From positions 1 to 51,775 of the IMG/VR virus record IMGVR_UViG_3300021067_000053: 51,775 nucleotides of DNA. One strand, 5' to 3'. The stretch is from a virus. The first letter of the stretch is position 1, and each line of letters starts with the position of its first letter. The translations under genes were made by a program, and so were the position numbers. Below are positions 1 to 51,775 of this stretch, piece by piece. A model generated the notes under the pieces. The model was given only the letters and a program-made list of their open reading frames with translations. It searched no databases and was not told the origin of the DNA.

Positions 1-165
1 ACAGCCGTGCGGAGGCTACTACTGCTCAGAGGAACACGACCACCTTGATTGTGAGCCACAAACGTCAGCTTGAGTTCCCCGCCCGTGGCCGCCCGCGAGG
101 GGGCGAAAGGAACCGTCAGAGGAAAGGTAATCCCATGATTCAGTATACGCACGAAGGGCTTCAGG
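1..165. repeat. Terminal direct repeat, left copy (contig closure)
   Basis: Bases 1-165 match bases 51611-51775 over the whole length with a single difference: A at 39 against G at 51649. A repeat at both contig ends is typical of assembly of a circular or circularly permuted molecule, and the open reading frame that ends in the repeat is intact only in the right copy. The difference changes Asp to Gly in the 51465-51683 protein, so it may be a population variant or an error. A true terminal redundancy cannot be excluded. Confidence 0.93.
2..73 (+). other. 3-prime fragment of the gene at 51465-51683
   Basis: These bases encode the last 23 residues and the stop of the small protein that is complete at the right end. 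The fragment exists only because the contig overlaps itself and should not be counted as a second gene. Confidence 0.9.
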
Positions 166-398
166 CCGACCTGCGGGTTCTCGCCCGAGAACTAGAAAGG
201 CTCTCGCGGGAGTACGCCGACAAGATGGAGAAGAACGCTGAACGGCCCCCGTCACCCATCAACACGCCGCACGCGAGCGAGCACCGGCACGGGAACTTTC
301 AGGGCCGGTCGGAGGGTTACGGTTACGCCGGCCGCCAACTCACGATGCTACTCAACTGGTACGGAGTCCCGGGCAAGCCGGAGGAGTCAGAAACGTAA
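135..398 (+). CDS. Hypothetical phage protein (87 aa)
   Basis: Unrecognised. The ATG at 135 follows a purine-rich ribosome binding site (GAGGAAAGG) at 118-126; an upstream in-frame start at 45 would overlap the previous gene in another frame. The N-terminal half (residues 10-40) is a charged amphipathic helix rich in Leu, Arg and Glu, followed by a Pro/His/Gly-rich stretch. It follows the 51465-51683 gene across the contig junction with a spacing of about 60 bases, so the two may be co-transcribed. Confidence 0.75.
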   Translation: MIQYTHEGLQADLRVLARELERLSREYADKMEKNAERPPSPINTPHASEHRHGNFQGRSEGYGYAGRQLTMLLNWYGVPGKPEESET

Positions 399-447
399 AA
401 ATGCGCCTCCCCTCCCCCGTCGGGGGCGGCGCTACTGACCGGGTGAG

Positions 448-1272
448 TCACTTCCCTTCCCGGTGGGGGCACGGCTTCATGCCCTTGCTCCTGTCGTCGG
501 GGTCGCCCCAGACGAAGCCGGGGGTTTCGGTGCAGAGGTCGCAGACGGTCGGCGCCGCGGCGGCCGGGGCGGGGGCGGCGCGGGCCGCGTCGAGGATTGA
601 GAAGATGCAGTACCGGAAACCGTTGATGGTGTGCCCCGCCTCCCGCGCCCGGCGCGGCGCGTCGATAATCCCCCGCTCTATCGCCGACTCGTCCAGGTGC
701 GCGATCTCCGAATACGCTTCGAGGTCTTTGGCCTTCACGGTTCGGCCCGTGACTTCCGTGTACCGCGCCATCAGCCTCCGGGTCTTTTCGTCGTTAATAT
801 TTAATAAGTTATTAAGTTCTTTATTAATTAATGTGGTTGTCTGGTTAACTGGGCGACTGGTTAACTGGTCGTCTGGTTGACTGGTTAACCAGTCCATCGC
901 ATATTCCACGGCATCCTGAAAGTCTTTGAAAATGTGGCGGCGCTGGAAGTGCCAGGCCTCGTAGGCGTCTAACTTCTTGGCGGGGAAGCGGATACCTTTG
1001 AGGCGGCGCTCGACGCGGGACGGGAAGAGTGATTCGTCCGGCTGGTTGACTGGTTGACTGGTTGACTGGTTAACCAGCGGGGAGGACTCTTTGACGACTC
1101 GCGGGGCGGTTAACTGGTCATCCAGTTTGGTTGACTGGTTGACCGGAGTGGTTGACCAGTCAACCACGGGCTCCGGCTTCGGCGGCAGTTCTCCAAAGCC
1201 GAGCACCCGCTTCGGAGCGGGCTTCGGTTCAAGGTCCATCAGGGCGTTACCGCCCTTGAATTTGTCGGCCAT
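448..1272 (-). CDS. Putative replication protein carrying an internal iteron array
   Basis: A 274-residue protein whose ATG at 1272 overlaps the stop of the upstream ATPase (TAATG) and has a GGAGG ribosome binding site. It contains a conserved-looking block (about residues 90-135: basic, aromatic), low-complexity linkers built from an 8-residue period (VNQSTSQP-like) and a C-terminal helical block (about residues 165-230) that resembles DnaD or helicase-loader C-terminal domains in style. The last 40 residues hold two CxxC-like pairs. The linkers are where the DNA carries TGGTTGAC-type repeats, so their amino-acid sequence is probably dictated by the DNA sites. The pairing with a AAA ATPase suggests initiation or helicase loading. 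The family assignment is inference; the gene itself is clear. Confidence 0.65.
   Translation of the reverse strand: MADKFKGGNALMDLEPKPAPKRVLGFGELPPKPEPVVDWSTTPVNQSTKLDDQLTAPRVVKESSPLVNQSTSQPVNQPDESLFPSRVERRLKGIRFPAKKLDAYEAWHFQRRHIFKDFQDAVEYAMDWLTSQPDDQLTSRPVNQTTTLINKELNNLLNINDEKTRRLMARYTEVTGRTVKAKDLEAYSEIAHLDESAIERGIIDAPRRAREAGHTINGFRYCIFSILDAARAAPAPAAAAPTVCDLCTETPGFVWGDPDDRSKGMKPCPHREGK
791..1166. other. Candidate replication origin: AT-rich tract plus 8-bp iterons
   Basis: An AT-rich stretch (about 790-835) sits inside otherwise GC-rich DNA. Next to it lie eleven copies of TGGTTRAC, starting at 842, 858, 874, 882, 1043, 1051, 1059, 1067, 1128, 1136 and 1149. A near copy is at 1107 and an inverted copy at 1159-1166. 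The copies at 842-889 and 1043-1074 are in strict 8-bp register. The layout (iterons beside an AT-rich unwinding tract inside a replication gene) is like lambda ori inside gene O. It is predicted only from sequence. Confidence 0.6.
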
Positions 1273-2051
1273 TAGAGCACCGCCTCCGTCGTCGCCAGCG
1301 CGGCCACCTCGGCGTCCACGCCCGTCAGCTCGTTCATGCGGGAGAGCTCGAAGGCGACGGCGGCCACCTTCAGAATCTCGCGGGGCACGCCGCCCGTGGC
1401 GTCGTAGATGGTCTGAATGGCGTCGTCGGTGAAGGGGAAGGGGATGTCGGCCTGCTCGCACCGGAATTCGAGCATGGCCTTCGTCTCGCCTAGGGTGAGG
1501 GGCGCGAGCACCGAGGGGGCGAATATGCGCGAGCGGATGGCCTTCTGGCTGGGGTCAAGGAGCCTTTCGCGCAGTTCAATTTGCCCGGCCAGCACGATCT
1601 GGATGAGCTTCGCCGTGTTCGTCTCGTAGTTGAGCATGGCGCGCACTATCTCAAGCATGGTGTTCCTGAGCCGCTGCGCCTCGTCGATGAAGACCACGAC
1701 GTTCTTGCCGTCCCGGTGCTGTTCAATGAGGAAGGCGCGCAGCTCCACCTCCTGCGCCTGGTAGGAACGTTTGGGGGCGAGGCCGAAGTCGCCCGTTATC
1801 TCTTTGAGGAAGGCGAACTCGGAGGTGGCCGATGGCGTCGGCATGAACGACACCACCATGTCCTCTTTCGCCGCGTAGTCGCCGTAGAGGAGCCTGAGCA
1901 GTGAACTCTTACCCATCCCTACGTCGCCGAGGATGGCCGTCAGCCCTTGCCGCCGGTCTATGGCGTAGCGGGTCTTGTGCAGCGCGGCGCGGATGCCGGG
2001 CGTCTGGTAGAGAAAGCCGGGCGACGGGGAAGTGGAGAAAGGGTCTGTCAT
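1272..2051 (-). CDS. ExeA/TniB-like AAA ATPase
   Basis: A 259-residue P-loop ATPase of the AAA_22/ExeA group. Walker A is GDVGMGKS at residues 42-49 and Walker B VVVFIDEAQ ends with Asp-Glu at 123-124; a sensor-like RSRIFAP segment and a C-terminal helical lid follow. Relatives include ExeA-type secretion ATPases, TniB/MuB-like target ATPases and phage helicase loaders. It lies directly upstream of the iteron-bearing gene with a one-base overlap, so helicase loading or origin remodelling is the most likely role here. The ATG at 2051 is chosen because the sequence before it is not protein-like; its ribosome binding site is weak. Confidence 0.8.
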   Translation of the reverse strand: MTDPFSTSPSPGFLYQTPGIRAALHKTRYAIDRRQGLTAILGDVGMGKSSLLRLLYGDYAAKEDMVVSFMPTPSATSEFAFLKEITGDFGLAPKRSYQAQEVELRAFLIEQHRDGKNVVVFIDEAQRLRNTMLEIVRAMLNYETNTAKLIQIVLAGQIELRERLLDPSQKAIRSRIFAPSVLAPLTLGETKAMLEFRCEQADIPFPFTDDAIQTIYDATGGVPREILKVAAVAFELSRMNELTGVDAEVAALATTEAVL

Positions 2052-2195
2052 GCGGCGTATGCTAACGGGCCACGGGTGAAAAATCAATCCAATTTCAGCG
2101 CGCCAAAGCAAAATCAGATGTTATTTTCCAACTTGGTGTGGTGTTTCGGGTGTAAAATAGTAACCAGTTCGGAACTGCCGAAAGGGGAGGCGGAA

Positions 2196-2573
2196 GTGGC
2201 AATAACCATCATCTCGGGCGGTCGCCATCACAGAGACCCGAACATCGTGGACGCGGCGGTGAGGGCGTCCGGGTATGTCGTGACGGCAGTCATCGAAGGA
2301 GGCCAGCGCACGAGAGACGCCGAGACGCGCGAGATCGTCGGCGGGGTGGACTACTTCGCCCGCCTGTGGGCCGAGGCGCGCGGCATCCCCGTCGAGACGA
2401 TGGAGGCGGACTGGGGGCGCTACCGAAAGTTGGCCGGGCCCATACGCAATGAAGCGATGGCGATGGTCGGCGAGCAGTTGATAGCCATACCGGACGAGGA
2501 GAGCCACGGCACCTGGGACATGGTGCGCAAGGCGAAGAAGCGCGGGCTGCCCGTGTTCGTCTTCAGAGGGTGA
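2196..2573 (+). CDS. SLOG-family protein (DUF2493/YspA-like)
   Basis: A 125-residue Rossmann-like protein starting at GTG 2196 behind a strong GGGGAGG site. It shows the SLOG signatures: a hydrophobic strand ending in SGGRHHRD near the N-terminus and AGPIRNEAM in the second half, which in this family contact a nucleotide-type ligand. Such proteins are common in phages and near other SLOG/YspA systems, where they are thought to sense or process nucleotide derivatives. It is transcribed divergently from the ATPase; the 144-base gap between them must hold both promoters. Confidence 0.8.
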   Translation: MAITIISGGRHHRDPNIVDAAVRASGYVVTAVIEGGQRTRDAETREIVGGVDYFARLWAEARGIPVETMEADWGRYRKLAGPIRNEAMAMVGEQLIAIPDEESHGTWDMVRKAKKRGLPVFVFRG

Positions 2574-2627
2574 GTCCGCCGCCCCGCTGACCTAAGCGCG
2601 ACGGCCGGGGTGAAGGGAGAGGGAGAC

Positions 2628-2930
2628 GTGGACTACACGATGACGACGCCTTGCGGGGCGTGCCCATTTCTAAAGAAGTACGCGCACGCCTTCACGCTCC
2701 GCAGGTTGGAGGAGTTCGCCGCCGGCGAGTTCCCCTGCCACAAGACGGCCGCGGAAGAGGAAGGCGAGGACGGCTCAGTCTCCTTCGTCGCGCGGCGGGA
2801 GAGCCTGCACTGCGCCGGGGCGCTCATCTTCAACGAGAAGCGAGAGCGGCCGAATCAGATGATGAGGATATGCGAGCGGCTGGGGATGTATGACGCGGCG
2901 GGGCTGGATATGTCGGCCGACGTTCGCTGA
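2628..2930 (+). CDS. Cys-rich small phage protein (DUF6283-like)
   Basis: About 100 residues. The N-terminus has TPCGACPF and a FPCH motif follows about 35 residues later, with a third Cys in LHCAGALIF: a metal-binding arrangement seen in the DUF6283 family of phage proteins. GTG 2628 is preferred because a GGAGAGGGAG site lies just upstream; ATG 2639 is the alternative. It is part of a run of small plus-strand genes (2196-3486). Function unknown. Confidence 0.7.
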   Translation: MDYTMTTPCGACPFLKKYAHAFTLRRLEEFAAGEFPCHKTAAEEEGEDGSVSFVARRESLHCAGALIFNEKRERPNQMMRICERLGMYDAAGLDMSADVR

Positions 2931-2974
2931 CCGCCGCCCGCCCGCCGACCGTAGGCGACGAAGAGGAGGAGAGG

Positions 2975-3190
2975 ATGCCCGACATCAAACTGCTGCCGTG
3001 CCCCTTCTGCGGTCGCAAGCCTTCACTGAGGAAGGGGATGCGACACCAGAAAGACGGCTACTACCATTGGCAGCCCCGCGCGGGAGCATGGCGCTGGCGG
3101 CCCGCCGTCAGGTGTACGACCTGCAAGTTCGACCGCGAGTTCGAGAGCGTGGACGAGGCCGTCGCTTGGTGGAATAAGCGTGCGGCCTGA
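2975..3190 (+). CDS. Lar-like zinc-ribbon protein (restriction alleviation family)
   Basis: A 71-residue protein with the pattern LPCPFCGRKPSL at the N-terminus, CTTCKF in the middle and AVAWWNKR at the C-terminus, which is the hallmark of the Lar restriction-alleviation family. In Rac prophage, Lar modulates type I restriction-modification; most homologues in phages are untested. Start ATG 2975 has a strong AGGAGGAGAGG site. With the methyltransferases elsewhere in the window it may help evade host restriction. Confidence 0.85.
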   Translation: MPDIKLLPCPFCGRKPSLRKGMRHQKDGYYHWQPRAGAWRWRPAVRCTTCKFDREFESVDEAVAWWNKRAA

Positions 3191-3234
3191 ATCGCGCGCC
3201 GCCCTTCGGGGGCCGGCGGGGAGGGGAAGAAGGG

Positions 3235-3486
3235 ATGGCTCGATTACGCGTTTGCTCCACGTCCGACATGGCCTTCATGGTCAACCCGCAGCCCCTACAG
3301 CGCACGCTCCGCGTGACGGGCAGGAACTTCGTCGCGGGGGCGGTCTTCGAGAAGCCCCCCGGCGAGGTGTGGCGGCTCAAGGAGGCCGCGCCGATTCTGC
3401 GCTGGATGCACAAATGCGATTCGCTGCAAGAGGTGGCGCGGCAACTTGAGCGGCGCCGATGTAAGTGGGAGTGGCTGGACGCCTGA
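3235..3486 (+). CDS. Hypothetical phage protein (83 aa)
   Basis: Unrecognised. ATG 3235 follows GGGGAAGAAGGG. The protein is basic, with a central WRLKEAAPILRWM helix and a C-terminal Trp-rich end (RRCKWEWLDA). It is the last protein gene before the long gene-free stretch. Confidence 0.65.
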   Translation: MARLRVCSTSDMAFMVNPQPLQRTLRVTGRNFVAGAVFEKPPGEVWRLKEAAPILRWMHKCDSLQEVARQLERRRCKWEWLDA

Positions 3487-3559
3487 CACGTCCGCGCCCG
3501 CCCCTCGTGCGGGAGTGAGCGGGGAAGCGGAAGGCGTATTTCGGGCAGGCTGCGGGATT

Positions 3560-4060
3560 CCCTTCAAGGAAGGAAAGCGTTTGTAGGTTATGCGTCCGAC
3601 GGTAAGAGGGGGTAGGGATTTACGACTGCTGACCGACGTGCGTATCGAAGGTTTATTTACCGACCTGACGCCTGTGGGGGTGGTGCCCCGTTGGCCCTTA
3701 CTTTGGAGACGGGCGTATCCCGCTGCGCTGGATCAACCCTTACCGGCTGCGAGCAACCGACCAGCACGTTGCCGTCTAAAACCTCGTGGGAAAACCTTCT
3801 TGCGTGTCAGTCCAAAAGCCCCCTTCGTAGCTAAGCAGTCTGCGCATGGGGTATGCGACCCTGCGCGTTACCCTGCGAGCGGCGCGGTGGAAGCCCGAGT
3901 CTCAGGGCGTGGCGCGTGGCTGTGTTTTTCAGGTGGACGCAGCCGAGCAACCTCTGATAGCCTTAGGGCCGTCAGTTACCGTCGGGTTAGCCCCGGTGGT
4001 CAAGTGGGCGGGTGGAGCGCAGGTGTCAGCCAAGTAGCTCCAACCCGCCCGTCTCTTTTT
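3560..4060 (+). ncRNA. Candidate large structured RNA (about 500 nt)
   Basis: Positions 3487-4255 lack a protein-like frame; the only long plus-strand frame has no plausible composition and runs through a terminator. The stretch is full of short inverted repeats, for example cgcat/atgcg at 3843-3857 and gggg/cccc around 3677-3690, and ends in a strong intrinsic terminator (4006-4060). Size, position among phage genes and the terminator resemble the ornate large phage RNAs (GOLLD and ROOL classes), but I cannot match it to either. The 5-prime end is a guess. The remainder (4061-4255) shows nothing beyond the upstream region of the next gene. Confidence 0.55.
4006..4060 (+). terminator. Intrinsic terminator of the candidate RNA
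   Basis: gggcgggtggagc at 4006-4018 pairs with gctccaacccgccc at 4037-4050 (13 pairs, one bulged A), then gtctcttttt. Confidence 0.8.
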
Positions 4061-4255
4061 CCCCGCAAAAGAAAGACGCCCTGTCGCCGTGAACGGTCGG
4101 CTAAGAGCGTCATCTTTGCGTCGTGTTGAGAGCGGCGCGATGGCCGTTCATTTCCAACGCGACGCGAGCGAACTAGACACGCAAATTCTACCACAGGTTG
4201 GGGTTCTTTGCGCGGCAAAGTGTTAAAATATACAAGAAAAAATTCGGAGGTTTCG

Positions 4256-4831
4256 ATGTCCGCAACATTCGCTTCGCTTGAAGAAGAGAGGGACTACTGG
4301 AAGGCGTGCCTGCTCGCGGCGGTGGACGTTTCCGACGCGGGCATCTACCCGGCGTCGTACAACGGCGTGCCGCGAGACGAGTGGAAGGATGGCTTCAACG
4401 AAGGTGCTTCGCAGGTCGAGGAGAAGCTGGCCGAGTTTGTTGATAAGTGCGTGGAGCCGAGCGCCGACTGGCCTATGCGGGTTCACCTGATGGGTGCCGG
4501 GCAGGCTTTCTTCGGGTCACAGGGTTTCGCCGCACTGTGCAGCGACATTTTCGCGTGGGGCTGCGCTGACGCCGAGTGCGTGACCGACGAAGAACTACCT
4601 GACCTCTACGCCGCGTGGAAGGCAGACAACAAGTGGGGCGCGGCGAAGTGGTGCTGCCTCAAGCGCAACCAGAAGCCGCAAGCCCCCGTCGAGCGCGACA
4701 TGCGGGCCGATGGCGCGTGGGACGAGGCGATGGAAGCGCTGCCCGAGAATCGCTATGACGCAGCACGGAGGGAGTATCACGCGAAGAAGGCGGCAGAAGC
4801 CGTCGCCTGCGTGCCCGACCCGCAGCCTTGA
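4256..4831 (+). CDS. Hypothetical phage protein (191 aa)
   Basis: Unrecognised, acidic, 191 residues. ATG 4256 has a CGGAGG site at 4245-4250 and an AT-rich -10-like ttaaaat at 4223-4229 upstream, so it probably has its own promoter. The N-terminus (ATFASLEEERDYWKACLLAA) is helical; a Trp/Cys-rich middle (residues 105-150) and a charged C-terminal helix follow. No catalytic motif is visible. Confidence 0.75.
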   Translation: MSATFASLEEERDYWKACLLAAVDVSDAGIYPASYNGVPRDEWKDGFNEGASQVEEKLAEFVDKCVEPSADWPMRVHLMGAGQAFFGSQGFAALCSDIFAWGCADAECVTDEELPDLYAAWKADNKWGAAKWCCLKRNQKPQAPVERDMRADGAWDEAMEALPENRYDAARREYHAKKAAEAVACVPDPQP

Positions 4832-5016
4832 GAGGCGTACGGCCCGAGCCGCCCGCAGCCGGGTTCCGCCTTCATCTCCCCTGAAGGCTCCCCCGCCCCT
4901 CGCACCAGGGTGTAGAATCCCCCGCAGTACCCCGCGAGGAAGAAGGAGCCGGAGGCGGATCGGGGGAGGTCGCTGTTCGACGACGTGATGAGGGCTGAGT
5001 GATAATGGAGGCGTGC

Positions 5017-5337
5017 ATGGCGGAAGAATGGCCTACGGAGCTTCACGATACGAACGAATGGGCGGAGGTAATAAAGAAGCCCGACGCCCTATACCTGCCG
5101 CCCGGCTCCGTGTTCATTGACGGCGCCTACGCGGGGGAGTGCGGCGAGACTGAAATCATCCCCGCCCCGCCGCCGGCACGCGGGCCGGATTGCGGCGGCG
5201 TGCATCCGGTCGGTGGCAGCGCCACGTGGCACGGCGCGAATCTGTACCGCGAGGATGAAGGCGGCGAATATCGGCTCATCTTCGAGGGCGCGGATACGCC
5301 GCCGGAGCCGTTCGACGACGTGATGAGTGATGAGTGA
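5017..5337 (+). CDS. Hypothetical phage protein (106 aa)
   Basis: Unrecognised acidic protein. ATG 5017 is chosen because ATGGAGGCG lies just upstream. A Pro-rich segment follows the first third (LYLPPGSVFIDG, then IIPAPPPARGPD). Its last bases overlap the start of the next gene (TGATG), so the two are translationally coupled. Confidence 0.7.
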   Translation: MAEEWPTELHDTNEWAEVIKKPDALYLPPGSVFIDGAYAGECGETEIIPAPPPARGPDCGGVHPVGGSATWHGANLYREDEGGEYRLIFEGADTPPEPFDDVMSDE

Positions 5338-5549
5338 TGAGTAGCGAAGACATCCCCGACCGCCTGAGCCTGACGCCCGAACAGGACTGGGAGGCCGTCA
5401 GCGCCCAGATGCGCGACGCCGCCCTGATGTACCGCGAATGCCTCGACGCCTGGGACGAAACCGCCGAACGACTCGGCGAGGCCGTCTTCGAGGAGGAGAG
5501 GGCGCGCGAGGTCGCGGAACTGGAACGCCTGCACCGGCTCGGGGAATGA
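5337..5549 (+). CDS. Hypothetical helical protein (70 aa)
   Basis: Start ATG 5337 overlaps the preceding stop by one base. Very acidic, almost entirely helical (residues 15-68, heptad-like Leu/Ala/Glu spacing). Probably a small phage regulator or structural helper; nothing more can be said. Confidence 0.65.
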   Translation: MSSEDIPDRLSLTPEQDWEAVSAQMRDAALMYRECLDAWDETAERLGEAVFEEERAREVAELERLHRLGE

Positions 5550-5667
5550 CTTCTACTTCGGGGGCTCGGCGACGGCACGGGCCGTGCGGGAGGCCGCTCT
5601 AGGTAACGCGAGCGGGCGAATCTGCTTCCTGCCTCCCGCTACTCTTCGGAGACGCCGCCCCCGCCCG

Positions 5668-5676
5668 TGATATAAT
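5668..5676 (+). promoter_or_regulatory. Extended -10 promoter (TGATATAAT), leaderless
   Basis: A perfect extended -10 (TG at 5668-5669, TATAAT at 5671-5676) ends seven bases before the ATG at 5684. Transcription would start at about 5683, leaving no leader. No good -35 is seen, which is usual for extended -10 promoters. Confidence 0.75.
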
Positions 5677-5683
5677 TGGTACC

Positions 5684-6049
5684 ATGACTGACGAAGACGT
5701 ACAGATTGTCGCCGAAGAGATTGCGGCTGTCGTTCGTGAACGCTTCTCAAACACGAGTGAATGGGCGCAGGCTGACGATGCGGTCGCGGATAGATTGCGC
5801 GCCTTAGTCTCACAGGCGTATGGAGAGGCGGCGCGGGCGCTCTGCGTAGAGTGCGCTGCGGGTGATGTCCCGGCCTTCCGCGGCGGCCTCTGGATGCACC
5901 CGGACGGCGTTTGTAAGGCCGGGGATGTCCGCGACCTGAAGGATTCTTTATGCGCGCACGAGTGGGCCGACGCGCGCAACGCCGTCGTGCTGAGTGGTGA
6001 GGTCTGCCTGAAATGCGGCGCTGTGCGCGCGGCGCCGACTCCCGCCTGA
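5684..6049 (+). CDS. Hypothetical protein with C-terminal Cys pair, leaderless
   Basis: A 121-residue protein that begins MTDEDVQIVAEEI, a helix, and contains spaced cysteines (LCVEC, VCKAG, LCAHEW, CLKCGAV), likely a zinc-binding C-terminal half. There is no ribosome binding site; the start lies one base after the predicted transcription start. Function unknown. Confidence 0.75.
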   Translation: MTDEDVQIVAEEIAAVVRERFSNTSEWAQADDAVADRLRALVSQAYGEAARALCVECAAGDVPAFRGGLWMHPDGVCKAGDVRDLKDSLCAHEWADARNAVVLSGEVCLKCGAVRAAPTPA

Positions 6050-6055
6050 CAACCC

Positions 6056-6328
6056 ATGCACCCCTACCGGCCTATGACTCACTGGGCTGAAGACAGAAAC
6101 GCCTACGAGAGAGAACGGCAGGCCGAGCGCCGACGCCTCGGGCTCTGCATCCGCTGTCCCCGCCCGGCAGCCGAAGGCCACACCCGCTGCGCCCGCTGTC
6201 TGAAGAAGGCCCGGCAGGCGGCGCGCGCGTTCAAGGCCGCAAGGGTGTGCGCGCGGTGCCGGAAGAGGCACGGCCGCGGCACTACCCTTTGCGCTGACTG
6301 CCAGAGGGAGGCGAGGGGGCGGGGTTAG
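6056..6328 (+). CDS. Small Cys/Arg-rich zinc-finger protein
   Basis: A 90-residue, very basic protein with three CxxC motifs (CIRC, CARC, CARC) and CADC, the pattern found in many small phage and bacterial proteins of unknown function (CxxCxxPAxxGHTRCxxC). It follows 5684-6049 by six bases and converges on the late operon at 6343. It is similar in style to the product of 27164-27466. Confidence 0.7.
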   Translation: MHPYRPMTHWAEDRNAYERERQAERRRLGLCIRCPRPAAEGHTRCARCLKKARQAARAFKAARVCARCRKRHGRGTTLCADCQREARGRG

Positions 6329-6342
6329 CTCGCCGCACTCGG

Positions 6343-6741
6343 TCACTCTTCGGTGAACAGCCACCGCAGGGAGTAGAAGTCCGCCGCCGCCAGTATCTCC
6401 CGCTCGCCCAAGTCCGCGACCTTCAGCGCGGGCACCTTCAGCGTCACGGTCTCCTTCAGCAGCTCCGCCTCCGCCTCGACGAACTTCTCCCGCGACCCGT
6501 TCTCGAACGTGTAGAACTGCCCCCCCTCCGAGGGCTTGCCCCACTCCTTCAGGAGCGCCGTCCGCGCCTCGTTGTAGTGCCGGGCCGGCGTCTGTATCTC
6601 CCCGGCCAGCATCGAGAGGCGGAAGGAGAGCCCCGCCGGCAGCTTCGCCGCGAGCAGCTTCTCCAGGGGGCCGGGCTGGCCGTTCGAGCCGAGGCTGCCT
6701 ATCAGTTCGTTTAAGGTGATGGTGATTTCGCGCGTGCTCAT
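6343..6741 (-). CDS. DUF1617-like phage protein
   Basis: A 132-residue protein ending the leftward late operon. ATG 6741 has an AAGGAAAA site. The central part (LPAGLSFRLSMLAGEI...Y.EARTALLKEWG) has the layout of DUF1617 proteins of siphophages: a helix that keeps an LP..LS.RL core followed by a charged helix and a GG..YTF strand. It lies just downstream of the fibre gene, so a tail-tip or fibre-associated role is possible. Assignment is tentative. Confidence 0.6.
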   Translation of the reverse strand: MSTREITITLNELIGSLGSNGQPGPLEKLLAAKLPAGLSFRLSMLAGEIQTPARHYNEARTALLKEWGKPSEGGQFYTFENGSREKFVEAEAELLKETVTLKVPALKVADLGEREILAAADFYSLRWLFTEE

Positions 6742-6791
6742 ACGTTTTCCTTTTCCCTTCTTCTTTCTGTGTCGTGATACGGGCATCCGAT

Positions 6792-9700
6792 TCAGGCCGT
6801 GGGGGACGCGATCGCGTAATCCTTCAGCTTGACGCCCGCCTTCGACAGGGCGCCCGTCAGGCACTTGACGCAGATCGCCAGCCGCCCCCCGTACTTCGGG
6901 TTCTCCCACTCCAGCGCGAAGTCGGAGCCGCAGCGCGGGCAGTGGGGGTCCGCGGGCCCGAAGGTCGTCGTCGTCCCCGAACTGCCCCTCCACTTTCCGG
7001 CCCCGGCGTCCGCGAACAGGTAGCCTCCGCCCGTCGGGTTCGCGCCCGGCGCCGTGCTGTTCCTGACGAGGAGCGTCCCGGCGTTCAGGATGCGCAGCCG
7101 CTCCTGCCACAGAGAGCCGCCGCTGTTGAAGGTGGAGAATATGAAGTCGTCGGTGATGGCCGTACCCGGCACCGCCATCCCGAACGCAACGGCCCGCGTC
7201 GGCGTGGTGTCCTTCCAGATCTCGACGACGCCCGCGCCGCCCTGGAACATGGCGACGGACTGAATGCCCGTAGCGATGACCTGCATCCGGTGGTTGCCCG
7301 CGATGACGTAGCCGCCCAACTCGGCCCCGACGACGAGCCCCGACCTGATGCGCGCGAAGGTGTTCACGTCGAGCGCGAAGCCGGTGGTGACGCCGGCCGT
7401 GCCGACGCCGACGCCGTTATTCGCGGCGTCAACGAAGAGGGTGCTCGTGTCGAAGGCGACGTTGCCGGAGACGCCGCCGGGCAGTGAGAGCGCCCCCGTG
7501 ATGTTCGCGGTTCCCGCGACGTGGAGCATGTGGGACGGGTAGGCGGCATCCCCAACGGACAGCCGCGAGGTTGTATGTAGATAGCCGCCCGCGGAGTTAG
7601 AAACGGCCTGGATGCTCGCCCCGGCGTATGAAGTGGAGGACGCAGAGAGGGAGGCGGTCGCGCTCTTGGCCGCCGTGATGGAGGACGCCGCCAGGGTCAG
7701 AGTGTTATTGCGGTTCTGCGCGAGCGTCTGTAGCGTCACTCCGAATTGCGTACCGCTGTCCCCGCCGTTGAAAGTGCCCAGCGTCTCGGAGGTAGTGCTG
7801 ACGAAGGTGATGTAAGCCCCGCCTAAGGCGTCCGAGAGTAGGTCAATACCCCCCGCATCAAGTACCACCGCGCCGCCTGAGGCCGAGAAGACGCCGGAGA
7901 TGGTGGCGTTCGTCGCGGTCAGAGCGCCCGCAGGCGTCACCCTGAAGGGCGCAGACGCACGGTTCGCGTAAGTTGAACCCGCGAAGAACGGGTAGTCTGT
8001 CGGGCTCATCCCCGCCGACGTGTTGTTAGTGCCCGTGTCTTTGGCGAGGTACGAGGCGTTGACCGTCCAGCCCGCGATAGAGGCATTACCCGCGACGGTG
8101 AGATTGCCGGACGTGTCCCATGAGATAGAGGTATTAGCGAGGAAGCCCGAGCCGTCGGGCGCGAGCTTGATTCGCACGTCCGCGTGACTCCCGACGCGAA
8201 ACCCGTTGGTCGGGTCAACGGAGACCCACGCCTTACCCGCCGCGTACTCGCCCGCCACGAACCCGTAGGTCTCCGAGGCGTAGGCCCCCCAGCCGTTCAA
8301 GTCTCCGACCCTCACCATCTCCGTCTGCGCGTTGTAGGTCGCGCCCTGCCGGATGAGGGAGATTCGGGGTGTGGCGTTCGCGTTCAACTCTATCCGCCCC
8401 GCGCCCGACTGCCCGAGCACGACGTAGACCGAGCCCGCGGGCCATGCGTTCGCCCCGGAGCCGTCCACGTCGCGCGTCACGTTGTAGGTCGTGCCCGACG
8501 AGAGCGAGCCGACCGTCATGTACTCGACAGAGCCGGCCGCGCGGAAGATGACGAAATCGCCCGGCGTCATGGCCTGCCCGAAGTTAACGGTCGTCGCCCC
8601 GGCCGTAACATCGGCGTCCACCGTGCCCGAGTTCTTCGCTATCAGCATCCACCCGCCGACCGCCGAGATGGTGTTCTTGGCGAACAGCACGGCGTCGAGT
8701 TCCGAGAGCCAGCCTTTGCGCCAGGGCTTCATTGACGAGCCGAGGTCGTAGGTGTCCGTGACCGAAGGGATGAGGTGCGAGGCCACGCCTACGGTAGACA
8801 GATTGCCCGTCAGGGTCAGCCCTACAAAGGCGGGGCTCGCCCCCGTGTGGATGTTCTGGGCGGTGTTGACGGCCCCGCTTGAAACACTGAAGTTCGTGGC
8901 GTTGAACGAGGCGACGCCCTTGACTGTGGTTGTGGCGTCAACGCCTGAGAGGGTCGGGTTGCCGCCCACGCCGTCGCCGTTCGAGACGGAGAGCCCCGTC
9001 GAGGCCGTGACGGCGATGCTGCGCTGCGCCCACGCGTCCGTAGCAGTCCTGACGGCAAGGCCCGTGCTGCCGAGTCCTTCCAGAGCCGCGAGGTCGTTAG
9101 CTAAGGCGAGCGTCGGGTTGCCGCCCGAGCCGTCCGCGTTCGTGATGGAGAGCCCCGCCGCGGGGACGGCTATCGAGCGCTGCGCCCAACTGTCCGCGCC
9201 CGTGCGCACGGCGATGCCGGTCGAGCCTAAACCTTCGAGGGCGGCGAGGTCGTTGGCCAGCGCGAAGGTCGGGTTGCCGGCCGTGCCCGCCGGGTTGGTG
9301 ATGGTCAGGCCCGCCGAGGGCGCGGCGAGCGTCCGGCCGGCGAAGGTGTTGTCGGCCGTCTGGACGAGGATGCCGTTGGTGTTGAATGAAGCGAGGGCCG
9401 CGAGGCCGGCGTCGTAGGCCTGCACGTCCGTCCCGATGACCACGCCGAGGGTGGCGCGTCCCGCAGCCGCGTCGGCGTCGTCCACGAGGCCGCGCCCGAA
9501 CGCGGTGAAGGGCGTCACGGCGAAGGCGTCCGCGCCCGTGGCGTAGACGAGGCGGTCGGCGGCCGTCGTCACGCCCGCGAGCGCCGTCAGCGTGGGGTCG
9601 AGGGGCTGCTTGCCGGCCAGGGCGTTGGTGACGGTCGTCGCAAAGTTCGGGTCGTCGCCGAGCGCCGCCGCCAGTTCGTTCAGCGTGTCGAGCGCGCCCG

Positions 9701-10385
9701 GCGAAGAGTCAATCAGGTTGGCGATTGCCGTCTGCACGAAGGCGGTAGTCGAAACTTGCGTCGTGTTCGTGCCCGCCGCCGGAGTCGGGGCGGTCGGGGT
9801 GCCCGTCAGCGCGGGGGAGGCGAGCGAGAGCGTGCCGGCGGCCGATATGTCCACGTCCGCGTCGGCGCTGATGCCTATGCCGGAGTCGGAGTAGAGCGTC
9901 AGTTCGTTGTTGTCGCCCGCGTGAATCCTCATCACCGGGTCCAGACCCGTGGCGAACTGGATGCTGCCTTCGACCACGGAGGTCGGGTCGAGCGCCGAGT
10001 AGCCGCCGATGATTGAGGCGGGGGGCATCAGGAGGCGGTAGACGCCCGCGTTCTCTTCCACCCTGACCGCCGGGTCTGTGCCCGCAGACTTGCGGACGGT
10101 GAAGGGAACTTTGAAAATGTGCGCGCCCGTCCAGGTGGGTGAGATTGACTGGTCGAGGGCGGGGGCGGCGTCCGAGCGCATGAAGGTGGTCGCCGCGCCG
10201 TTGACGGCCGTGAGCCCGACCTGCGCCGTCGGGTTGGCGGGCAGTCCGTCTATCCCTTCGGAGAGGCCGGGGAGGAGGAGCCGGCCGTTGACGACCGCCG
10301 CCGTGGGCGCGACGAGGATAGTGGCCGCGCCGATGAAGTTGCCGGCGTCGTCGTAGACTAGAAGCTGCCCGGGTCTGTCGCTCAT
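6792..10385 (-). CDS. Large tail fibre / receptor-binding protein
   Basis: A 1197-residue protein, ATG 10385 with AAGGGG upstream. The N-terminal 200 residues should attach to the tail. Residues about 200-330 contain fibre repeats (GTPTAPTPAAGTNTTQVSTTAF, then DTLNELAAALGDDPNFATTV and NALAGKQPLDPTLTALAG) typical of Stf-type fibres. Three degenerate tandem repeats of about 50 residues follow (LAALEGLGSTG.AVRT...AQRSIAV). A long beta-rich C-terminal half probably forms the receptor-binding trimer. The last 49 residues hold a zinc-ribbon pattern (Cys 1149, 1152, 1172, 1175), which is unusual. No S74 chaperone motif is seen. It is the last big gene of the tail operon. Confidence 0.88.
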   Translation of the reverse strand: MSDRPGQLLVYDDAGNFIGAATILVAPTAAVVNGRLLLPGLSEGIDGLPANPTAQVGLTAVNGAATTFMRSDAAPALDQSISPTWTGAHIFKVPFTVRKSAGTDPAVRVEENAGVYRLLMPPASIIGGYSALDPTSVVEGSIQFATGLDPVMRIHAGDNNELTLYSDSGIGISADADVDISAAGTLSLASPALTGTPTAPTPAAGTNTTQVSTTAFVQTAIANLIDSSPGALDTLNELAAALGDDPNFATTVTNALAGKQPLDPTLTALAGVTTAADRLVYATGADAFAVTPFTAFGRGLVDDADAAAGRATLGVVIGTDVQAYDAGLAALASFNTNGILVQTADNTFAGRTLAAPSAGLTITNPAGTAGNPTFALANDLAALEGLGSTGIAVRTGADSWAQRSIAVPAAGLSITNADGSGGNPTLALANDLAALEGLGSTGLAVRTATDAWAQRSIAVTASTGLSVSNGDGVGGNPTLSGVDATTTVKGVASFNATNFSVSSGAVNTAQNIHTGASPAFVGLTLTGNLSTVGVASHLIPSVTDTYDLGSSMKPWRKGWLSELDAVLFAKNTISAVGGWMLIAKNSGTVDADVTAGATTVNFGQAMTPGDFVIFRAAGSVEYMTVGSLSSGTTYNVTRDVDGSGANAWPAGSVYVVLGQSGAGRIELNANATPRISLIRQGATYNAQTEMVRVGDLNGWGAYASETYGFVAGEYAAGKAWVSVDPTNGFRVGSHADVRIKLAPDGSGFLANTSISWDTSGNLTVAGNASIAGWTVNASYLAKDTGTNNTSAGMSPTDYPFFAGSTYANRASAPFRVTPAGALTATNATISGVFSASGGAVVLDAGGIDLLSDALGGAYITFVSTTSETLGTFNGGDSGTQFGVTLQTLAQNRNNTLTLAASSITAAKSATASLSASSTSYAGASIQAVSNSAGGYLHTTSRLSVGDAAYPSHMLHVAGTANITGALSLPGGVSGNVAFDTSTLFVDAANNGVGVGTAGVTTGFALDVNTFARIRSGLVVGAELGGYVIAGNHRMQVIATGIQSVAMFQGGAGVVEIWKDTTPTRAVAFGMAVPGTAITDDFIFSTFNSGGSLWQERLRILNAGTLLVRNSTAPGANPTGGGYLFADAGAGKWRGSSGTTTTFGPADPHCPRCGSDFALEWENPKYGGRLAICVKCLTGALSKAGVKLKDYAIASPTA

Positions 10386-10397
10386 GTGAAGTGCCCC

Positions 10398-13300
10398 TTA
10401 AGGAAATTCCGCCTCAACCACCTGCCCGTCAACGACCACGCCCTCTACGACCCTCTGCTGGTTGGCGCGCACCGTGAGGGACGCCTGCGCGGAGCCGAAG
10501 TCCTGCTCCTGCGCGGAGACCGGGTAGACGAGGGCCGCCCCCTCGTCGTCTATCTCGATGTCGGTCCACGACGAATCCGCCCCCGCCGACACCTGCGCCT
10601 CGGCGGGGAAGAAGGGGTCACTATATTGCGTGAAGTCCGGCGGCGTGTGGACGCAGAAGGGCTCGGAGTGCAGCCCGCGGTTGCGGAAGAAGTAGACCTT
10701 CCCGTCCTTGAACTCCACCGTGTAGCGCGTCCCCGTCGCCTCGCCCGTCGTGTCGGTGAAGAACTCGCCCATGTGGTTGCCGACGATGGAGAGCGACCCC
10801 GCCGAGGTCGAGGTCTGCGCGTAGATGTTCAGCGTGAAGGAGTGCAACTGTCCCGGCGTGAAGGTCAGCGTCGAGAGGTTGAAGTCGGTCACGGAGTCGG
10901 CCGTCAAGTCGGTGTGGTAGGTCGCCGAGAGCGCCGTCCGCTCGCCCTGTATCAGCTGCGTGACGAAGCCCGTTGTGAGTTCGGGGACTGAATTGCCGGG
11001 CAGGGTCGCGGCCCTGTACTGGCGGCGCGCCTTACCCCCGACGGGCGGCAGTGGGTCGTCGCCCGGGAGCGCAGAGGACGAGGAGAGCGACACGGCCCGC
11101 GACGCCGCGCCCCTCAGCATGAAGGAGCGCCCGCCGACGATCTCAAGGTGGTAGCGCTCGCCCTCCGGGTCTCTCGTCTCAAGGCCGTAGAGGCGGAAGC
11201 GCCAGTCTCCGTTCGTGTCCTTGGTGGCGAGTATCGAGGGGGCGGGGTACTTGAGCGTCCCGCCGGTCCACGTGAACTCGACCGTCGCGGCGTCGTCGAG
11301 ACTCTGTCCTGCCGTGACCGCCTTGTACTCCCTCTCTATATCTAGCTCGCCCACGTCCTGCGGGACGAACTTGACGGCCGAGTCGAGCAGGACGAACCGC
11401 TCGCCCGCAGAGTGCGTGCCGGTGAAGGGCTCGGTGCTCCGCAGTCCGCGGGTGATGTTGCGCCCCCGCCACCTGCGCTGGTGTCCGGCGACGAGTTCCC
11501 ACGTCCTGACCTGGACAACCTCGTCGCCCGCGAGGAAGGCGTTGGCGCCGTTCTCTATCTGGTCGGCCGTCACGCTCTCAAGGGTCGTCTCCTGGTCGTG
11601 GAGGTCAACCTCGATGACGCGCTGGATTGAATGTGTGCCCGTGCCGGCCGAGGTGATGTCTACGGCCGAGCCCCCGGCGGTCAGGGCGAGCTTCAGCGTG
11701 TCGGCCGCCGAGTCGCGGACGTAGTAGAGCGTCGAAGAGGAGAGCCCCGCGGGGAGAGCACCGCCCGAGTTGGAGACCATGACGGTCTCGCCGTCTTCCA
11801 GTTCGTGCGCCGTAGAGGTGAGCGCGTCCGTCCCGGCGTCGGCGGTGAAGGTGCGGGCGGAGTCTTCCGAGTCGGTGTCCGACCAGTCGCCGAGGGCCGT
11901 GACCGTGACGCCGGCCGTGGCCTGCGTGTCGAAGACGACTATCAACTGCGCCTCGCCCTCGACCATCTTGTAGAGGGCGCCGCCGGGCCAGTCGCCGTCT
12001 CCCATTCGTTTGTAGGGCCAGACGATGAAGCCGGCGCGGCCTTCGTCCTCGGTGCGGAGCGCGGGGCCGTCGTAGAGGCCGATGAGCGTCGCGCCGGGGA
12101 TGGCGACCGGGGGCACTTCAAAGACATCGCCGGGCGAGGTGCTGACGGGCTGGGTGAAAGCGGCCGTGTCAACGGCCACCCCTTCGCACTCGACGGCCCC
12201 GATGGCAGGGCGGATGGTCGTGATCCTAATCAGGTGCGTGAACCCTTCGGCGCGCGTCACGGTCACGAGGTCGCCGGGGTTGCGGTAGATGTGCTCGTAG
12301 GAGAGGGAGAAGGTGTGCGGGACCGACTCCACGTCCTCCTGGTAGAGTTCCCTCTGCGCCGCCTCGCGCGCCTCGTCGGCCGTCATCACGAGCTGCACTT
12401 CGAGCACGTCTTCGCGCTGGCCGGTGGTGACCTGCCGGACCTCGCCCTGCACGTTCTGTTCGTAGTTGCGCGTGGGGTCGTAGTAGCGGATGCTCACCCG
12501 GCGCGGGACGGTGGTCTCCGCCGGAATCTCCCCGCCCAGCTCGGGCTGCACCGCGTCTCCGTCAGGCGACTCGTCCACCCAGCCCAGTTCCGAATCTTCG
12601 ACCGCGAACGTCGGCGCCGACTCCATGCGGAGCCCGTATATCTTGTCCGACTCGTAGAAGTAGACGTTGAAGATTCCGGCCAGGGCCGTCATCGCCTCCT
12701 TCGGCGTGTAGGGCGGGGAGACGACGAAGCCGCGCACGTTGATCGAGGCCAGATCGGAGAAGTCGTAGTCGTCCGGGGTGAGCCCGGCCCGCTCGCACCA
12801 GTGGCCGAAGATGTCGGCGAGCGTCGTCAGCTCTCTATTCTCCAGGAGCCCGCTCATGGGCGGAAAGACTTCCTGGTATCTCGTGAGGTAGAAGTTAGAG
12901 AGCCGGGTCGTCGAGCGCCCCCGGTAGGCGGGCGTGCTCCCCTCGCCGTAGATGGCGTCCACGGCCGCCTCCACCACGGCGTCTGGCAACTGGTCGGGCG
13001 CGCCCTCGTAGTGCGCTATCCCGGCGTAGGAGCCCGCCTGGACGCTTCCCACCGTCACCCCGTCGCCGTCCGCGAGCAGCTCGTCGCTGAAGCGCGCCGT
13101 GGGCGTCTTGTCGGGGACGTTCGGCGAGTGCGGGCTGTCGGGGTCGTAGGGCTCGTCCGGGTCGATGTCGGAACTGGGCACGCCCGTGGGCCCGCCCGAC
13201 ACCCGAACCCCCAGCCGGTCGAAGACTATGGCGTCGGCCGAGAGGTTCGTGACCTTGACGGTGTTGACCGAGCCGGAGGCGAGTATCCACGGGGCCGAAG

Positions 13301-14117
13301 CGTATTCGAGGTTGTAGACCCCGCCCGTCGAACTGATGTCGGCGTTGAAGGTGGTGGTGCCGGCGCCGCCGACCCACTCGAAGTGGACCGTGACGGGCGC
13401 CGAGGTCTTCAGGTAGAACTCCAGCCGGGCGGCCGTGCCGTCGCCCTCGACGCCGTTCCAGCGCAGTGAACCGTTCTGCGGGATGGTGACGGCCGAGCCC
13501 CCCGACGCCGATCCGTCCGCGACGTTAGCCGCGCCCCCGGCCTTGGTGTTGCCGCCGGCCTCGGCCTCGTAGTATTCCACGGGGCCGCCGTACGTTCGAT
13601 AGATCGTGTCCGGCCCGGCCCACAGGCGCTTGAGCGTGAGGCGACCTTTGCCCCACAGCAGGAGGGCGTCGAGGTCGTAGGTTATCGTTTCAACGTCGGG
13701 CGCCTTCGGCCTGCCTTTCCCCCCGCCCTCCGGCCTGCTCTTGGTGACGTGCTTTCGGGCGACGTTCCCCTGCGCGTCCCGCGAGAGCCAGACGATGAAG
13801 GGGGCCAACTTCACCCCGCCGCCCAGCCCGTCGCCCGGGTCCGCCCCGTACACCTCGGGGATCGGCGCGCCCTGCTCGATGCGCTGGACCTGGAACTCCT
13901 GACCCCCGCGGTCTCCCCGCGTCACCTTCTGCCGCTTGGCGAGGGCGGCCGTCAGCATCGCGCTGCCGAAGGAGAAGGCGGCGGAGAGGGCGAAGTAGAG
14001 GAGGAAACTGCCGGTGACGGGCTCGGCGAGCCGCCCCGCGCGGACGGCGCGGATGGCCTCGGCGCGCTTGCGCTCGGCCGAATCGGCGGTCAGTCTGGCG
14101 GGCAGTGAATCGGGCAT
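10398..14117 (-). CDS. Tail hub / host-specificity protein (GTA gp15-like)
   Basis: A 1239-residue tail-tip protein. The N-terminus has a hydrophobic segment (residues 36-62), then a PIPEVYG motif typical of hub proteins of the lambda J/GTA gp15 group. Residues about 185-310 look like an inserted beta-sandwich carbohydrate-binding-type module. Residues about 430-720 carry the hub core (LADIFGHWCERAGL and a YRNPGDLVTVTRAEG stretch). The C-terminal third contains additional beta domains. It starts one base past the stop of the NlpC/P60 gene, matching the conserved tail-tip order. It should form the end of the tail tube and carry the fibre. Confidence 0.88.
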   Translation of the reverse strand: MPDSLPARLTADSAERKRAEAIRAVRAGRLAEPVTGSFLLYFALSAAFSFGSAMLTAALAKRQKVTRGDRGGQEFQVQRIEQGAPIPEVYGADPGDGLGGGVKLAPFIVWLSRDAQGNVARKHVTKSRPEGGGKGRPKAPDVETITYDLDALLLWGKGRLTLKRLWAGPDTIYRTYGGPVEYYEAEAGGNTKAGGAANVADGSASGGSAVTIPQNGSLRWNGVEGDGTAARLEFYLKTSAPVTVHFEWVGGAGTTTFNADISSTGGVYNLEYASAPWILASGSVNTVKVTNLSADAIVFDRLGVRVSGGPTGVPSSDIDPDEPYDPDSPHSPNVPDKTPTARFSDELLADGDGVTVGSVQAGSYAGIAHYEGAPDQLPDAVVEAAVDAIYGEGSTPAYRGRSTTRLSNFYLTRYQEVFPPMSGLLENRELTTLADIFGHWCERAGLTPDDYDFSDLASINVRGFVVSPPYTPKEAMTALAGIFNVYFYESDKIYGLRMESAPTFAVEDSELGWVDESPDGDAVQPELGGEIPAETTVPRRVSIRYYDPTRNYEQNVQGEVRQVTTGQREDVLEVQLVMTADEAREAAQRELYQEDVESVPHTFSLSYEHIYRNPGDLVTVTRAEGFTHLIRITTIRPAIGAVECEGVAVDTAAFTQPVSTSPGDVFEVPPVAIPGATLIGLYDGPALRTEDEGRAGFIVWPYKRMGDGDWPGGALYKMVEGEAQLIVVFDTQATAGVTVTALGDWSDTDSEDSARTFTADAGTDALTSTAHELEDGETVMVSNSGGALPAGLSSSTLYYVRDSAADTLKLALTAGGSAVDITSAGTGTHSIQRVIEVDLHDQETTLESVTADQIENGANAFLAGDEVVQVRTWELVAGHQRRWRGRNITRGLRSTEPFTGTHSAGERFVLLDSAVKFVPQDVGELDIEREYKAVTAGQSLDDAATVEFTWTGGTLKYPAPSILATKDTNGDWRFRLYGLETRDPEGERYHLEIVGGRSFMLRGAASRAVSLSSSSALPGDDPLPPVGGKARRQYRAATLPGNSVPELTTGFVTQLIQGERTALSATYHTDLTADSVTDFNLSTLTFTPGQLHSFTLNIYAQTSTSAGSLSIVGNHMGEFFTDTTGEATGTRYTVEFKDGKVYFFRNRGLHSEPFCVHTPPDFTQYSDPFFPAEAQVSAGADSSWTDIEIDDEGAALVYPVSAQEQDFGSAQASLTVRANQQRVVEGVVVDGQVVEAEFP

Positions 14118-14118
14118 C

Positions 14119-14589
14119 TCAGTAAATCAGTCCGGGCCGCCTCCACACGGAGTGAACGAGGGAGCGCAGGAGCGCGTCTACGCGGTGGTGGCGGACGCCC
14201 CGTTCCGAAGCGTGAACCATCTTCAGGTAAGGCTCGGTGCGGGTGACGAAAGCGAGGTGCCGCGGCTCGTCCCTCTTCTTCCCGTCGTGGAAGAGAATCA
14301 GGTCGGCGGGCTTCACGTCGTCCAGCGTAACCGGCTCCGCGTGCTTGACGATCTCCTCTATCATCACGGCCCCGCTCGAACGCCTGCGGTAGTTCTTCTC
14401 GAACCCCACGTCCGGGGCCATGCCCGTCACCCTCGCCACCTCCGCGACGAACCCGGCGCAGTCCGCGCAGACGCCCTTTACGGACTGCTGGTGCGCCCAG
14501 GGGGTGTCCGACGCGGAGCCGGGCGTGCCGACCCACGAGAGGGCTTCTTCAACGATTGTCTGCGCCCTCAGGCGCTTTTTAGGGCTCAT
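14119..14589 (-). CDS. NlpC/P60 tail-tip peptidase (GTA gp14-like)
   Basis: A 156-residue papain-like cysteine peptidase. The catalytic Cys is C44 in CADCAGFV and the His is H111 in RHLAFVT, both in the right order for NlpC/P60. In GTA-like tail tips this protein sits beside the hub and cleaves peptidoglycan cross-links during DNA entry. It overlaps the upstream DUF2163 gene by 11 bases. It is the only clear peptidoglycan-cutting enzyme in the window. Confidence 0.88.
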   Translation of the reverse strand: MSPKKRLRAQTIVEEALSWVGTPGSASDTPWAHQQSVKGVCADCAGFVAEVARVTGMAPDVGFEKNYRRRSSGAVMIEEIVKHAEPVTLDDVKPADLILFHDGKKRDEPRHLAFVTRTEPYLKMVHASERGVRHHRVDALLRSLVHSVWRRPGLIY

Positions 14590-15421
14590 AGCGCAATATG
14601 TCCGTCGCCAGCGGCATGTCGGGCTCGCCGTCGAAGTTCAGGACCGCTTCGGGCCCTAGCGCCTTCGCGGCCTCGCGGGTGCCGTCGTAGCCGGCCACCA
14701 GCGTCACCCCGACGCCCGCCAGAATGTCCGAGCGCACGGCCTTGTGCAGCTCTACCTGCGTCCGCGTGCCCGAGTCGGTCGTAGTCGAGGACTTGATCTC
14801 GACCTCCTGGTCTTCGTTCGCGCCCGAGGTGAACAGGGCCGTGCCGTACCTGAAATAATTCTCGGAGGGCTGCACGTACGGGACTTTGAAGACCCGCCGG
14901 CTCGAAGCCGTCGAGACGGTCGTCGCGTGCGTGAGCGCGCCCGTCGAGACGCCCGTCTCGTCCGCCCTGCGCGTCCTGTCAACGGGCGAGGTCTGCGCCC
15001 CGACGGGCTGGTCGAGGCGCGAGGAGAGCGAGAGAAATTCGAGCGTGTAGGTCCGGTTGTTGACGGTGAACTTCCCCGCGAAGCCGCGGCAGACGTTCAC
15101 GCTCCCCAGGGTCAGGTCTTTGTAGCAGACCGTCTCTTTGCGAATGTGGGCGTCGCGCCACCTCCCGCCCCACACGTCCTGCTCCGTCAGTATGTCGTCG
15201 AAGACTCCGGTGATCTCCGCGTTGTCGGAGTCGAGCCCCATCTTCCTGACGGTGCGGGACGGCTCGACCGGGGCCGCCTTGTACGTGACCCCGCCGAAGG
15301 TGATGTCCCGCGTGTGGTTGCAGTAGGCCGCGACCGCCCCGTCCCGCGCCTCTATCTTCCAGAGTTCGCAGAGGTAAGTGACCCCGCCCTGAAGGTGGGC
15401 GATCATTCCGGCGGTCGGCAT
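14579..15421 (-). CDS. DUF2163 tail-tip hub protein (GTA gp13-like)
   Basis: A 280-residue protein with the DUF2163 layout: N-terminal strand around LCELWKIEARDG, conserved YCNHTRDITFGGVTYKAAP, GLDSDNAEITG, and a Cys-bearing VCRGFAGKFTVN segment. In GTA it binds between distal tail protein and megatron/hub. The gene abuts the DUF2460 gene (start at 15421, upstream stop at 15422). Confidence 0.9.
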   Translation of the reverse strand: MPTAGMIAHLQGGVTYLCELWKIEARDGAVAAYCNHTRDITFGGVTYKAAPVEPSRTVRKMGLDSDNAEITGVFDDILTEQDVWGGRWRDAHIRKETVCYKDLTLGSVNVCRGFAGKFTVNNRTYTLEFLSLSSRLDQPVGAQTSPVDRTRRADETGVSTGALTHATTVSTASSRRVFKVPYVQPSENYFRYGTALFTSGANEDQEVEIKSSTTTDSGTRTQVELHKAVRSDILAGVGVTLVAGYDGTREAAKALGPEAVLNFDGEPDMPLATDILRYEP

Positions 15422-16171
15422 CTACGTCAGATTTAGCTCCGGCGCGAGCATTTCGCGCATCACGTACTGCGCGGCGCTCGGCACGTCGTACTGCTGCGCG
15501 AAGGAGTTCCCCTCGAAGGCCATCGGCGTGTCGAAGCAGCCAGTCCACTTGATGACCGTACCGTCGGCCGGCGGGTCGTCGAAGGTGACGATTCCCGTGC
15601 GGGCGTCGGCCGTCCAGCCAGTCGTCTGCTCGACATCCACGGCCCCGACGATGAAATAGATTTTGAACTCGACCTCGGGCACGCGCTCCGTCTGCCCGTC
15701 CGGCTCGTAGAGCTGGAACGCATTGGTCTCCTTCTCGACCTGCACGACCGGCTTGAGTATGCGGCGCACGTCCGGGTGCGCCGCGCCGTCCGCCATGTGC
15801 GAGGCGGGGCCGGGCCGGGAATATGTCAGGCGGAGGGGGAACTCCGTGGTCTCATCGTCGCCGGTGGCGAAGGCTTCGAGGGTGGCCGTGTGGTCGTGCG
15901 GGAGGTAGACGCGCAGGCCCACGGCGCTCCCCTGCCCGCCGCGGATGATGTTGTTGAGGTAGGCGCGCTCCGCCTCTTCGAGCAGGCGCAGGTCGAGGTT
16001 GCACGTCTGCACGGCGTCCAGCCGCCCGACGTTCGTCTTGCGAATCGCCGTCTGCGCGTTGCGCGGCTGGGCGTTGCCGAACTCCAGCGTCGCCGTGACA
16101 GGGAACTTCTCGCCCGCCCCGGCGCGGATGAGTTCGAAGTCGAAAAGTGTTTCGTCGAAGTTCGCGGGCAC
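15422..16171 (-). CDS. DUF2460 distal tail protein (GTA gp12-like)
   Basis: A 249-residue member of DUF2460. The segment near residue 70 (EEAERAYLNNIIRGGQGSAV), the mid-part LRLTYSRPG and the C-terminal half (GWTADARTGIVTFDDPPADGTVI, then WTGCFDTPMAFE) are characteristic. It forms the ring that joins the tail tube to the tip and lies directly downstream of the tape measure gene. Confidence 0.9.
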   Translation of the reverse strand: MPANFDETLFDFELIRAGAGEKFPVTATLEFGNAQPRNAQTAIRKTNVGRLDAVQTCNLDLRLLEEAERAYLNNIIRGGQGSAVGLRVYLPHDHTATLEAFATGDDETTEFPLRLTYSRPGPASHMADGAAHPDVRRILKPVVQVEKETNAFQLYEPDGQTERVPEVEFKIYFIVGAVDVEQTTGWTADARTGIVTFDDPPADGTVIKWTGCFDTPMAFEGNSFAQQYDVPSAAQYVMREMLAPELNLT

Positions 16172-16173
16172 GC

Positions 16174-18573
16174 TTAAATCCTCGTCCTCAACACGGCGGT
16201 AATGGTTTCGGCAAACTCCCGGCGTGAGCGGGGCTGGACGTACTGCCGCCCCCGGTCAACCGGCGCGGTAATGGTGTAGTAGTTGTTCACCGTCTGCCCG
16301 CCGAGCATCCGCTTCGATTGGTGGTTGCTGAAGACCTGCTCGCCCCCGCGGAAGGCCATCAGTTCGGGACCGCGCTCGCCGACCCAGTGGAGGCCCGGGG
16401 GGGCCGAAGGGGTGCCGGAGGCGAAGCCGCCGATGAAGCTGTTGACTGAGCCGCCCGCCGCGGAGCCCAGCCCCCCACCGCCCACACCGCCGAATAACCC
16501 ACCAAGCGCCGATTTGCCAATGAGGTTGAGAATGCCGCTCCACACTGCCGACGCGGCGGCCTGCGCGGCCATTTCGTTGAGCGCACGCGTGAAGTCGAGC
16601 GCCAGCCCCCCAACGGCGGAGCGCCACCCCTCGCCGATGCGCGCGAAGAAGTCGGAGAATATCTCCACCCCGTCCTCGCGCATGTACTCAAGACTCTCGC
16701 GCCACGACTCGCGGTAGGTCTTCCAGTAGTCCTCGGTGGCGCGGATGCCGCCAGAGCCGAAGGTCGGACCTTGGGCCGTGCCGACCGCGGTGTTTGGCCG
16801 CAAGAGGCTTTCGGAGGGAAAATCTGCCAAGGCTTGGATCTGTCGGTTAAAAGCTTCGAACGCGGCAAGGTCATCCATCTGCTGCGCGAAGCCGAGTGCC
16901 CGAACCGTCAACTTGCGCAGGGTCTCATCCGCCTTCGCGCCGCTGTCAACGAACTTGCCGAGCGCGTCGTTGACCTCTTCGACGTGAGTCTTCTCCCTAC
17001 GGAGCGCCTCCTGTGCGTCATCTATCGTTGCGTTAAGGGTCTTCTGTAACGCGTCGGCCGCCTCCAGCCGCTCCTCCTCGCGCTTCGCCGAGAAGAGGCG
17101 GTTGATCTCGTCCTGCGCGAGCTTCTGGTTGGCCTCCGATAGCGTGTGGTAGCCGATCGAGAGCTTGTAGAGTGAGGCTTCGAGTTGGAGGGCGTTGCCC
17201 GAGAATCCGGACACCCGGCGCGACGCCTCCTCGTAGTCCTGGGAGATGCGCTTGAGTATGTCGGACTGCCGCTCGGTCTCCTGCCGGGCGTTCTTCTGCG
17301 CCTCCTCCTGCCGGCGCAGCGCCTCGGTGACGAAATCCTCTTTGCCCTTCAGGAATCTCTCGGACGCCTGCTTCTGAATATCCGCGTCCGTGATGCGCGG
17401 CTGGTAGCGCAGGTGTTCGGGCGGCTCGACCGCGCCCCACCCGGCCGACGGCGTGCCCCACATCCCGGCGGGCGGCTGCCGCCCCCGGAGCAATTGCGCC
17501 ATCAGCGCCCCGGCCCCGGGGACGCCCGAAGCCTCCGCCGCCATAATCAACCACTGGTCGCCCATCCCGCCGGGCGTGGTGAAGTTGTTCGCGTTGCGGA
17601 TGGTGGAGGCCAGGGCCTTGAAGGCGCGCTCGGCGTTCCACCCCTCGGTCGTCATCCTGGCGAGTTCGACCGTGATGTCGCGGAGCATCCCGTGTAAGGG
17701 GGTGAAGCCGTCGGCGAGTAGTTCGCGCCCCTTGTCCTTCAGCGTGGAGGTTGCCCCCGAAAGCGTCTCCATCTGCTTCTGCATGGCGTTACTTGAGCCA
17801 TACATTCGATGGAAGGCCGCGTTGAAAGTCTCGGCGGAGACTTCGCCCGCCTCGACCATCTTCACCAACTCTTCGCGGCTCTTGCCCGTCTCCGCCTGAA
17901 GCGCCTTCCAGCCGGAGATGCCGACCTCGGAGAGCTGGTTCATCTCCTGCGTCATCACGCGGCCCTTGGCGTTGACCTGCGCGATGGCGAGCGCCACGCG
18001 GTCCAACTCGTCCTTGCCCCCGCCGATAGAAGCGACGGCGTTACCCATGTCGTGAAGGAGCGGGAGGACTTTCTGGGCCTCGATGCCCATCGCCTGGAAG
18101 CGCTGGGAGGCGCGGGCGACTTCCACGAACTCGAACGGGGTGCGCTCGGCGAAGCCGCGGAGTTCGGCGAGGTGGGAGGCCGCCGCCCGCTGGTTTCCCA
18201 GCAGGGTTTCGAAAGAGCGGTTGAGTTTGTCGAGGGTGCTCTTGTACTCGACGCCGGCCCTGGCGGCGGCGGTGAAGCCTGCGGCCGCCGCCCCGACCCC
18301 GGCGAGAGCCCCGCCGCCCGCGAACGCGAATCTACCCCCGGCGATGGTCGAGAATTGCGCGCCGAAGTTGTCCCCGCCACCGCCCCCGCCCGACGCCCGC
18401 TCCGCCCGCCTCATCCGTTCGAGTTCGCGGATGAAGTCGTTGGCGGCGCGCTTCGCTTCCCGGGTGCGAACGTCGGCAAGCTGTTTGGCGGAACGCTCTA
18501 TGAGGCGGTCGTTCTGCTCCGCGACGCGGGCCGTCCGGCGGTGGATGCGGTCAACCGTCTCGGCCGCGTTCAC
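16174..18573 (-). CDS. Tail tape measure protein
   Basis: A protein of 799 residues or more. After an N-terminal charged coil and a Gly/Ala-rich hydrophobic region (residues 60-110) comes the tape-measure domain (ERTPFEFVEVARASQRFQAMG near residue 143, then VNAKGRVMTQEMNQLSEVGI). A long coiled region and a hydrophobic GGLFGGVGGGGLGSAAGG segment near residue 700 follow. GTG 18573 is the first conventional start, but it has no ribosome binding site. The frame stays open upstream with protein-like sequence, and a perfect GGAGG lies 7-8 bases before an in-frame ATT at 18624, so the true start may be that ATT. Length predicts tail length. Confidence 0.9.
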   Translation of the reverse strand: MNAAETVDRIHRRTARVAEQNDRLIERSAKQLADVRTREAKRAANDFIRELERMRRAERASGGGGGGDNFGAQFSTIAGGRFAFAGGGALAGVGAAAAGFTAAARAGVEYKSTLDKLNRSFETLLGNQRAAASHLAELRGFAERTPFEFVEVARASQRFQAMGIEAQKVLPLLHDMGNAVASIGGGKDELDRVALAIAQVNAKGRVMTQEMNQLSEVGISGWKALQAETGKSREELVKMVEAGEVSAETFNAAFHRMYGSSNAMQKQMETLSGATSTLKDKGRELLADGFTPLHGMLRDITVELARMTTEGWNAERAFKALASTIRNANNFTTPGGMGDQWLIMAAEASGVPGAGALMAQLLRGRQPPAGMWGTPSAGWGAVEPPEHLRYQPRITDADIQKQASERFLKGKEDFVTEALRRQEEAQKNARQETERQSDILKRISQDYEEASRRVSGFSGNALQLEASLYKLSIGYHTLSEANQKLAQDEINRLFSAKREEERLEAADALQKTLNATIDDAQEALRREKTHVEEVNDALGKFVDSGAKADETLRKLTVRALGFAQQMDDLAAFEAFNRQIQALADFPSESLLRPNTAVGTAQGPTFGSGGIRATEDYWKTYRESWRESLEYMREDGVEIFSDFFARIGEGWRSAVGGLALDFTRALNEMAAQAAASAVWSGILNLIGKSALGGLFGGVGGGGLGSAAGGSVNSFIGGFASGTPSAPPGLHWVGERGPELMAFRGGEQVFSNHQSKRMLGGQTVNNYYTITAPVDRGRQYVQPRSRREFAETITAVLRTRI

Positions 18574-18636
18574 CGCGGGCCGGGGGTCGCCGACGTACGT
18601 GACTTTTAATTCCCCGAACTGAATTTGTCGGCCTCC

Positions 18637-18670
18637 AAAACAAAAATCGCCGACCGTTTTGGTCGGCGAT
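18637..18670 (-). terminator. Intrinsic terminator (end of the moron transcript)
   Basis: A perfect 10-bp stem, atcgccgacc (18646-18655) with ggtcggcgat (18661-18670), loop of five, followed on the minus strand by TTTTTGTTTT. It lies after the 18764-19330 gene and just before the tape measure gene. Confidence 0.88.
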
Positions 18671-18763
18671 CTCGTCGCTCTGGGTGGTGGAAAGGCCGTG
18701 CTATAAATGCGGCCTTATTGTGTCGCGTATGTTATCACAAGTGGCGCGGGATGGCTGAAATAT

Positions 18764-19330
18764 TTATCGGCTCTCGGCCTCAATCTTGACGGCCTCCAAC
18801 AACGCCTCAAGGTCTTGCCGTGACTGCCTGTGCTTGTTCATGTCCGTGCGTCGCGGCGTCCCGAATCTGCGGCGCATGATGACCGCCATGTCGGCCGTAA
18901 TCACCGTCACCCCTGACAGTTCGGTGATGGTGTAGCTAACCGTCCAGAGAGGCGGGGAGTCACCGCCTGCCATCGCCGTAGCCATGCCCGCCCTAAAGCC
19001 TGTCACCTCGCGCTGAAACACAAGGCGATATTTACCTTCGTCGGCGATCTGGTAACCGCGATCATTCATGTACCGCACAAGGATGGGGCCCACCCTGTCG
19101 GCCGGGGAGTTAATGCGGATTTCGGCGGGACGTTTCAGCCGCTCCTTCTCTTCGGCCTCGAACTGCTTCTTTACTTGTTTTTCACGTTCCCGTTCGGCCT
19201 TGGCACGGGCTTCACGTTCCTTTTTGGTGAAAGGGGTTGGCGACGGTTGCGCGACCCCCTGCTCGTTGGTTTGCGCATAAGAAGAGACACTAAACAGCAA
19301 GAGGGCGGCGGCGGTGAGTAAAGCTCTCAT
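18764..19330 (-). CDS. Secreted host-like protein encoded as a moron
   Basis: A 188-residue protein with a clear Sec signal (MRALLTAAALLLFSVSSYA, cleavage after residue 19), a short PSPTPF linker, a highly charged Lys/Glu/Arg helix (residues 35-70), then a globular alpha/beta domain (about 75-150) and a charged tail. Style and linker look like a bacterial envelope protein rather than a virion protein. It has its own promoter and terminator inside the tail operon, so it can be expressed independently, possibly from the dormant phage, and may alter the cell surface (superinfection exclusion or host fitness). ATG 19330 is chosen because the -10 box ends eight bases upstream; the sequence before the start has no ribosome binding site. 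Confidence 0.8.
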   Translation of the reverse strand: MRALLTAAALLLFSVSSYAQTNEQGVAQPSPTPFTKKEREARAKAEREREKQVKKQFEAEEKERLKRPAEIRINSPADRVGPILVRYMNDRGYQIADEGKYRLVFQREVTGFRAGMATAMAGGDSPPLWTVSYTITELSGVTVITADMAVIMRRRFGTPRRTDMNKHRQSRQDLEALLEAVKIEAESR

Positions 19331-19338
19331 GGGGTGGG

Positions 19339-19368
19339 ATTCTATTCTCAAACGGAGAACAGGGGCAA
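19339..19368 (-). promoter_or_regulatory. Promoter of the moron gene, leaderless
   Basis: On the minus strand TTGCCC (19368-19363), 18-bp spacer, TAGAAT (19344-19339), then eight bases to the ATG at 19330. Confidence 0.7.
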
Positions 19369-19425
19369 GGCCGAAGCCCCGCCCCTCCCTGCCTCAAGAG
19401 TTGAAGACGCGCTAAAATTCGTCCG

Positions 19426-19545
19426 TCACTCCCTGCTGTATTTCCTGACCCGGCCGCATCGGCACTTAAGCTCAAGCGCCCCCGTGAAGCCTTCACTGAC
19501 GCGCGCCAGCAGTCGGGAGTCGAAGCGGCACCGGACTTCGAGCAT
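19426..19545 (-). CDS. Com-like small Cys protein (39 aa)
   Basis: A 39-residue protein starting at ATG 19545, two bases after the stop of the frameshifted tail chaperone. The layout (RCRFDSRLLARV, then a strand and KCRCGRVRKYS) resembles the Com family of zinc-finger translational regulators known from phage Mu, but only three cysteines are present (C6, C28, C30). It may be translationally coupled to the tail chaperone. Function unproven. Confidence 0.5.
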   Translation of the reverse strand: MLEVRCRFDSRLLARVSEGFTGALELKCRCGRVRKYSRE

Positions 19546-19547
19546 CG

Positions 19548-20263
19548 CTACATGGGGAAGAGGTTCGTCACGTCTATCACCGGCTGCGCCCCGCCCGCCT
19601 CCTTCGCCCTGTGCCACGCCGCCCCGCGCGTCGCCGCGATGATGACCAGCGCCTCCTGCTTGTAGTGCTCCGGCACCTCCGACAGCTCCCATACTCTCAC
19701 CTGAAGAAAGCGGGCGACCATGTGGTCGTCTACATACTCGGGCTTTCGGGTGAGCGGGTTGTCGGGTCTGACGAGCCAGCGCTTATAATCTCGGATGTCG
19801 TCAGGCTCGGTCGTGTCTTCGTCGGGGTGCCTTCCCCTTTTGGGCCCGAGTTCTCCCGGCAGAAGTCGAAGATGAACTTCAGCGTCTCGCCCGGCAACTG
19901 CATCAGGTTCTCGAAGGTCGGGGGCGTGCCGTCGTCCAGCACCCAGGAGTGCAGGATGCCGTAGCGGTCGGAGGCGAGCACGTCGGCGTAAATCTCGCCG
20001 GAGATGTCCGCCGAGATGGCCGTCATCTCCATCGTGCGCCCGTAGCGGGCCGCTATCTCCGCCAGGTTCGCGTCCGCCCCTTGGGCCTCGGCCTCGACCT
20101 CCGACTGCGCCCTGCTCATCTCCTCGGCGCGCGACTGGTAGGTGCGGCCCATGCGGCGGAAGCACTCGCCCGTGAATTTGTTGGCGTCCCACGTCAACTC
20201 GAACCCTTCCCCGAGGGGGCAGGTGTCGGTGACGAGGTGCTGCGCCAGTTTTTTGAAGTTCAT
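19548..20263 (-). CDS. Tail assembly chaperone, -1 frameshift fusion (GT-like)
   Basis: A -1 slip at CCCAAAA (19838-19844) joins the first 142 codons of the upstream frame to a second frame of 96 residues ending at 19548, giving about 238 residues. The second frame lacks its own good start, and its C-terminal part (YVDDHMVARFLQVRVWELSEVPEHYKQ) is clearly coding. This mirrors the lambda G/GT pair and its position between tail tube and tape measure is conserved across siphophages. It helps assemble the tail around the tape measure and is absent from virions. Confidence 0.8.
19730..20263 (-). CDS. Tail assembly chaperone, short product (G-like)
   Basis: The zero-frame product, 177 residues. Start ATG 20263 is the only sensible one, just after the tail tube stop at 20266. 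An N-terminal domain (LVTDTCPLGEGFELTWDANKF), a long charged helix (residues 40-85) and a folded part up to residue 140 are shared with the fusion. The last 35 residues beyond the slip site are low-complexity (PTKTRPSLTTSE...), as expected for the tail read only when no slip occurs. Confidence 0.8.
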   Translation of the reverse strand: MNFKKLAQHLVTDTCPLGEGFELTWDANKFTGECFRRMGRTYQSRAEEMSRAQSEVEAEAQGADANLAEIAARYGRTMEMTAISADISGEIYADVLASDRYGILHSWVLDDGTPPTFENLMQLPGETLKFIFDFCRENSGPKGEGTPTKTRPSLTTSEIISAGSSDPTTRSPESPSM

Positions 20264-20265
20264 GA

Positions 20266-21261
20266 TTAGATCGCCGTTATCTGGTTGTCCACGACCGCGC
20301 GCCAGTTGCCGCCCAGGGACGCGTCGTAGACCGAATGGACGTTGTAGACGTAGCCCATCACGCCGTCGATGTCGTCATCCTCGGGCGTGGTGAACTTGGC
20401 GGCGAAGTCGAGCGTGAACTTCTCGTTGAAGCCCGTCTCGATGAGCGCGCCCGTGGCGACGAAGCGGAGGTAGTAGGTCGGCTGCGTCCCCCCGGCTATC
20501 AGGTCGAAGAAGGCGCGTGAGGCCGCGTTGTGCGCGGTGGAGAAGGAGCCCGTGATCTCGTGCGCGACCTCCACCGTGTCCTTGAACGAGGGGTAAGAAG
20601 TATTCAGCACCCAGAAGGGGTTGTACTTGTCGCCCACGGCAAAGCCCGCGCGGTAGCAGGAGGCCACCTTCGTCGTGCCGATGGAGCCGTAGGACGAGTC
20701 CGCGTAGATGTCCCACATCGTTCCCGCCACGGGTCTTTGCGCGACGGTGACGAGGCCGGAGGACGTGAGCGCGTTGCCGTCGTCCGGGTAGCGCGAGAAG
20801 AAGTTGCCGGACTGCTGGGAGAGCCCCCGGCGCTGCACGTCCAACTGCCACGAGCGGAACTGGAGGAAGGTGGCGAGATGCGCGGCGTCCGAGTCGCCCA
20901 TCTCGCAGGTAAAGGTCTTCTGGTTCGTGTCGCGTCCGGTGGCCGAGGGGGTGAACGTGTGGCGGCGGGTGAGCGTGGCGCCCGAGGGCGTGGTGATGAC
21001 GCCGCCCACCAAACCGTTCAAAGGCCAGATGGCCTCGTTGAAGTCCGCGGGGCCGGAGTAAGAGCCGGTGGCCCAGCCACCGTTGTCAACTACGGTGGTG
21101 GTTGACTTGTAGCCCGAGCCCCGGACGTTCTCGACCATCCGCTCGGGGTTGAGGCGGAAGGTCATGCCGGGGAGCCGGCGGAAGCCGGAAGTCTCGGCGA
21201 CCCCTGCGACCGCCTCATCGGCCAACTGGTAGACCTTGTCAACATACGCCCGCTCGGCCAT
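20266..21261 (-). CDS. Major tail tube protein
   Basis: A 331-residue beta-rich protein with AAGGAG before ATG 21261. It lies directly upstream of the tail chaperones, the expected position for the tube protein, and shows repeated beta-strand patterns with Gly/Thr/Ser turns and a conserved-looking RHTFTPSATGRDT stretch. It is longer than many tube proteins, so an extra Ig-like or surface domain is likely. No other candidate for the tube exists in the window. Confidence 0.8.
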   Translation of the reverse strand: MAERAYVDKVYQLADEAVAGVAETSGFRRLPGMTFRLNPERMVENVRGSGYKSTTTVVDNGGWATGSYSGPADFNEAIWPLNGLVGGVITTPSGATLTRRHTFTPSATGRDTNQKTFTCEMGDSDAAHLATFLQFRSWQLDVQRRGLSQQSGNFFSRYPDDGNALTSSGLVTVAQRPVAGTMWDIYADSSYGSIGTTKVASCYRAGFAVGDKYNPFWVLNTSYPSFKDTVEVAHEITGSFSTAHNAASRAFFDLIAGGTQPTYYLRFVATGALIETGFNEKFTLDFAAKFTTPEDDDIDGVMGYVYNVHSVYDASLGGNWRAVVDNQITAI

Positions 21262-21285
21262 AGTAACTCCTTCAGAAGATTAGAG

Positions 21286-21315
21286 TTGCAAGCTGTTCCC
21301 GGTTTGGTGTATACT
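21286..21315 (+). promoter_or_regulatory. Promoter of the HNH gene, leaderless
   Basis: TTGCAA (21286-21291), 18-bp spacer, TATACT (21310-21315), then seven bases to the GTG at 21323. Confidence 0.72.
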
Positions 21316-21322
21316 CCGACTT

Positions 21323-22054
21323 GTGCCAGCCAAAGGACGCAAGGACCTGACGAAGTACGCCACCACAAACTGCCCAACTTGCGAGGTTGAGTTCGAATAT
21401 CTTCGAAGTTGGCCGCGCAAATACTGTTCGAACGTGTGTGCGGGTCGGGCTAACGCTTCGAACTTGGGGAATCACTTCACGCCGAGCCGATTCGCTACAA
21501 CCTGCCAGCAATGCGGCGTAGGCTTTGAAACCACGCCGACGCGCACGCGCGGGCGCTTCTGTTCTCTTGAGTGCTTCGGCGCGTGGCAGTCTGAGAATGT
21601 GCGGGGCGACGCGCACCCGAACAAGGGCAAGAAGTTCGGCCGCCCTGCGAACGCCGGGGAGCCCGTCTACAAGAAGTGCGAAGTCTGCGGCAAAGACTTT
21701 CTGACAAAAGCCAGCCACGCTGCCCGCCGCAAATGCTGTTCGAGGCTGTGCCTCGGCGCCCTGTTCACCCTCACTCTTCGCGGCGAGAGCAACCCGCATT
21801 GGAAGGGCGGCTATGAACCCTACTACGGCCCAACGTGGCGACGCGCGCAGCGCGAGGCGCGCAAGCGGGACAAGGTATGTCAGGACTGCGGCAAGACGCG
21901 CTCCGATTGCGGGCGAGCGTTGGACGTTCACCACATCACCCCTTTTCGCGTTTTCGGTCTGGAACGTCATGCCGAAGCTAATAACCTTTCGAACCTTGTG
22001 GCGCTCTGCCAGTCCTGCCATTTGAGGCGTGAGCCTCGGAAGAAAACCGCTTAG
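21323..22054 (+). CDS. Free-standing HNH homing-type endonuclease with three zinc fingers
   Basis: A 243-residue protein on the strand opposite to the tail genes. Three tandem zinc-finger-like units come first (Cys 17/20/35/39; 61/64/80/84; 119/122/139/143). The HNH nuclease follows: C186, C189, H203-H204, N220-N221 and C229, C232, H233. Zinc fingers followed by HNH is the architecture of phage homing endonucleases. It has its own promoter, no ribosome binding site and interrupts the conserved order of tail tube and tail terminator, so it is most likely a mobile insertion. The GTG start is fixed by the promoter. Confidence 0.88.
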   Translation: MPAKGRKDLTKYATTNCPTCEVEFEYLRSWPRKYCSNVCAGRANASNLGNHFTPSRFATTCQQCGVGFETTPTRTRGRFCSLECFGAWQSENVRGDAHPNKGKKFGRPANAGEPVYKKCEVCGKDFLTKASHAARRKCCSRLCLGALFTLTLRGESNPHWKGGYEPYYGPTWRRAQREARKRDKVCQDCGKTRSDCGRALDVHHITPFRVFGLERHAEANNLSNLVALCQSCHLRREPRKKTA

Positions 22055-22062
22055 GAGGCCCT

Positions 22063-22290
22063 ATGCCCGAATGGAAACAAGAAACGCCAACCGAACCCGG
22101 CTTTTACTGGCTACGCGGCCTTCAAACCGATGAGGCCAGCAGACCCCTTACCCCGCGCGTCGCCCATCTGTATGACCTGTATGGCAACGGCGAACTCTAT
22201 TTGCAGTTCGTCGGTGGCGTGGGGGAACATAAGCCTACCGACTACCGCACCAAATTTGAGTGGAACGGCCCTATTCATCCGCCCTCTTAG
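22063..22290 (+). CDS. Hypothetical phage protein (75 aa)
   Basis: Starts at ATG 22063 with a strong TTAGGAGG and lies eight bases after the HNH gene, so it probably rides on the same transcript. The start PEWKQETPTEPGFYWLRG is typical of small phage proteins with a GFYW motif. Its end overlaps the stop of the convergent tail terminator gene by four bases. Confidence 0.7.
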   Translation: MPEWKQETPTEPGFYWLRGLQTDEASRPLTPRVAHLYDLYGNGELYLQFVGGVGEHKPTDYRTKFEWNGPIHPPS

Positions 22291-22730
22291 GCCCTCACGT
22301 ATGCGCGCCACAGACCGCCGAGGTCGTGGTGGCGGTTGTTGGCGCTGTCGAAGTAGGCCCGGTCAACGGGCATCTCCCGCTGAAGACTGATGACGTGCGA
22401 ACCCGACGCGGCGGCCCGCACCTCCTTGAGAATCGCGTCCACCCTCGCGTCTACGGCCTTCTGGTCGTTGTTCGGTTGCCCCTTGCGGACGGCGGCGATG
22501 TATATCAGGGGCTCGCTCATCAATCTCACCGTGCCCACGCCGTTCACGTCCTGCCCGGGGCTCTGCGTGCGGTAGAAGAGGACGACGTTGCCGGAGTCGA
22601 GGACCGTCTGCGGTATCTGATCGCTGTAGACGCGGGGGTTCGTGGCGCCGCCGAGCAAGTCCTGAAGCGTCGCGTCGCCCGCGAGCGTGTCGTAGATGAA
22701 GTTCTTCAATTCGCTAAGCTCTGCGGCCAC
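22287..22730 (-). CDS. Tail terminator / tail completion protein (DUF3168-like)
   Basis: A 147-residue protein. The start (FIYDTLAGDATLQDLLGGATNPRVY), a strand NVVLFYRT and the central region with SEPLIYI resemble tail terminator proteins of the gpU/DUF3168 group. Its position between head-tail connectors and the tail tube fits. It should cap the tail tube and join the neck. It overlaps the next upstream gene by 17 bases. Confidence 0.7.
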   Translation of the reverse strand: MAAELSELKNFIYDTLAGDATLQDLLGGATNPRVYSDQIPQTVLDSGNVVLFYRTQSPGQDVNGVGTVRLMSEPLIYIAAVRKGQPNNDQKAVDARVDAILKEVRAAASGSHVISLQREMPVDRAYFDSANNRHHDLGGLWRAYVRA

Positions 22731-23067
22731 GTCCCCGCTCCAGAATGATTCGCCTGCCTACGTCCATGCCGGGCACGAAATTGGGCTGTGCTACCCCCTC
22801 GTCCGGGTCTCCTAGTTCGACCAGTTCTGCGTAATCGACCATCTCGCCCCTGACCTCGATGCCGCCCTGCGCCACGACGGCCCGGAGGTTCCCGGCGTCG
22901 GCCTCCTCTTCGACCCGCGTGGAGTCGTGTAGCCTTGCCGTGTCAATCGGCACCTCGTTCCGCGTGTGCCGGACGTGCCCCACGGCCCCCGCGTTCAGGT
23001 CGTCGGCTATCTGCCGGTGCAGGGCCGCGATGACGGCCGCGGAGTTTGAGCGGTAGGCGGCCGGCAC
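22714..23067 (-). CDS. Head-tail joining protein (HK97 gp10-like)
   Basis: A 117-residue protein: N-terminal helix, VPIDTARLHDSTRVE (the PxDTGxLRxS motif of the HK97 gp10/minor tail group), YAELVELGDP (the YAxxVExG signature) and PNFVPGMD (the P-F motif). This family makes the neck between head and tail. High similarity of motif order makes the call firm. Confidence 0.82.
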   Translation of the reverse strand: MPAAYRSNSAAVIAALHRQIADDLNAGAVGHVRHTRNEVPIDTARLHDSTRVEEEADAGNLRAVVAQGGIEVRGEMVDYAELVELGDPDEGVAQPNFVPGMDVGRRIILERGRGRRA

Positions 23068-23242
23068 GTCTCTTAACCTCCCCTTCCGACGACTTCCGTG
23101 CTACCATTTCAGTTGCGGTGGCGCACCATGCGTCCGTGTCCTGACGGTAGGCATTGGCCCGACGCTAACGACCGCCGAAGCTGGCGGGAAGGCGCGGGTT
23201 ACGTAAACAATATCGGGCAGCCTACACCGCACCCTCTTCCGC

Positions 23243-23515
23243 CTACCTTCTCTTCCTCGCCTTCCTCGCCTCGGCCCGCTCCTGCTCGCGCTGAGCTTCG
23301 ACCGCAGGGTCTTCCGAGGCCAGCGCCTCCTCGGGCTCGTCCTCGACGCGCTCCGGGTCGATGGAGTAGTCAACCCCGTCCCGGTACTTGCCGTGTGCTT
23401 CGGGATCGCGGACGTAGCGCGTGCGGATTCTGGGGGACGAATCCGCCTGGGGGACGAACTGCGTCTCCTCGACGTTGCCCTCGGTCGAGACTTTGACTCT
23501 GTAGCGTCGTTTCAC
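23243..23515 (-). CDS. Hypothetical protein of the head-tail module (90 aa)
   Basis: Unrecognised. ATG 23515 follows the upstream gene closely. A beta-rich N-terminal half is followed by a charged, Glu/Ala/Arg-rich C-terminal helix. Its place between connectors suggests a neck or assembly role. The next 175 bases (23068-23242) contain no supportable gene. Confidence 0.6.
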   Translation of the reverse strand: MKRRYRVKVSTEGNVEETQFVPQADSSPRIRTRYVRDPEAHGKYRDGVDYSIDPERVEDEPEEALASEDPAVEAQREQERAEARKARKRR

Positions 23516-23528
23516 CTTATGCCTCCGC

Positions 23529-23930
23529 TCACGGTCTCAGCGTCGCCGCCACCCGCTGCTTCCACACCGATGACGACGGCAGCGGTCCCGTCACCTGAAA
23601 CGTCCTCGCGGGCATCACCGCCCCGGCCGAGACCGTCACCGAGGCGTTGGGGGGAATGCTCAGATGTGCGCCGTCCCAGTAGACGGGAAATTCGAGGGCG
23701 TAGTCGGCCTGGGCTTGGACCGCGCCGCCGACCACTTTCTCGAAGGGGCGAAGGGGCTCGTAGTTGCAGGGGACGCCCGCGGCGCTCGTCTGAGTCTCTT
23801 CGTAAGTGCCGTCGCCGAGGTTCGTGACGCCGCCGACGGCGTTGACGGTCGCCACGTAGGGGAAGAGGTCGGACGCCTCGGCGCCGAGCGCGATCTGGAC
23901 TTCGGCTATAGCGTCACCGTAGTCACTCAC
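23529..23930 (-). CDS. Head closure-type protein
   Basis: A 133-residue protein with an N-terminal helix and a beta-barrel-like C-terminal part (VTVSAGAVMPARTFQVTG). The size, fold pattern and position after a DNA-packaging connector fit a head closure (gp16/FII-like) protein. There is no diagnostic motif, so the call is from context. Confidence 0.58.
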   Translation of the reverse strand: MSDYGDAIAEVQIALGAEASDLFPYVATVNAVGGVTNLGDGTYEETQTSAAGVPCNYEPLRPFEKVVGGAVQAQADYALEFPVYWDGAHLSIPPNASVTVSAGAVMPARTFQVTGPLPSSSVWKQRVAATLRP

Positions 23931-23952
23931 CAGACCGGCCCCCTGTAAGCCG

Positions 23953-24258
23953 CTACCACCTCACGCAACTCTCGGCCGAGAGCGTCGGCGGGAGCGACAC
24001 CCGCTCGTCGTCGGTCAGCGCCGGGAAGCCCATCCACACCCGGACTCGCTTTCTGATTGCGTCGAGCAGGCGCTTCGCCCTTAAATCGACCTCGCCGCGC
24101 ACCTCCAGATTCACCTTGTCGCGGTTCGCGTTCCACACGGCGATCTCCGCGCGCAGCGCCGTCTCCAGGTCGGAATCCACGGAGACGGCCGCCGCCGACT
24201 CCCGAGACTCCCCGGTGATTTCGGACAGGGTGATTAGTTCCTGGGCGGTCAGCGCCAC
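23953..24258 (-). CDS. Head-tail connector-type protein (101 aa)
   Basis: A helical protein (TAQELITLSEIT, long central helices with RAKRLLDAIRKRVRVWMG) of the size and place of head-tail connector (gp6/gp15-like) proteins, which sit on the portal. Assignment from context only. Confidence 0.55.
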   Translation of the reverse strand: MALTAQELITLSEITGESRESAAAVSVDSDLETALRAEIAVWNANRDKVNLEVRGEVDLRAKRLLDAIRKRVRVWMGFPALTDDERVSLPPTLSAESCVRW

Positions 24259-24293
24259 GCCTTACCTCTTTTTCTTCTTCTTCGGCTTCTTCT

Positions 24294-24530
24294 TCACTTC
24301 TTCCCCTTCTTCGCCGCGGGCTTGTCGGCCTTGGCCTCGTCCGCCGCCTTCTCCCCGCCGTCGGCCGGGTGCTGCTGCCCGGCGGCCGTGGAGTCCAGGC
24401 GCGGGGCCGGGGCGGCCGTCGCCTCCATCCGCGCCTGAATGTCTTTGGCGGCCCCCTCGGGCACGTCCGCCTCGCCGGGGCCGTAGCGCTTCCCCGAGTG
24501 GATGTAGGTCCTGTCCAGGTTCAGTTTCAC
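24294..24530 (-). CDS. Small protein downstream of the capsid gene (78 aa)
   Basis: GTG 24530 follows a strong AAGGAGG, seven bases before. The N-terminal 35 residues (VKLNLDRTYIHSGKRYGPGEADVPEG) form a compact beta motif seen in small head or connector-module proteins. The rest is a Lys/Ala-rich low-complexity tail ending AAKKGKK. Possibly a DNA-contacting head protein; function unknown. Confidence 0.65.
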   Translation of the reverse strand: MKLNLDRTYIHSGKRYGPGEADVPEGAAKDIQARMEATAAPAPRLDSTAAGQQHPADGGEKAADEAKADKPAAKKGKK

Positions 24531-24541
24531 GTCCGGCCTCC

Positions 24542-25630
24542 TTACGAGATGGTGTTGATGACAGCGATGGCCTCGGGCTCGGTGATGACGGGCAGCGCCG
24601 TCTGCCACCCCTCGGCCTCGATGCGCGGCGGCTTGTCGTCCTTCGCCTCCATGCGGATGACCCGGCCGGGGCCGGTCTGCCCGGCGGCGCGCCCGACGGC
24701 CATGTAGCCGAGCGTGTCGGAGACGATCTGCTGCGAGTCGCCGAGGTCGAGGGCTTCGTCCTGGCCCGTCGTCGCCACCATCACGAAGGCGTCGCGCGCG
24801 AGGAAGTAGCCCGTGCCCGTCTGAGTCCTGTACTGGAGGTCGTACTGCTCGATGGCGGGCAGGCCGTCGCGCGCCAGCGCCCGGTTGATGCCGTCGAGGT
24901 CCGCCCTCGCCTGCGAGACCGAGATGGTGCCGCCCACGTTCACTACGGGGAGACCCGTGCGCGCCTTCACCTTGTCGTTGCCGGCGAGGATGGAGACGAC
25001 CGTGCGCCCCGCGAAGATGCGGTTGACCGTGTAGCCCTTCGACGCCAGCAGGTCGGCCTGCGCGAGGATGTCGGTGAACGGGTCGTAGGCGTCCGACGAC
25101 CAGGTGCCGCCCGCGGCGGCGCGGTGCCCCGCCGGGTCCGAGTAGGCGACCGCCTCCGAGTAGGCGTTGTCGCCCGAGCGGGTGACGGAGGCCCCGACGA
25201 TGGCGTCCCAGCGCTGCTTCTCGTTCAGCTCAAGGAGCGCCCGGTTGACCGTGGTGTCGAGCCAGCGGGTGACGCGCGCCACGCCCTCCATCGAGAGGTT
25301 CTGGCCGAGCACCTTCAGGAGCGTGTCGTACTGCCGGCCGTCCATCTCGCGGGCGATGTCGGACTCGCCGAGCACGACGAGGAAGGAGCCCACGAGGTCC
25401 GCGCCCTTCTTCTGCGTCGGGCTGTAGCGCGTGCCGGAGTTGGCGATGACCGTGCGGTACTTGATCTGGTCTTCCTGGTACTCATTCTGCTCGACCGTGC
25501 GCTCGGGCAGAATCTCCGCGCCGAGGTAGCGGCGCGTGGGCGGGCCGAACTGCGCGAGGGGGCGGCGGGCGAGTCGCGCGACCGTCCCGTCCGACATCAT
25601 CGTGTTGATGAGCGAATAAAGGTCTGCCAT
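24542..25630 (-). CDS. Major capsid protein (phage capsid E family)
   Basis: A 362-residue protein with the features of the lambda gpE-type capsid family: an N-terminal arm, a conserved-looking RTVIANSGTRYSPTQKKGADLVG loop, the helix near NRALLELNEKQRWDAIVG, VNRIFAGRTVVSILAGNDKVKAR, and a C-terminal VITEPEAI-type strand. It follows a decoration protein and a scaffold in the standard head order. ATG 25630 has a nearby purine-rich site. Confidence 0.85.
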   Translation of the reverse strand: MADLYSLINTMMSDGTVARLARRPLAQFGPPTRRYLGAEILPERTVEQNEYQEDQIKYRTVIANSGTRYSPTQKKGADLVGSFLVVLGESDIAREMDGRQYDTLLKVLGQNLSMEGVARVTRWLDTTVNRALLELNEKQRWDAIVGASVTRSGDNAYSEAVAYSDPAGHRAAAGGTWSSDAYDPFTDILAQADLLASKGYTVNRIFAGRTVVSILAGNDKVKARTGLPVVNVGGTISVSQARADLDGINRALARDGLPAIEQYDLQYRTQTGTGYFLARDAFVMVATTGQDEALDLGDSQQIVSDTLGYMAVGRAAGQTGPGRVIRMEAKDDKPPRIEAEGWQTALPVITEPEAIAVINTIS

Positions 25631-25642
25631 CGTTAGCTCCTT

Positions 25643-26266
25643 TTAGGCCGCGCCCCTCGTGGTCACGTAGGTCGCGCGCAACTTCGTCAGCAGGGCGGAC
25701 GAGAGGGACGAGAAGTTCGGCAGGAAGTTCTCCTTCACGACGGAGCCCGGCCGGTAGAGTTCGACGTCGGCGCTGTCGGCCGCGTCCGTCACGTCGAAGG
25801 CGACGATGAGCACTTCGTCGTCGGCGTCCGCCGCGGGGCCGAAGGCCGTCCCCGCGGCCCGCTCCGCGAAGGTGCGCCCGACGAGCGTCCCGGCCTCGAT
25901 GCGCTTCGGGTTCGTCCCGACGCCCGCGTAGCGCGCCTCGTCGTTGTCTTCGAGGGCGGAGGGGAGCGCCTGGACGGCGATGGAGGTGGCCCCGGCGGCG
26001 GCGGCGGCCGTCGTCAGCGCGAACTCCTTGGACTCGCCGAAGTAGAGCTGCGTCCCCGACGGGATCGCGCCCGTGAGCGCGTCCACGCTGATGCTCGTCG
26101 CGTCGGCCGCCGCCGCGGCGCTCAGCTTCACGAGCACGCTGTCGGTGGCGAAGAACTGCGCCGCGTCCACCCTCGCGCCGCCCGGCACCAGGTGGTTGCG
26201 GTCAAGGAAGTCGCCCGCCCACACGGGGCTCGTCAACTGGTTCGCGTTCGTCGTGACTTTTGCCAT
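25643..26266 (-). CDS. Capsid decoration / stabilisation protein
   Basis: A 207-residue Ala/Val-rich beta protein with AGGAACCCGAG before ATG 26266. The middle part repeats an alternating motif (AAADATSISVDAL, then AAAGATSIAVQAL), and the second half (AGTLVGRTFAERAAGT...) resembles decoration proteins that sit next to gpE-type capsid genes. Located directly upstream of the capsid gene. Confidence 0.75.
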   Translation of the reverse strand: MAKVTTNANQLTSPVWAGDFLDRNHLVPGGARVDAAQFFATDSVLVKLSAAAAADATSISVDALTGAIPSGTQLYFGESKEFALTTAAAAAGATSIAVQALPSALEDNDEARYAGVGTNPKRIEAGTLVGRTFAERAAGTAFGPAADADDEVLIVAFDVTDAADSADVELYRPGSVVKENFLPNFSSLSSALLTKLRATYVTTRGAA

Positions 26267-26281
26267 CTCGGGTTCCTCTTT

Positions 26282-27025
26282 TTAGGCTTGCGCCTGTCTG
26301 GCCTTCGGCGCGCTGTCCACGCTGGCGAAGTAGGCGTCCGCCGGGCTCGCCTTGCCCCCGCCGCCCCCCGCCCCGTGCTCGGGCAACTCCGTCCCGTCCG
26401 GCTGCTTCTGCGCGGTCAGGGAAGGCAGGAGGGCGGTCAGCGCGGGTGTGGACTTGATGACCTCGGCGAAGGGCTTTTCGACGAATGAGCCGTCGGCCTG
26501 CTTCACCTTAGCCACCGCCTCTTTCTTGCCGTCCTGCCCGTCCCGCAGTTGCACTTGAGACAGGTCGAACACGGCCGGCACGAGCAGGCCGGTCTTCTCC
26601 TTGTCCCACTGCATGACCCCGCCGACCTCGGCCGCGTGCTTCGCCTTCTCGGCCTCTTCCGCCTTCGACTTGTAGTCGCCGTGCTCGGTCTTGAGCGTGG
26701 CGAAGGCGGCGGCGTCGGCGATGCCGGCGGCCTTCACGGCGCGCGCCAGTTCCGCGTCCGCCTTCGGCACCGCCTCCTGCCCGCGCGGGACGGTGCTGGC
26801 GTTTGCGAGCTGCCCTTCGAGTTCGGCGATGCGCGTGTCCTTGGCGGCGATCTGGGTGTCGTGGTTCGCAACCTTCGTCAAAAGCTCCGAACGCTTCGAG
26901 AGGAGGCCGTCGAGCGAGTCAACGCCCTCGACCTGCAACTCCCACCTGTCGCCCTTCTGGACGTAGAAGCCTTTCTGTTCCGTAGGAATGTCGGCTTCTG
27001 ATTGATAGCTTCTTTTCAGCGGCAT
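26282..27025 (-). CDS. Capsid scaffold protein
   Basis: A 247-residue protein, mostly helical: coiled-coil segments at about residues 38-75 (KRSELLTKVANHDTQIAAKD...) and 90-130, and a hydrophilic C-terminus with a GAGGGGGKASP linker. The N-terminus (MPLKRSYQSEADIP) and the middle (TGLLVPAVFD) are shared by phage scaffolds of this kind. Position between portal/protease and capsid supports the call. Confidence 0.72.
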   Translation of the reverse strand: MPLKRSYQSEADIPTEQKGFYVQKGDRWELQVEGVDSLDGLLSKRSELLTKVANHDTQIAAKDTRIAELEGQLANASTVPRGQEAVPKADAELARAVKAAGIADAAAFATLKTEHGDYKSKAEEAEKAKHAAEVGGVMQWDKEKTGLLVPAVFDLSQVQLRDGQDGKKEAVAKVKQADGSFVEKPFAEVIKSTPALTALLPSLTAQKQPDGTELPEHGAGGGGGKASPADAYFASVDSAPKARQAQA

Positions 27026-27137
27026 CCGTTGGAGTCCTCTGTTCCGGCGTGGCCGGGTTGGCTGCTAAACGTAGGGAGGCCCACCGAGGGCCTATGTTGG
27101 CGGGATGATTATGGAAGTAAATGCGGAGTTAGGGGCG

Positions 27138-27163
27138 GGGCAACATAAGGGGCAACATAAGGC
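27138..27163. repeat. Tandem 12-bp repeat (gggcaacataag)
   Basis: Two adjacent copies lie in the 138-base gap between the scaffold and zinc-ribbon genes, next to the stop of the latter. A nearby short hairpin (aggccc/gggcct, about 27079-27095) has no U-run. Meaning unknown. Confidence 0.55.
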
Positions 27164-27466
27164 TTACGCTGCGGGCTGAAGGCGGTGGCTGTAACGCTTC
27201 GTCGCCTCGCGCTGAATGTGGGCGCAGTCGCCGCAGAGCGTGGGCGTGGCCTTCCCGTTCCTGCCGTCCTCGCGCGCCCCGCCGCAGCCCACGCACAGAC
27301 CCCTCTCCCGCCACTCGTTCCGGTTGGCCGCGTTGCGCTCCGCCTGCCTTTGGCTGTGGGCCGCCGCGTGCTCAGGGCAGCGCTCGCGCGTCCCCTCGTC
27401 GGTGCGGGGCTCGCCGCAGTCCCGGCAGAGACCTTGCCCGATTCGCTCTTGTCGAAGGTTAGGCAT
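27164..27466 (-). CDS. Small zinc-ribbon protein in the head operon
   Basis: A 100-residue basic protein with CRDCGEP, CVGCGGA and CGDCAH motifs separated by Arg/Asn/Gln-rich helices, similar in style to the product of 6056-6328. ATG 27466 has GGAGG eight bases upstream and is preferred over the start 15 bases further out. It lies between the Ntn hydrolase and the scaffold. Function unknown. Confidence 0.68.
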   Translation of the reverse strand: MPNLRQERIGQGLCRDCGEPRTDEGTRERCPEHAAAHSQRQAERNAANRNEWRERGLCVGCGGAREDGRNGKATPTLCGDCAHIQREATKRYSHRLQPAA

Positions 27467-27502
27467 CGAGCCGGCCTCCAATACTGTTGGAGAGTTCTAC
27501 GG

Positions 27503-28090
27503 TCAACGCTTGGCCCTCCTCACGCGCGTGCTCTCGAATGTGAAGGGCGCCCTAATGCCGTCCTGCCAGCGCTCGGCGGCCTCCAGTGCGATCTTTAGTC
27601 TCTCCCGCGGGGTTAGCGCCGCCCCTGCCGCGGCGAGGGCGTGCAGCGCCCCCAGCGCCACCTCATGCCCCGAGCCCGTGGCGTTGAACTCGTCCACGGT
27701 GCGGTAGGCGGAGAAGGAGCAGTCCATCAGGTAGAGCGACCCGCGGACACCTATGAGCAGCGAGCCGCCGAAATCCTCCTGCTGTGTCTCTTCGTCCTTG
27801 CCTATGCAAGACTGCTCCTCGAACAGTTTGCGGAGTGAAGAGGCGAAGGCGCTGTTCATGTAGCGGTCAACGCTCTCGGGCCGCGAGCCCTCGAACCGAA
27901 TCTTCGGCGGGCGGAAGTTGTAGCGGATGAGGTCGTTGACGCGCGACGAGCCGGAGCCGCCCATAATGAACTCGCCCGTGCGCCACACCTTCCCGGCCGC
28001 GACAAGTTTCGGGACGGTGCCGTGTGTGGCCGCGCTGTCACCGCCGATGTGGACGACGCCGCCCTGCGCTATGCCGACGATGCAGGTCAC
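27503..28090 (-). CDS. Proteasome/HslV-like Ntn hydrolase, candidate head protease
   Basis: A 195-residue protein of the HslV/20S proteasome beta fold. After removal of Met1, the mature protein would begin with Thr1. Counting from it, Asp17 (IGGDSAAT) and Lys33 (AAGKVW) fall exactly at the catalytic positions of proteasomal subunits, and a GSG motif lies at 138-140. The C-terminal helices align in order with HslV. The ATG overlaps the end of the portal gene by four bases and the gene fills the slot between portal and scaffold where the prohead protease normally lies. No ClpP-, S14-, S49- or U35-type protease is visible elsewhere, so it may mature the capsid. That role is inference. Confidence 0.85.
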   Translation of the reverse strand: MTCIVGIAQGGVVHIGGDSAATHGTVPKLVAAGKVWRTGEFIMGGSGSSRVNDLIRYNFRPPKIRFEGSRPESVDRYMNSAFASSLRKLFEEQSCIGKDEETQQEDFGGSLLIGVRGSLYLMDCSFSAYRTVDEFNATGSGHEVALGALHALAAAGAALTPRERLKIALEAAERWQDGIRAPFTFESTRVRRAKR

Positions 28091-29751
28091 GCCGGCAACC
28101 CCTCCCCGGTCTTATCCTCCACCGCCGGGTTGAGGGGCGACGCTATGCCCGCGTCGGCCTTCGCCTTCTTCTCCTGAAGGATGGCCTCCTTCATCGCGTC
28201 CGGGTCGGCGATGCCGATGTACTGCATACCCTCCTCTTCGCTCTTGAGACCCGCCTTGATCTCTTCGAGGTTGATGCGCCGGTCTTCACTGTCGAGCGGG
28301 CCGGGGTCCACCCGGCAGTCGAAGGAGACGCGCACCCCGTCGAAGTAGCCCGGACGCCCGGCGAAGATGGCGGTCAGGGAAAGGAAGGTCTCCATCACCG
28401 CGGAGCCGACGTAATCCACTTCGGATTTCGTCTCGTCGAGACTCTTCTTGTAGTCGTCGCGCGCCTGCTTCCGGCTCTCGCCCGACGAGGCGGCGTCGCC
28501 CGCGATCTGCACGTGGAGCTGGTCGGTGTCTTCGAGGATGTTGCGGTAGGCTTCCGAGGCCGTGTCGGTGTAGGACTTGACCGGAACGGGGTCCGTCACC
28601 TCGCGGGACGGGGTGGCGAGGTGGGTGATTACTTTGCCCGTCGCCTCGTCCCGCTCCGTGTAGGCGATGCCGCGGACGAACTTGACCGCGCCGGGGCCTT
28701 TGTCCAGAGGCTCGGAGCCTCTGACGAACGCCTCCACCTGCTTGCCGGACCCGTCGGGGTCGTCAATCATCACGGTCTTGCCCGGGGGCTGGGCGTTCAG
28801 GTAGACCTCCTCGCGGAAGCCCGCCTCGTCCATGTTGTGCGAGAGCATGGTGAGCGCCTTGTCCAGGAGCTTCTGGTTGCGCTTCACCGGCTCCGTAATC
28901 AGCGGCTCGCCGTCCAGCTCGAACAGCGTCAGGTTGCCGTTCAGGGCCAGGGACGCGTCGGGCTTCGGCGCGTCGCCGGTCAGGTAGTCCCTGGCCCTCT
29001 GCGCCAGGCCGGGGGCCTGCGCCGTGAGCGCCGACGAGCCCTCGCGGAGCGTCCTGACGACGGTCTTACCCTCGTCGTTCAGGTAGCAGAGCCCGACGGC
29101 GGGCCTGCCCTCCCTGTCCTCGAAGGTGTAGACCCCGGCCCTCCTCATGCTCCACGTGTCCAGGACGACCGCGGCCTCCGTGGGCTTGGGCGCGAGCAGG
29201 AAAACCCGCCTGGCGGCATCGTGGAGCGAAAGGAGGGGCATCCTGCCGCCCTTCAGCTCCGCGGGCGGCCAGTAGAGGCGCAACGGCCCGCGCCCGACGG
29301 CGTTAAAATGGGTGACGGCCTTGCGGAACTCGCGCAAGGCCCGCTGGCGGTTCCACCAGTCGAGGAGGAGTTCCTGCGCCTGCTCTATGGCGGTCTGCTC
29401 CTCGGTGGTCGGCGTCTCGTCCACCCGCTCGCCCTCGGGCGTGGTGACCTTCCTGAGCTTTCTGCGCAGCCCCACCATCCAGCCGGGCTCGCGCCCCACC
29501 ACACCGCGGCGGTGCCGGCGGATGACCGAAGGGATGGCGCCCTTCGACGTGAAGTCGCGGGAGATGCCCTCCTTGATGACGTTGGCGGCCTTGTCGCCGC
29601 CCCTGAACTGCGGCCCCGACCACCCCTCGCCCTCCTGCCAGTTGTCGTGCTCGACGACGTAGCGCAGGGTGGCGTCGTCGCCCTGCCGCTGGCGGGAGTT
29701 GAGCGCCTGAAGGGCTTTGTTGTAGTCCCACTCGTCGAAGATGACTGGCAT
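28087..29751 (-). CDS. Portal protein (SPP1 gp6-type)
   Basis: A 554-residue portal. The N-terminal half (VIKEGISRDFTSKGAIPSVI, HFNAVGRGPLRLYW), the wing/stem region with LTLFELDGEPLITEPVKRNQK, and the long helix near GDAASSGESRKQARDDYKKS are typical of SPP1-like portals. It forms the twelve-subunit ring at the packaging vertex and docks the terminase. Directly after the large terminase. Confidence 0.88.
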   Translation of the reverse strand: MPVIFDEWDYNKALQALNSRQRQGDDATLRYVVEHDNWQEGEGWSGPQFRGGDKAANVIKEGISRDFTSKGAIPSVIRRHRRGVVGREPGWMVGLRRKLRKVTTPEGERVDETPTTEEQTAIEQAQELLLDWWNRQRALREFRKAVTHFNAVGRGPLRLYWPPAELKGGRMPLLSLHDAARRVFLLAPKPTEAAVVLDTWSMRRAGVYTFEDREGRPAVGLCYLNDEGKTVVRTLREGSSALTAQAPGLAQRARDYLTGDAPKPDASLALNGNLTLFELDGEPLITEPVKRNQKLLDKALTMLSHNMDEAGFREEVYLNAQPPGKTVMIDDPDGSGKQVEAFVRGSEPLDKGPGAVKFVRGIAYTERDEATGKVITHLATPSREVTDPVPVKSYTDTASEAYRNILEDTDQLHVQIAGDAASSGESRKQARDDYKKSLDETKSEVDYVGSAVMETFLSLTAIFAGRPGYFDGVRVSFDCRVDPGPLDSEDRRINLEEIKAGLKSEEEGMQYIGIADPDAMKEAILQEKKAKADAGIASPLNPAVEDKTGEGLPA

Positions 29752-29756
29752 GGCTT

Positions 29757-31274
29757 TTACCCGAAGATTGAATAACTGGTTGAACCGGGGAGGTCAGGCC
29801 CCGTCGAAGCGGGGCGTAACAGGCGCGCCGCGCGGTGCACGGCCATGCTCAGCGCGACGGCCAGGTCAATCTTTTTGGAATACTCCCGCTTCACTATCCG
29901 CAGGCGGCGCCCCTCGTCGTCAACCTTGCGGTCGGCGTTGTCGATGTGCGACCGAAGTTCCGCGTCGCCCCCGTGCGCTATCTGCCGTTGCAGAATCGCG
30001 TCAAGCAACTGCTTGTCGGCTTCGAGCCTCTGCGCCCCCTGGGGGAAGGGGTTGTAGACCGTGACGGGCTTCTGCTTCAGCCTGCGAATCATCTGCCCCA
30101 GGAGCATCGGGTCGTAGGTCAACTCCTGGACGGCGTGGCGCCCGCACAGGTCGCGGATGTCTCGCTCGATTGAGTCGAAGTCAAGGGGCTCGCCCTTGCG
30201 GGGGACGTAGGCGCGCGAGTAGCGCACGGCGAGCACGCCGGCCCGCGCCGGGTGGCGGCTGACGACGACGGTGGCGAAGGTGTCGTTAGACTCCCCGGCG
30301 TCCACCGCCAGCACGCAGGGGGTGTGCGCGTCGAGGGGCGGGAGCTTTTCTTCGCACGCGTCCCAGAGCGCGACCGCGGGCAGGAACCTTTCCGTCCCGC
30401 CCTCCGACCACTGGTTGCGGTGGACGCGCTCGAACTCTTCGGGGGTGGCCGCCAGCGCCGCCCGCTCCTGGTCGTAGTAGGCTTCGGACTGCCACGGGAG
30501 TCTCGGCTCCGTGTTCCACAGGGCGAGGATGCGGGCGCGCCGGTTGGCGAACATCTCCAACTCGTCGTCTATCCGCTCGCCGCCCGTGACGCCCTGCTCG
30601 TAGAGGTTCCAGAGGAGTTTCGACGTGTCCTTGAACCCGGCGTAAGACTCGATCCAGCGGAGAGACTTCCCGAACTTCATCGGGCTCAAGGTCATCTCCG
30701 TCCACATCGTCTCGGCGGCCCTGCCCTTCGCGCCCCACAGTTCGGAGAAGACGATGGTGTCGGCGTTCGACCCGGCCTCGCCCGTCGGGTCAATCGGGAT
30801 GCACTCGACGGTGGTGTGGTTGGGCAGGGTCAGTTTGTAGTTCTTGACCCTGACGAGCGAGCGCATCTCGGGGTGCAGTTCGACGGCCCGGCGGATGTAG
30901 TAGCCGACGCGGGAGTCCGCCTGCTTCAGGTCGTTGGCGATGACGTAGTGCTGCCCCCACTCGGATTGCCACGCGCGGTAGAGCACGACGGCCGCGGCGA
31001 TGGTTGACTTGATGGACTTCTTGATGTCCGACCAGACGATTGTCGAGTAGTTGAACAGGCCGTCTTCGTCTTCGGAGAGGGCTTCGCGGAGAACCTTCTG
31101 TTGATAGCCGGCGAGGACAAGCGGGCCGCGTAGTTCGGGGACGTAGAAGTGAGATTGTATCCAGTCAATCGCGTCGGGGCCGACGAACTGCGCGCAGCCG
31201 TCCGACCAGTCACCGCCGATAATCAGCGGGACTTCCCGTTCGAGCCTGCTTACTGTCGTCTCGGACGCGCTCAC
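29757..31274 (-). CDS. terL: Terminase large subunit
   Basis: A 505-residue packaging motor. Walker A-like SDIKKSIKST lies at about residues 82-91 and the Walker B acidic Glu in TIVFSELW at about 173-180. The RNase-H-like nuclease domain begins at VLAVDAGESND (Asp325) and ends in KIDLAVALSMA. The Walker A is degenerate, as in many terminases (no classical GKT). It overlaps the small subunit by four bases. Confidence 0.92.
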   Translation of the reverse strand: MSASETTVSRLEREVPLIIGGDWSDGCAQFVGPDAIDWIQSHFYVPELRGPLVLAGYQQKVLREALSEDEDGLFNYSTIVWSDIKKSIKSTIAAAVVLYRAWQSEWGQHYVIANDLKQADSRVGYYIRRAVELHPEMRSLVRVKNYKLTLPNHTTVECIPIDPTGEAGSNADTIVFSELWGAKGRAAETMWTEMTLSPMKFGKSLRWIESYAGFKDTSKLLWNLYEQGVTGGERIDDELEMFANRRARILALWNTEPRLPWQSEAYYDQERAALAATPEEFERVHRNQWSEGGTERFLPAVALWDACEEKLPPLDAHTPCVLAVDAGESNDTFATVVVSRHPARAGVLAVRYSRAYVPRKGEPLDFDSIERDIRDLCGRHAVQELTYDPMLLGQMIRRLKQKPVTVYNPFPQGAQRLEADKQLLDAILQRQIAHGGDAELRSHIDNADRKVDDEGRRLRIVKREYSKKIDLAVALSMAVHRAARLLRPASTGPDLPGSTSYSIFG

Positions 31275-31660
31275 GCCCTTTTCAGTTTCCTTTCCGCCAC
31301 AAGCGCCTCAAGCCGCTTCACACGCTCAATCAGCTCGGCCTGTTCGATGGCCTTCTGCGTCAGGTTCAGGATGGCGAGGGCCGCCGCGTTGGACGCGAAA
31401 TCGTTCTCCGAGTCCAGATTCTTTATCAGCGTGTCTACGGCCTTTTCGTTCGCCGCCTGCAACTTCCCGACCGCCGAATCAACGATGCTCCGCTGCGCGG
31501 CCTGTAGCGCGCCCTTGAACTCCTCCTCCTGCATCCAGCGCCACAGAGTCATTTCGGTGACGCCGGCCGCCTTAGCCGCCGCCGCGGTTGTGCTCTCGGT
31601 GATAAGAGCCGCGATGGCCTTTTGCTGTTTTGGCGTCACACCCCACCCCGGACATAACAT
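31271..31660 (-). CDS. terS: Terminase small subunit
   Basis: A 129-residue DNA-recognition protein. Helix-turn-helix at about residues 20-45 (STTAAAAKAAGVTEMTLWRWMQ) followed by an oligomerisation helix region (residues 55-125) with LTQKAIEQAELIERVKRLEAL. Start at ATG 31660; a GTG eight codons later is possible. It binds the packaging site and feeds DNA to the large subunit. Confidence 0.85.
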   Translation of the reverse strand: MLCPGWGVTPKQQKAIAALITESTTAAAAKAAGVTEMTLWRWMQEEEFKGALQAAQRSIVDSAVGKLQAANEKAVDTLIKNLDSENDFASNAAALAILNLTQKAIEQAELIERVKRLEALVAERKLKRA

Positions 31661-31702
31661 TTCATAACAATTCCTAACATTCGGCCGGTCACCCCGCCCT
31701 CC

Positions 31703-31783
31703 TCAACAACCTCTCATCCACCCCGCCGCGACGAACAGCAGCCCCGCGGCCAGAACGAACGCGAGCCGGCGCAACGTCTTCAC
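31703..31783 (-). CDS. Single-span membrane microprotein (26 aa)
   Basis: Sequence VKTLRRLAFVLAAGLLFVAA then GWMRGC. GTG 31783 overlaps the upstream stop (GTGA) and has an AGGAAGG site. A basic start and one hydrophobic segment (residues 7-20) mark a membrane peptide. Missed by size filters; coupling to the upstream gene supports it. Confidence 0.6.
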   Translation of the reverse strand: MKTLRRLAFVLAAGLLFVAAGWMRGC

Positions 31784-32064
31784 CCGGCCTTCCTCTCCTC
31801 GGCCTTCTTCTGCAACTCCGTCACCAGCACCGCCTTCCCGAAGCCGAACACCCCGACGAGCAGGCAGGTGGAAACGTCCTTTTGGTTAAGCTGCACCCCG
31901 TCGCCGAGGGCCATCTCGAGGAGGAAGGACGCCCCCACGGCGGACGCGAGCGCGAAGAACAGGACCTTCCAGCCCACCGTGTGCAGGGGCGTGGTCTTCA
32001 CCGCGTCCGTCAGGACTTTGGCGACCGAGCCCGCGAGCGCCGCCTGAATCAATATGCTTTCCAT
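31780..32064 (-). CDS. Holin-like membrane protein (94 aa)
   Basis: A 94-residue protein with two hydrophobic spans (about residues 30-50 and 65-80) and a charged C-terminus ending ELQKKAEERKAG. ATG 32064 follows GGAGGGG. Size, two spans and charged tail fit a class II holin, and it lies just after the terminase genes. Proof that it is the holin is lacking because several other small membrane proteins lie beside it. Confidence 0.6.
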   Translation of the reverse strand: MESILIQAALAGSVAKVLTDAVKTTPLHTVGWKVLFFALASAVGASFLLEMALGDGVQLNQKDVSTCLLVGVFGFGKAVLVTELQKKAEERKAG

Positions 32065-32066
32065 CC

Positions 32067-32162
32067 TCAACCCCTCCACCACACCGCCAGCCCCAGCAGC
32101 AGGAAAGGCGCGTACCACTTCAGCCAGTGCCGCCAATCTTCTTCGTACTCACCGCAGCACAT
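32067..32162 (-). CDS. Single-span membrane microprotein (31 aa)
   Basis: Begins MCCGEYEEDWRHWLKW and ends with one hydrophobic span (YAPFLLLGLAVWW). ATG 32162 has GGGAGTG seven bases upstream. The stop lies two bases before the ATG of the holin-like gene. No similarity recognised. Confidence 0.6.
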   Translation of the reverse strand: MCCGEYEEDWRHWLKWYAPFLLLGLAVWWRG

Positions 32163-32164
32163 AG

Positions 32165-32254
32165 TCACTCCCACACGAACAGCCACACGCAAAAGAAGAA
32201 GGCCAGCACGAGCAGGAAGAGGGCGAGGCCGACTTTGGGCACCCTCAGTTTCAC
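32165..32254 (-). CDS. Single-span membrane microprotein (29 aa)
   Basis: Begins VKLRVPKVGLALFLL; a span at residues 8-27 with three consecutive Phe. GTG 32254 follows the preceding gene by five bases and its stop lies two bases before the next ATG. Part of the tiny-membrane-protein run. Confidence 0.58.
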   Translation of the reverse strand: MKLRVPKVGLALFLLVLAFFFCVWLFVWE

Positions 32255-32258
32255 CGGC

Positions 32259-32573
32259 CTACTTCACGACCTTGAGCCACCACATCCACATCCCCACCGA
32301 CTGCAGCGTGCGCCGCAGTATCGCTACGGCCAGCCCCTCGGGCGAGGGGCCCGGGAGCGACACCGTGAAGGGCGAGGCGGCCACGGTGATGAACGCCTCG
32401 GCGGCGAAGCAGGCGAAGAGGAAGGCCGTCCAGAAGGCGAAGCGGGAGTCCCCGCCCCCGGCCTTCCTCGCCCGGTAGGTGCCCCAGAACCCCCTGGCGC
32501 AGAGGAAGGCGATGAAGCCCGCGCCGAGGGAGAAGAGCCACCACACGAGGAACAACGTCTGGATGAGCTTCAC
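32259..32573 (-). CDS. Membrane protein (104 aa)
   Basis: Three hydrophobic segments (about residues 3-27, 45-65 and 93-104) with an aromatic-rich N-terminus (LIQTLFLVWWLF). GTG 32573 follows GGAGGGCGAAG and overlaps the upstream stop (GTGA). It could be a holin or antiholin component. Function unproven. Confidence 0.62.
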   Translation of the reverse strand: MKLIQTLFLVWWLFSLGAGFIAFLCARGFWGTYRARKAGGGDSRFAFWTAFLFACFAAEAFITVAASPFTVSLPGPSPEGLAVAILRRTLQSVGMWMWWLKVVK

Positions 32574-32869
32574 GGCTTCGCCCTCCGGGTGCGGAACTCC
32601 TCGGACAGCTTGTTGAAGGCGGCGGTGTGCTCGGAGGCCATCACCTTGACCGTCGCCGAGAACTCCTTCGCCATCGCCTCCATCTTCTCGTCCTTCTTCT
32701 CGTTGGCCCGCCACAGTATCCTGAGGGCCGCGATGACCAGCAGGAGGAAGGCGATGGGGAGGCCGAGGTCTTTCACGAGGTCGGGGGCGGCGGCCTGGAA
32801 GGCGACCATCACCCCGGCCAGCGCCACCACGACCGCGCCCCCGCCGACCTCCGCCAAGCGTACGTACAT
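32570..32869 (-). CDS. Membrane protein with two spans and charged tail
   Basis: A 99-residue protein: two hydrophobic spans (residues 8-26 and 36-52), then a charged helix (residues 55-98). ATG 32869 lies right after AAGGGGGGAGG. Plausible holin-like or lysis regulator; it overlaps the next gene by four bases. Confidence 0.62.
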   Translation of the reverse strand: MYVRLAEVGGGAVVVALAGVMVAFQAAAPDLVKDLGLPIAFLLLVIAALRILWRANEKKDEKMEAMAKEFSATVKVMASEHTAAFNKLSEEFRTRRAKP

Positions 32870-32878
32870 CCTCCCCCC

Positions 32879-33193
32879 TTACTCCGCGGGCGGCCCCGAG
32901 AGCCTCCGCATTTCCGTTTCGAGCGGCCACCGCTCGGCCTTCTCCGCCCGCGCCTTCCAGTAGTCGCGGTCTTCCTTCAGCGCCTCGGCCAGCTCCTTCA
33001 GCCCCGTCACGGCCGCCGACTCGTTCTCGCGCCGGATGCGCGCCCGTATCTCCCGCCGCTGCCAGATGTTGAGCGCGCGGTCGGCCGGGGCCCTGCGTAG
33101 TTCCAGCCGGTAGCGCAGGTAGCCCAACAGCCCGCCCGCCGCGAGGAAGGTGAGCGCGTAGCCGAGCCCCGAGAGGTATGTGGCGTCGTGCAT
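32879..33193 (-). CDS. N-anchored coiled protein, Rz-like i-spanin candidate
   Basis: A 104-residue protein: N-terminal span (residues 9-27) and a long charged helical periplasm-type region (residues 30-100) rich in Arg, Glu and Ala. This is the shape of an i-spanin. An outer-membrane partner lipoprotein is not clear; the 26-residue and other microproteins nearby lack a lipobox. ATG 33193 is coupled to the upstream gene (TGAGATG). Confidence 0.58.
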   Translation of the reverse strand: MHDATYLSGLGYALTFLAAGGLLGYLRYRLELRRAPADRALNIWQRREIRARIRRENESAAVTGLKELAEALKEDRDYWKARAEKAERWPLETEMRRLSGPPAE

Positions 33194-33194
33194 C

Positions 33195-33701
33195 TCATGT
33201 GCGGGGCTCTGTGCGTAGCGCGCCAGAGAGGATGGCTTTAGCTTCCTTCGCTTCTTCCCACTCCTCGACGGTGATGAGCACGTGGCGCGCCTGCTCTTTG
33301 ACCGCCTCCGTCGCCGAGAAGTCGAAGACCGTGAACGGGTCGAACGGGCGGTCGCCGCGCGCCCGCTCGGGGCGGACGGGGAAGGCCCGGCCCACGACGA
33401 CCGGCGAGATGGTAACGGCCTTGCGGCCCCCGGTGTCGCGGTGGACGATGCGGCAGAAGTCCTCGGCCTCTTCGAGCGTCCTGTAGGTGCCGCCGTCTTC
33501 GAGGCCGTTGGGGTTCGACAGCGGGGCGGAGCGGCGCAAAAGGTTCGCCAGCCGGGTCGCCCACCTGAGCAACCAGTACCCGGCCCCGCGCTCCCGCATC
33601 CAGACCTGCCACAGCGTCCCCTGCTCGCCGTCGTACGGGAGCAGCGCCGCCCACCCGACGGGGCGGGCCTCGGCGGTCAGTCTTAGCGCCTCGGTTACCA
33701 T
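33195..33701 (-). CDS. Hypothetical protein (168 aa)
   Basis: Unrecognised. Two starts lie in tandem (ATGATG); the second at 33701 is used here and overlaps the stop of the upstream gene. The protein has an aromatic N-terminal third (LWQVWMRERGAGYWLLRW), and conserved-looking YRTLEEAEDFCRIVHRDTG and ITVEEWEEAKEAKAIL segments. No signal peptide or enzyme motif. Placed in the membrane-protein run, so it may act with the lysis genes. Confidence 0.65.
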   Translation of the reverse strand: MVTEALRLTAEARPVGWAALLPYDGEQGTLWQVWMRERGAGYWLLRWATRLANLLRRSAPLSNPNGLEDGGTYRTLEEAEDFCRIVHRDTGGRKAVTISPVVVGRAFPVRPERARGDRPFDPFTVFDFSATEAVKEQARHVLITVEEWEEAKEAKAILSGALRTEPRT

Positions 33702-33952
33702 CACTGCGGGTCGTGAATCACGCCGCCGGAGTTCAGCACCTCGCCCCCCAGCTCCGACACCTTCGCGGCCGTAGCCTGCACGGCGGCGCTCAGCACCTGG
33801 TTCTCCTGCGACGGGTTCAACTCGTCACCCGAGTATTGGACGGTGACTTCCACTTTGATTTCCGCCACGCCTTCGCTCCTCGCTTTCCTATTCGTCATGG
33901 CTATTAGGGCGAGCGCGGCCAGTGCGCCCGCGGTGAATTTCCGTCTCGTCAC
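33701..33952 (-). CDS. Exported protein with Tat-like signal (83 aa)
   Basis: Begins MTRRKFTAGALAALALIA: a twin Arg at positions 3-4 before a hydrophobic core, followed by a likely cleavage near residue 26. The mature part (about 57 residues) is an acidic beta/alpha domain (KVEVTVQYSGDELN...). An exported protein in this cluster is compatible with envelope attack or with a structural role; it is not recognised. Confidence 0.62.
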   Translation of the reverse strand: MTRRKFTAGALAALALIAMTNRKARSEGVAEIKVEVTVQYSGDELNPSQENQVLSAAVQATAAKVSELGGEVLNSGGVIHDPQ

Positions 33953-34076
33953 GGCCTTTGGTACTCTCTACCGGCTGTGACGCTCTGGGTTTTACGGCTC
34001 TAGCGTTGCAGCAAGGGGGCGGGTCGGTCGGTAGCCGGCTCGCCCTCGGGTGTCTCCGGCGCGTTGCCGGAGAGAA

Positions 34077-34208
34077 TCAGTTTTCACTTATGCCGGCCGC
34101 CCAATCACCTACGCGGCGCGGCAGCAGCCTTGGCGGATTCTTTACGCCGAGTCGGTGGCGCAGGATGAACCACCACCAGAACGCGGCTTTACGCAGTAGG
34201 TACTTCAT
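34077..34208 (-). CDS. Small basic protein (43 aa)
   Basis: ATG 34208 is one base after the stop of the next gene upstream (TGAGATG). Sequence starts MKYLLRKAAFWWWFILRHRL, one aromatic hydrophobic patch in a basic context. Could be a membrane-associated peptide. Confidence 0.5.
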   Translation of the reverse strand: MKYLLRKAAFWWWFILRHRLGVKNPPRLLPRRVGDWAAGISEN

Positions 34209-34209
34209 C

Positions 34210-34383
34210 TCAGTGGGCGACCTCTGCCGCCTCTGCCGCCTCCACGTCCGCCAGTACTTCTTCGGGCGTCCGCGGGTCTTCACAGTCAACCAGCACGGGG
34301 CCGCACCAGCACGCGGGGTCGTCCGCGTCGTGCTCGCCGGGGTAGTCCCGGTGGACGATGACGGTGAAGCCCTCTTCAGGCAT
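34210..34383 (-). CDS. Small acidic phage protein (57 aa)
   Basis: Starts MPEEGFTVIVHRDYPGEHDADD; contains PACWCGP, a motif common in small phage proteins of unknown role (HD.DPACWCGP..V). The ATG at 34383 overlaps the upstream gene by eight bases. Confidence 0.65.
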   Translation of the reverse strand: MPEEGFTVIVHRDYPGEHDADDPACWCGPVLVDCEDPRTPEEVLADVEAAEAAEVAH

Positions 34384-34666
34384 AGAACCTCGGGGAAGGC
34401 GGCGCGGGCGCCTGACGGCGTGGCGCCCGCTTCACCCCTTCGCCCTCGCCCGTCTTCCCGTTGCGTAGGGCGTGCTCGCGCTTGACCTCGGCGGGCACGA
34501 ACTCCGCCATGAACATGAACAGTTTTTCGACGTAAGCCGCGACGGCCCGCGCCTCGCGCGGCTCTGCCTCGCCGTTCGCCAGCTTGGCGGAAAGTCTCTG
34601 GGCGGCGTCGCGGCTATGTACCGCAGCGGCGAAATCCTTAACGGCGTCCTCGCTCACCTTCTTCAT
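34376..34666 (-). CDS. Hypothetical helical protein (96 aa)
   Basis: ATG 34666 follows GAGGACGACGAG. Highly charged, helical, with MKKVSEDAVKDFAAAV at the start and a Pro-rich C-terminus. It is the first gene of the leftward membrane/lysis and late block downstream of the 34667-34995 gap. Unrecognised. Confidence 0.62.
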   Translation of the reverse strand: MKKVSEDAVKDFAAAVHSRDAAQRLSAKLANGEAEPREARAVAAYVEKLFMFMAEFVPAEVKREHALRNGKTGEGEGVKRAPRRQAPAPPSPRFYA

Positions 34667-34995
34667 CTCGTCGTCCTCACAGGATGTCCGCGGGGGCGGC
34701 GGCGATTGACACAGAAGAGGGCAGCAGGTCGTATACCCTCGTCGCCACAGCCCCCGGGATATGGAGCCCCACAAATGAAAAGCCCACCGCTGTCCGTCGG
34801 AAGTCTTTCGACTCAGGACGGAATCAAACGGTGAGCGGGGTGCTGGCTGTTGCCAGTCCGGGGCTCTATGAAGTTGTTGGTCGGGCTAGGTATCGGCCGC
34901 CAGAGTTATTGAGGCCGAACGTTGCTCCACTGTCTAGGTGTGGATTCGCGCGGCTCTTGGATGTCATACAACGACCGACTGCCCCTAGCCCGAGG
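34667..34995. other. Gene-free region with long inverted repeat
   Basis: No supportable gene. A perfect 10-bp inverted repeat, tcgggctagg (34881-34890) and cctagcccga (34984-34993), encloses about 93 bases with a shorter internal repeat (cggcc/ggccg). A TATACG box (minus strand, about 34733-34738) could drive the 34666 gene. Possible small RNA or leader; only inverted repeats support it. Confidence 0.4.
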
Positions 34996-35247
34996 TCAAT
35001 CCCTTGAATACCTAACCCCGAAAGTCTCCTCGTAAAGTTTGACCCTTCGGTTAAGGTCGCGCCACTCCTGACGTTCAATCTCGGTCATGGCCCGAGACGA
35101 CTTGCGGGTCGGGCTCATTGTACTACAACTTTTCGCGCCCGCCCCCTCATTTTTCGGCATCGTGTTGCCACACCTCGCGCAGTCCGCCGGGTTCACCACA
35201 TCCGGCTTCCGCAACTCCGACGGGCAGTCACAGTAGAACAGACTCAC
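34996..35247 (-). CDS. Zinc-finger-like small protein (83 aa)
   Basis: Starts VSLFYCDCPSELRKP, with CxC and CxxC (CARCGN) pairs, then a charged C-terminal helix (MTEIERQEWRDLNRRVKLYEE). GTG 35247 overlaps the upstream stop (GTGA) and has GGAGG eight bases before. Function unknown. Confidence 0.65.
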   Translation of the reverse strand: MSLFYCDCPSELRKPDVVNPADCARCGNTMPKNEGAGAKSCSTMSPTRKSSRAMTEIERQEWRDLNRRVKLYEETFGVRYSRD

Positions 35248-35441
35248 CCCTCGCGCCTCCGCTCTCCGAGAGGGCCTTCCCAGTCCTGAAGGGGAACGAT
35301 GTCAGGGCCGCCCGTCTCCTCGACCATGCGGACGTACTCCCACACCCCGGCCGGCACTTCGGAGAGGGCCTTGACGAAGGAGCGCATGGGCTCGGCCGCG
35401 GGCGGCAGTTCTTCCGCAGTCTGGATTGCAGGGGTGTCCAC
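35244..35441 (-). CDS. Hypothetical acidic protein (65 aa)
   Basis: GTG 35441 follows GGAGGAG. Acidic and helical, ends ERRREG. No motif. Coupled to the neighbours. Confidence 0.6.
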   Translation of the reverse strand: MDTPAIQTAEELPPAAEPMRSFVKALSEVPAGVWEYVRMVEETGGPDIVPLQDWEGPLGERRREG

Positions 35442-35456
35442 CTTAAAACTCCTCCG

Positions 35457-35579
35457 TCACGGCTTCATCAGCCAATGAATAATCGCGTCGTGGATGTCCG
35501 GCTCGCCGACCAAAAGAACAATCAGCACGAGCAGGAACATGAAGAACGAGAAAGTCGAGACGCCGCCGTTTTCATCCAT
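35457..35579 (-). CDS. Single-span membrane microprotein (40 aa)
   Basis: ATG 35579 with a GAGGTG site. MDENGGVSTF precedes one hydrophobic span (SFFMFLLVLIVLLVG) and an outside/inside tail DIHDAIIHWLMKP. Small phage membrane peptide of unknown role. Confidence 0.6.
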   Translation of the reverse strand: MDENGGVSTFSFFMFLLVLIVLLVGEPDIHDAIIHWLMKP

Positions 35580-35587
35580 GCCACACC

Positions 35588-35869
35588 TCACAGCCCCACC
35601 GCCTTCAACGCCTGCTCCACGGTCTCGACCACGACAACCTGACCAAGCCACGCGCGATGCCAGCGCGTCTCGTCAACCGTCAGCCTCCGCGCGGACGGCC
35701 TCTTGCTGCCGTCCTTCACCTCAAGCAGCGTGTTGACGCCGCGCAGGCCGACGAGCAGGTCGGGGCAGCCACACCCTACCGGGGCGAGGCTCTGCACGCT
35801 CGCCCCGGCGCGCCGCAACGCCTCGACGATTTCGGCGTGGTTCGAGTCGGTTCTCGCGGCTCTCCTCAT
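35588..35869 (-). CDS. VRR-NUC-like nuclease
   Basis: A 93-residue PD-(D/E)XK nuclease. D37 (CPDLLVG), E50 and K52 (LLEVKDG) are in the right spacing, after an N-terminal helix (RTDSNHAEIVEALRRAGASV) typical of the VRR-NUC and related phage nucleases. A role in replication or recombination of the phage genome is likely; Holliday-junction resolvase activity cannot be claimed from motif alone. It overlaps the upstream gene by four bases. Confidence 0.8.
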   Translation of the reverse strand: MRRAARTDSNHAEIVEALRRAGASVQSLAPVGCGCPDLLVGLRGVNTLLEVKDGSKRPSARRLTVDETRWHRAWLGQVVVVETVEQALKAVGL

Positions 35870-36306
35870 TCCTCTCCTTCGAGGGCGTCGGCGGCGCGTC
35901 GGAGGGCGTTGCGCGTTCTGTTCTCACGGTCCGCCGCCAGATTCAACCGGGCGTCGTCCTCCGCCGTCGGGTTGGCGTTGCGAACGAAATAAGGGTCGAG
36001 GGCCGTCTGCAAAACTTCGTCGGCCTCCCGCCACTTGAGCAGCGCGCGGAGGGCGGTGCGTTCGGGCGCGCGTCCGTGCCAATCCTCGACGGGCGGCGGT
36101 ATGTCGCGGCCCGCACGCAGCGACGCTTCGAGCCAGTTGTGCATCGCCTCGGCCAGATTCGCGTACGCCTCGTCAACGGTGTCACCCAGCGAATAGCACC
36201 CGGGCAGTTCGCGGACGTAGGCGCTGAACCCGCCGCCCTCTTCCGGCACGAGGCAACGGCTGTACGGCATCGCCATCAATTCTGAAATGCGCGTCTCCTC
36301 ACTCAT
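35866..36306 (-). CDS. HicB-like antitoxin-domain protein
   Basis: A 146-residue protein. Residues about 10-65 (PYSRCLVPEEGGGFSAYVRELPGCYSLGDTVDEAYANLAEAMHNWLE) match the HicB fold: a beta-hairpin, PGC turn and helix. The C-terminal half is a charged helical extension. A HicA toxin is not next to it, so it may be a solitary regulator that blocks host toxins or a DNA-binding repressor. Tandem ATG ATG; the second (36306) overlaps the previous stop. Confidence 0.78.
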   Translation of the reverse strand: MSEETRISELMAMPYSRCLVPEEGGGFSAYVRELPGCYSLGDTVDEAYANLAEAMHNWLEASLRAGRDIPPPVEDWHGRAPERTALRALLKWREADEVLQTALDPYFVRNANPTAEDDARLNLAADRENRTRNALRRAADALEGEE

Positions 36307-36575
36307 CACTCTTCGCCTTTCCCCTCGGAGCGGGCGCGGAGCCCGACCACGTGCAGGAAGCCCTTGCGCTGAAGGTCGAGCAGTTCGGCGTGCGTCAGGT
36401 AGTCGCAGCAGTCCCCCGCCGTCCCGTAGTGGCTCCCCTGCTGGTGAATGAGGGCGTGCAGCTTCTTCTTCGTCGGACGCTTCGTGTCCAGTTCCACGCG
36501 CGAGCAGCGCACCGTGTAGACGTGGCCGTGCGGACGCAGTTGGATGTCTCGGAGTATGCGGACGTGTGATTTCAT
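36306..36575 (-). CDS. Hypothetical protein (89 aa)
   Basis: Basic, with a strand-rich first half (VRILRDIQLRPHGHVYTVRCSRVEL) and HALIHQQGSHYG, CCDYLTHAELLDLQRKG. It is too large for HicA and lacks the HicA start, so it is not an obvious toxin partner of the next gene. Confidence 0.62.
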   Translation of the reverse strand: MKSHVRILRDIQLRPHGHVYTVRCSRVELDTKRPTKKKLHALIHQQGSHYGTAGDCCDYLTHAELLDLQRKGFLHVVGLRARSEGKGEE

Positions 36576-36588
36576 GAATCGCAGCCTT

Positions 36589-36789
36589 TCACCATTTCAG
36601 CAAGTAGTAGCCCGCCGCCTTGTACAGCTCAGTAAAGTCCTCGTCCCACGGGATGAATGCGAAAATCGCGTCGTGCATGGCCCACTCCCTGCGGCAGCGC
36701 AGACAGCCCACGCGGCGCTGGAACCGGTCGAACTCCTGCACGACTAAATATTGATGGCCCAACAGAGAGCAGAGGAACCTCGGCAGCAT
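36589..36789 (-). CDS. DUF1660-like small zinc protein
   Basis: A 66-residue protein: MLPRFLCSLLGHQYL then CLRC, the C..LGH...C..C pattern of DUF1660 phage proteins. Function unknown. Confidence 0.68.
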   Translation of the reverse strand: MLPRFLCSLLGHQYLVVQEFDRFQRRVGCLRCRREWAMHDAIFAFIPWDEDFTELYKAAGYYLLKW

Positions 36790-36791
36790 CG

Positions 36792-37307
36792 TTATTTCAG
36801 CCCCCTCAATTCGTTCAAGACGAAGTGCATCTTGATAATCTTACGGTGGACGGCGTTCGGGTCGCTGAAGATGTCGCCGCGCGCCACGTAGACCGCCTCC
36901 GCGTCCTGAATCAATCTGTCAACCTTCTCCCGCTCGGCGGCGGCTCCTCTCGCTTCGGCCGAGGCGAGGGCGGCGCGAGCCTCTAACAACTGCCGCTCAA
37001 AATCCCTCGCCGTCCAATTCGCCAGATACCGCCCCAGCGGCACGCCCTGTCGGCGGCACTCTTCGACGTTATGGCGGGCGGCGGCCTCTGCCTGCTGGCA
37101 GCGGCGGTTGAGTTCGGACTTTTTGACGCGCAGCCTCCGCACTTCGGCCGCGACGAGCAGTAGGTCGGAGAGTGCGAGCGCGAAGTCACCCAGCGTGCCC
37201 GGCGGGACATGAAAGGCTTTGAACCTCGCCGCCCTCTCTTCGATGGCGCACAGTTCGGCCTCGGCCAACGGCCGCGCCTCCCGTTCGGCGGTTCGGGTGG
37301 TTGTCAT
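36792..37307 (-). CDS. Coiled-coil protein (171 aa)
   Basis: Mostly helical with long heptad-like stretches (residues 50-95 and 105-150, rich in Glu, Arg, Ala). No enzyme motif. The 156-base gap upstream (37308-37463) shows no gene. Could be a DNA-binding accessory or structural helper. Confidence 0.65.
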   Translation of the reverse strand: MTTTRTAEREARPLAEAELCAIEERAARFKAFHVPPGTLGDFALALSDLLLVAAEVRRLRVKKSELNRRCQQAEAAARHNVEECRRQGVPLGRYLANWTARDFERQLLEARAALASAEARGAAAEREKVDRLIQDAEAVYVARGDIFSDPNAVHRKIIKMHFVLNELRGLK

Positions 37308-37463
37308 GTGTTCGTCACCGTGTCGAGGAGGGGGTCACGAAGTGTTGTTCCGGCGGCGGGAGCGGATTCGCGCGACCCCTCTGCCGCGCTGGTTGTTTGG
37401 AATCCCACAGGCCACCTTCCTTTCTTCGGTTGGAGTAGTTACCCCGCCGCCGGAAACTTGAGA

Positions 37464-38369
37464 TCATCTGCGCATCGGGACGACGTTCGCCGCCTTCGGG
37501 GGCGGTGAATGACTCGCCGCCTGGACATTTCCGACTTTCGCCTGCGCCTGTGCCGCGCTGCGGATCGTCGCCCACTGGCTGCGCGGAACCTTCGGCGCGA
37601 GTTGGCGATCTACGTCCGCGATGTCCGCGCCCTCGCGGAGCATGGTGGCGACTTTCGTGATGAGACTTTGGGACTCTTCGGGTGTGAGTTCCGATTTCAC
37701 CGTGGCGGCTGTCGCGCCAACCTTGTCAAGTTGGTCGGCTATGATTTCGTCATAGCGCCCATCCCGACTGTTCGTCAGCCAACCGTCTCCAAGACCGTTC
37801 TTTGCCGCGTGCGCCTTCCGTTGTTCGAAACTGAACCGAGACTTACCCACACACACACCGGCGTCAGCCGGCTTCGCGCGCGCGGTGTGTGTGTGTTCTT
37901 TATCTGTAGAAGTTCTTAAAGCCTTAGAAGGCGCAACTTTCGTGCCGGTAAAATCTGCACCTTTCGGGTCGGATAAGGGTGCAGATTTTGCACCTATCCC
38001 GGAAGAATCTGCACCTTTCTTCTCCGCTTCGGGCTTATCCTCCGGTATAGGTGCAACCGTTGCACGTTTATCGGATGCGTGCAGATTTTGCACCTTTTCT
38101 AAGAGGGGGGAGATGTCGAAGTCGAAGGTGTGACCGCGCCCCGCGCCTTCCCTTTCCGTCGCTAACTCCTTCAGCTCGTCGCGCAGTTCACGGATGGCGT
38201 ACTTGACTGTTCGTTCGCTGGCGTTGGCCTCCTGGCAGAGTTGGGCTATGGGGAGGGCGCCGACGTGCCCGCGTTCATTTGAATGAGAGGCGAGCACGAG
38301 AAGCACCATGCGCGCCGCGTTGGCGGAGCGTGAGTGCGTGAGGACGGCTTGTACGGCGGCGCAGTTCAC
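37464..38369 (-). CDS. Lambda O-like replication initiator candidate
   Basis: A 301-residue protein. Residues 1-75 form a winged helix (RMVLLVLASHSNERGHVGALPIAQLCQ, then ERTVKYAIRELRDEL), typical of the N-terminal DNA-binding domain of phage initiators. A low-complexity linker (residues 95-165) rich in KGADSSG-like repeats follows, and a C-terminal helical domain (residues 185-270) with LTPEESQSLITKVATML. The linker's DNA carries a dyad array at 37954-38093. Lambda O has exactly this order: DNA-binding, iteron-coded linker, helicase-loader contact. Confidence 0.68.
   Translation of the reverse strand: MNCAAVQAVLTHSRSANAARMVLLVLASHSNERGHVGALPIAQLCQEANASERTVKYAIRELRDELKELATEREGAGRGHTFDFDISPLLEKVQNLHASDKRATVAPIPEDKPEAEKKGADSSGIGAKSAPLSDPKGADFTGTKVAPSKALRTSTDKEHTHTARAKPADAGVCVGKSRFSFEQRKAHAAKNGLGDGWLTNSRDGRYDEIIADQLDKVGATAATVKSELTPEESQSLITKVATMLREGADIADVDRQLAPKVPRSQWATIRSAAQAQAKVGNVQAASHSPPPKAANVVPMRR
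37954..38093. promoter_or_regulatory. Intragenic dyad/iteron array (GTGCA-N5-TGCAC)
   Basis: Three dyads of GTGCA-N5-TGCAC type are at 37979-37993, 38051-38065 and 38079-38093. Two half-sites TCTGCACCTTTC are at 37954-37965 and 38008-38019. They lie in the linker of the 37464-38369 gene and are the likely initiator sites or a second origin. Confidence 0.6.
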
Positions 38370-38941
38370 CCTTCAGCCTCCGTCCGCCTGTTCATATAAA
38401 CGTCCGGGAAAGCTTTCCAACGGGGTACGCCGGTGCCCTGCACCTTTTTAAGATGGAGATAGATCAACTCGAAAGATTCGAGCTCGATGTCCGGGTCGTC
38501 TAGCGCGGATAAGTCGAGCGTTTTAGCTCTGAGGGGTGCGTACGCATCACGGGGAAGTGGATTGACCTCTCCGTAAAAGAAAGGGATGTTTATGGGGGCG
38601 TACCTGGCGGCTTGAGTCAGGTGCTCTTTGAGTTTCAGGGTTTCGTGGCATTCAAAAAAGTCTGGCAGCGCCTCGGTCGCGTCAATGGCCGCTTGTATTT
38701 TAGCCTCTACCCGTTCGGCGATATAGTTGCGGTACTCCTCCACGTCACGCCCGCCTTTACGGCGGTTGCACTTTCGGCAAGCGAGAACCAGATTTGATAG
38801 CTCATCGTTGCCACCCTGCGAGCGGGGTAGCATGTGGTCTGGTTCCCACGCCGAAAATGGGTCAACTTCAATGCCGCAGTAATAGCAGCGTCCGTTACAT
38901 CCGTTATAAATCTGGCCGAGGAAGGGGCGCGTGAAAGCCAT
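38366..38941 (-). CDS. HNH endonuclease with structured leader
   Basis: A 191-residue protein. HNH motif at residues 15-62: C19, C22, D35-H36, N50 and C55, C58, N59 (CYYCG, EPDHMLPRS, LACRKCNRR). The C-terminal 120 residues are helical and unassigned. ATG 38941 has a GGGGAGAAACCG site. The frame is open upstream to 39166, where another ATG follows AAGGAA, giving an N-terminal extension; the strong promoter downstream of that ATG and the RNA structure favour 38941. It could be a homing-type or accessory nuclease. Confidence 0.78.
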   Translation of the reverse strand: MAFTRPFLGQIYNGCNGRCYYCGIEVDPFSAWEPDHMLPRSQGGNDELSNLVLACRKCNRRKGGRDVEEYRNYIAERVEAKIQAAIDATEALPDFFECHETLKLKEHLTQAARYAPINIPFFYGEVNPLPRDAYAPLRAKTLDLSALDDPDIELESFELIYLHLKKVQGTGVPRWKAFPDVYMNRRTEAEG

Positions 38942-38964
38942 CGGTTTCTCCCCGCGCCCTGAAA

Positions 38965-39146
38965 GCACAAAAACCCGCACCGACAAGGCGCTCTCACCCG
39001 TTCTTGCGACAGAGACAGGTAAAGGACGCCCGCCGGTGCGGGCATTTCTGCGAACCGAGAGATTCGATGTTAAAGAACGGGGTTGAAAAGACCTCTCCAA
39101 AATAGAAAAGCCTCTACCCGTCTCTGTCGCACCTCGGATTATAGCA
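38965..39146 (-). promoter_or_regulatory. Promoter and structured leader of the HNH gene
   Basis: A perfect extended -10 TGCTATAAT lies at 39146-39138 (minus). About 190 bases of leader precede the HNH start. Two 20-base arms at 39111-39130 and 39006-39025 pair fully if two G-U pairs are allowed. A hairpin with a six-bp stem lies at 39028-39043. A nine-bp pairing of 39034-39042 with 38974-38982 competes with it, and the second partner is followed by TTTTTG, as in an attenuator. Confidence 0.5.
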
Positions 39147-39191
39147 GATGTGCTAAACGGTTGCATCAAAAATTCCTTTCGCCCTATAGCC

Positions 39192-40046
39192 TCACACCCG
39201 AGACATAAGGTCATCTATGGCGCCATCCTTCAACGTGCAAAGCCAGTCCACCGCCTCGGAAGGTAGGCGAAACCATTCACCGTTCGTCCGGTAGTGCTTG
39301 AATTTATTGTGAAGGAATTTTTCGGCAATAGCGGCGTCGCTTACAACGGCCACCTGATGCCTTAACTTAACAGGATATGGGAGCTGAATGCCGAGAGTCC
39401 TGACGCGCGCCGGTACGTCTTTGCTTCGTCCGATCTTGAAATGCCCGTCCGGTGACTGTAGGAGGTATACGTAGCCGTTTGGTTTATTGAGGCCAAGGAA
39501 ATTTTCAAGTGCTTGCTTCGCGTTAAAAGAGTCCCCTGAGAATTTCGCAGCTCCCTTGATTGCAAACCAAAATTCACTTGCCAGTTTGTGGCAGTCACCC
39601 CTGCCCTGTGATGAGGGTGTCGCTATCCATAATTCTTTCCCGAGCGAGTATGCGTAGCCCAGCTCAAAGAGGGTGCCGTACGCGCTCAGTTCGTCCAGCC
39701 AAGCGAAAACGATATCCGCGCGGTGGACGGCGTGCAGACACTTCTTAAATACTCTACCCCTCCTAACTTCCGGCAGTTCGTCAATCTGGAAGCAAGCTGC
39801 GCCGTCAAGGGCCTGCCCATGCTGGCATGGCCCATGCGCACAGCCATGATCGTCGGAGATGAAGTAAGGGCCAACATAGTCATGCGCAGTAAAAATTGAG
39901 TTAGGCAGTTCGCCCCATGAGTAAGACGAATCGTATTCGTCCCCCCATTCGGCATTCCGCAGGCCGTTAACGATTTCGTGACGCCAATCGTTAATGCCTA
40001 TCTTGCCGGCGAAATAAAACTTCATCAGTTCGCTCACTTTCTCCAT
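39192..40046 (-). CDS. Nucleoside deoxyribosyltransferase-like domain fused to GIY-YIG
   Basis: A 284-residue two-domain protein. Residues 8-165 resemble DUF4406/nucleoside 2-deoxyribosyltransferases: FYFAGKIG at the start, ADIVFAWLD at 110-117, and a catalytic-type Glu128 in LFELGYAYSLGK. Residues 191-273 (GYVYLLQSPDGHFKIGRSKD and following) are a T5orf172-type GIY-YIG nuclease/helper. The pair is unusual and may join base exchange or nucleotide-modification sensing to DNA cleavage. Starts at 40046 and 40025 are both weak; the domain begins at the second Met. Confidence 0.72.
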   Translation of the reverse strand: MEKVSELMKFYFAGKIGINDWRHEIVNGLRNAEWGDEYDSSYSWGELPNSIFTAHDYVGPYFISDDHGCAHGPCQHGQALDGAACFQIDELPEVRRGRVFKKCLHAVHRADIVFAWLDELSAYGTLFELGYAYSLGKELWIATPSSQGRGDCHKLASEFWFAIKGAAKFSGDSFNAKQALENFLGLNKPNGYVYLLQSPDGHFKIGRSKDVPARVRTLGIQLPYPVKLRHQVAVVSDAAIAEKFLHNKFKHYRTNGEWFRLPSEAVDWLCTLKDGAIDDLMSRV

Positions 40047-40144
40047 CCGGGGCGGCCCGCCTGGATTGCAACGCAAGGCCCAGACTGCCCGGCGCCGTGT
40101 GGCCGCTACTCGTTCGCGGCCGTTGTGCGGGCCGCCCCGAATCT

Positions 40145-40726
40145 CTACCGCGCCTCCGCGACGGCCTGATTCACTCTCGAATTAAGGAAGGCCGACACCT
40201 CGTCTTTTCGCTCGGCCGACAAGTCCCGCCAGCTCTTGCCCCAGCCGTACTTATCGCGGACGTAGTTGTTCAGCTCCGCCTCGCCCTTGCCCAGAATGTC
40301 GAGCGCCTCCACGATGTCGCGGTCAACGTCGCGCGCAACCTTGACGGGCGGCGTGCCCTGCGCGGTCTTGATCTGCGCCGGCGCCGCGGCCTTCTGCTGC
40401 CCGCGCTGCACCTCTTCCCTGCTCGCAACCCCGCGCTTCACCTCGAAGCCGAGCAGCGCCAAAGCTCGCCCCACGGCCGACGTTTCACACACCTCGACGT
40501 AAGACCCGGCCTGGACGTGCCCCGCGCTCTTGAGTTCGTAGGCGTGACCCGTCGCGGCCGGGAGCGAGTCGTCGGGCTCGCGGTAGGCTTCGGCGCGGAT
40601 GAGGACGAAGCCCGACTCGCGGTCGTGCTCGACGACCGATGTCAGGATGCGCCCCTGCGGGAACTTGGCGTAGAACTTCTCTATCCGCTCCGAAACTGAA
40701 ATGTATTCGTCAGGGTTGAATCTCAT
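40145..40726 (-). CDS. Putative ssDNA-annealing recombination protein (ERF/Rad52-type)
   Basis: A 193-residue protein with VSERIEKFYAKFPQGRILTSVVEHD, a beta segment, and the SAGSYVE..ETSAVGRALALLGFE signature (residues 85-110) that marks a broad phage family thought to be ERF/Rad52-like. The C-terminal part is a charged helical tail. It lies beside a winged-helix protein and the VRR-NUC-like nuclease, consistent with replication-linked recombination. ATG 40726 overlaps the upstream gene by four bases. Confidence 0.68.
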   Translation of the reverse strand: MRFNPDEYISVSERIEKFYAKFPQGRILTSVVEHDRESGFVLIRAEAYREPDDSLPAATGHAYELKSAGHVQAGSYVEVCETSAVGRALALLGFEVKRGVASREEVQRGQQKAAAPAQIKTAQGTPPVKVARDVDRDIVEALDILGKGEAELNNYVRDKYGWGKSWRDLSAERKDEVSAFLNSRVNQAVAEAR

Positions 40727-41100
40727 CGGGCAGCTTCCTTCTGATTCTTCGCCCACTCGTCCAGGTAGAACTTCACGCCCTCGGCCGTGATGCTGAAGCT
40801 GTAGACGACCGAGTTGGTCAGGCTCGAAGGGCTGCGGCGGCGACCCTTTCGCTCCACGAGCCCGGCGCGCTCCAGTTCGCCCCTCCTCTTCCCCACCGAG
40901 GTCTGCTTTCTGCCCATCGCCTCGGCCAGCTCGAAGTCGTCCAGAGGGTCGGAGAAGCGGCGGCGGAAGAAGACCGCGAGCACGGCCCGGCAGTCCTTCG
41001 TGACGTGCGGGGCGACCGACTCGGCCGCCATGACCGACGTAACGGGGTCGCCGGACCGCGCTGCCCGCCTCGGGTCGAAGTTGAATGCCGACTGTTCCAT
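40723..41100 (-). CDS. Winged-helix DNA-binding protein (125 aa)
   Basis: Residues 40-115 carry a winged helix: helix DCRAVLAVFFRRRF, helix-turn-helix LDDFELAEAMGRKQTSVGKRRGELERAGLVER and a wing KGRRRSPSSLTNSVVYSFS. Probably a repressor or replication-associated DNA-binding protein. The start directly abuts the upstream stop. Confidence 0.72.
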   Translation of the reverse strand: MEQSAFNFDPRRAARSGDPVTSVMAAESVAPHVTKDCRAVLAVFFRRRFSDPLDDFELAEAMGRKQTSVGKRRGELERAGLVERKGRRRSPSSLTNSVVYSFSITAEGVKFYLDEWAKNQKEAAR

Positions 41101-41334
41101 TTACCCCACCACGTAGACGAGGAGGGCGAACACGAACGCCGTCAGGACGCCCAGGAAGGCCACCCACGGCTCCCTCCGCTCCTGCTCAAGCAGGCGGTGG
41201 TACTCCGACGCCTTGGTCCACCGCCCGGGCCGCCGTGGCAGTTCGTAGCCGGGGCGGCGCCGGTGCTCGACCCTGCGCCGCGTGACGGGCGGGACTTCCT
41301 CGATGCCGTAGAAGTTGGTGCGGTGTGTGCTCAT
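41101..41334 (-). CDS. C-anchored membrane protein (77 aa)
   Basis: A basic N-terminal 55 residues (RRRVEHRRRPGYELPRRPGRW) and one C-terminal span (VAFLGVLTAFVFALLVYVVG). Tail-anchored topology. Unrecognised; might tether a complex at the membrane. Confidence 0.65.
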   Translation of the reverse strand: MSTHRTNFYGIEEVPPVTRRRVEHRRRPGYELPRRPGRWTKASEYHRLLEQERREPWVAFLGVLTAFVFALLVYVVG

Positions 41335-41450
41335 GTCTCTGTTTCCCCGCGTCGTGATTTAGTTAGGCGGCCCCGACAGTTCCCCCCAATCGGGGCCGCC
41401 CCTACCACGCCCCCGGGCCGCGCGGCCCGGTCAGTGAATGGGCGCGATGT

Positions 41451-41512
41451 CAAAGAAAAAACGGGGCGGGCTTTGCCGGAGAGCGACCGCTTGAGGTGCC
41501 TCCCCCGCCCCG
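41451..41512 (-). terminator. Intrinsic terminator below the 41527 gene
   Basis: cggggcggg at 41462-41470 pairs with cccgccccg at 41504-41512, followed on the minus strand by TTTTTTCTTTG. The 41335-41526 gap also holds a perfect 11-bp inverted repeat ggcggccccga/tcggggccgcc near 41370-41400 without a U-run. Confidence 0.7.
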
Positions 41513-41526
41513 AAGCGCCTACGGGA

Positions 41527-41688
41527 TTAGGCCGAACGTCTACGAAACTTCCTGCCCCTGAACCACGGGACGCTGACGGTCAGCGTCGGGGGCTCGAAGT
41601 GGGCGCGGGCGCAGAACCAGAGCATTTCGCGTTCGGACAACTCGGGCTTCTGGTTGTGCCTGTGCCAAAAAAGAATCCAGTCCGTCAT
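41527..41688 (-). CDS. Hypothetical small protein (53 aa)
   Basis: ATG 41688 has a GAGG site eight bases upstream. MTDWILFWHRHNQKPEL starts an amphipathic helix; the C-terminus is Arg-rich (RGRKFRRRSA). Unrecognised. Confidence 0.6.
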   Translation of the reverse strand: MTDWILFWHRHNQKPELSEREMLWFCARAHFEPPTLTVSVPWFRGRKFRRRSA

Positions 41689-41720
41689 GTGTCGGCCTCT
41701 TGGGGGAGTGACGGGGGCGG

Positions 41721-42485
41721 TCACGCCGTCAGTTCGAGAACGCCCTGCGCCAGCCTATCGGCCGCTTCCTCGCAATACTTCTCTTCAATCTCAATCCCGA
41801 TGGCCTTGCGACCGCGAACCTTCGCCGCCACTAAAGTCGTACCGCTGCCCATGAAGGGGTCAAGGATAGTTTCGCCCGGGTCGCTGAACAGAACCGTGAG
41901 CTCGCGCATCAGAGCCTCCGGCTTCGGGCAAGGGTGATTCGGCCTGTTCTTTTTCACCGTACCGAAGTGCCACACCGCCGGGTGCCCGCCGCCGTTCCAG
42001 CGCATCGGCCCCTGCGCGTGCGCAATCGTGCAGGGTTCGAAACCCACGGCGGGGCGGTCGCCGCTGAACTGCGGCATCGGATCATGCTTGACCCAAGCGC
42101 CCGTGCGAACGTAGCGCAGGCCGGCGGCCTCGAGGGCGATACGCCACAAGTGGCAAGTCTCAACGTCGCTGAAGACGAGCGCCCAACGGCGGACTAGTCG
42201 CCCGATCTCCGCGGCGACGGCATCAAGCATGTCGTCAATGTGGCCGATGGCCCCGGCCGCAAGCTTTTCAATGGATACACTGGAGTATTGATGATTGCGG
42301 ATTCCGAGACGGGCAGGGGTGCCGCTCCCGGCGTTCGTGTGAGGGGAGCGCAGCCGCCGATACACGTCGCGGGAGTAAGGGGGATCGGTAAGTACCACGC
42401 TTACCGCCTCGAGGTGTGGCAACACCTCCCGGCAATCGCCGTGATAAATCGTGCTGCTCTCGTCTTGGTAGTAAGGCTTCAGCAT
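41721..42485 (-). CDS. DNA amino-methyltransferase (N4/N6, beta class)
   Basis: A 254-residue methyltransferase. The catalytic DPPY is at residues 34-37 and the S-adenosylmethionine-binding DPFMGSGTT begins at 209; the order catalytic-then-cofactor motif marks the beta class. It probably methylates adenine-N6 or cytosine-N4 at a fixed site, protecting phage DNA from host restriction. No cognate endonuclease is visible next to it. It is the first of two or three methyltransferases in the window. Confidence 0.88.
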   Translation of the reverse strand: MLKPYYQDESSTIYHGDCREVLPHLEAVSVVLTDPPYSRDVYRRLRSPHTNAGSGTPARLGIRNHQYSSVSIEKLAAGAIGHIDDMLDAVAAEIGRLVRRWALVFSDVETCHLWRIALEAAGLRYVRTGAWVKHDPMPQFSGDRPAVGFEPCTIAHAQGPMRWNGGGHPAVWHFGTVKKNRPNHPCPKPEALMRELTVLFSDPGETILDPFMGSGTTLVAAKVRGRKAIGIEIEEKYCEEAADRLAQGVLELTA

Positions 42486-42543
42486 CCCGTTTCCAGTCCC
42501 CTCCCCTTCCCCTTCGTCCGGCCGTGTCAGAGCGTGGGTAGGG

Positions 42544-43371
42544 TCAAAGCTTCGCGCCCTCGACGCCGATCTCGCCGAGCGTCAGAAAGTCCCCGAACGA
42601 GAGCGCCACGCGCGCCGAGACGAGCAGGTGAGCGCGCGCCTCTTCGGTACGCCCCAGCGACGCCAGCACCCGCCCGATGCTGAAGACCGGCTTGGAGACT
42701 TCCCACGCGTGCCCGCCCTCGACAAAGAGCGGCGCGGCCTTCGCGTACTCGCGGACGGCCTTCTCGGGCTGCTTGTCGAGTTCGTACGTGCGGCCCCAGC
42801 CGTTGTGGAAGCGCGCGCGTGTGAGTGGGTGCGCCCGCTCGGCGAAGGGGGAGACGAGGTTGAGCAGGGCTATCGAGTACGCGTTGTCGCCGCCGTCGCG
42901 CAAGACCATCGTCAGATTGCACGTCCACGCCACGCGCCGCGTCGAGTCGTCAAGGGCGAGCGAGCCGAGACGGTCAACGCAGAGGGCGCGCGCCTCGTCG
43001 AGCCGGCCTTCGCGGTAGAGGCGGACGAACAGGGTTCGGTCGGCCTCAAGGCCCTCGGCCTCGTCGGGTACGGCCGGGTACGACTGCGGCAGCGGGTATG
43101 GGATAGAATAGAGGGATAGGCAGCGGGCGATTTCCGCCCGCTCGTCAACCGAAGGAGAATTAGATATGCGAAAGATACTCCCCGCCGTGCTGCTCGTGTG
43201 CGCCGTCTCGCTGTCCGCGTGGGCGGGCCCCGGCGACTCTGCCGGCACGGAACCGACGCCGACGCCGACGCCCGACGAGACCGGCACGCTGGGCTCGTCG
43301 CAAACGGCGACCGGCGACCCGTCCGGCCTCGTCTCGGCTTTCGTTGATGGCGTCCTCGTCGTCATCTTCAA
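42544..43371 (-). CDS. TPR protein, start unresolved
   Basis: The protein-like part (from about EADRTLFVRLYREGRLDEARAL to the end, some 170 residues) is built of tetratricopeptide-type helix pairs, for example RARFHNGWGRTYELDKQPEKAVREYAKA and GRVLASLGRTEEARAHLLVSARVALS. The upstream 100 codons run antisense through the secreted peptide gene and are not protein-like, and no ATG/GTG/TTG exists in frame between about 43365 and the TPR core until GTG in RRVAWTC. It is therefore either a truncated gene or uses a rare start. TPR proteins of RRNPP type are receptors of signalling peptides; the neighbouring peptide gene makes this the attractive hypothesis. Confidence 0.6.
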   Translation of the reverse strand: MKMTTRTPSTKAETRPDGSPVAVCDEPSVPVSSGVGVGVGSVPAESPGPAHADSETAHTSSTAGSIFRISNSPSVDERAEIARCLSLYSIPYPLPQSYPAVPDEAEGLEADRTLFVRLYREGRLDEARALCVDRLGSLALDDSTRRVAWTCNLTMVLRDGGDNAYSIALLNLVSPFAERAHPLTRARFHNGWGRTYELDKQPEKAVREYAKAAPLFVEGGHAWEVSKPVFSIGRVLASLGRTEEARAHLLVSARVALSFGDFLTLGEIGVEGAKL

Positions 43372-43381
43372 CCTGCCTTAG
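43166..43381 (+). CDS. Small secreted peptide precursor (71 aa)
   Basis: A textbook Sec signal (MRKILPAVLLVCAVSLSAWA, cleavage after residue 20), then a Gly/Asp-rich stretch, a TPTPTP linker, a Ser/Thr-rich middle and a hydrophobic C-terminus (VSAFVDGVLVVIFNLP). AAGGAGAA precedes ATG 43166. A TAGAAT box (43104-43109) and a hairpin (agcgggcg/cgcccgct, about 43121-43141) lie upstream. It is divergent from, and overlaps the extended frame of, the TPR protein. No mature function is known; a signalling peptide is inferred from the pairing. Confidence 0.72.
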   Translation: MRKILPAVLLVCAVSLSAWAGPGDSAGTEPTPTPTPDETGTLGSSQTATGDPSGLVSAFVDGVLVVIFNLP

Positions 43382-43471
43382 CCCTTCTCTGCCCCGGCGG
43401 CGGCCCCCGCCCACTGCCCAACGCTTTCCCGGTCGTCTGACAGCTACCGAAGGCCGCCGAGCCGAGACCCC

Positions 43472-43932
43472 TTACGCAAACCTTCTGATTTCCTGCTCCC
43501 GCTGCTCGGGCGTGAAGGCCCGCCGCAGCCTCGAATCCAGCATCGAACGCAGCTTGACCATCGCGGAGCGCTCGGCCTCCTCGTCCGCCTTGAGCCATGC
43601 GGTCGTCAACTCGTCAACCGCCCTCTTCATCGCCATCCGGTCGGCGTCCGCCGCGCCGAGGAAGTCCCCGACCCTCAGCCGCACGATCACGTCCGTCAGC
43701 GCGTCGGCCTGCATCTCGAATATCTCGGGCTGGACTTCCTTCCACGCGGCCAGCTCCTCGCAGGCCTCGAAGACGGGCGCGTTCTGCGGCTCCTCCGGGT
43801 TCCACTCGCGCGAGTGCTGCGAGCGGTGCTTCTTCGTGAGGTTGGCGACCTTCTGGAAGCGCCGTGTTCGATGCGGTTGTAGATGCGCTCGTGGAACGCG
43901 TAAGAGTCGAAGGAATTATCTTTGAGGCTCAC
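43472..43932 (-). CDS. Hypothetical helical protein with an apparent frameshift
   Basis: Starts GTG 43932 (GGAAGG site) with VSLKDNSFDSYAFHERIYNRIEHG. At about 43856-43862 (ggaagcgccg) the frame must move by -1 to continue with RFQKVANLTKKHRSQHSREW and on to the stop at 43472. Both sides are protein-like and helical, so one original gene of about 152 codons is likely. A missing base (error or mutation) or programmed slippage would explain it. If the second part is taken alone it starts at about 43714. Confidence 0.62.
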
Positions 43933-44338
43933 GATTTACCTTCCGTTCGTGATTTACCCGGAATCAAAATCGGTTCAAGATGTCTACCGTTCCGGCCCCG
44001 CGCCCCCACGGGAATCACCGGGGAGAGTGCCCGGAACGTGTCCGGGTGCTGCCGAACGAGTTATTGCCCTCGCTCCGCGGGGCGGAAGATGAAATGAACT
44101 GTGGGGCCGTTGCGGGTATGGCGGCCGACCCCGGCCGCCGCTTGCGCACCTGACGCCCTTCCTCGTACCGCTGCCCTTGCGGCGTATGGAAACTTTACCG
44201 AGGCGTTACGGGTCGCTTAGGTCAGGCTACCCTTGCCGGCCTACGGGTGTTGGTTCACCGATGCGGTTAGGCTCGCCGCATCCCGGCAGCACTTGAAAAG
44301 AACTCGGTTCGCGCCCCTTCGCGCGGGGGAGGCGGTCG
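43933..44338. other. Gene-free region, structured
   Basis: No supportable gene in about 406 bases. Minus-strand hairpins include ggcggcc/ggccgcc (about 44130-44150) and gatgcgg/ccgcatc (about 44259-44283). One copy of the 25-base repeat lies at 44308-44332. It may be a 3-prime untranslated region or small RNA of the 44339 gene; I see no terminator with a U-run. Confidence 0.4.
44308..44332. repeat. 25-base repeat, copy 1
   Basis: Shares 23 of 25 bases with 44718-44742 (core cccttcgcgcgggggagg). Both copies lie just after the stop codon of a leftward gene and can form a short cccc/gggg hairpin. Confidence 0.75.
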
Positions 44339-44671
44339 TTAAGTCCAGATTTTCAAGATGAGCCAGCCGAAAAGCAGACTCATCGCCGGATGCAGGAACA
44401 TCAAAACGATGGCCGTCACCATCTGCTGACTCACCGGCCGCTCGTCCTCTTGGTCGGGCGCCCGGTAGAGGATGAAGCTGGCGATTAAGGTGACGGTGAT
44501 GGCCTGAAGCATCGAGAGCGGGGCGGCGTTGAAGTTCGGGACGGCGAACCAGCCCCACAGGACTGTGAGCGTCCAAGCCTTCAGCGGCACGCCGACGAAG
44601 ATGCCGAGCGGCACGCCCAGGAGGAACAGGACGCAGCCGGTCAACGCTTCACCGTCTTTACTTTCGGCCAT
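44339..44671 (-). CDS. Three-span membrane protein (110 aa)
   Basis: ATG 44671 has GAGGAAAC before it. Hydrophobic spans lie at about residues 13-37, 50-68 and 88-108; the short loop between the second and third is charged (APDQEDERPVS). Possibly a superinfection-exclusion or envelope protein; unproven. Confidence 0.65.
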   Translation of the reverse strand: MAESKDGEALTGCVLFLLGVPLGIFVGVPLKAWTLTVLWGWFAVPNFNAAPLSMLQAITVTLIASFILYRAPDQEDERPVSQQMVTAIVLMFLHPAMSLLFGWLILKIWT

Positions 44672-44717
44672 ATGTTTCCTCGTCACGGTCGTGTTCGGTC
44701 GTCGGCGTCAGCCGGGT

Positions 44718-44742
44718 TTCGTGTCCCTTCGCGCGGGGGAGG
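44718..44742. repeat. 25-base repeat, copy 2
   Basis: Second copy of the 44308-44332 repeat, just downstream of the C5 methyltransferase stop at 44751 in the leftward direction. Confidence 0.75.
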
Positions 44743-44750
44743 AGAGACGG

Positions 44751-45518
44751 TCAGGCGGCACGCTCCGCTCGCGTTTCGAGGTGCGCCATCACCTGACGCC
44801 CGAGAAATTCGCCATAGGCCGGGGGAATGGCTTGCGAAATCTCGCCCCAATCCATCCAGTCAATGCCGAGCAGTTCGCGGGCCAAGCGCATCTTGAGTTC
44901 TTTGCCGACAATATCCGTGCCCCGGTGCGTGCCGTTGGCCCGCCTGCGAATGCGTGCGTGGTCTCCGTAGAAACCGACCACGGGCTGTGAGCCGTGACGG
45001 CAAGCGGGCTGGGTGAGCCAAACGTTCGACTCGAACAGCCGATGCCTTCTGAGTTGGTACTCGTCCGTGAAGAGGCCGAACATGCTCCCGCAGAGCACGA
45101 CGCCGTTGACCTTGCTAAACAGTGAAGGGGGGCCGACTGTGAGCGGAGCACCTTCGACGTTCTCAATAATCCAGGGGAGCCCCGAGGCCGTCAGGCGCTC
45201 CCGTATCGGTTCGACGAGTTCGGGGTGGCTTGGGCGGGCGTTCGACATCACGCGCATGTCGCTGTATGCCTGACACGGTGGCGACGCCCATATGAAATCG
45301 AAGCCCGACAGGTCGAACGTGAGCGCGTCGGCCTGAATGAAACGGAACGGGTACCGCGGCTGCGGCTCGATGTCCACGCCCGTCACGTCGAAGCCCGTGC
45401 GGTACAGTCCCATCGAAGCCCCGCCGGCCTTGCAGAACAGGTCGAGCGCCTGGAAACGCCGCCCGGCCTCCATCTCGTCGGGGTGCTGTGGCGCCGGGGT
45501 GGCGGTAGGGGTGGTCAT
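44751..45518 (-). CDS. DNA cytosine-5 methyltransferase
   Basis: A 255-residue C5 methyltransferase: motif I LDLFCKAGGASMG (25-37), catalytic Cys82 in SPPCQAYS (motif IV), ENVEG (motif VI, 119-123), and a C-terminal motif X-like segment (PPAYGEFLGRQV). It is short because the target-recognition region is compact, as in many phage enzymes. Likely protects against host restriction. Confidence 0.88.
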   Translation of the reverse strand: MTTPTATPAPQHPDEMEAGRRFQALDLFCKAGGASMGLYRTGFDVTGVDIEPQPRYPFRFIQADALTFDLSGFDFIWASPPCQAYSDMRVMSNARPSHPELVEPIRERLTASGLPWIIENVEGAPLTVGPPSLFSKVNGVVLCGSMFGLFTDEYQLRRHRLFESNVWLTQPACRHGSQPVVGFYGDHARIRRRANGTHRGTDIVGKELKMRLARELLGIDWMDWGEISQAIPPAYGEFLGRQVMAHLETRAERAA

Positions 45519-45721
45519 GCGGCCTGCGCCTCCGCGTCTAATTTTTCGATGACTGCGCTGATAATGAACTCCTGCGGACTCCTGTAGCCCTTCCTCGTCG
45601 CGGTCTGTTCGACCCGCGCGTCCAGGCTCTTAGGCCAGCGGAGTCCGCGCTGCACGGAATCGTCGGTAGATGCCTGACCCGCGCCGCGCGCCGTCCGTGA
45701 TTTCTTCTCTTTCCTTTCCAT
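45515..45721 (-). CDS. Ribbon-helix-helix repressor
   Basis: A 68-residue protein: basic flexible N-terminus (MERKEKKSRTARGAG), then RGLRWPKSLDARVEQTATRKGYRSPQEFIISAVIEKLD, a ribbon-helix-helix domain. The ATG at 45721 is inside the operator array at 45722-45747, so it probably represses its own synthesis. The stop overlaps the ATG of the C5 methyltransferase (ATGA), so it may control that gene too. The N-terminal tail recalls ParG/CopG-type proteins. Confidence 0.78.
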   Translation of the reverse strand: MERKEKKSRTARGAGQASTDDSVQRGLRWPKSLDARVEQTATRKGYRSPQEFIISAVIEKLDAEAQAA

Positions 45722-45747
45722 GCTAGCGGACGCTAGCACAAGCTAGC
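45722..45747. promoter_or_regulatory. Operator array, three GCTAGC at 10-bp steps
   Basis: GCTAGC at 45722, 45732 and 45742, spaced one helical turn. It overlaps the start of the ribbon-helix-helix gene, and the identical arrangement recurs at 46709-46734. Confidence 0.75.
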
Positions 45748-45770
45748 CACCCCTGTCAAATGTTTTCCGC

Positions 45771-45800
45771 TTGGAGGTGAAAATAATTTGTGGGTAACAT
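45771..45800 (+). promoter_or_regulatory. Promoter of the 45811 gene
   Basis: TTGGAG (45771-45776), 18-bp spacer, TAACAT (45795-45800), ten bases to ATG 45811. An imperfect dyad (ggtaac/gctacc) overlaps the -10 and start. Confidence 0.55.
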
Positions 45801-45810
45801 CTGCTACCAG

Positions 45811-46224
45811 ATGCCTAAGAGACCACAGCTGAACCTGACCCCGCCGCGCGAACTGCTTGACCGGCTCGACGAGATGGCGCGGACTTACCTCGGCGACGAG
45901 ACACGCCGGAACGAGATCGCCGTGGAAGTGCTCAAGACGTATCTACCCTTTTGGGAGGCGGGGGCGGCGGCGAAGGCCGAAGTCGTTAACAAGCAACGGA
46001 GGGACGCGGCCCTGAGCGTCTTGCAGGGCGGAGCGGTCGAGCTGGTAAGTGGGCACGCCGAGACGGCAGCGCCGACCGCCAGATTCGCCGGACAGGTGGA
46101 TGAAGTAGGCGAAATGACCCCGGCGACCAGGGAGCAACTCAACGCGGCACCAAATCACGGGAGGCAAAGGCTTGACGACGCTCGCAAAAAAGGACGCAAA
46201 AAAAGTGTAAAAAGGGCCGGTTAA
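45811..46224 (+). CDS. Putative regulator (137 aa), divergent from the repressor
   Basis: Begins MPKRPQLNLTPPRELLDRLDEMART, a ribbon-helix-helix-like start, followed by a helix (TRRNEIAVEVLKTYL) and a low-complexity basic C-terminus (DDARKKGRKKSVKRAG). Taken as a DNA-binding regulator facing the ribbon-helix-helix repressor, as in a lysis-lysogeny switch. The upstream in-frame start (45790) is less likely because it lies in the promoter. No good ribosome binding site. Confidence 0.65.
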   Translation: MPKRPQLNLTPPRELLDRLDEMARTYLGDETRRNEIAVEVLKTYLPFWEAGAAAKAEVVNKQRRDAALSVLQGGAVELVSGHAETAAPTARFAGQVDEVGEMTPATREQLNAAPNHGRQRLDDARKKGRKKSVKRAG

Positions 46225-46312
46225 TCGGTCAAACTGAATATAGACTTTATTCCATCTTTTGAGTACGCTCCCGAACCTCCGTCTCCCCACAGTCGGACTC
46301 AGGAGGTACCTC

Positions 46313-46615
46313 GTGTTAATGCGTTCGCCTTGCCCCTCGCTGTGCGAAGTCGAGCATTTCACCTTCCGGCTGAACTCGGGCGCTCTCTCCTGCGCCCGCA
46401 TCCCGGTCGGCTCACTCTTACTTGCCTGCCCTTCCCAAAATGTTTACGACGGCGATCTCGTGATAGCGGAGACGCCGCAGGGTAAACTGGTCCGCTTTTT
46501 CAGGCGTCGCGGCCCCGGCATCCACCTTGATGCCCGCGACCCTGGCATACCGCCGCTGATACTCCCTACGAACGCAGTCTCAATCCTCGGCGTCGTCTGC
46601 GCCGTGCTGAACTAG
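46313..46615 (+). CDS. LexA/S24-like protein, degenerate
   Basis: A 100-residue protein. The second half (NVYDGDLVIAETPQGKLVRFF, then LILPTNAVSILGVVCAVL) has the strand order of the LexA/S24 dimerisation and peptidase domain, but the Ser and Lys catalytic residues are not clear (no GDSM, and Arg where Lys is expected), so self-cleavage looks unlikely. GTG 46313 is chosen because AGGAGGT is five bases upstream; ATG 46319 is the alternative. Possibly an SOS or repressor-antagonist element of the control region. Confidence 0.55.
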   Translation: MLMRSPCPSLCEVEHFTFRLNSGALSCARIPVGSLLLACPSQNVYDGDLVIAETPQGKLVRFFRRRGPGIHLDARDPGIPPLILPTNAVSILGVVCAVLN

Positions 46616-46638
46616 CAACCAACTCAAAATAAACCAGA

Positions 46639-46668
46639 AGTGCCCGGTTCCCGCCGGGCACTTTTTTA
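46639..46668 (+). terminator. Intrinsic terminator after the S24-like gene
   Basis: agtgcccgg (46639-46647) pairs with ccgggcact (46654-46662), then TTTTTT. An A-rich flank makes it possibly bidirectional. Confidence 0.88.
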
Positions 46669-46708
46669 TTTCCGTAAAAAAATATTTCACTACCCTCTTG
46701 CGCTCTTT

Positions 46709-46734
46709 GCTAGCTTGTGCTAGCATACGCTAGC
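46709..46734. promoter_or_regulatory. Second GCTAGC operator array
   Basis: GCTAGC at 46709, 46719 and 46729, the same spacing as at 45722. It lies upstream of the 46798 gene (ATG 64 bases downstream), probably letting the ribbon-helix-helix protein control the right-hand operon. Confidence 0.75.
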
Positions 46735-46797
46735 GATTGAGAAGGAGGGGGCGCGCGGGCTCCCCCGGACGAATCGGCGGATTGAAGGAGAGGCGCG

Positions 46798-47349
46798 ATG
46801 AGAGAGATCAAGTTACAGCCGGGCGAGCACCTGACGAGCGCCGCAGTGAAGCTGTCGGCGCTGGCCCCGGCGAAGTGCACCTTCAACGGCGTCACGCTGG
46901 TGGCGCGTAAAGGTACGACACCCGAGGCCCTCGTCGCCTACTACAACGAAGAGTCGGAGCGGCGGGCCGAGAGGTGGCGCGAATCGCCCGAGGGGCGGGC
47001 CTACGCGGCCGAGCGGCGCGAGCGCCAGCGGAGCCTACAGGCGAAGGCCGACTCGCTGATGCTGCGACTGCCCCGGCTCGACTTCGCCGACCTGTCAGCC
47101 GTCCTCGACTGGCTCTCCGAGATGGAGGAGCCGCGCGACCACGTTGGAGTGACCGTTGACGTTCCCCGCCTCGTCGCGGAGTTCACCTCGCGCGGCTACG
47201 CCCCCGGCGTCAACTGCGACACGGCGTTCGACGCGGACGACCCCGACAACTTCGCGCGCTGGATTATCGGGCAGGCCATCAAGGAGCCCTACTACCCCGG
47301 CGTCCGGCGCTTCACGGAAGAGTGGCGCAAGAAGTTCGGCCGCAGATAG
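46798..47349 (+). CDS. Hypothetical protein, head of the right operon
   Basis: A 183-residue protein with GGAGAGG before ATG 46798. Residues 45-85 are a charged coiled helix (EESERRAERWRESPEG...). The C-terminal half (LPRLDFADLSAVLDWL, then DVPRLVAEFTSRGYAPG) is well folded but unrecognised. It is the first gene after the operator array and so the likely leader of the early right-hand operon. Confidence 0.7.
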   Translation: MREIKLQPGEHLTSAAVKLSALAPAKCTFNGVTLVARKGTTPEALVAYYNEESERRAERWRESPEGRAYAAERRERQRSLQAKADSLMLRLPRLDFADLSAVLDWLSEMEEPRDHVGVTVDVPRLVAEFTSRGYAPGVNCDTAFDADDPDNFARWIIGQAIKEPYYPGVRRFTEEWRKKFGRR

Positions 47350-47384
47350 TCGCCCTCGCCAAGCAGTAGCCCCGGAGTACTTCA

Positions 47385-47540
47385 ATGGTCAACGACACCA
47401 AGACATGTCAGCAACCCCACTGCACCGGACACATGGTCTACCGCTCCACCCTCCCGGCCGGGGAGCTTGTAGCCGGGGATGCGACGAGTCACGTGGACGT
47501 GTACGAGTGCTCCGACTGCGGGGCGCGGGATTGGGAGTGA
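47385..47540 (+). CDS. Small zinc-ribbon protein (51 aa)
   Basis: ATG 47385 has GGAG eight bases upstream. CQQPHC near the N-terminus and CSDCGAR at the C-terminus form a zinc ribbon. It ends MVYRSTLPAG...ECSDCGARDWE. A short coding region easily missed. Confidence 0.65.
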   Translation: MVNDTKTCQQPHCTGHMVYRSTLPAGELVAGDATSHVDVYECSDCGARDWE

Positions 47541-47545
47541 AGACG

Positions 47546-47947
47546 ATGAACGAGAACCACTTCAGACTGTTACGCCTCGCCATCTATCGCGGACTGACCT
47601 GCGAGCAGTTGAGCCCGACCGCCTTCCGCGTCTCCTCGTCCCGCAGGGGGCGCGGCCCGTACGTCGTGGACGTTCCCTCGCAAGCCTGCCCGTGCGACGC
47701 GACGCTCCCCTGCTCTCACCTCGCAATAGCCACCGACCGCTGGTTCGAGCGCGAGGCCGACCTGACGTTGCGCGGCGACTACTTCGAGGCGCGGCGTCTG
47801 GACTTCGGCGGATTGCCGGGGCGCGGCGACCTGAAGGCCGACGACCGCAGGCTCATCCGCACGCGCGCCGAGACGGTCGAGACTAGGCTGGGCGGTGAAC
47901 TGGTGGCGGCCGGGGCCGGGGCGGCTTCCTACCGATGCCCGTTCTAA
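47546..47947 (+). CDS. SWIM zinc-finger protein
   Basis: A 133-residue protein. C48, C50, C56 and H58 (ACPCDATLPCSHLA) make a SWIM-type CxC-CxH site within a YVVDVPSQ strand context. The rest is a helix-rich C-terminus. SWIM proteins bind DNA or proteins. Six bases after the previous stop. Confidence 0.75.
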   Translation: MNENHFRLLRLAIYRGLTCEQLSPTAFRVSSSRRGRGPYVVDVPSQACPCDATLPCSHLAIATDRWFEREADLTLRGDYFEARRLDFGGLPGRGDLKADDRRLIRTRAETVETRLGGELVAAGAGAASYRCPF

Positions 47948-47958
47948 TGGAGGTTGAC

Positions 47959-48144
47959 ATGGAACACTTTTGGGAGACGTTCGACGCGCTGTTCAAGAGG
48001 CTGCACGCGCAGGGGCGCAGGGTCGAGGAACTGGAAGCCCGCGTTGTCGAACTTGAGCGCCGCCTGAGCGGGCGCGAGTCGGAGCGCCCGCCGCTGAAGC
48101 TTGTGACGCCCGCGGATGAGGCTTGGGAGCAGTTCGGAAACTAG
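47959..48144 (+). CDS. Coiled-coil protein (61 aa)
   Basis: ATG 47959 follows GGAGG. A helix from FWETFDALFKRLHAQGRRVEELEARVVELERRLSG forms a short coiled coil; the tail is Pro/Glu-rich. Confidence 0.62.
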   Translation: MEHFWETFDALFKRLHAQGRRVEELEARVVELERRLSGRESERPPLKLVTPADEAWEQFGN

Positions 48145-48157
48145 AGAGGAGCGAATC

Positions 48158-48355
48158 ATGTTTGACGAGGAACCGAGAGAGCAGACCTACGGCTACGACG
48201 ACTGGCGTCAAGACCAGATGGCCGAAGAGGGCGCCGGGCTGCTGCTCGCGGGGTGTCAGCACGTGCCGGGTGCCGTCCTCTCGGACGACGAAGACGCGAG
48301 CCTCCGCCGCTGCCTGCTCTGCGGGGACGAATACCTCGTCTGCAATCTATTTTGA
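48158..48355 (+). CDS. Small acidic Cys protein (65 aa)
   Basis: ATG 48158 with GAGAGGAGCG. Acidic, with CQHVPG and CLLCGDEYLVC, a probable metal site. Unrecognised. Confidence 0.65.
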   Translation: MFDEEPREQTYGYDDWRQDQMAEEGAGLLLAGCQHVPGAVLSDDEDASLRRCLLCGDEYLVCNLF

Positions 48356-48387
48356 GGCGCCCCGCTGACGGGCGCGGAGGAAGAGAG

Positions 48388-49044
48388 ATGACGAAGGCAG
48401 GGCTGGCACAGAAGGTGAAAGAGCGGCCGATCATCTTCGGCGCGGAGTCCGTGCGCGCGATTCTTGAAGGGCGGAAGACGCAGACAAGGCGCGTCGTACA
48501 AGGTTTGCCGCCAAGCATAAGCGTAGCGGGCGGCATCCCTGAAAGTGACTATCAATACTTCTTCACGGACTTTGAGCAGAACTTAACCAAGCGCTGCCCC
48601 TATGGACGCCCGTGGCCTTACTGCGACCGCTTGTGGGTGCGTGAGGCGTGGGGCGACGTGACGCTCGCCTTTCAGTCTCACGAGTGCGAGGAGCCGCGCG
48701 TGTGGGCTTACAGGGCCGACGAGGCAGTTCACAACAGCGGCGGGTTCCTCGAACACATGGGGGACTCGGGCATCGTCTGTAAGAGGTGGCGCACGCCAAT
48801 CTTCATGCCCCGCTGGATGTCGCGCATCGCCCTTGCACTGACGGACGTTCGCGTGGAGAGGTTGCAGGAGATATCAGAAGCCGACATCACGGCCGAGGGC
48901 ATCACGGAGGGCGACGGCGTTTGGGCCGGGAGTCTCCGCGCCGCCTTCCGCGACGGCTGGGATGAGTTGAACGCGAAGCGGGGCTTCCCTTTCAAGTCGA
49001 ACCCGTTCGTCTGGGTGCTGTCATTCAAGAGGGTCACGGACTGA
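48388..49044 (+). CDS. ASCH/PUA-superfamily protein
   Basis: A 218-residue protein starting with RPIIFGAESVRAILEGRKTQTRRVV, the signature of phage ASCH-type proteins (PUA-like RNA-binding or amidohydrolase superfamily). RLWVREAW and the C-terminal PFVWVLSFKR strand are also typical. ATG 48388 has GGAGGAAGAG. Its role in phages (RNA or nucleoside binding) is unproven. Confidence 0.82.
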   Translation: MTKAGLAQKVKERPIIFGAESVRAILEGRKTQTRRVVQGLPPSISVAGGIPESDYQYFFTDFEQNLTKRCPYGRPWPYCDRLWVREAWGDVTLAFQSHECEEPRVWAYRADEAVHNSGGFLEHMGDSGIVCKRWRTPIFMPRWMSRIALALTDVRVERLQEISEADITAEGITEGDGVWAGSLRAAFRDGWDELNAKRGFPFKSNPFVWVLSFKRVTD

Positions 49045-49523
49045 TGCGCCGCCGCCACTTCATGAAACGCTCCCCCTTACCCGAGAGCCGGGGCTACGGG
49101 ATGAGGCGCGGGCGTCTGAAGGCGCGGCCGTACCACCCGGTGGAGACGAAGGCGGGGCTCAGGGACGCGCTCGACATCGAAGCCAGCCGGACGGTTCGCA
49201 CCCTTCACCCGGCCTGCGTCCTGTGCGGCGAGGCGGACTGGCAGAAGTTGACTTGTGGACATCTCTTCAAGAGGACTTATGAGCCGTCGCGGTTCGACAC
49301 GCACGAGGGCGGGAACAACTCGACGCTCTGTAAAGACTGCAACGGCCGGGACAACGAAGACCACTCGATCTACGTGGCATGGTTCAAGGGGCGCTACGGG
49401 GTGAGGGCGTACGAGGCGTTGGAGGCGCGCGCGCGTTCCGGCCGGACGTTCGAACGGTACGAACTGCGGGCGCTGCTGGATGAGTACCGGAGACGGCTTA
49501 GGGAGATGAGGAGGGCGGCATGA
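49044..49523 (+). CDS. NinG/Rap-like recombination nuclease
   Basis: A 159-residue protein with CVLCGEADWQKLTCGHLFKR, SRFDTHEGGNNSTLCKDCNGRDNED and YVAWFKGRYGVRAYEALE: the Cys-His zinc cluster and C-terminal region of lambda NinG. NinG/Rap proteins act as structure-specific nucleases in RecBCD-linked recombination. The start overlaps the previous stop (TGATG). Confidence 0.85.
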   Translation: MRRRHFMKRSPLPESRGYGMRRGRLKARPYHPVETKAGLRDALDIEASRTVRTLHPACVLCGEADWQKLTCGHLFKRTYEPSRFDTHEGGNNSTLCKDCNGRDNEDHSIYVAWFKGRYGVRAYEALEARARSGRTFERYELRALLDEYRRRLREMRRAA

Positions 49524-49684
49524 GGAAGAACGTCAAGCGCTGCTGCATCTGCGGCAGCCACAAGAACGAAGACGGCAGCGAGCCCGTAGGGCACTGCCGG
49601 AGGTGCGGGCGTCCCGTGTGCTCGTTCTGCGACCACCTCGGCGTCTGCTGCGACATGGACGATGACGAGGATTGTGATGGCTGA
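49520..49684 (+). CDS. Cys-rich treble-clef-type microprotein (54 aa)
   Basis: ATG 49520 has GAGGAGGGCGGC. Ten Cys and His residues in CxxC pairs (CCICGSH, HCRRCGRPVCSFCDH, CC) over 54 residues suggest two zinc sites (RING or treble-clef type). Ends in an acidic MDDDEDCDG tail. Overlaps the next gene by eight bases. Confidence 0.65.
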   Translation: MRKNVKRCCICGSHKNEDGSEPVGHCRRCGRPVCSFCDHLGVCCDMDDDEDCDG

Positions 49685-49892
49685 CACGCTACCCACGATT
49701 GACGAGATTGAGGCGATGATTCCAGCAATAGAAGCCCTTGAAGAATTGATAGATGAGGGCTGCCCGTCGCACGAGGAGTTTAACTGCGGTGCGTGTTACT
49801 TCTGCGACCGCCAACGCGGCCACGAAACTTACTGCCCGTGGCGGAAGGCCGAAGAAGCGCTCCGCAAGTGGAAGGGGGTCAGAGGCGAATGA
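49677..49892 (+). CDS. Small acidic Cys protein (71 aa)
   Basis: ATG 49677 follows GAGG. IDEIEAMIPAIEALEELIDEG forms a helix; CPSHEEFNCGACYFCDRQRGHETYCPWR is a likely metal site. Unrecognised. Confidence 0.65.
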   Translation: MADTLPTIDEIEAMIPAIEALEELIDEGCPSHEEFNCGACYFCDRQRGHETYCPWRKAEEALRKWKGVRGE

Positions 49893-50053
49893 GCGGCAAT
49901 GACGATGTGAAGTTGCCCGAGGGTAAGACCTGCGCCGACTGCGCACACTTCACGAGATGCCGATGGCTCATCTCGTGCAAGCCGACTAACACGAGTTGCG
50001 ATTGGGCCCCGAGCAGATTCAAGTCGGCCGCGCCGCAGCCCGCCACCCCGTAG
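49889..50053 (+). CDS. Small phage zinc protein (54 aa)
   Basis: ATGA overlap with the preceding gene. KTCADCAHFTRCRWLISC and TNTSCDWAPSRF form a motif widespread in small phage proteins (CADC..F.RC..L). Function unknown. Confidence 0.7.
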   Translation: MSGNDDVKLPEGKTCADCAHFTRCRWLISCKPTNTSCDWAPSRFKSAAPQPATP

Positions 50054-50095
50054 CGTCCCCCTGAACCGAAACACCCGACCCGTGAGGTGAGCGAG

Positions 50096-50311
50096 ATGAG
50101 GTCGAACGGAAATCAGATCGCAGAGTTACTACCCGAAGACGCCGTGCGCGCCGCCTTCATGCGGGGCGTCGAGGGGCTGCCCGAGGCGGAGCGCGAGCGG
50201 CTGTATACGGAACACCAAAAGCGGGTGAGGCGGTTCCTGGGGTTTCTAAAGGATGCCGAGTGCTACGTCGCGGCGGGGCGGCCGGCAAGGGACCGGGAGA
50301 GTGAGACATGA
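50096..50311 (+). CDS. Hypothetical helical protein (71 aa)
   Basis: ATG 50096 follows GAGGTGAGCG. Charged helical protein with DAVRAAFMRGVEGLPEAERERLYTEHQKRVRRF. Overlaps the next start by four bases (ATGA). Confidence 0.62.
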   Translation: MRSNGNQIAELLPEDAVRAAFMRGVEGLPEAERERLYTEHQKRVRRFLGFLKDAECYVAAGRPARDRESET

Positions 50312-50964
50312 ACGCGCCACTTTTTAACCCCCCGGACGGACCCGTGGCCGTCTTCCTCTGCGACCGCACGGGCATAGCCGCGGAGCCCTGGGCGGCGGCG
50401 GGCGTCGAGTGCTGGTGCGTAGACCTCCGGCATCCCGTCCGCCGCGACCGCCGCGAAGGCAACATAAATTTCGTGTGGGGCGACGTGCGTTCGTGGGCGC
50501 CCCCGGAAGAGATTCGCGGCCGGATAGTCTTCGGCGCGGCCTTCCCGCCGTGCACGAACCTCGCGGTCAGCGGCGCGCGGGATTTCGTGAAGAAGGGGCT
50601 GCACGTGCTCACGGACGCCCTGGAGACGTTCGCGGCCTGCGAGCGGGCCTTCGCCTGGGCGGGCTGCCCCTACTTCGTCGAGAACCCCGTCGGGGTCGTC
50701 TCGACGCACTACCGCAAACCCGACTTCACCTTCGAGCCGTGGCAGTACGGCGACAGCTGGACGAAGAAGACCCATCTGTGGGCGGGGGGTGGGTTCGTGA
50801 TGCCGGAGCCGGCGGTGAAGGAGAGGCCGGAGGGCGTGACGCAGAAGATATGGCTGATGCCGCCTTCGGCCGAGAGGGCGGACCTGCGGGGCGAGACGCC
50901 GAGGGGCTTCGCCAGGGCGGTCTACGAGGCCAACGCCGCGGCCGCACTGAAGCGTGCGGCCTGA
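50308..50964 (+). CDS. Cytosine-methyltransferase-like protein
   Basis: A 218-residue protein. A cofactor-type start (GPVAVFLCDRTGIAAEPWAAAG), a DL..P strand pair and PPCTNLAVSGA (Cys82, where the catalytic Cys of C5 enzymes lies) match the Dcm superfamily, and ENPVG at about 150 replaces ENV. Several other C5 motifs are weak, so activity may be different or lost. Commonly annotated as DNA cytosine methyltransferase in phages. Confidence 0.72.
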   Translation: MNAPLFNPPDGPVAVFLCDRTGIAAEPWAAAGVECWCVDLRHPVRRDRREGNINFVWGDVRSWAPPEEIRGRIVFGAAFPPCTNLAVSGARDFVKKGLHVLTDALETFAACERAFAWAGCPYFVENPVGVVSTHYRKPDFTFEPWQYGDSWTKKTHLWAGGGFVMPEPAVKERPEGVTQKIWLMPPSAERADLRGETPRGFARAVYEANAAAALKRAA

Positions 50965-51080
50965 CGGCTCACCCGGCGAGGGGCGGGGAGAGTGAAGCTA
51001 TTCAGAAAATCAGCCTTACCGGAAATGGTATGTGAGAGTTTCACGGGGCGGAAATAAGCGATTGTGAAAGGGTTGGTGCA

Positions 51081-51398
51081 ATGAGCGAGACAAAAGAAGC
51101 TTCTGCGCGGTTCGTGAAGCGGGACTATTGGAACGAGCGCGGCGACCACAGACCTTACCGAAACTTCTGGCATGACGAAGAAGATAAGGCGGTGGACGAG
51201 CAAAGGGAGTTGGACAAATTGCTTGCGGGCGTGAGTGACGGCGAAGAATTTGAAATCGTTATCAGGCCGACCGGTAAGCGACCCTTCGGGGAGAGGCGCT
51301 ATCGTTTACAACGCCCGCACGAATACGAGCCGGAGACGGACGAGCAGATGTCCGAACGACGTTTTGCACAAACGTCCCTTCCTGACAGCCCCGACTGA
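51081..51398 (+). CDS. Hypothetical protein (105 aa)
   Basis: ATG 51081 follows AAAGGG. Acidic and Tyr/Arg-rich: RDYWNERGDHRPYRNFWHDEEDK, then a beta segment FEIVIRPTGKRPFGERRYRL. Unrecognised. The upstream gap (50965-51080) holds nothing clear. Confidence 0.65.
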   Translation: MSETKEASARFVKRDYWNERGDHRPYRNFWHDEEDKAVDEQRELDKLLAGVSDGEEFEIVIRPTGKRPFGERRYRLQRPHEYEPETDEQMSERRFAQTSLPDSPD

Positions 51399-51464
51399 CG
51401 CCGCAACTACTGAAATGTCTACACATACCCGCGGGGGCTCTCCCCGAGGAAAGGCGGACGGAAG

Positions 51465-51683
51465 ATGAGCGAACAGGAATACAACGAATTGGCGGGCCGC
51501 CTCTGCCGCGTAGTCGGGCTCACGGAGGAAGAGTTGCAGGTTTTAGCCGCCGCCCCCGTGGAAGTCTTGCGGACGTTGTTGCGAAAGCCTCGCTATCAAA
51601 AACTGGCCTTACAGCCGTGCGGAGGCTACTACTGCTCAGAGGAACACGGCCACCTTGATTGTGAGCCACAAACGTCAGCTTGA
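51465..51683 (+). CDS. Small zinc-motif protein crossing the contig junction
   Basis: A 72-residue protein with an N-terminal helix (EYNELAGRLCRVVGLTEEELQVLAA) and a C-terminal CGGYYCSEEHGHLDC metal site. Complete here; its last third is repeated at 2-73 of the window. Precedes the 135-398 gene in the circular genome. Confidence 0.75.
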   Translation: MSEQEYNELAGRLCRVVGLTEEELQVLAAAPVEVLRTLLRKPRYQKLALQPCGGYYCSEEHGHLDCEPQTSA

Positions 51684-51775
51684 GTTCCCCGCCCGTGGCC
51701 GCCCGCGAGGGGGCGAAAGGAACCGTCAGAGGAAAGGTAATCCCATGATTCAGTATACGCACGAAGGGCTTCAGG
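51611..51775. repeat. Terminal direct repeat, right copy
   Basis: Right copy of the 165-base overlap described at 1-165; differs at one base (G at 51649). Confidence 0.93.

Follow-up and report, generated by a model that had tools for sequence, protein, structure and literature searches.

Phages are known to carry proteasome homologs to which no function has been assigned. A family survey described two kinds, AAH (alpha-proteobacterial/actinobacterial homolog, which also occurs in phages) and PPH (phage proteasome homolog), as phage-borne group I proteasome homologs, and found that their genomic context gave no pointer to function and included no AAA+ partner (Fuchs, Alva and Lupas 2021; PMC8665760). 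The proteasome-like family also includes connectase, which is a ligase (PMC8665760). The betaproteobacterial proteasome homolog BPH assembles into 14-mers with active sites facing inward; it binds epoxomicin, and no unfoldase is apparent for it (PMC5777263). We looked for papers that treat phage-borne proteasome homologs or the maturation of the head in this connection and found nothing beyond this family survey and annotations.

Here we analyze a gene for such a homolog in a viral record of 51.8 kb (IMG/VR record IMGVR_UViG_3300021067_000053, positions 1 to 51,775), the whole of which we refer to as the window. An initial annotation had suggested that the protein may mature the capsid, which would make it a new class of head protease, and had named an accessory proteolysis function as the alternative. 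We find instead that the gene is most likely an optional helper rather than a new capsid-maturation protease, because related phages either lack it or carry an ordinary protease beside it.

The Ntn hydrolase gene lies between portal and scaffold

We confirmed an ORF of 195 codons at 27503-28090 on the minus strand, which begins with a GTG codon that directly adjoins the codon for the N-terminal Thr. Its start shares four bases with the portal stop (GTGA, in which the portal stop is TGA). The gene has a late-operon placement, and its neighbors are those that had been claimed for it, with the order TerS, TerL, portal, Ntn hydrolase, small Cys-rich ORF, scaffold, decoration-like protein and Phage_cap_E capsid:

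31271..31660, minus strand: terminase small subunit (TerS)
29757..31274, minus strand: terminase large subunit (TerL)
28087..29751, minus strand: portal protein, identified from its position and its relatedness to the portals in records L005, L036, L037, L038, L040, L041 and L058
27503..28090, minus strand: proteasome-like Ntn (threonine) hydrolase, 195 aa, catalytic T1/D17/K33, GTG start overlapping the portal TGA
27164..27481, minus strand: Cys-rich small ORF, 105 aa, between the Ntn gene and the scaffold gene
26282..27025, minus strand: scaffolding protein, GP20-type (phrog_206, E 1e-4)
25643..26266, minus strand: decoration-like protein (phrog_35470), conserved with the capsid gene
24542..25630, minus strand: major capsid protein, Phage_cap_E family, 362 aa, with no N-terminal delta-domain extension

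The window portal itself matches nothing in PHROG or Pfam, and we found no protease domain in the scaffold protein. A 71-aa Cys-rich ORF similar to that of the window occupies the same gap between Ntn gene and scaffold in L005 (5980-6195); each of the two records of this head lineage that carry an Ntn gene has one. We also noted an HNH-type ORF on the plus strand (21323-22054), opposite to the late block in which it lies and probably an inserted mobile endonuclease, as well as three DNA methyltransferases in the window (41721-42485, 44751-45518 and 50308-50964).

Active site, predicted fold and family

In mature numbering, with the Met removed, the protein has the T1, D17 and K33 that the initial annotation had pointed out, and the oxyanion Gly is also present, so that the catalytic set is complete. 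There is no upstream start, and the protein is therefore without a propeptide. T1, K33 and the oxyanion Gly (precursor residue 44) were each found in 75/75 non-redundant relatives, and position 17 was D in 73 of these and E in the other 2; for the IMG/VR rows, the search pattern itself partly fixed T1, although T1 also held in 10 rows obtained free of that pattern.

The protein matches PHROG_1040, the "peptidase HslV family" (E 2.6e-17, residues 1-158), and has a sub-threshold match only to the Pfam Proteasome model. With phmmer, BPH was the sole PDB family reached by sequence (5ovu, E 0.03). A single-chain AlphaFold prediction, for which 23 locus relatives were added to the window protein, was confident (pLDDT 92.9, pTM 0.89), and the model has a beta-sheet core with two predicted flanking helix pairs (helices 49-58, 74-92, 142-153 and 161-175). 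The best Foldseek matches for this model were BPH and HslV (E about 1e-11); alignment with VIA-align to BPH 5ovs gave a Z of 22.2 and an rmsd of 2.1 Å over 176 residues, and HslV (Z about 20) and 20S beta subunits (Z about 18-20) also aligned over the whole length. As judged from its nucleophile set and modeled fold, the protein is a proteasome/HslV/BPH-type Ntn hydrolase, and this part of the initial annotation stands.

The protein resembles HslV (ClpQ) in fold, in catalytic residues, and in having a compact subunit without a C-terminal helix. By its sequence, however, it does not appear to be HslV proper, as it falls below the curated cut-offs of the NCBIfam HslV models (137 and 158 bits), none of which reports it even at E 0.1, and we found no HslU in the record (the AAA_2 model [PF07724] matched nothing in the window; a host could supply one). 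An AAA_2 unfoldase of the HslU/ClpX type scored above the cut-off in one of 21 records. BPH (PDB 5ovs, 5ovt, 5ovu; PMC5777263) is the best solved match, over the full length, and like the window protein it has no dedicated unfoldase, but the two share only about 20% sequence identity and BPH is a betaproteobacterial chromosomal gene.

The family has already been described, both as the PHROG "peptidase HslV family" and as the AAH/PPH of Fuchs et al. 2021. The window protein shares with AAH/PPH the proteasome-like core, Thr1, Asp17, Lys33, the oxyanion Gly, the lack of a propeptide, the occurrence in Caudovirales, and the lack of an AAA+ partner nearby. PPH is defined by a length of about 140 residues and by the lack of helix H2. 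At 195 residues, and with all four core helices (helix 74-92 included) in the model, the window protein does not fit this definition. Judged by the published description, it seems nearer to AAH. We regard it as probably a member of the HslV/BPH-related group I, of the type of the AAH/PPH phage homologs. The PHROG_1040 members come from T5-like phages and from Vibrio, Geobacillus and Moorella phages, and have the same catalytic residues as the window protein, which is 24-35% identical to the phage relatives found. Relatives also occur in 42/289 genomes (class of a Xanthobacteraceae MAG), most of these matches being weak.

Ordinary head proteases occur beside the Ntn gene in other phages

Consistent with the initial annotation, we found no S78, ClpP-like or S49 protease with Pfam in the 51.8-kb record, which may be incomplete, and PHROG scans of 20 other window genes yielded no head protease. 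The count over other phages gave a different result. An S78 head protease is present in 14/43 of the records that we searched and in 21/48 further ones, nearly all of which carry the Ntn gene; S49 is present in two more. Thus, although none was found in the window record, other head proteases do occur where the Ntn gene occurs.

The gene orders in several of these records place the two enzymes side by side. L073 and L074 both read TerL, portal (phrog_12), Ntn gene, S78, with portal and Ntn gene overlapping by ATGA; L023 has portal (phrog_21), Ntn gene, and an S78/capsid fusion; L100 has TerL, portal, S78, Ntn gene; L075 has portal, S78, capsid (MCP), Ntn gene; and L087 has TerL, portal (phrog_64), an ORF of 104 aa, Ntn gene, MuF. 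The slot is thus common to the Ntn gene and to a conventional protease. The S78 (HK97-type) protease shares the slot beside the portal and adjoins the Ntn gene in L073, L023 and L100, but its fold and catalysis are unrelated to those of an Ntn hydrolase; since the two stand side by side, neither replaces the other in those phages. In L023, the three genes are consecutive within 583-4741 (the fusion starts at 2708), and the portal is unrelated to that of the window.

The slot is variable among relatives of the window head module

Among records with the same head module, L005 keeps the Ntn gene. Its portal is 58% and its capsid 92% identical to those of the window, and its Ntn protein only 41%; Ntn is the most divergent gene of the head block shared by the window and L005, except for TerL, which aligned only in part. 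L005 is 8.6 kb long, and both it and L036 are short contigs. In L036 (portal 59% identical), the slot holds only small unknown ORFs, and in L058, a 67-kb contig, portal and scaffold are separated by 42 bp and the slot is empty. Neither an Ntn gene nor another recognizable protease was found in the slots of L036 and L058, and no S78 protease was found in L058. In L042, the slot holds a MuF protein. Thus, the Ntn gene is not retained in the slot across the head lineage of the window but varies independently of the head module, and in relatives it is independent of the head-protease function. A capsid profile search identified no bacterial prophages with the window head module.

In L037, L038, L040 and L041, small HExxH ORFs (phrog_1233 or phrog_1365) lie in the slot or near it (L037:5788-6129, L038:3196-3522, L040:7261-7716 and L041:3346-3801), directly downstream of the portal in three of the four. 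We considered these as alternative proteases, but two have a weak Peptidase_M78 match and the model is poor (pLDDT 59.7), so we do not claim them as such; they are possibly another accessory peptidase in the same slot.

The capsid protein also bears on maturation. In the 362-aa window capsid, the PF03864 match leaves only about 17 extra N-terminal residues, and the N-arm is conserved from residue 7. By this measure, the window capsid would not belong to a lineage that needs N-terminal processing.

Placement of the gene in isolates and contigs

In the annotated isolates that we examined, the gene is found away from the head module (henriette, Moorella MTATph1, D'Alembert, DSL-LC01 and 1.101.O, as well as R16F, Geobacillus E3, Ochrobactrum OC and Pantoea AAS21), which distinguishes these PHROG_1040 genes from the portal-overlapping gene of the window. 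Its neighbors there are thymidylate synthase, DHFR, ribonucleotide reductase, deformylase, PhoH or unknown genes; in most of these isolates it stands among nucleotide-metabolism and early genes, and a terminase gene fell within the examined stretch only in DSL-LC01, about 5.5 kb away.

The spread of the gene is wide but patchy, covering unrelated phages, jumbo phages included, and its loci vary freely. The number of matching INPHARED records was 28 with the window protein as query, 173 with its relative in L073, and 170 with that in the T5-like L052; among the latter two are many phages of Salmonella and Escherichia that are T5-like in size. The INPHARED relatives (H60-H103) include E. coli K-12 phages, such as IrmaTschudi, TrudiRoth and SuperGirl, and the gene is often annotated as hypothetical. 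In L081, two ORFs match the Ntn profile.

We compared the position of the gene with that of TerL in contigs, some of them short. Among the 29 contigs with a detectable TerL, the Ntn gene was within 6 kb of it in 13, compared to 7.2 expected at random (P 0.011, ignoring kinship); for contigs up to 80 kb, the figures were 13 of 22 and 6.7 expected (P 0.003, again ignoring kinship). This enrichment hints at a late or assembly-linked role rather than random cargo. On the Ntn tree, portal-adjacent placement requires four changes, of which supported branches force at least two; within the head module, the gene sits at one place in L073 and at another in its sister L075. Thus, phages appear to have moved the gene into late head operons repeatedly and at shifting places. 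On its own, the overlap says little about functional coupling, since ATGA comes free to any gene that starts with ATG-AC (Met-Thr).

Discussion

We consider it probable that the gene encodes an accessory proteasome-like threonine peptidase, an optional member of the late operon, and that it is not the head-maturing enzyme for capsid, scaffold or portal. The enzyme is probably late-expressed and ring-forming and would work without a phage unfoldase. It would be made together with the portal and capsid proteins and may assemble into a ring chamber like those of BPH and HslV; since the record holds no unfoldase, it may act without a dedicated one, and it could degrade small or unfolded polypeptides, for instance host proteins or those assembly proteins that have failed or been released. 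Two observations sit less easily with this reading: neither the window, which may be incomplete, nor the 8.6 kb of L005 shows another head protease, and the terminase enrichment (13/29 compared to 7.2 expected) hints at a late or assembly-linked role.

These same observations speak for the view that the Ntn hydrolase is the capsid-maturation protease of this lineage, with scaffold, portal or decoration protein as its target inside the prohead. The gene sits between portal and scaffold and overlaps the portal, L005 has the same arrangement, S78, ClpP-like and S49 proteases are absent from the record, and Ntn genes are enriched near terminase elsewhere. We nevertheless think this very unlikely, as L058 and L036 have the same module with neither an Ntn gene nor another recognizable protease in the slot, L073 (with L074) and L023 have the gene in the same position with S78 adjacent, the capsid is without a delta extension, isolates carry the gene outside the head module, and no gene of the block diverges faster, leaving aside TerL, which aligned only in part. 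On the co-occurrence with S78 and the variable slot content, we reject a new class of head protease. A related proposal, that a portal-coupled proteasome-like chamber processes or removes portal, scaffold or maturation peptides during head assembly, with S78 in some phages and alone here, would explain the repeated portal-side placement, but we regard it as unlikely. It is likewise unlikely that the protein is no peptidase at all but an Ntn amidohydrolase or a ligase with a specific small or protein substrate. The precedent is connectase, within the proteasome-like family (PMC8665760), and AAH and PPH are without an assigned substrate; however, the nearest solved folds, over the whole length, are BPH and the peptidase HslV, and the two-helix connectase insertion (S3-S4) is absent from the model.

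Two further possibilities are refinements of the accessory-peptidase reading, so that their likelihoods overlap with it; each is tentative, and we give them about equal weight. The enzyme may be a dispensable quality-control peptidase of head assembly, which removes misassembled portal or scaffold or maturation peptides. The gene recurs next to portal, head protease or terminase, often sharing bases of start and stop codons with its neighbor, and in L073, L023 and L100 it adjoins the protease that would free scaffold or delta peptides; but isolates that carry it outside the head module do not suggest a head-linked substrate, and the Met-Thr start makes an ATGA overlap easy, so that coupling is cheaply reached. 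Alternatively, it may be directed at the host, degrading host regulators or defense proteins or supplying amino acids, with its late-operon place being incidental (moron-like). Such a role would fit the patchy, wide spread over unrelated phages including jumbo phages, the mobility between loci, and the nucleotide-metabolism and early genes that neighbor it in isolates, but enrichment in the late module is less expected in that case and we saw no defense-related neighbors.

A new class of head protease would have been striking, but it is not borne out. For a family whose function is unassigned, adjacency to the head module in unrelated modules is a contextual clue, and we note its recurrence next to portal or terminase as a new, if modest, finding. 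With the gene placed next to portal, head-protease and terminase genes, a late role at the time of assembly becomes open to test, and since relatives are carried by E. coli K-12 phages of T5-like size, the function of the gene can be examined in standard laboratory strains.
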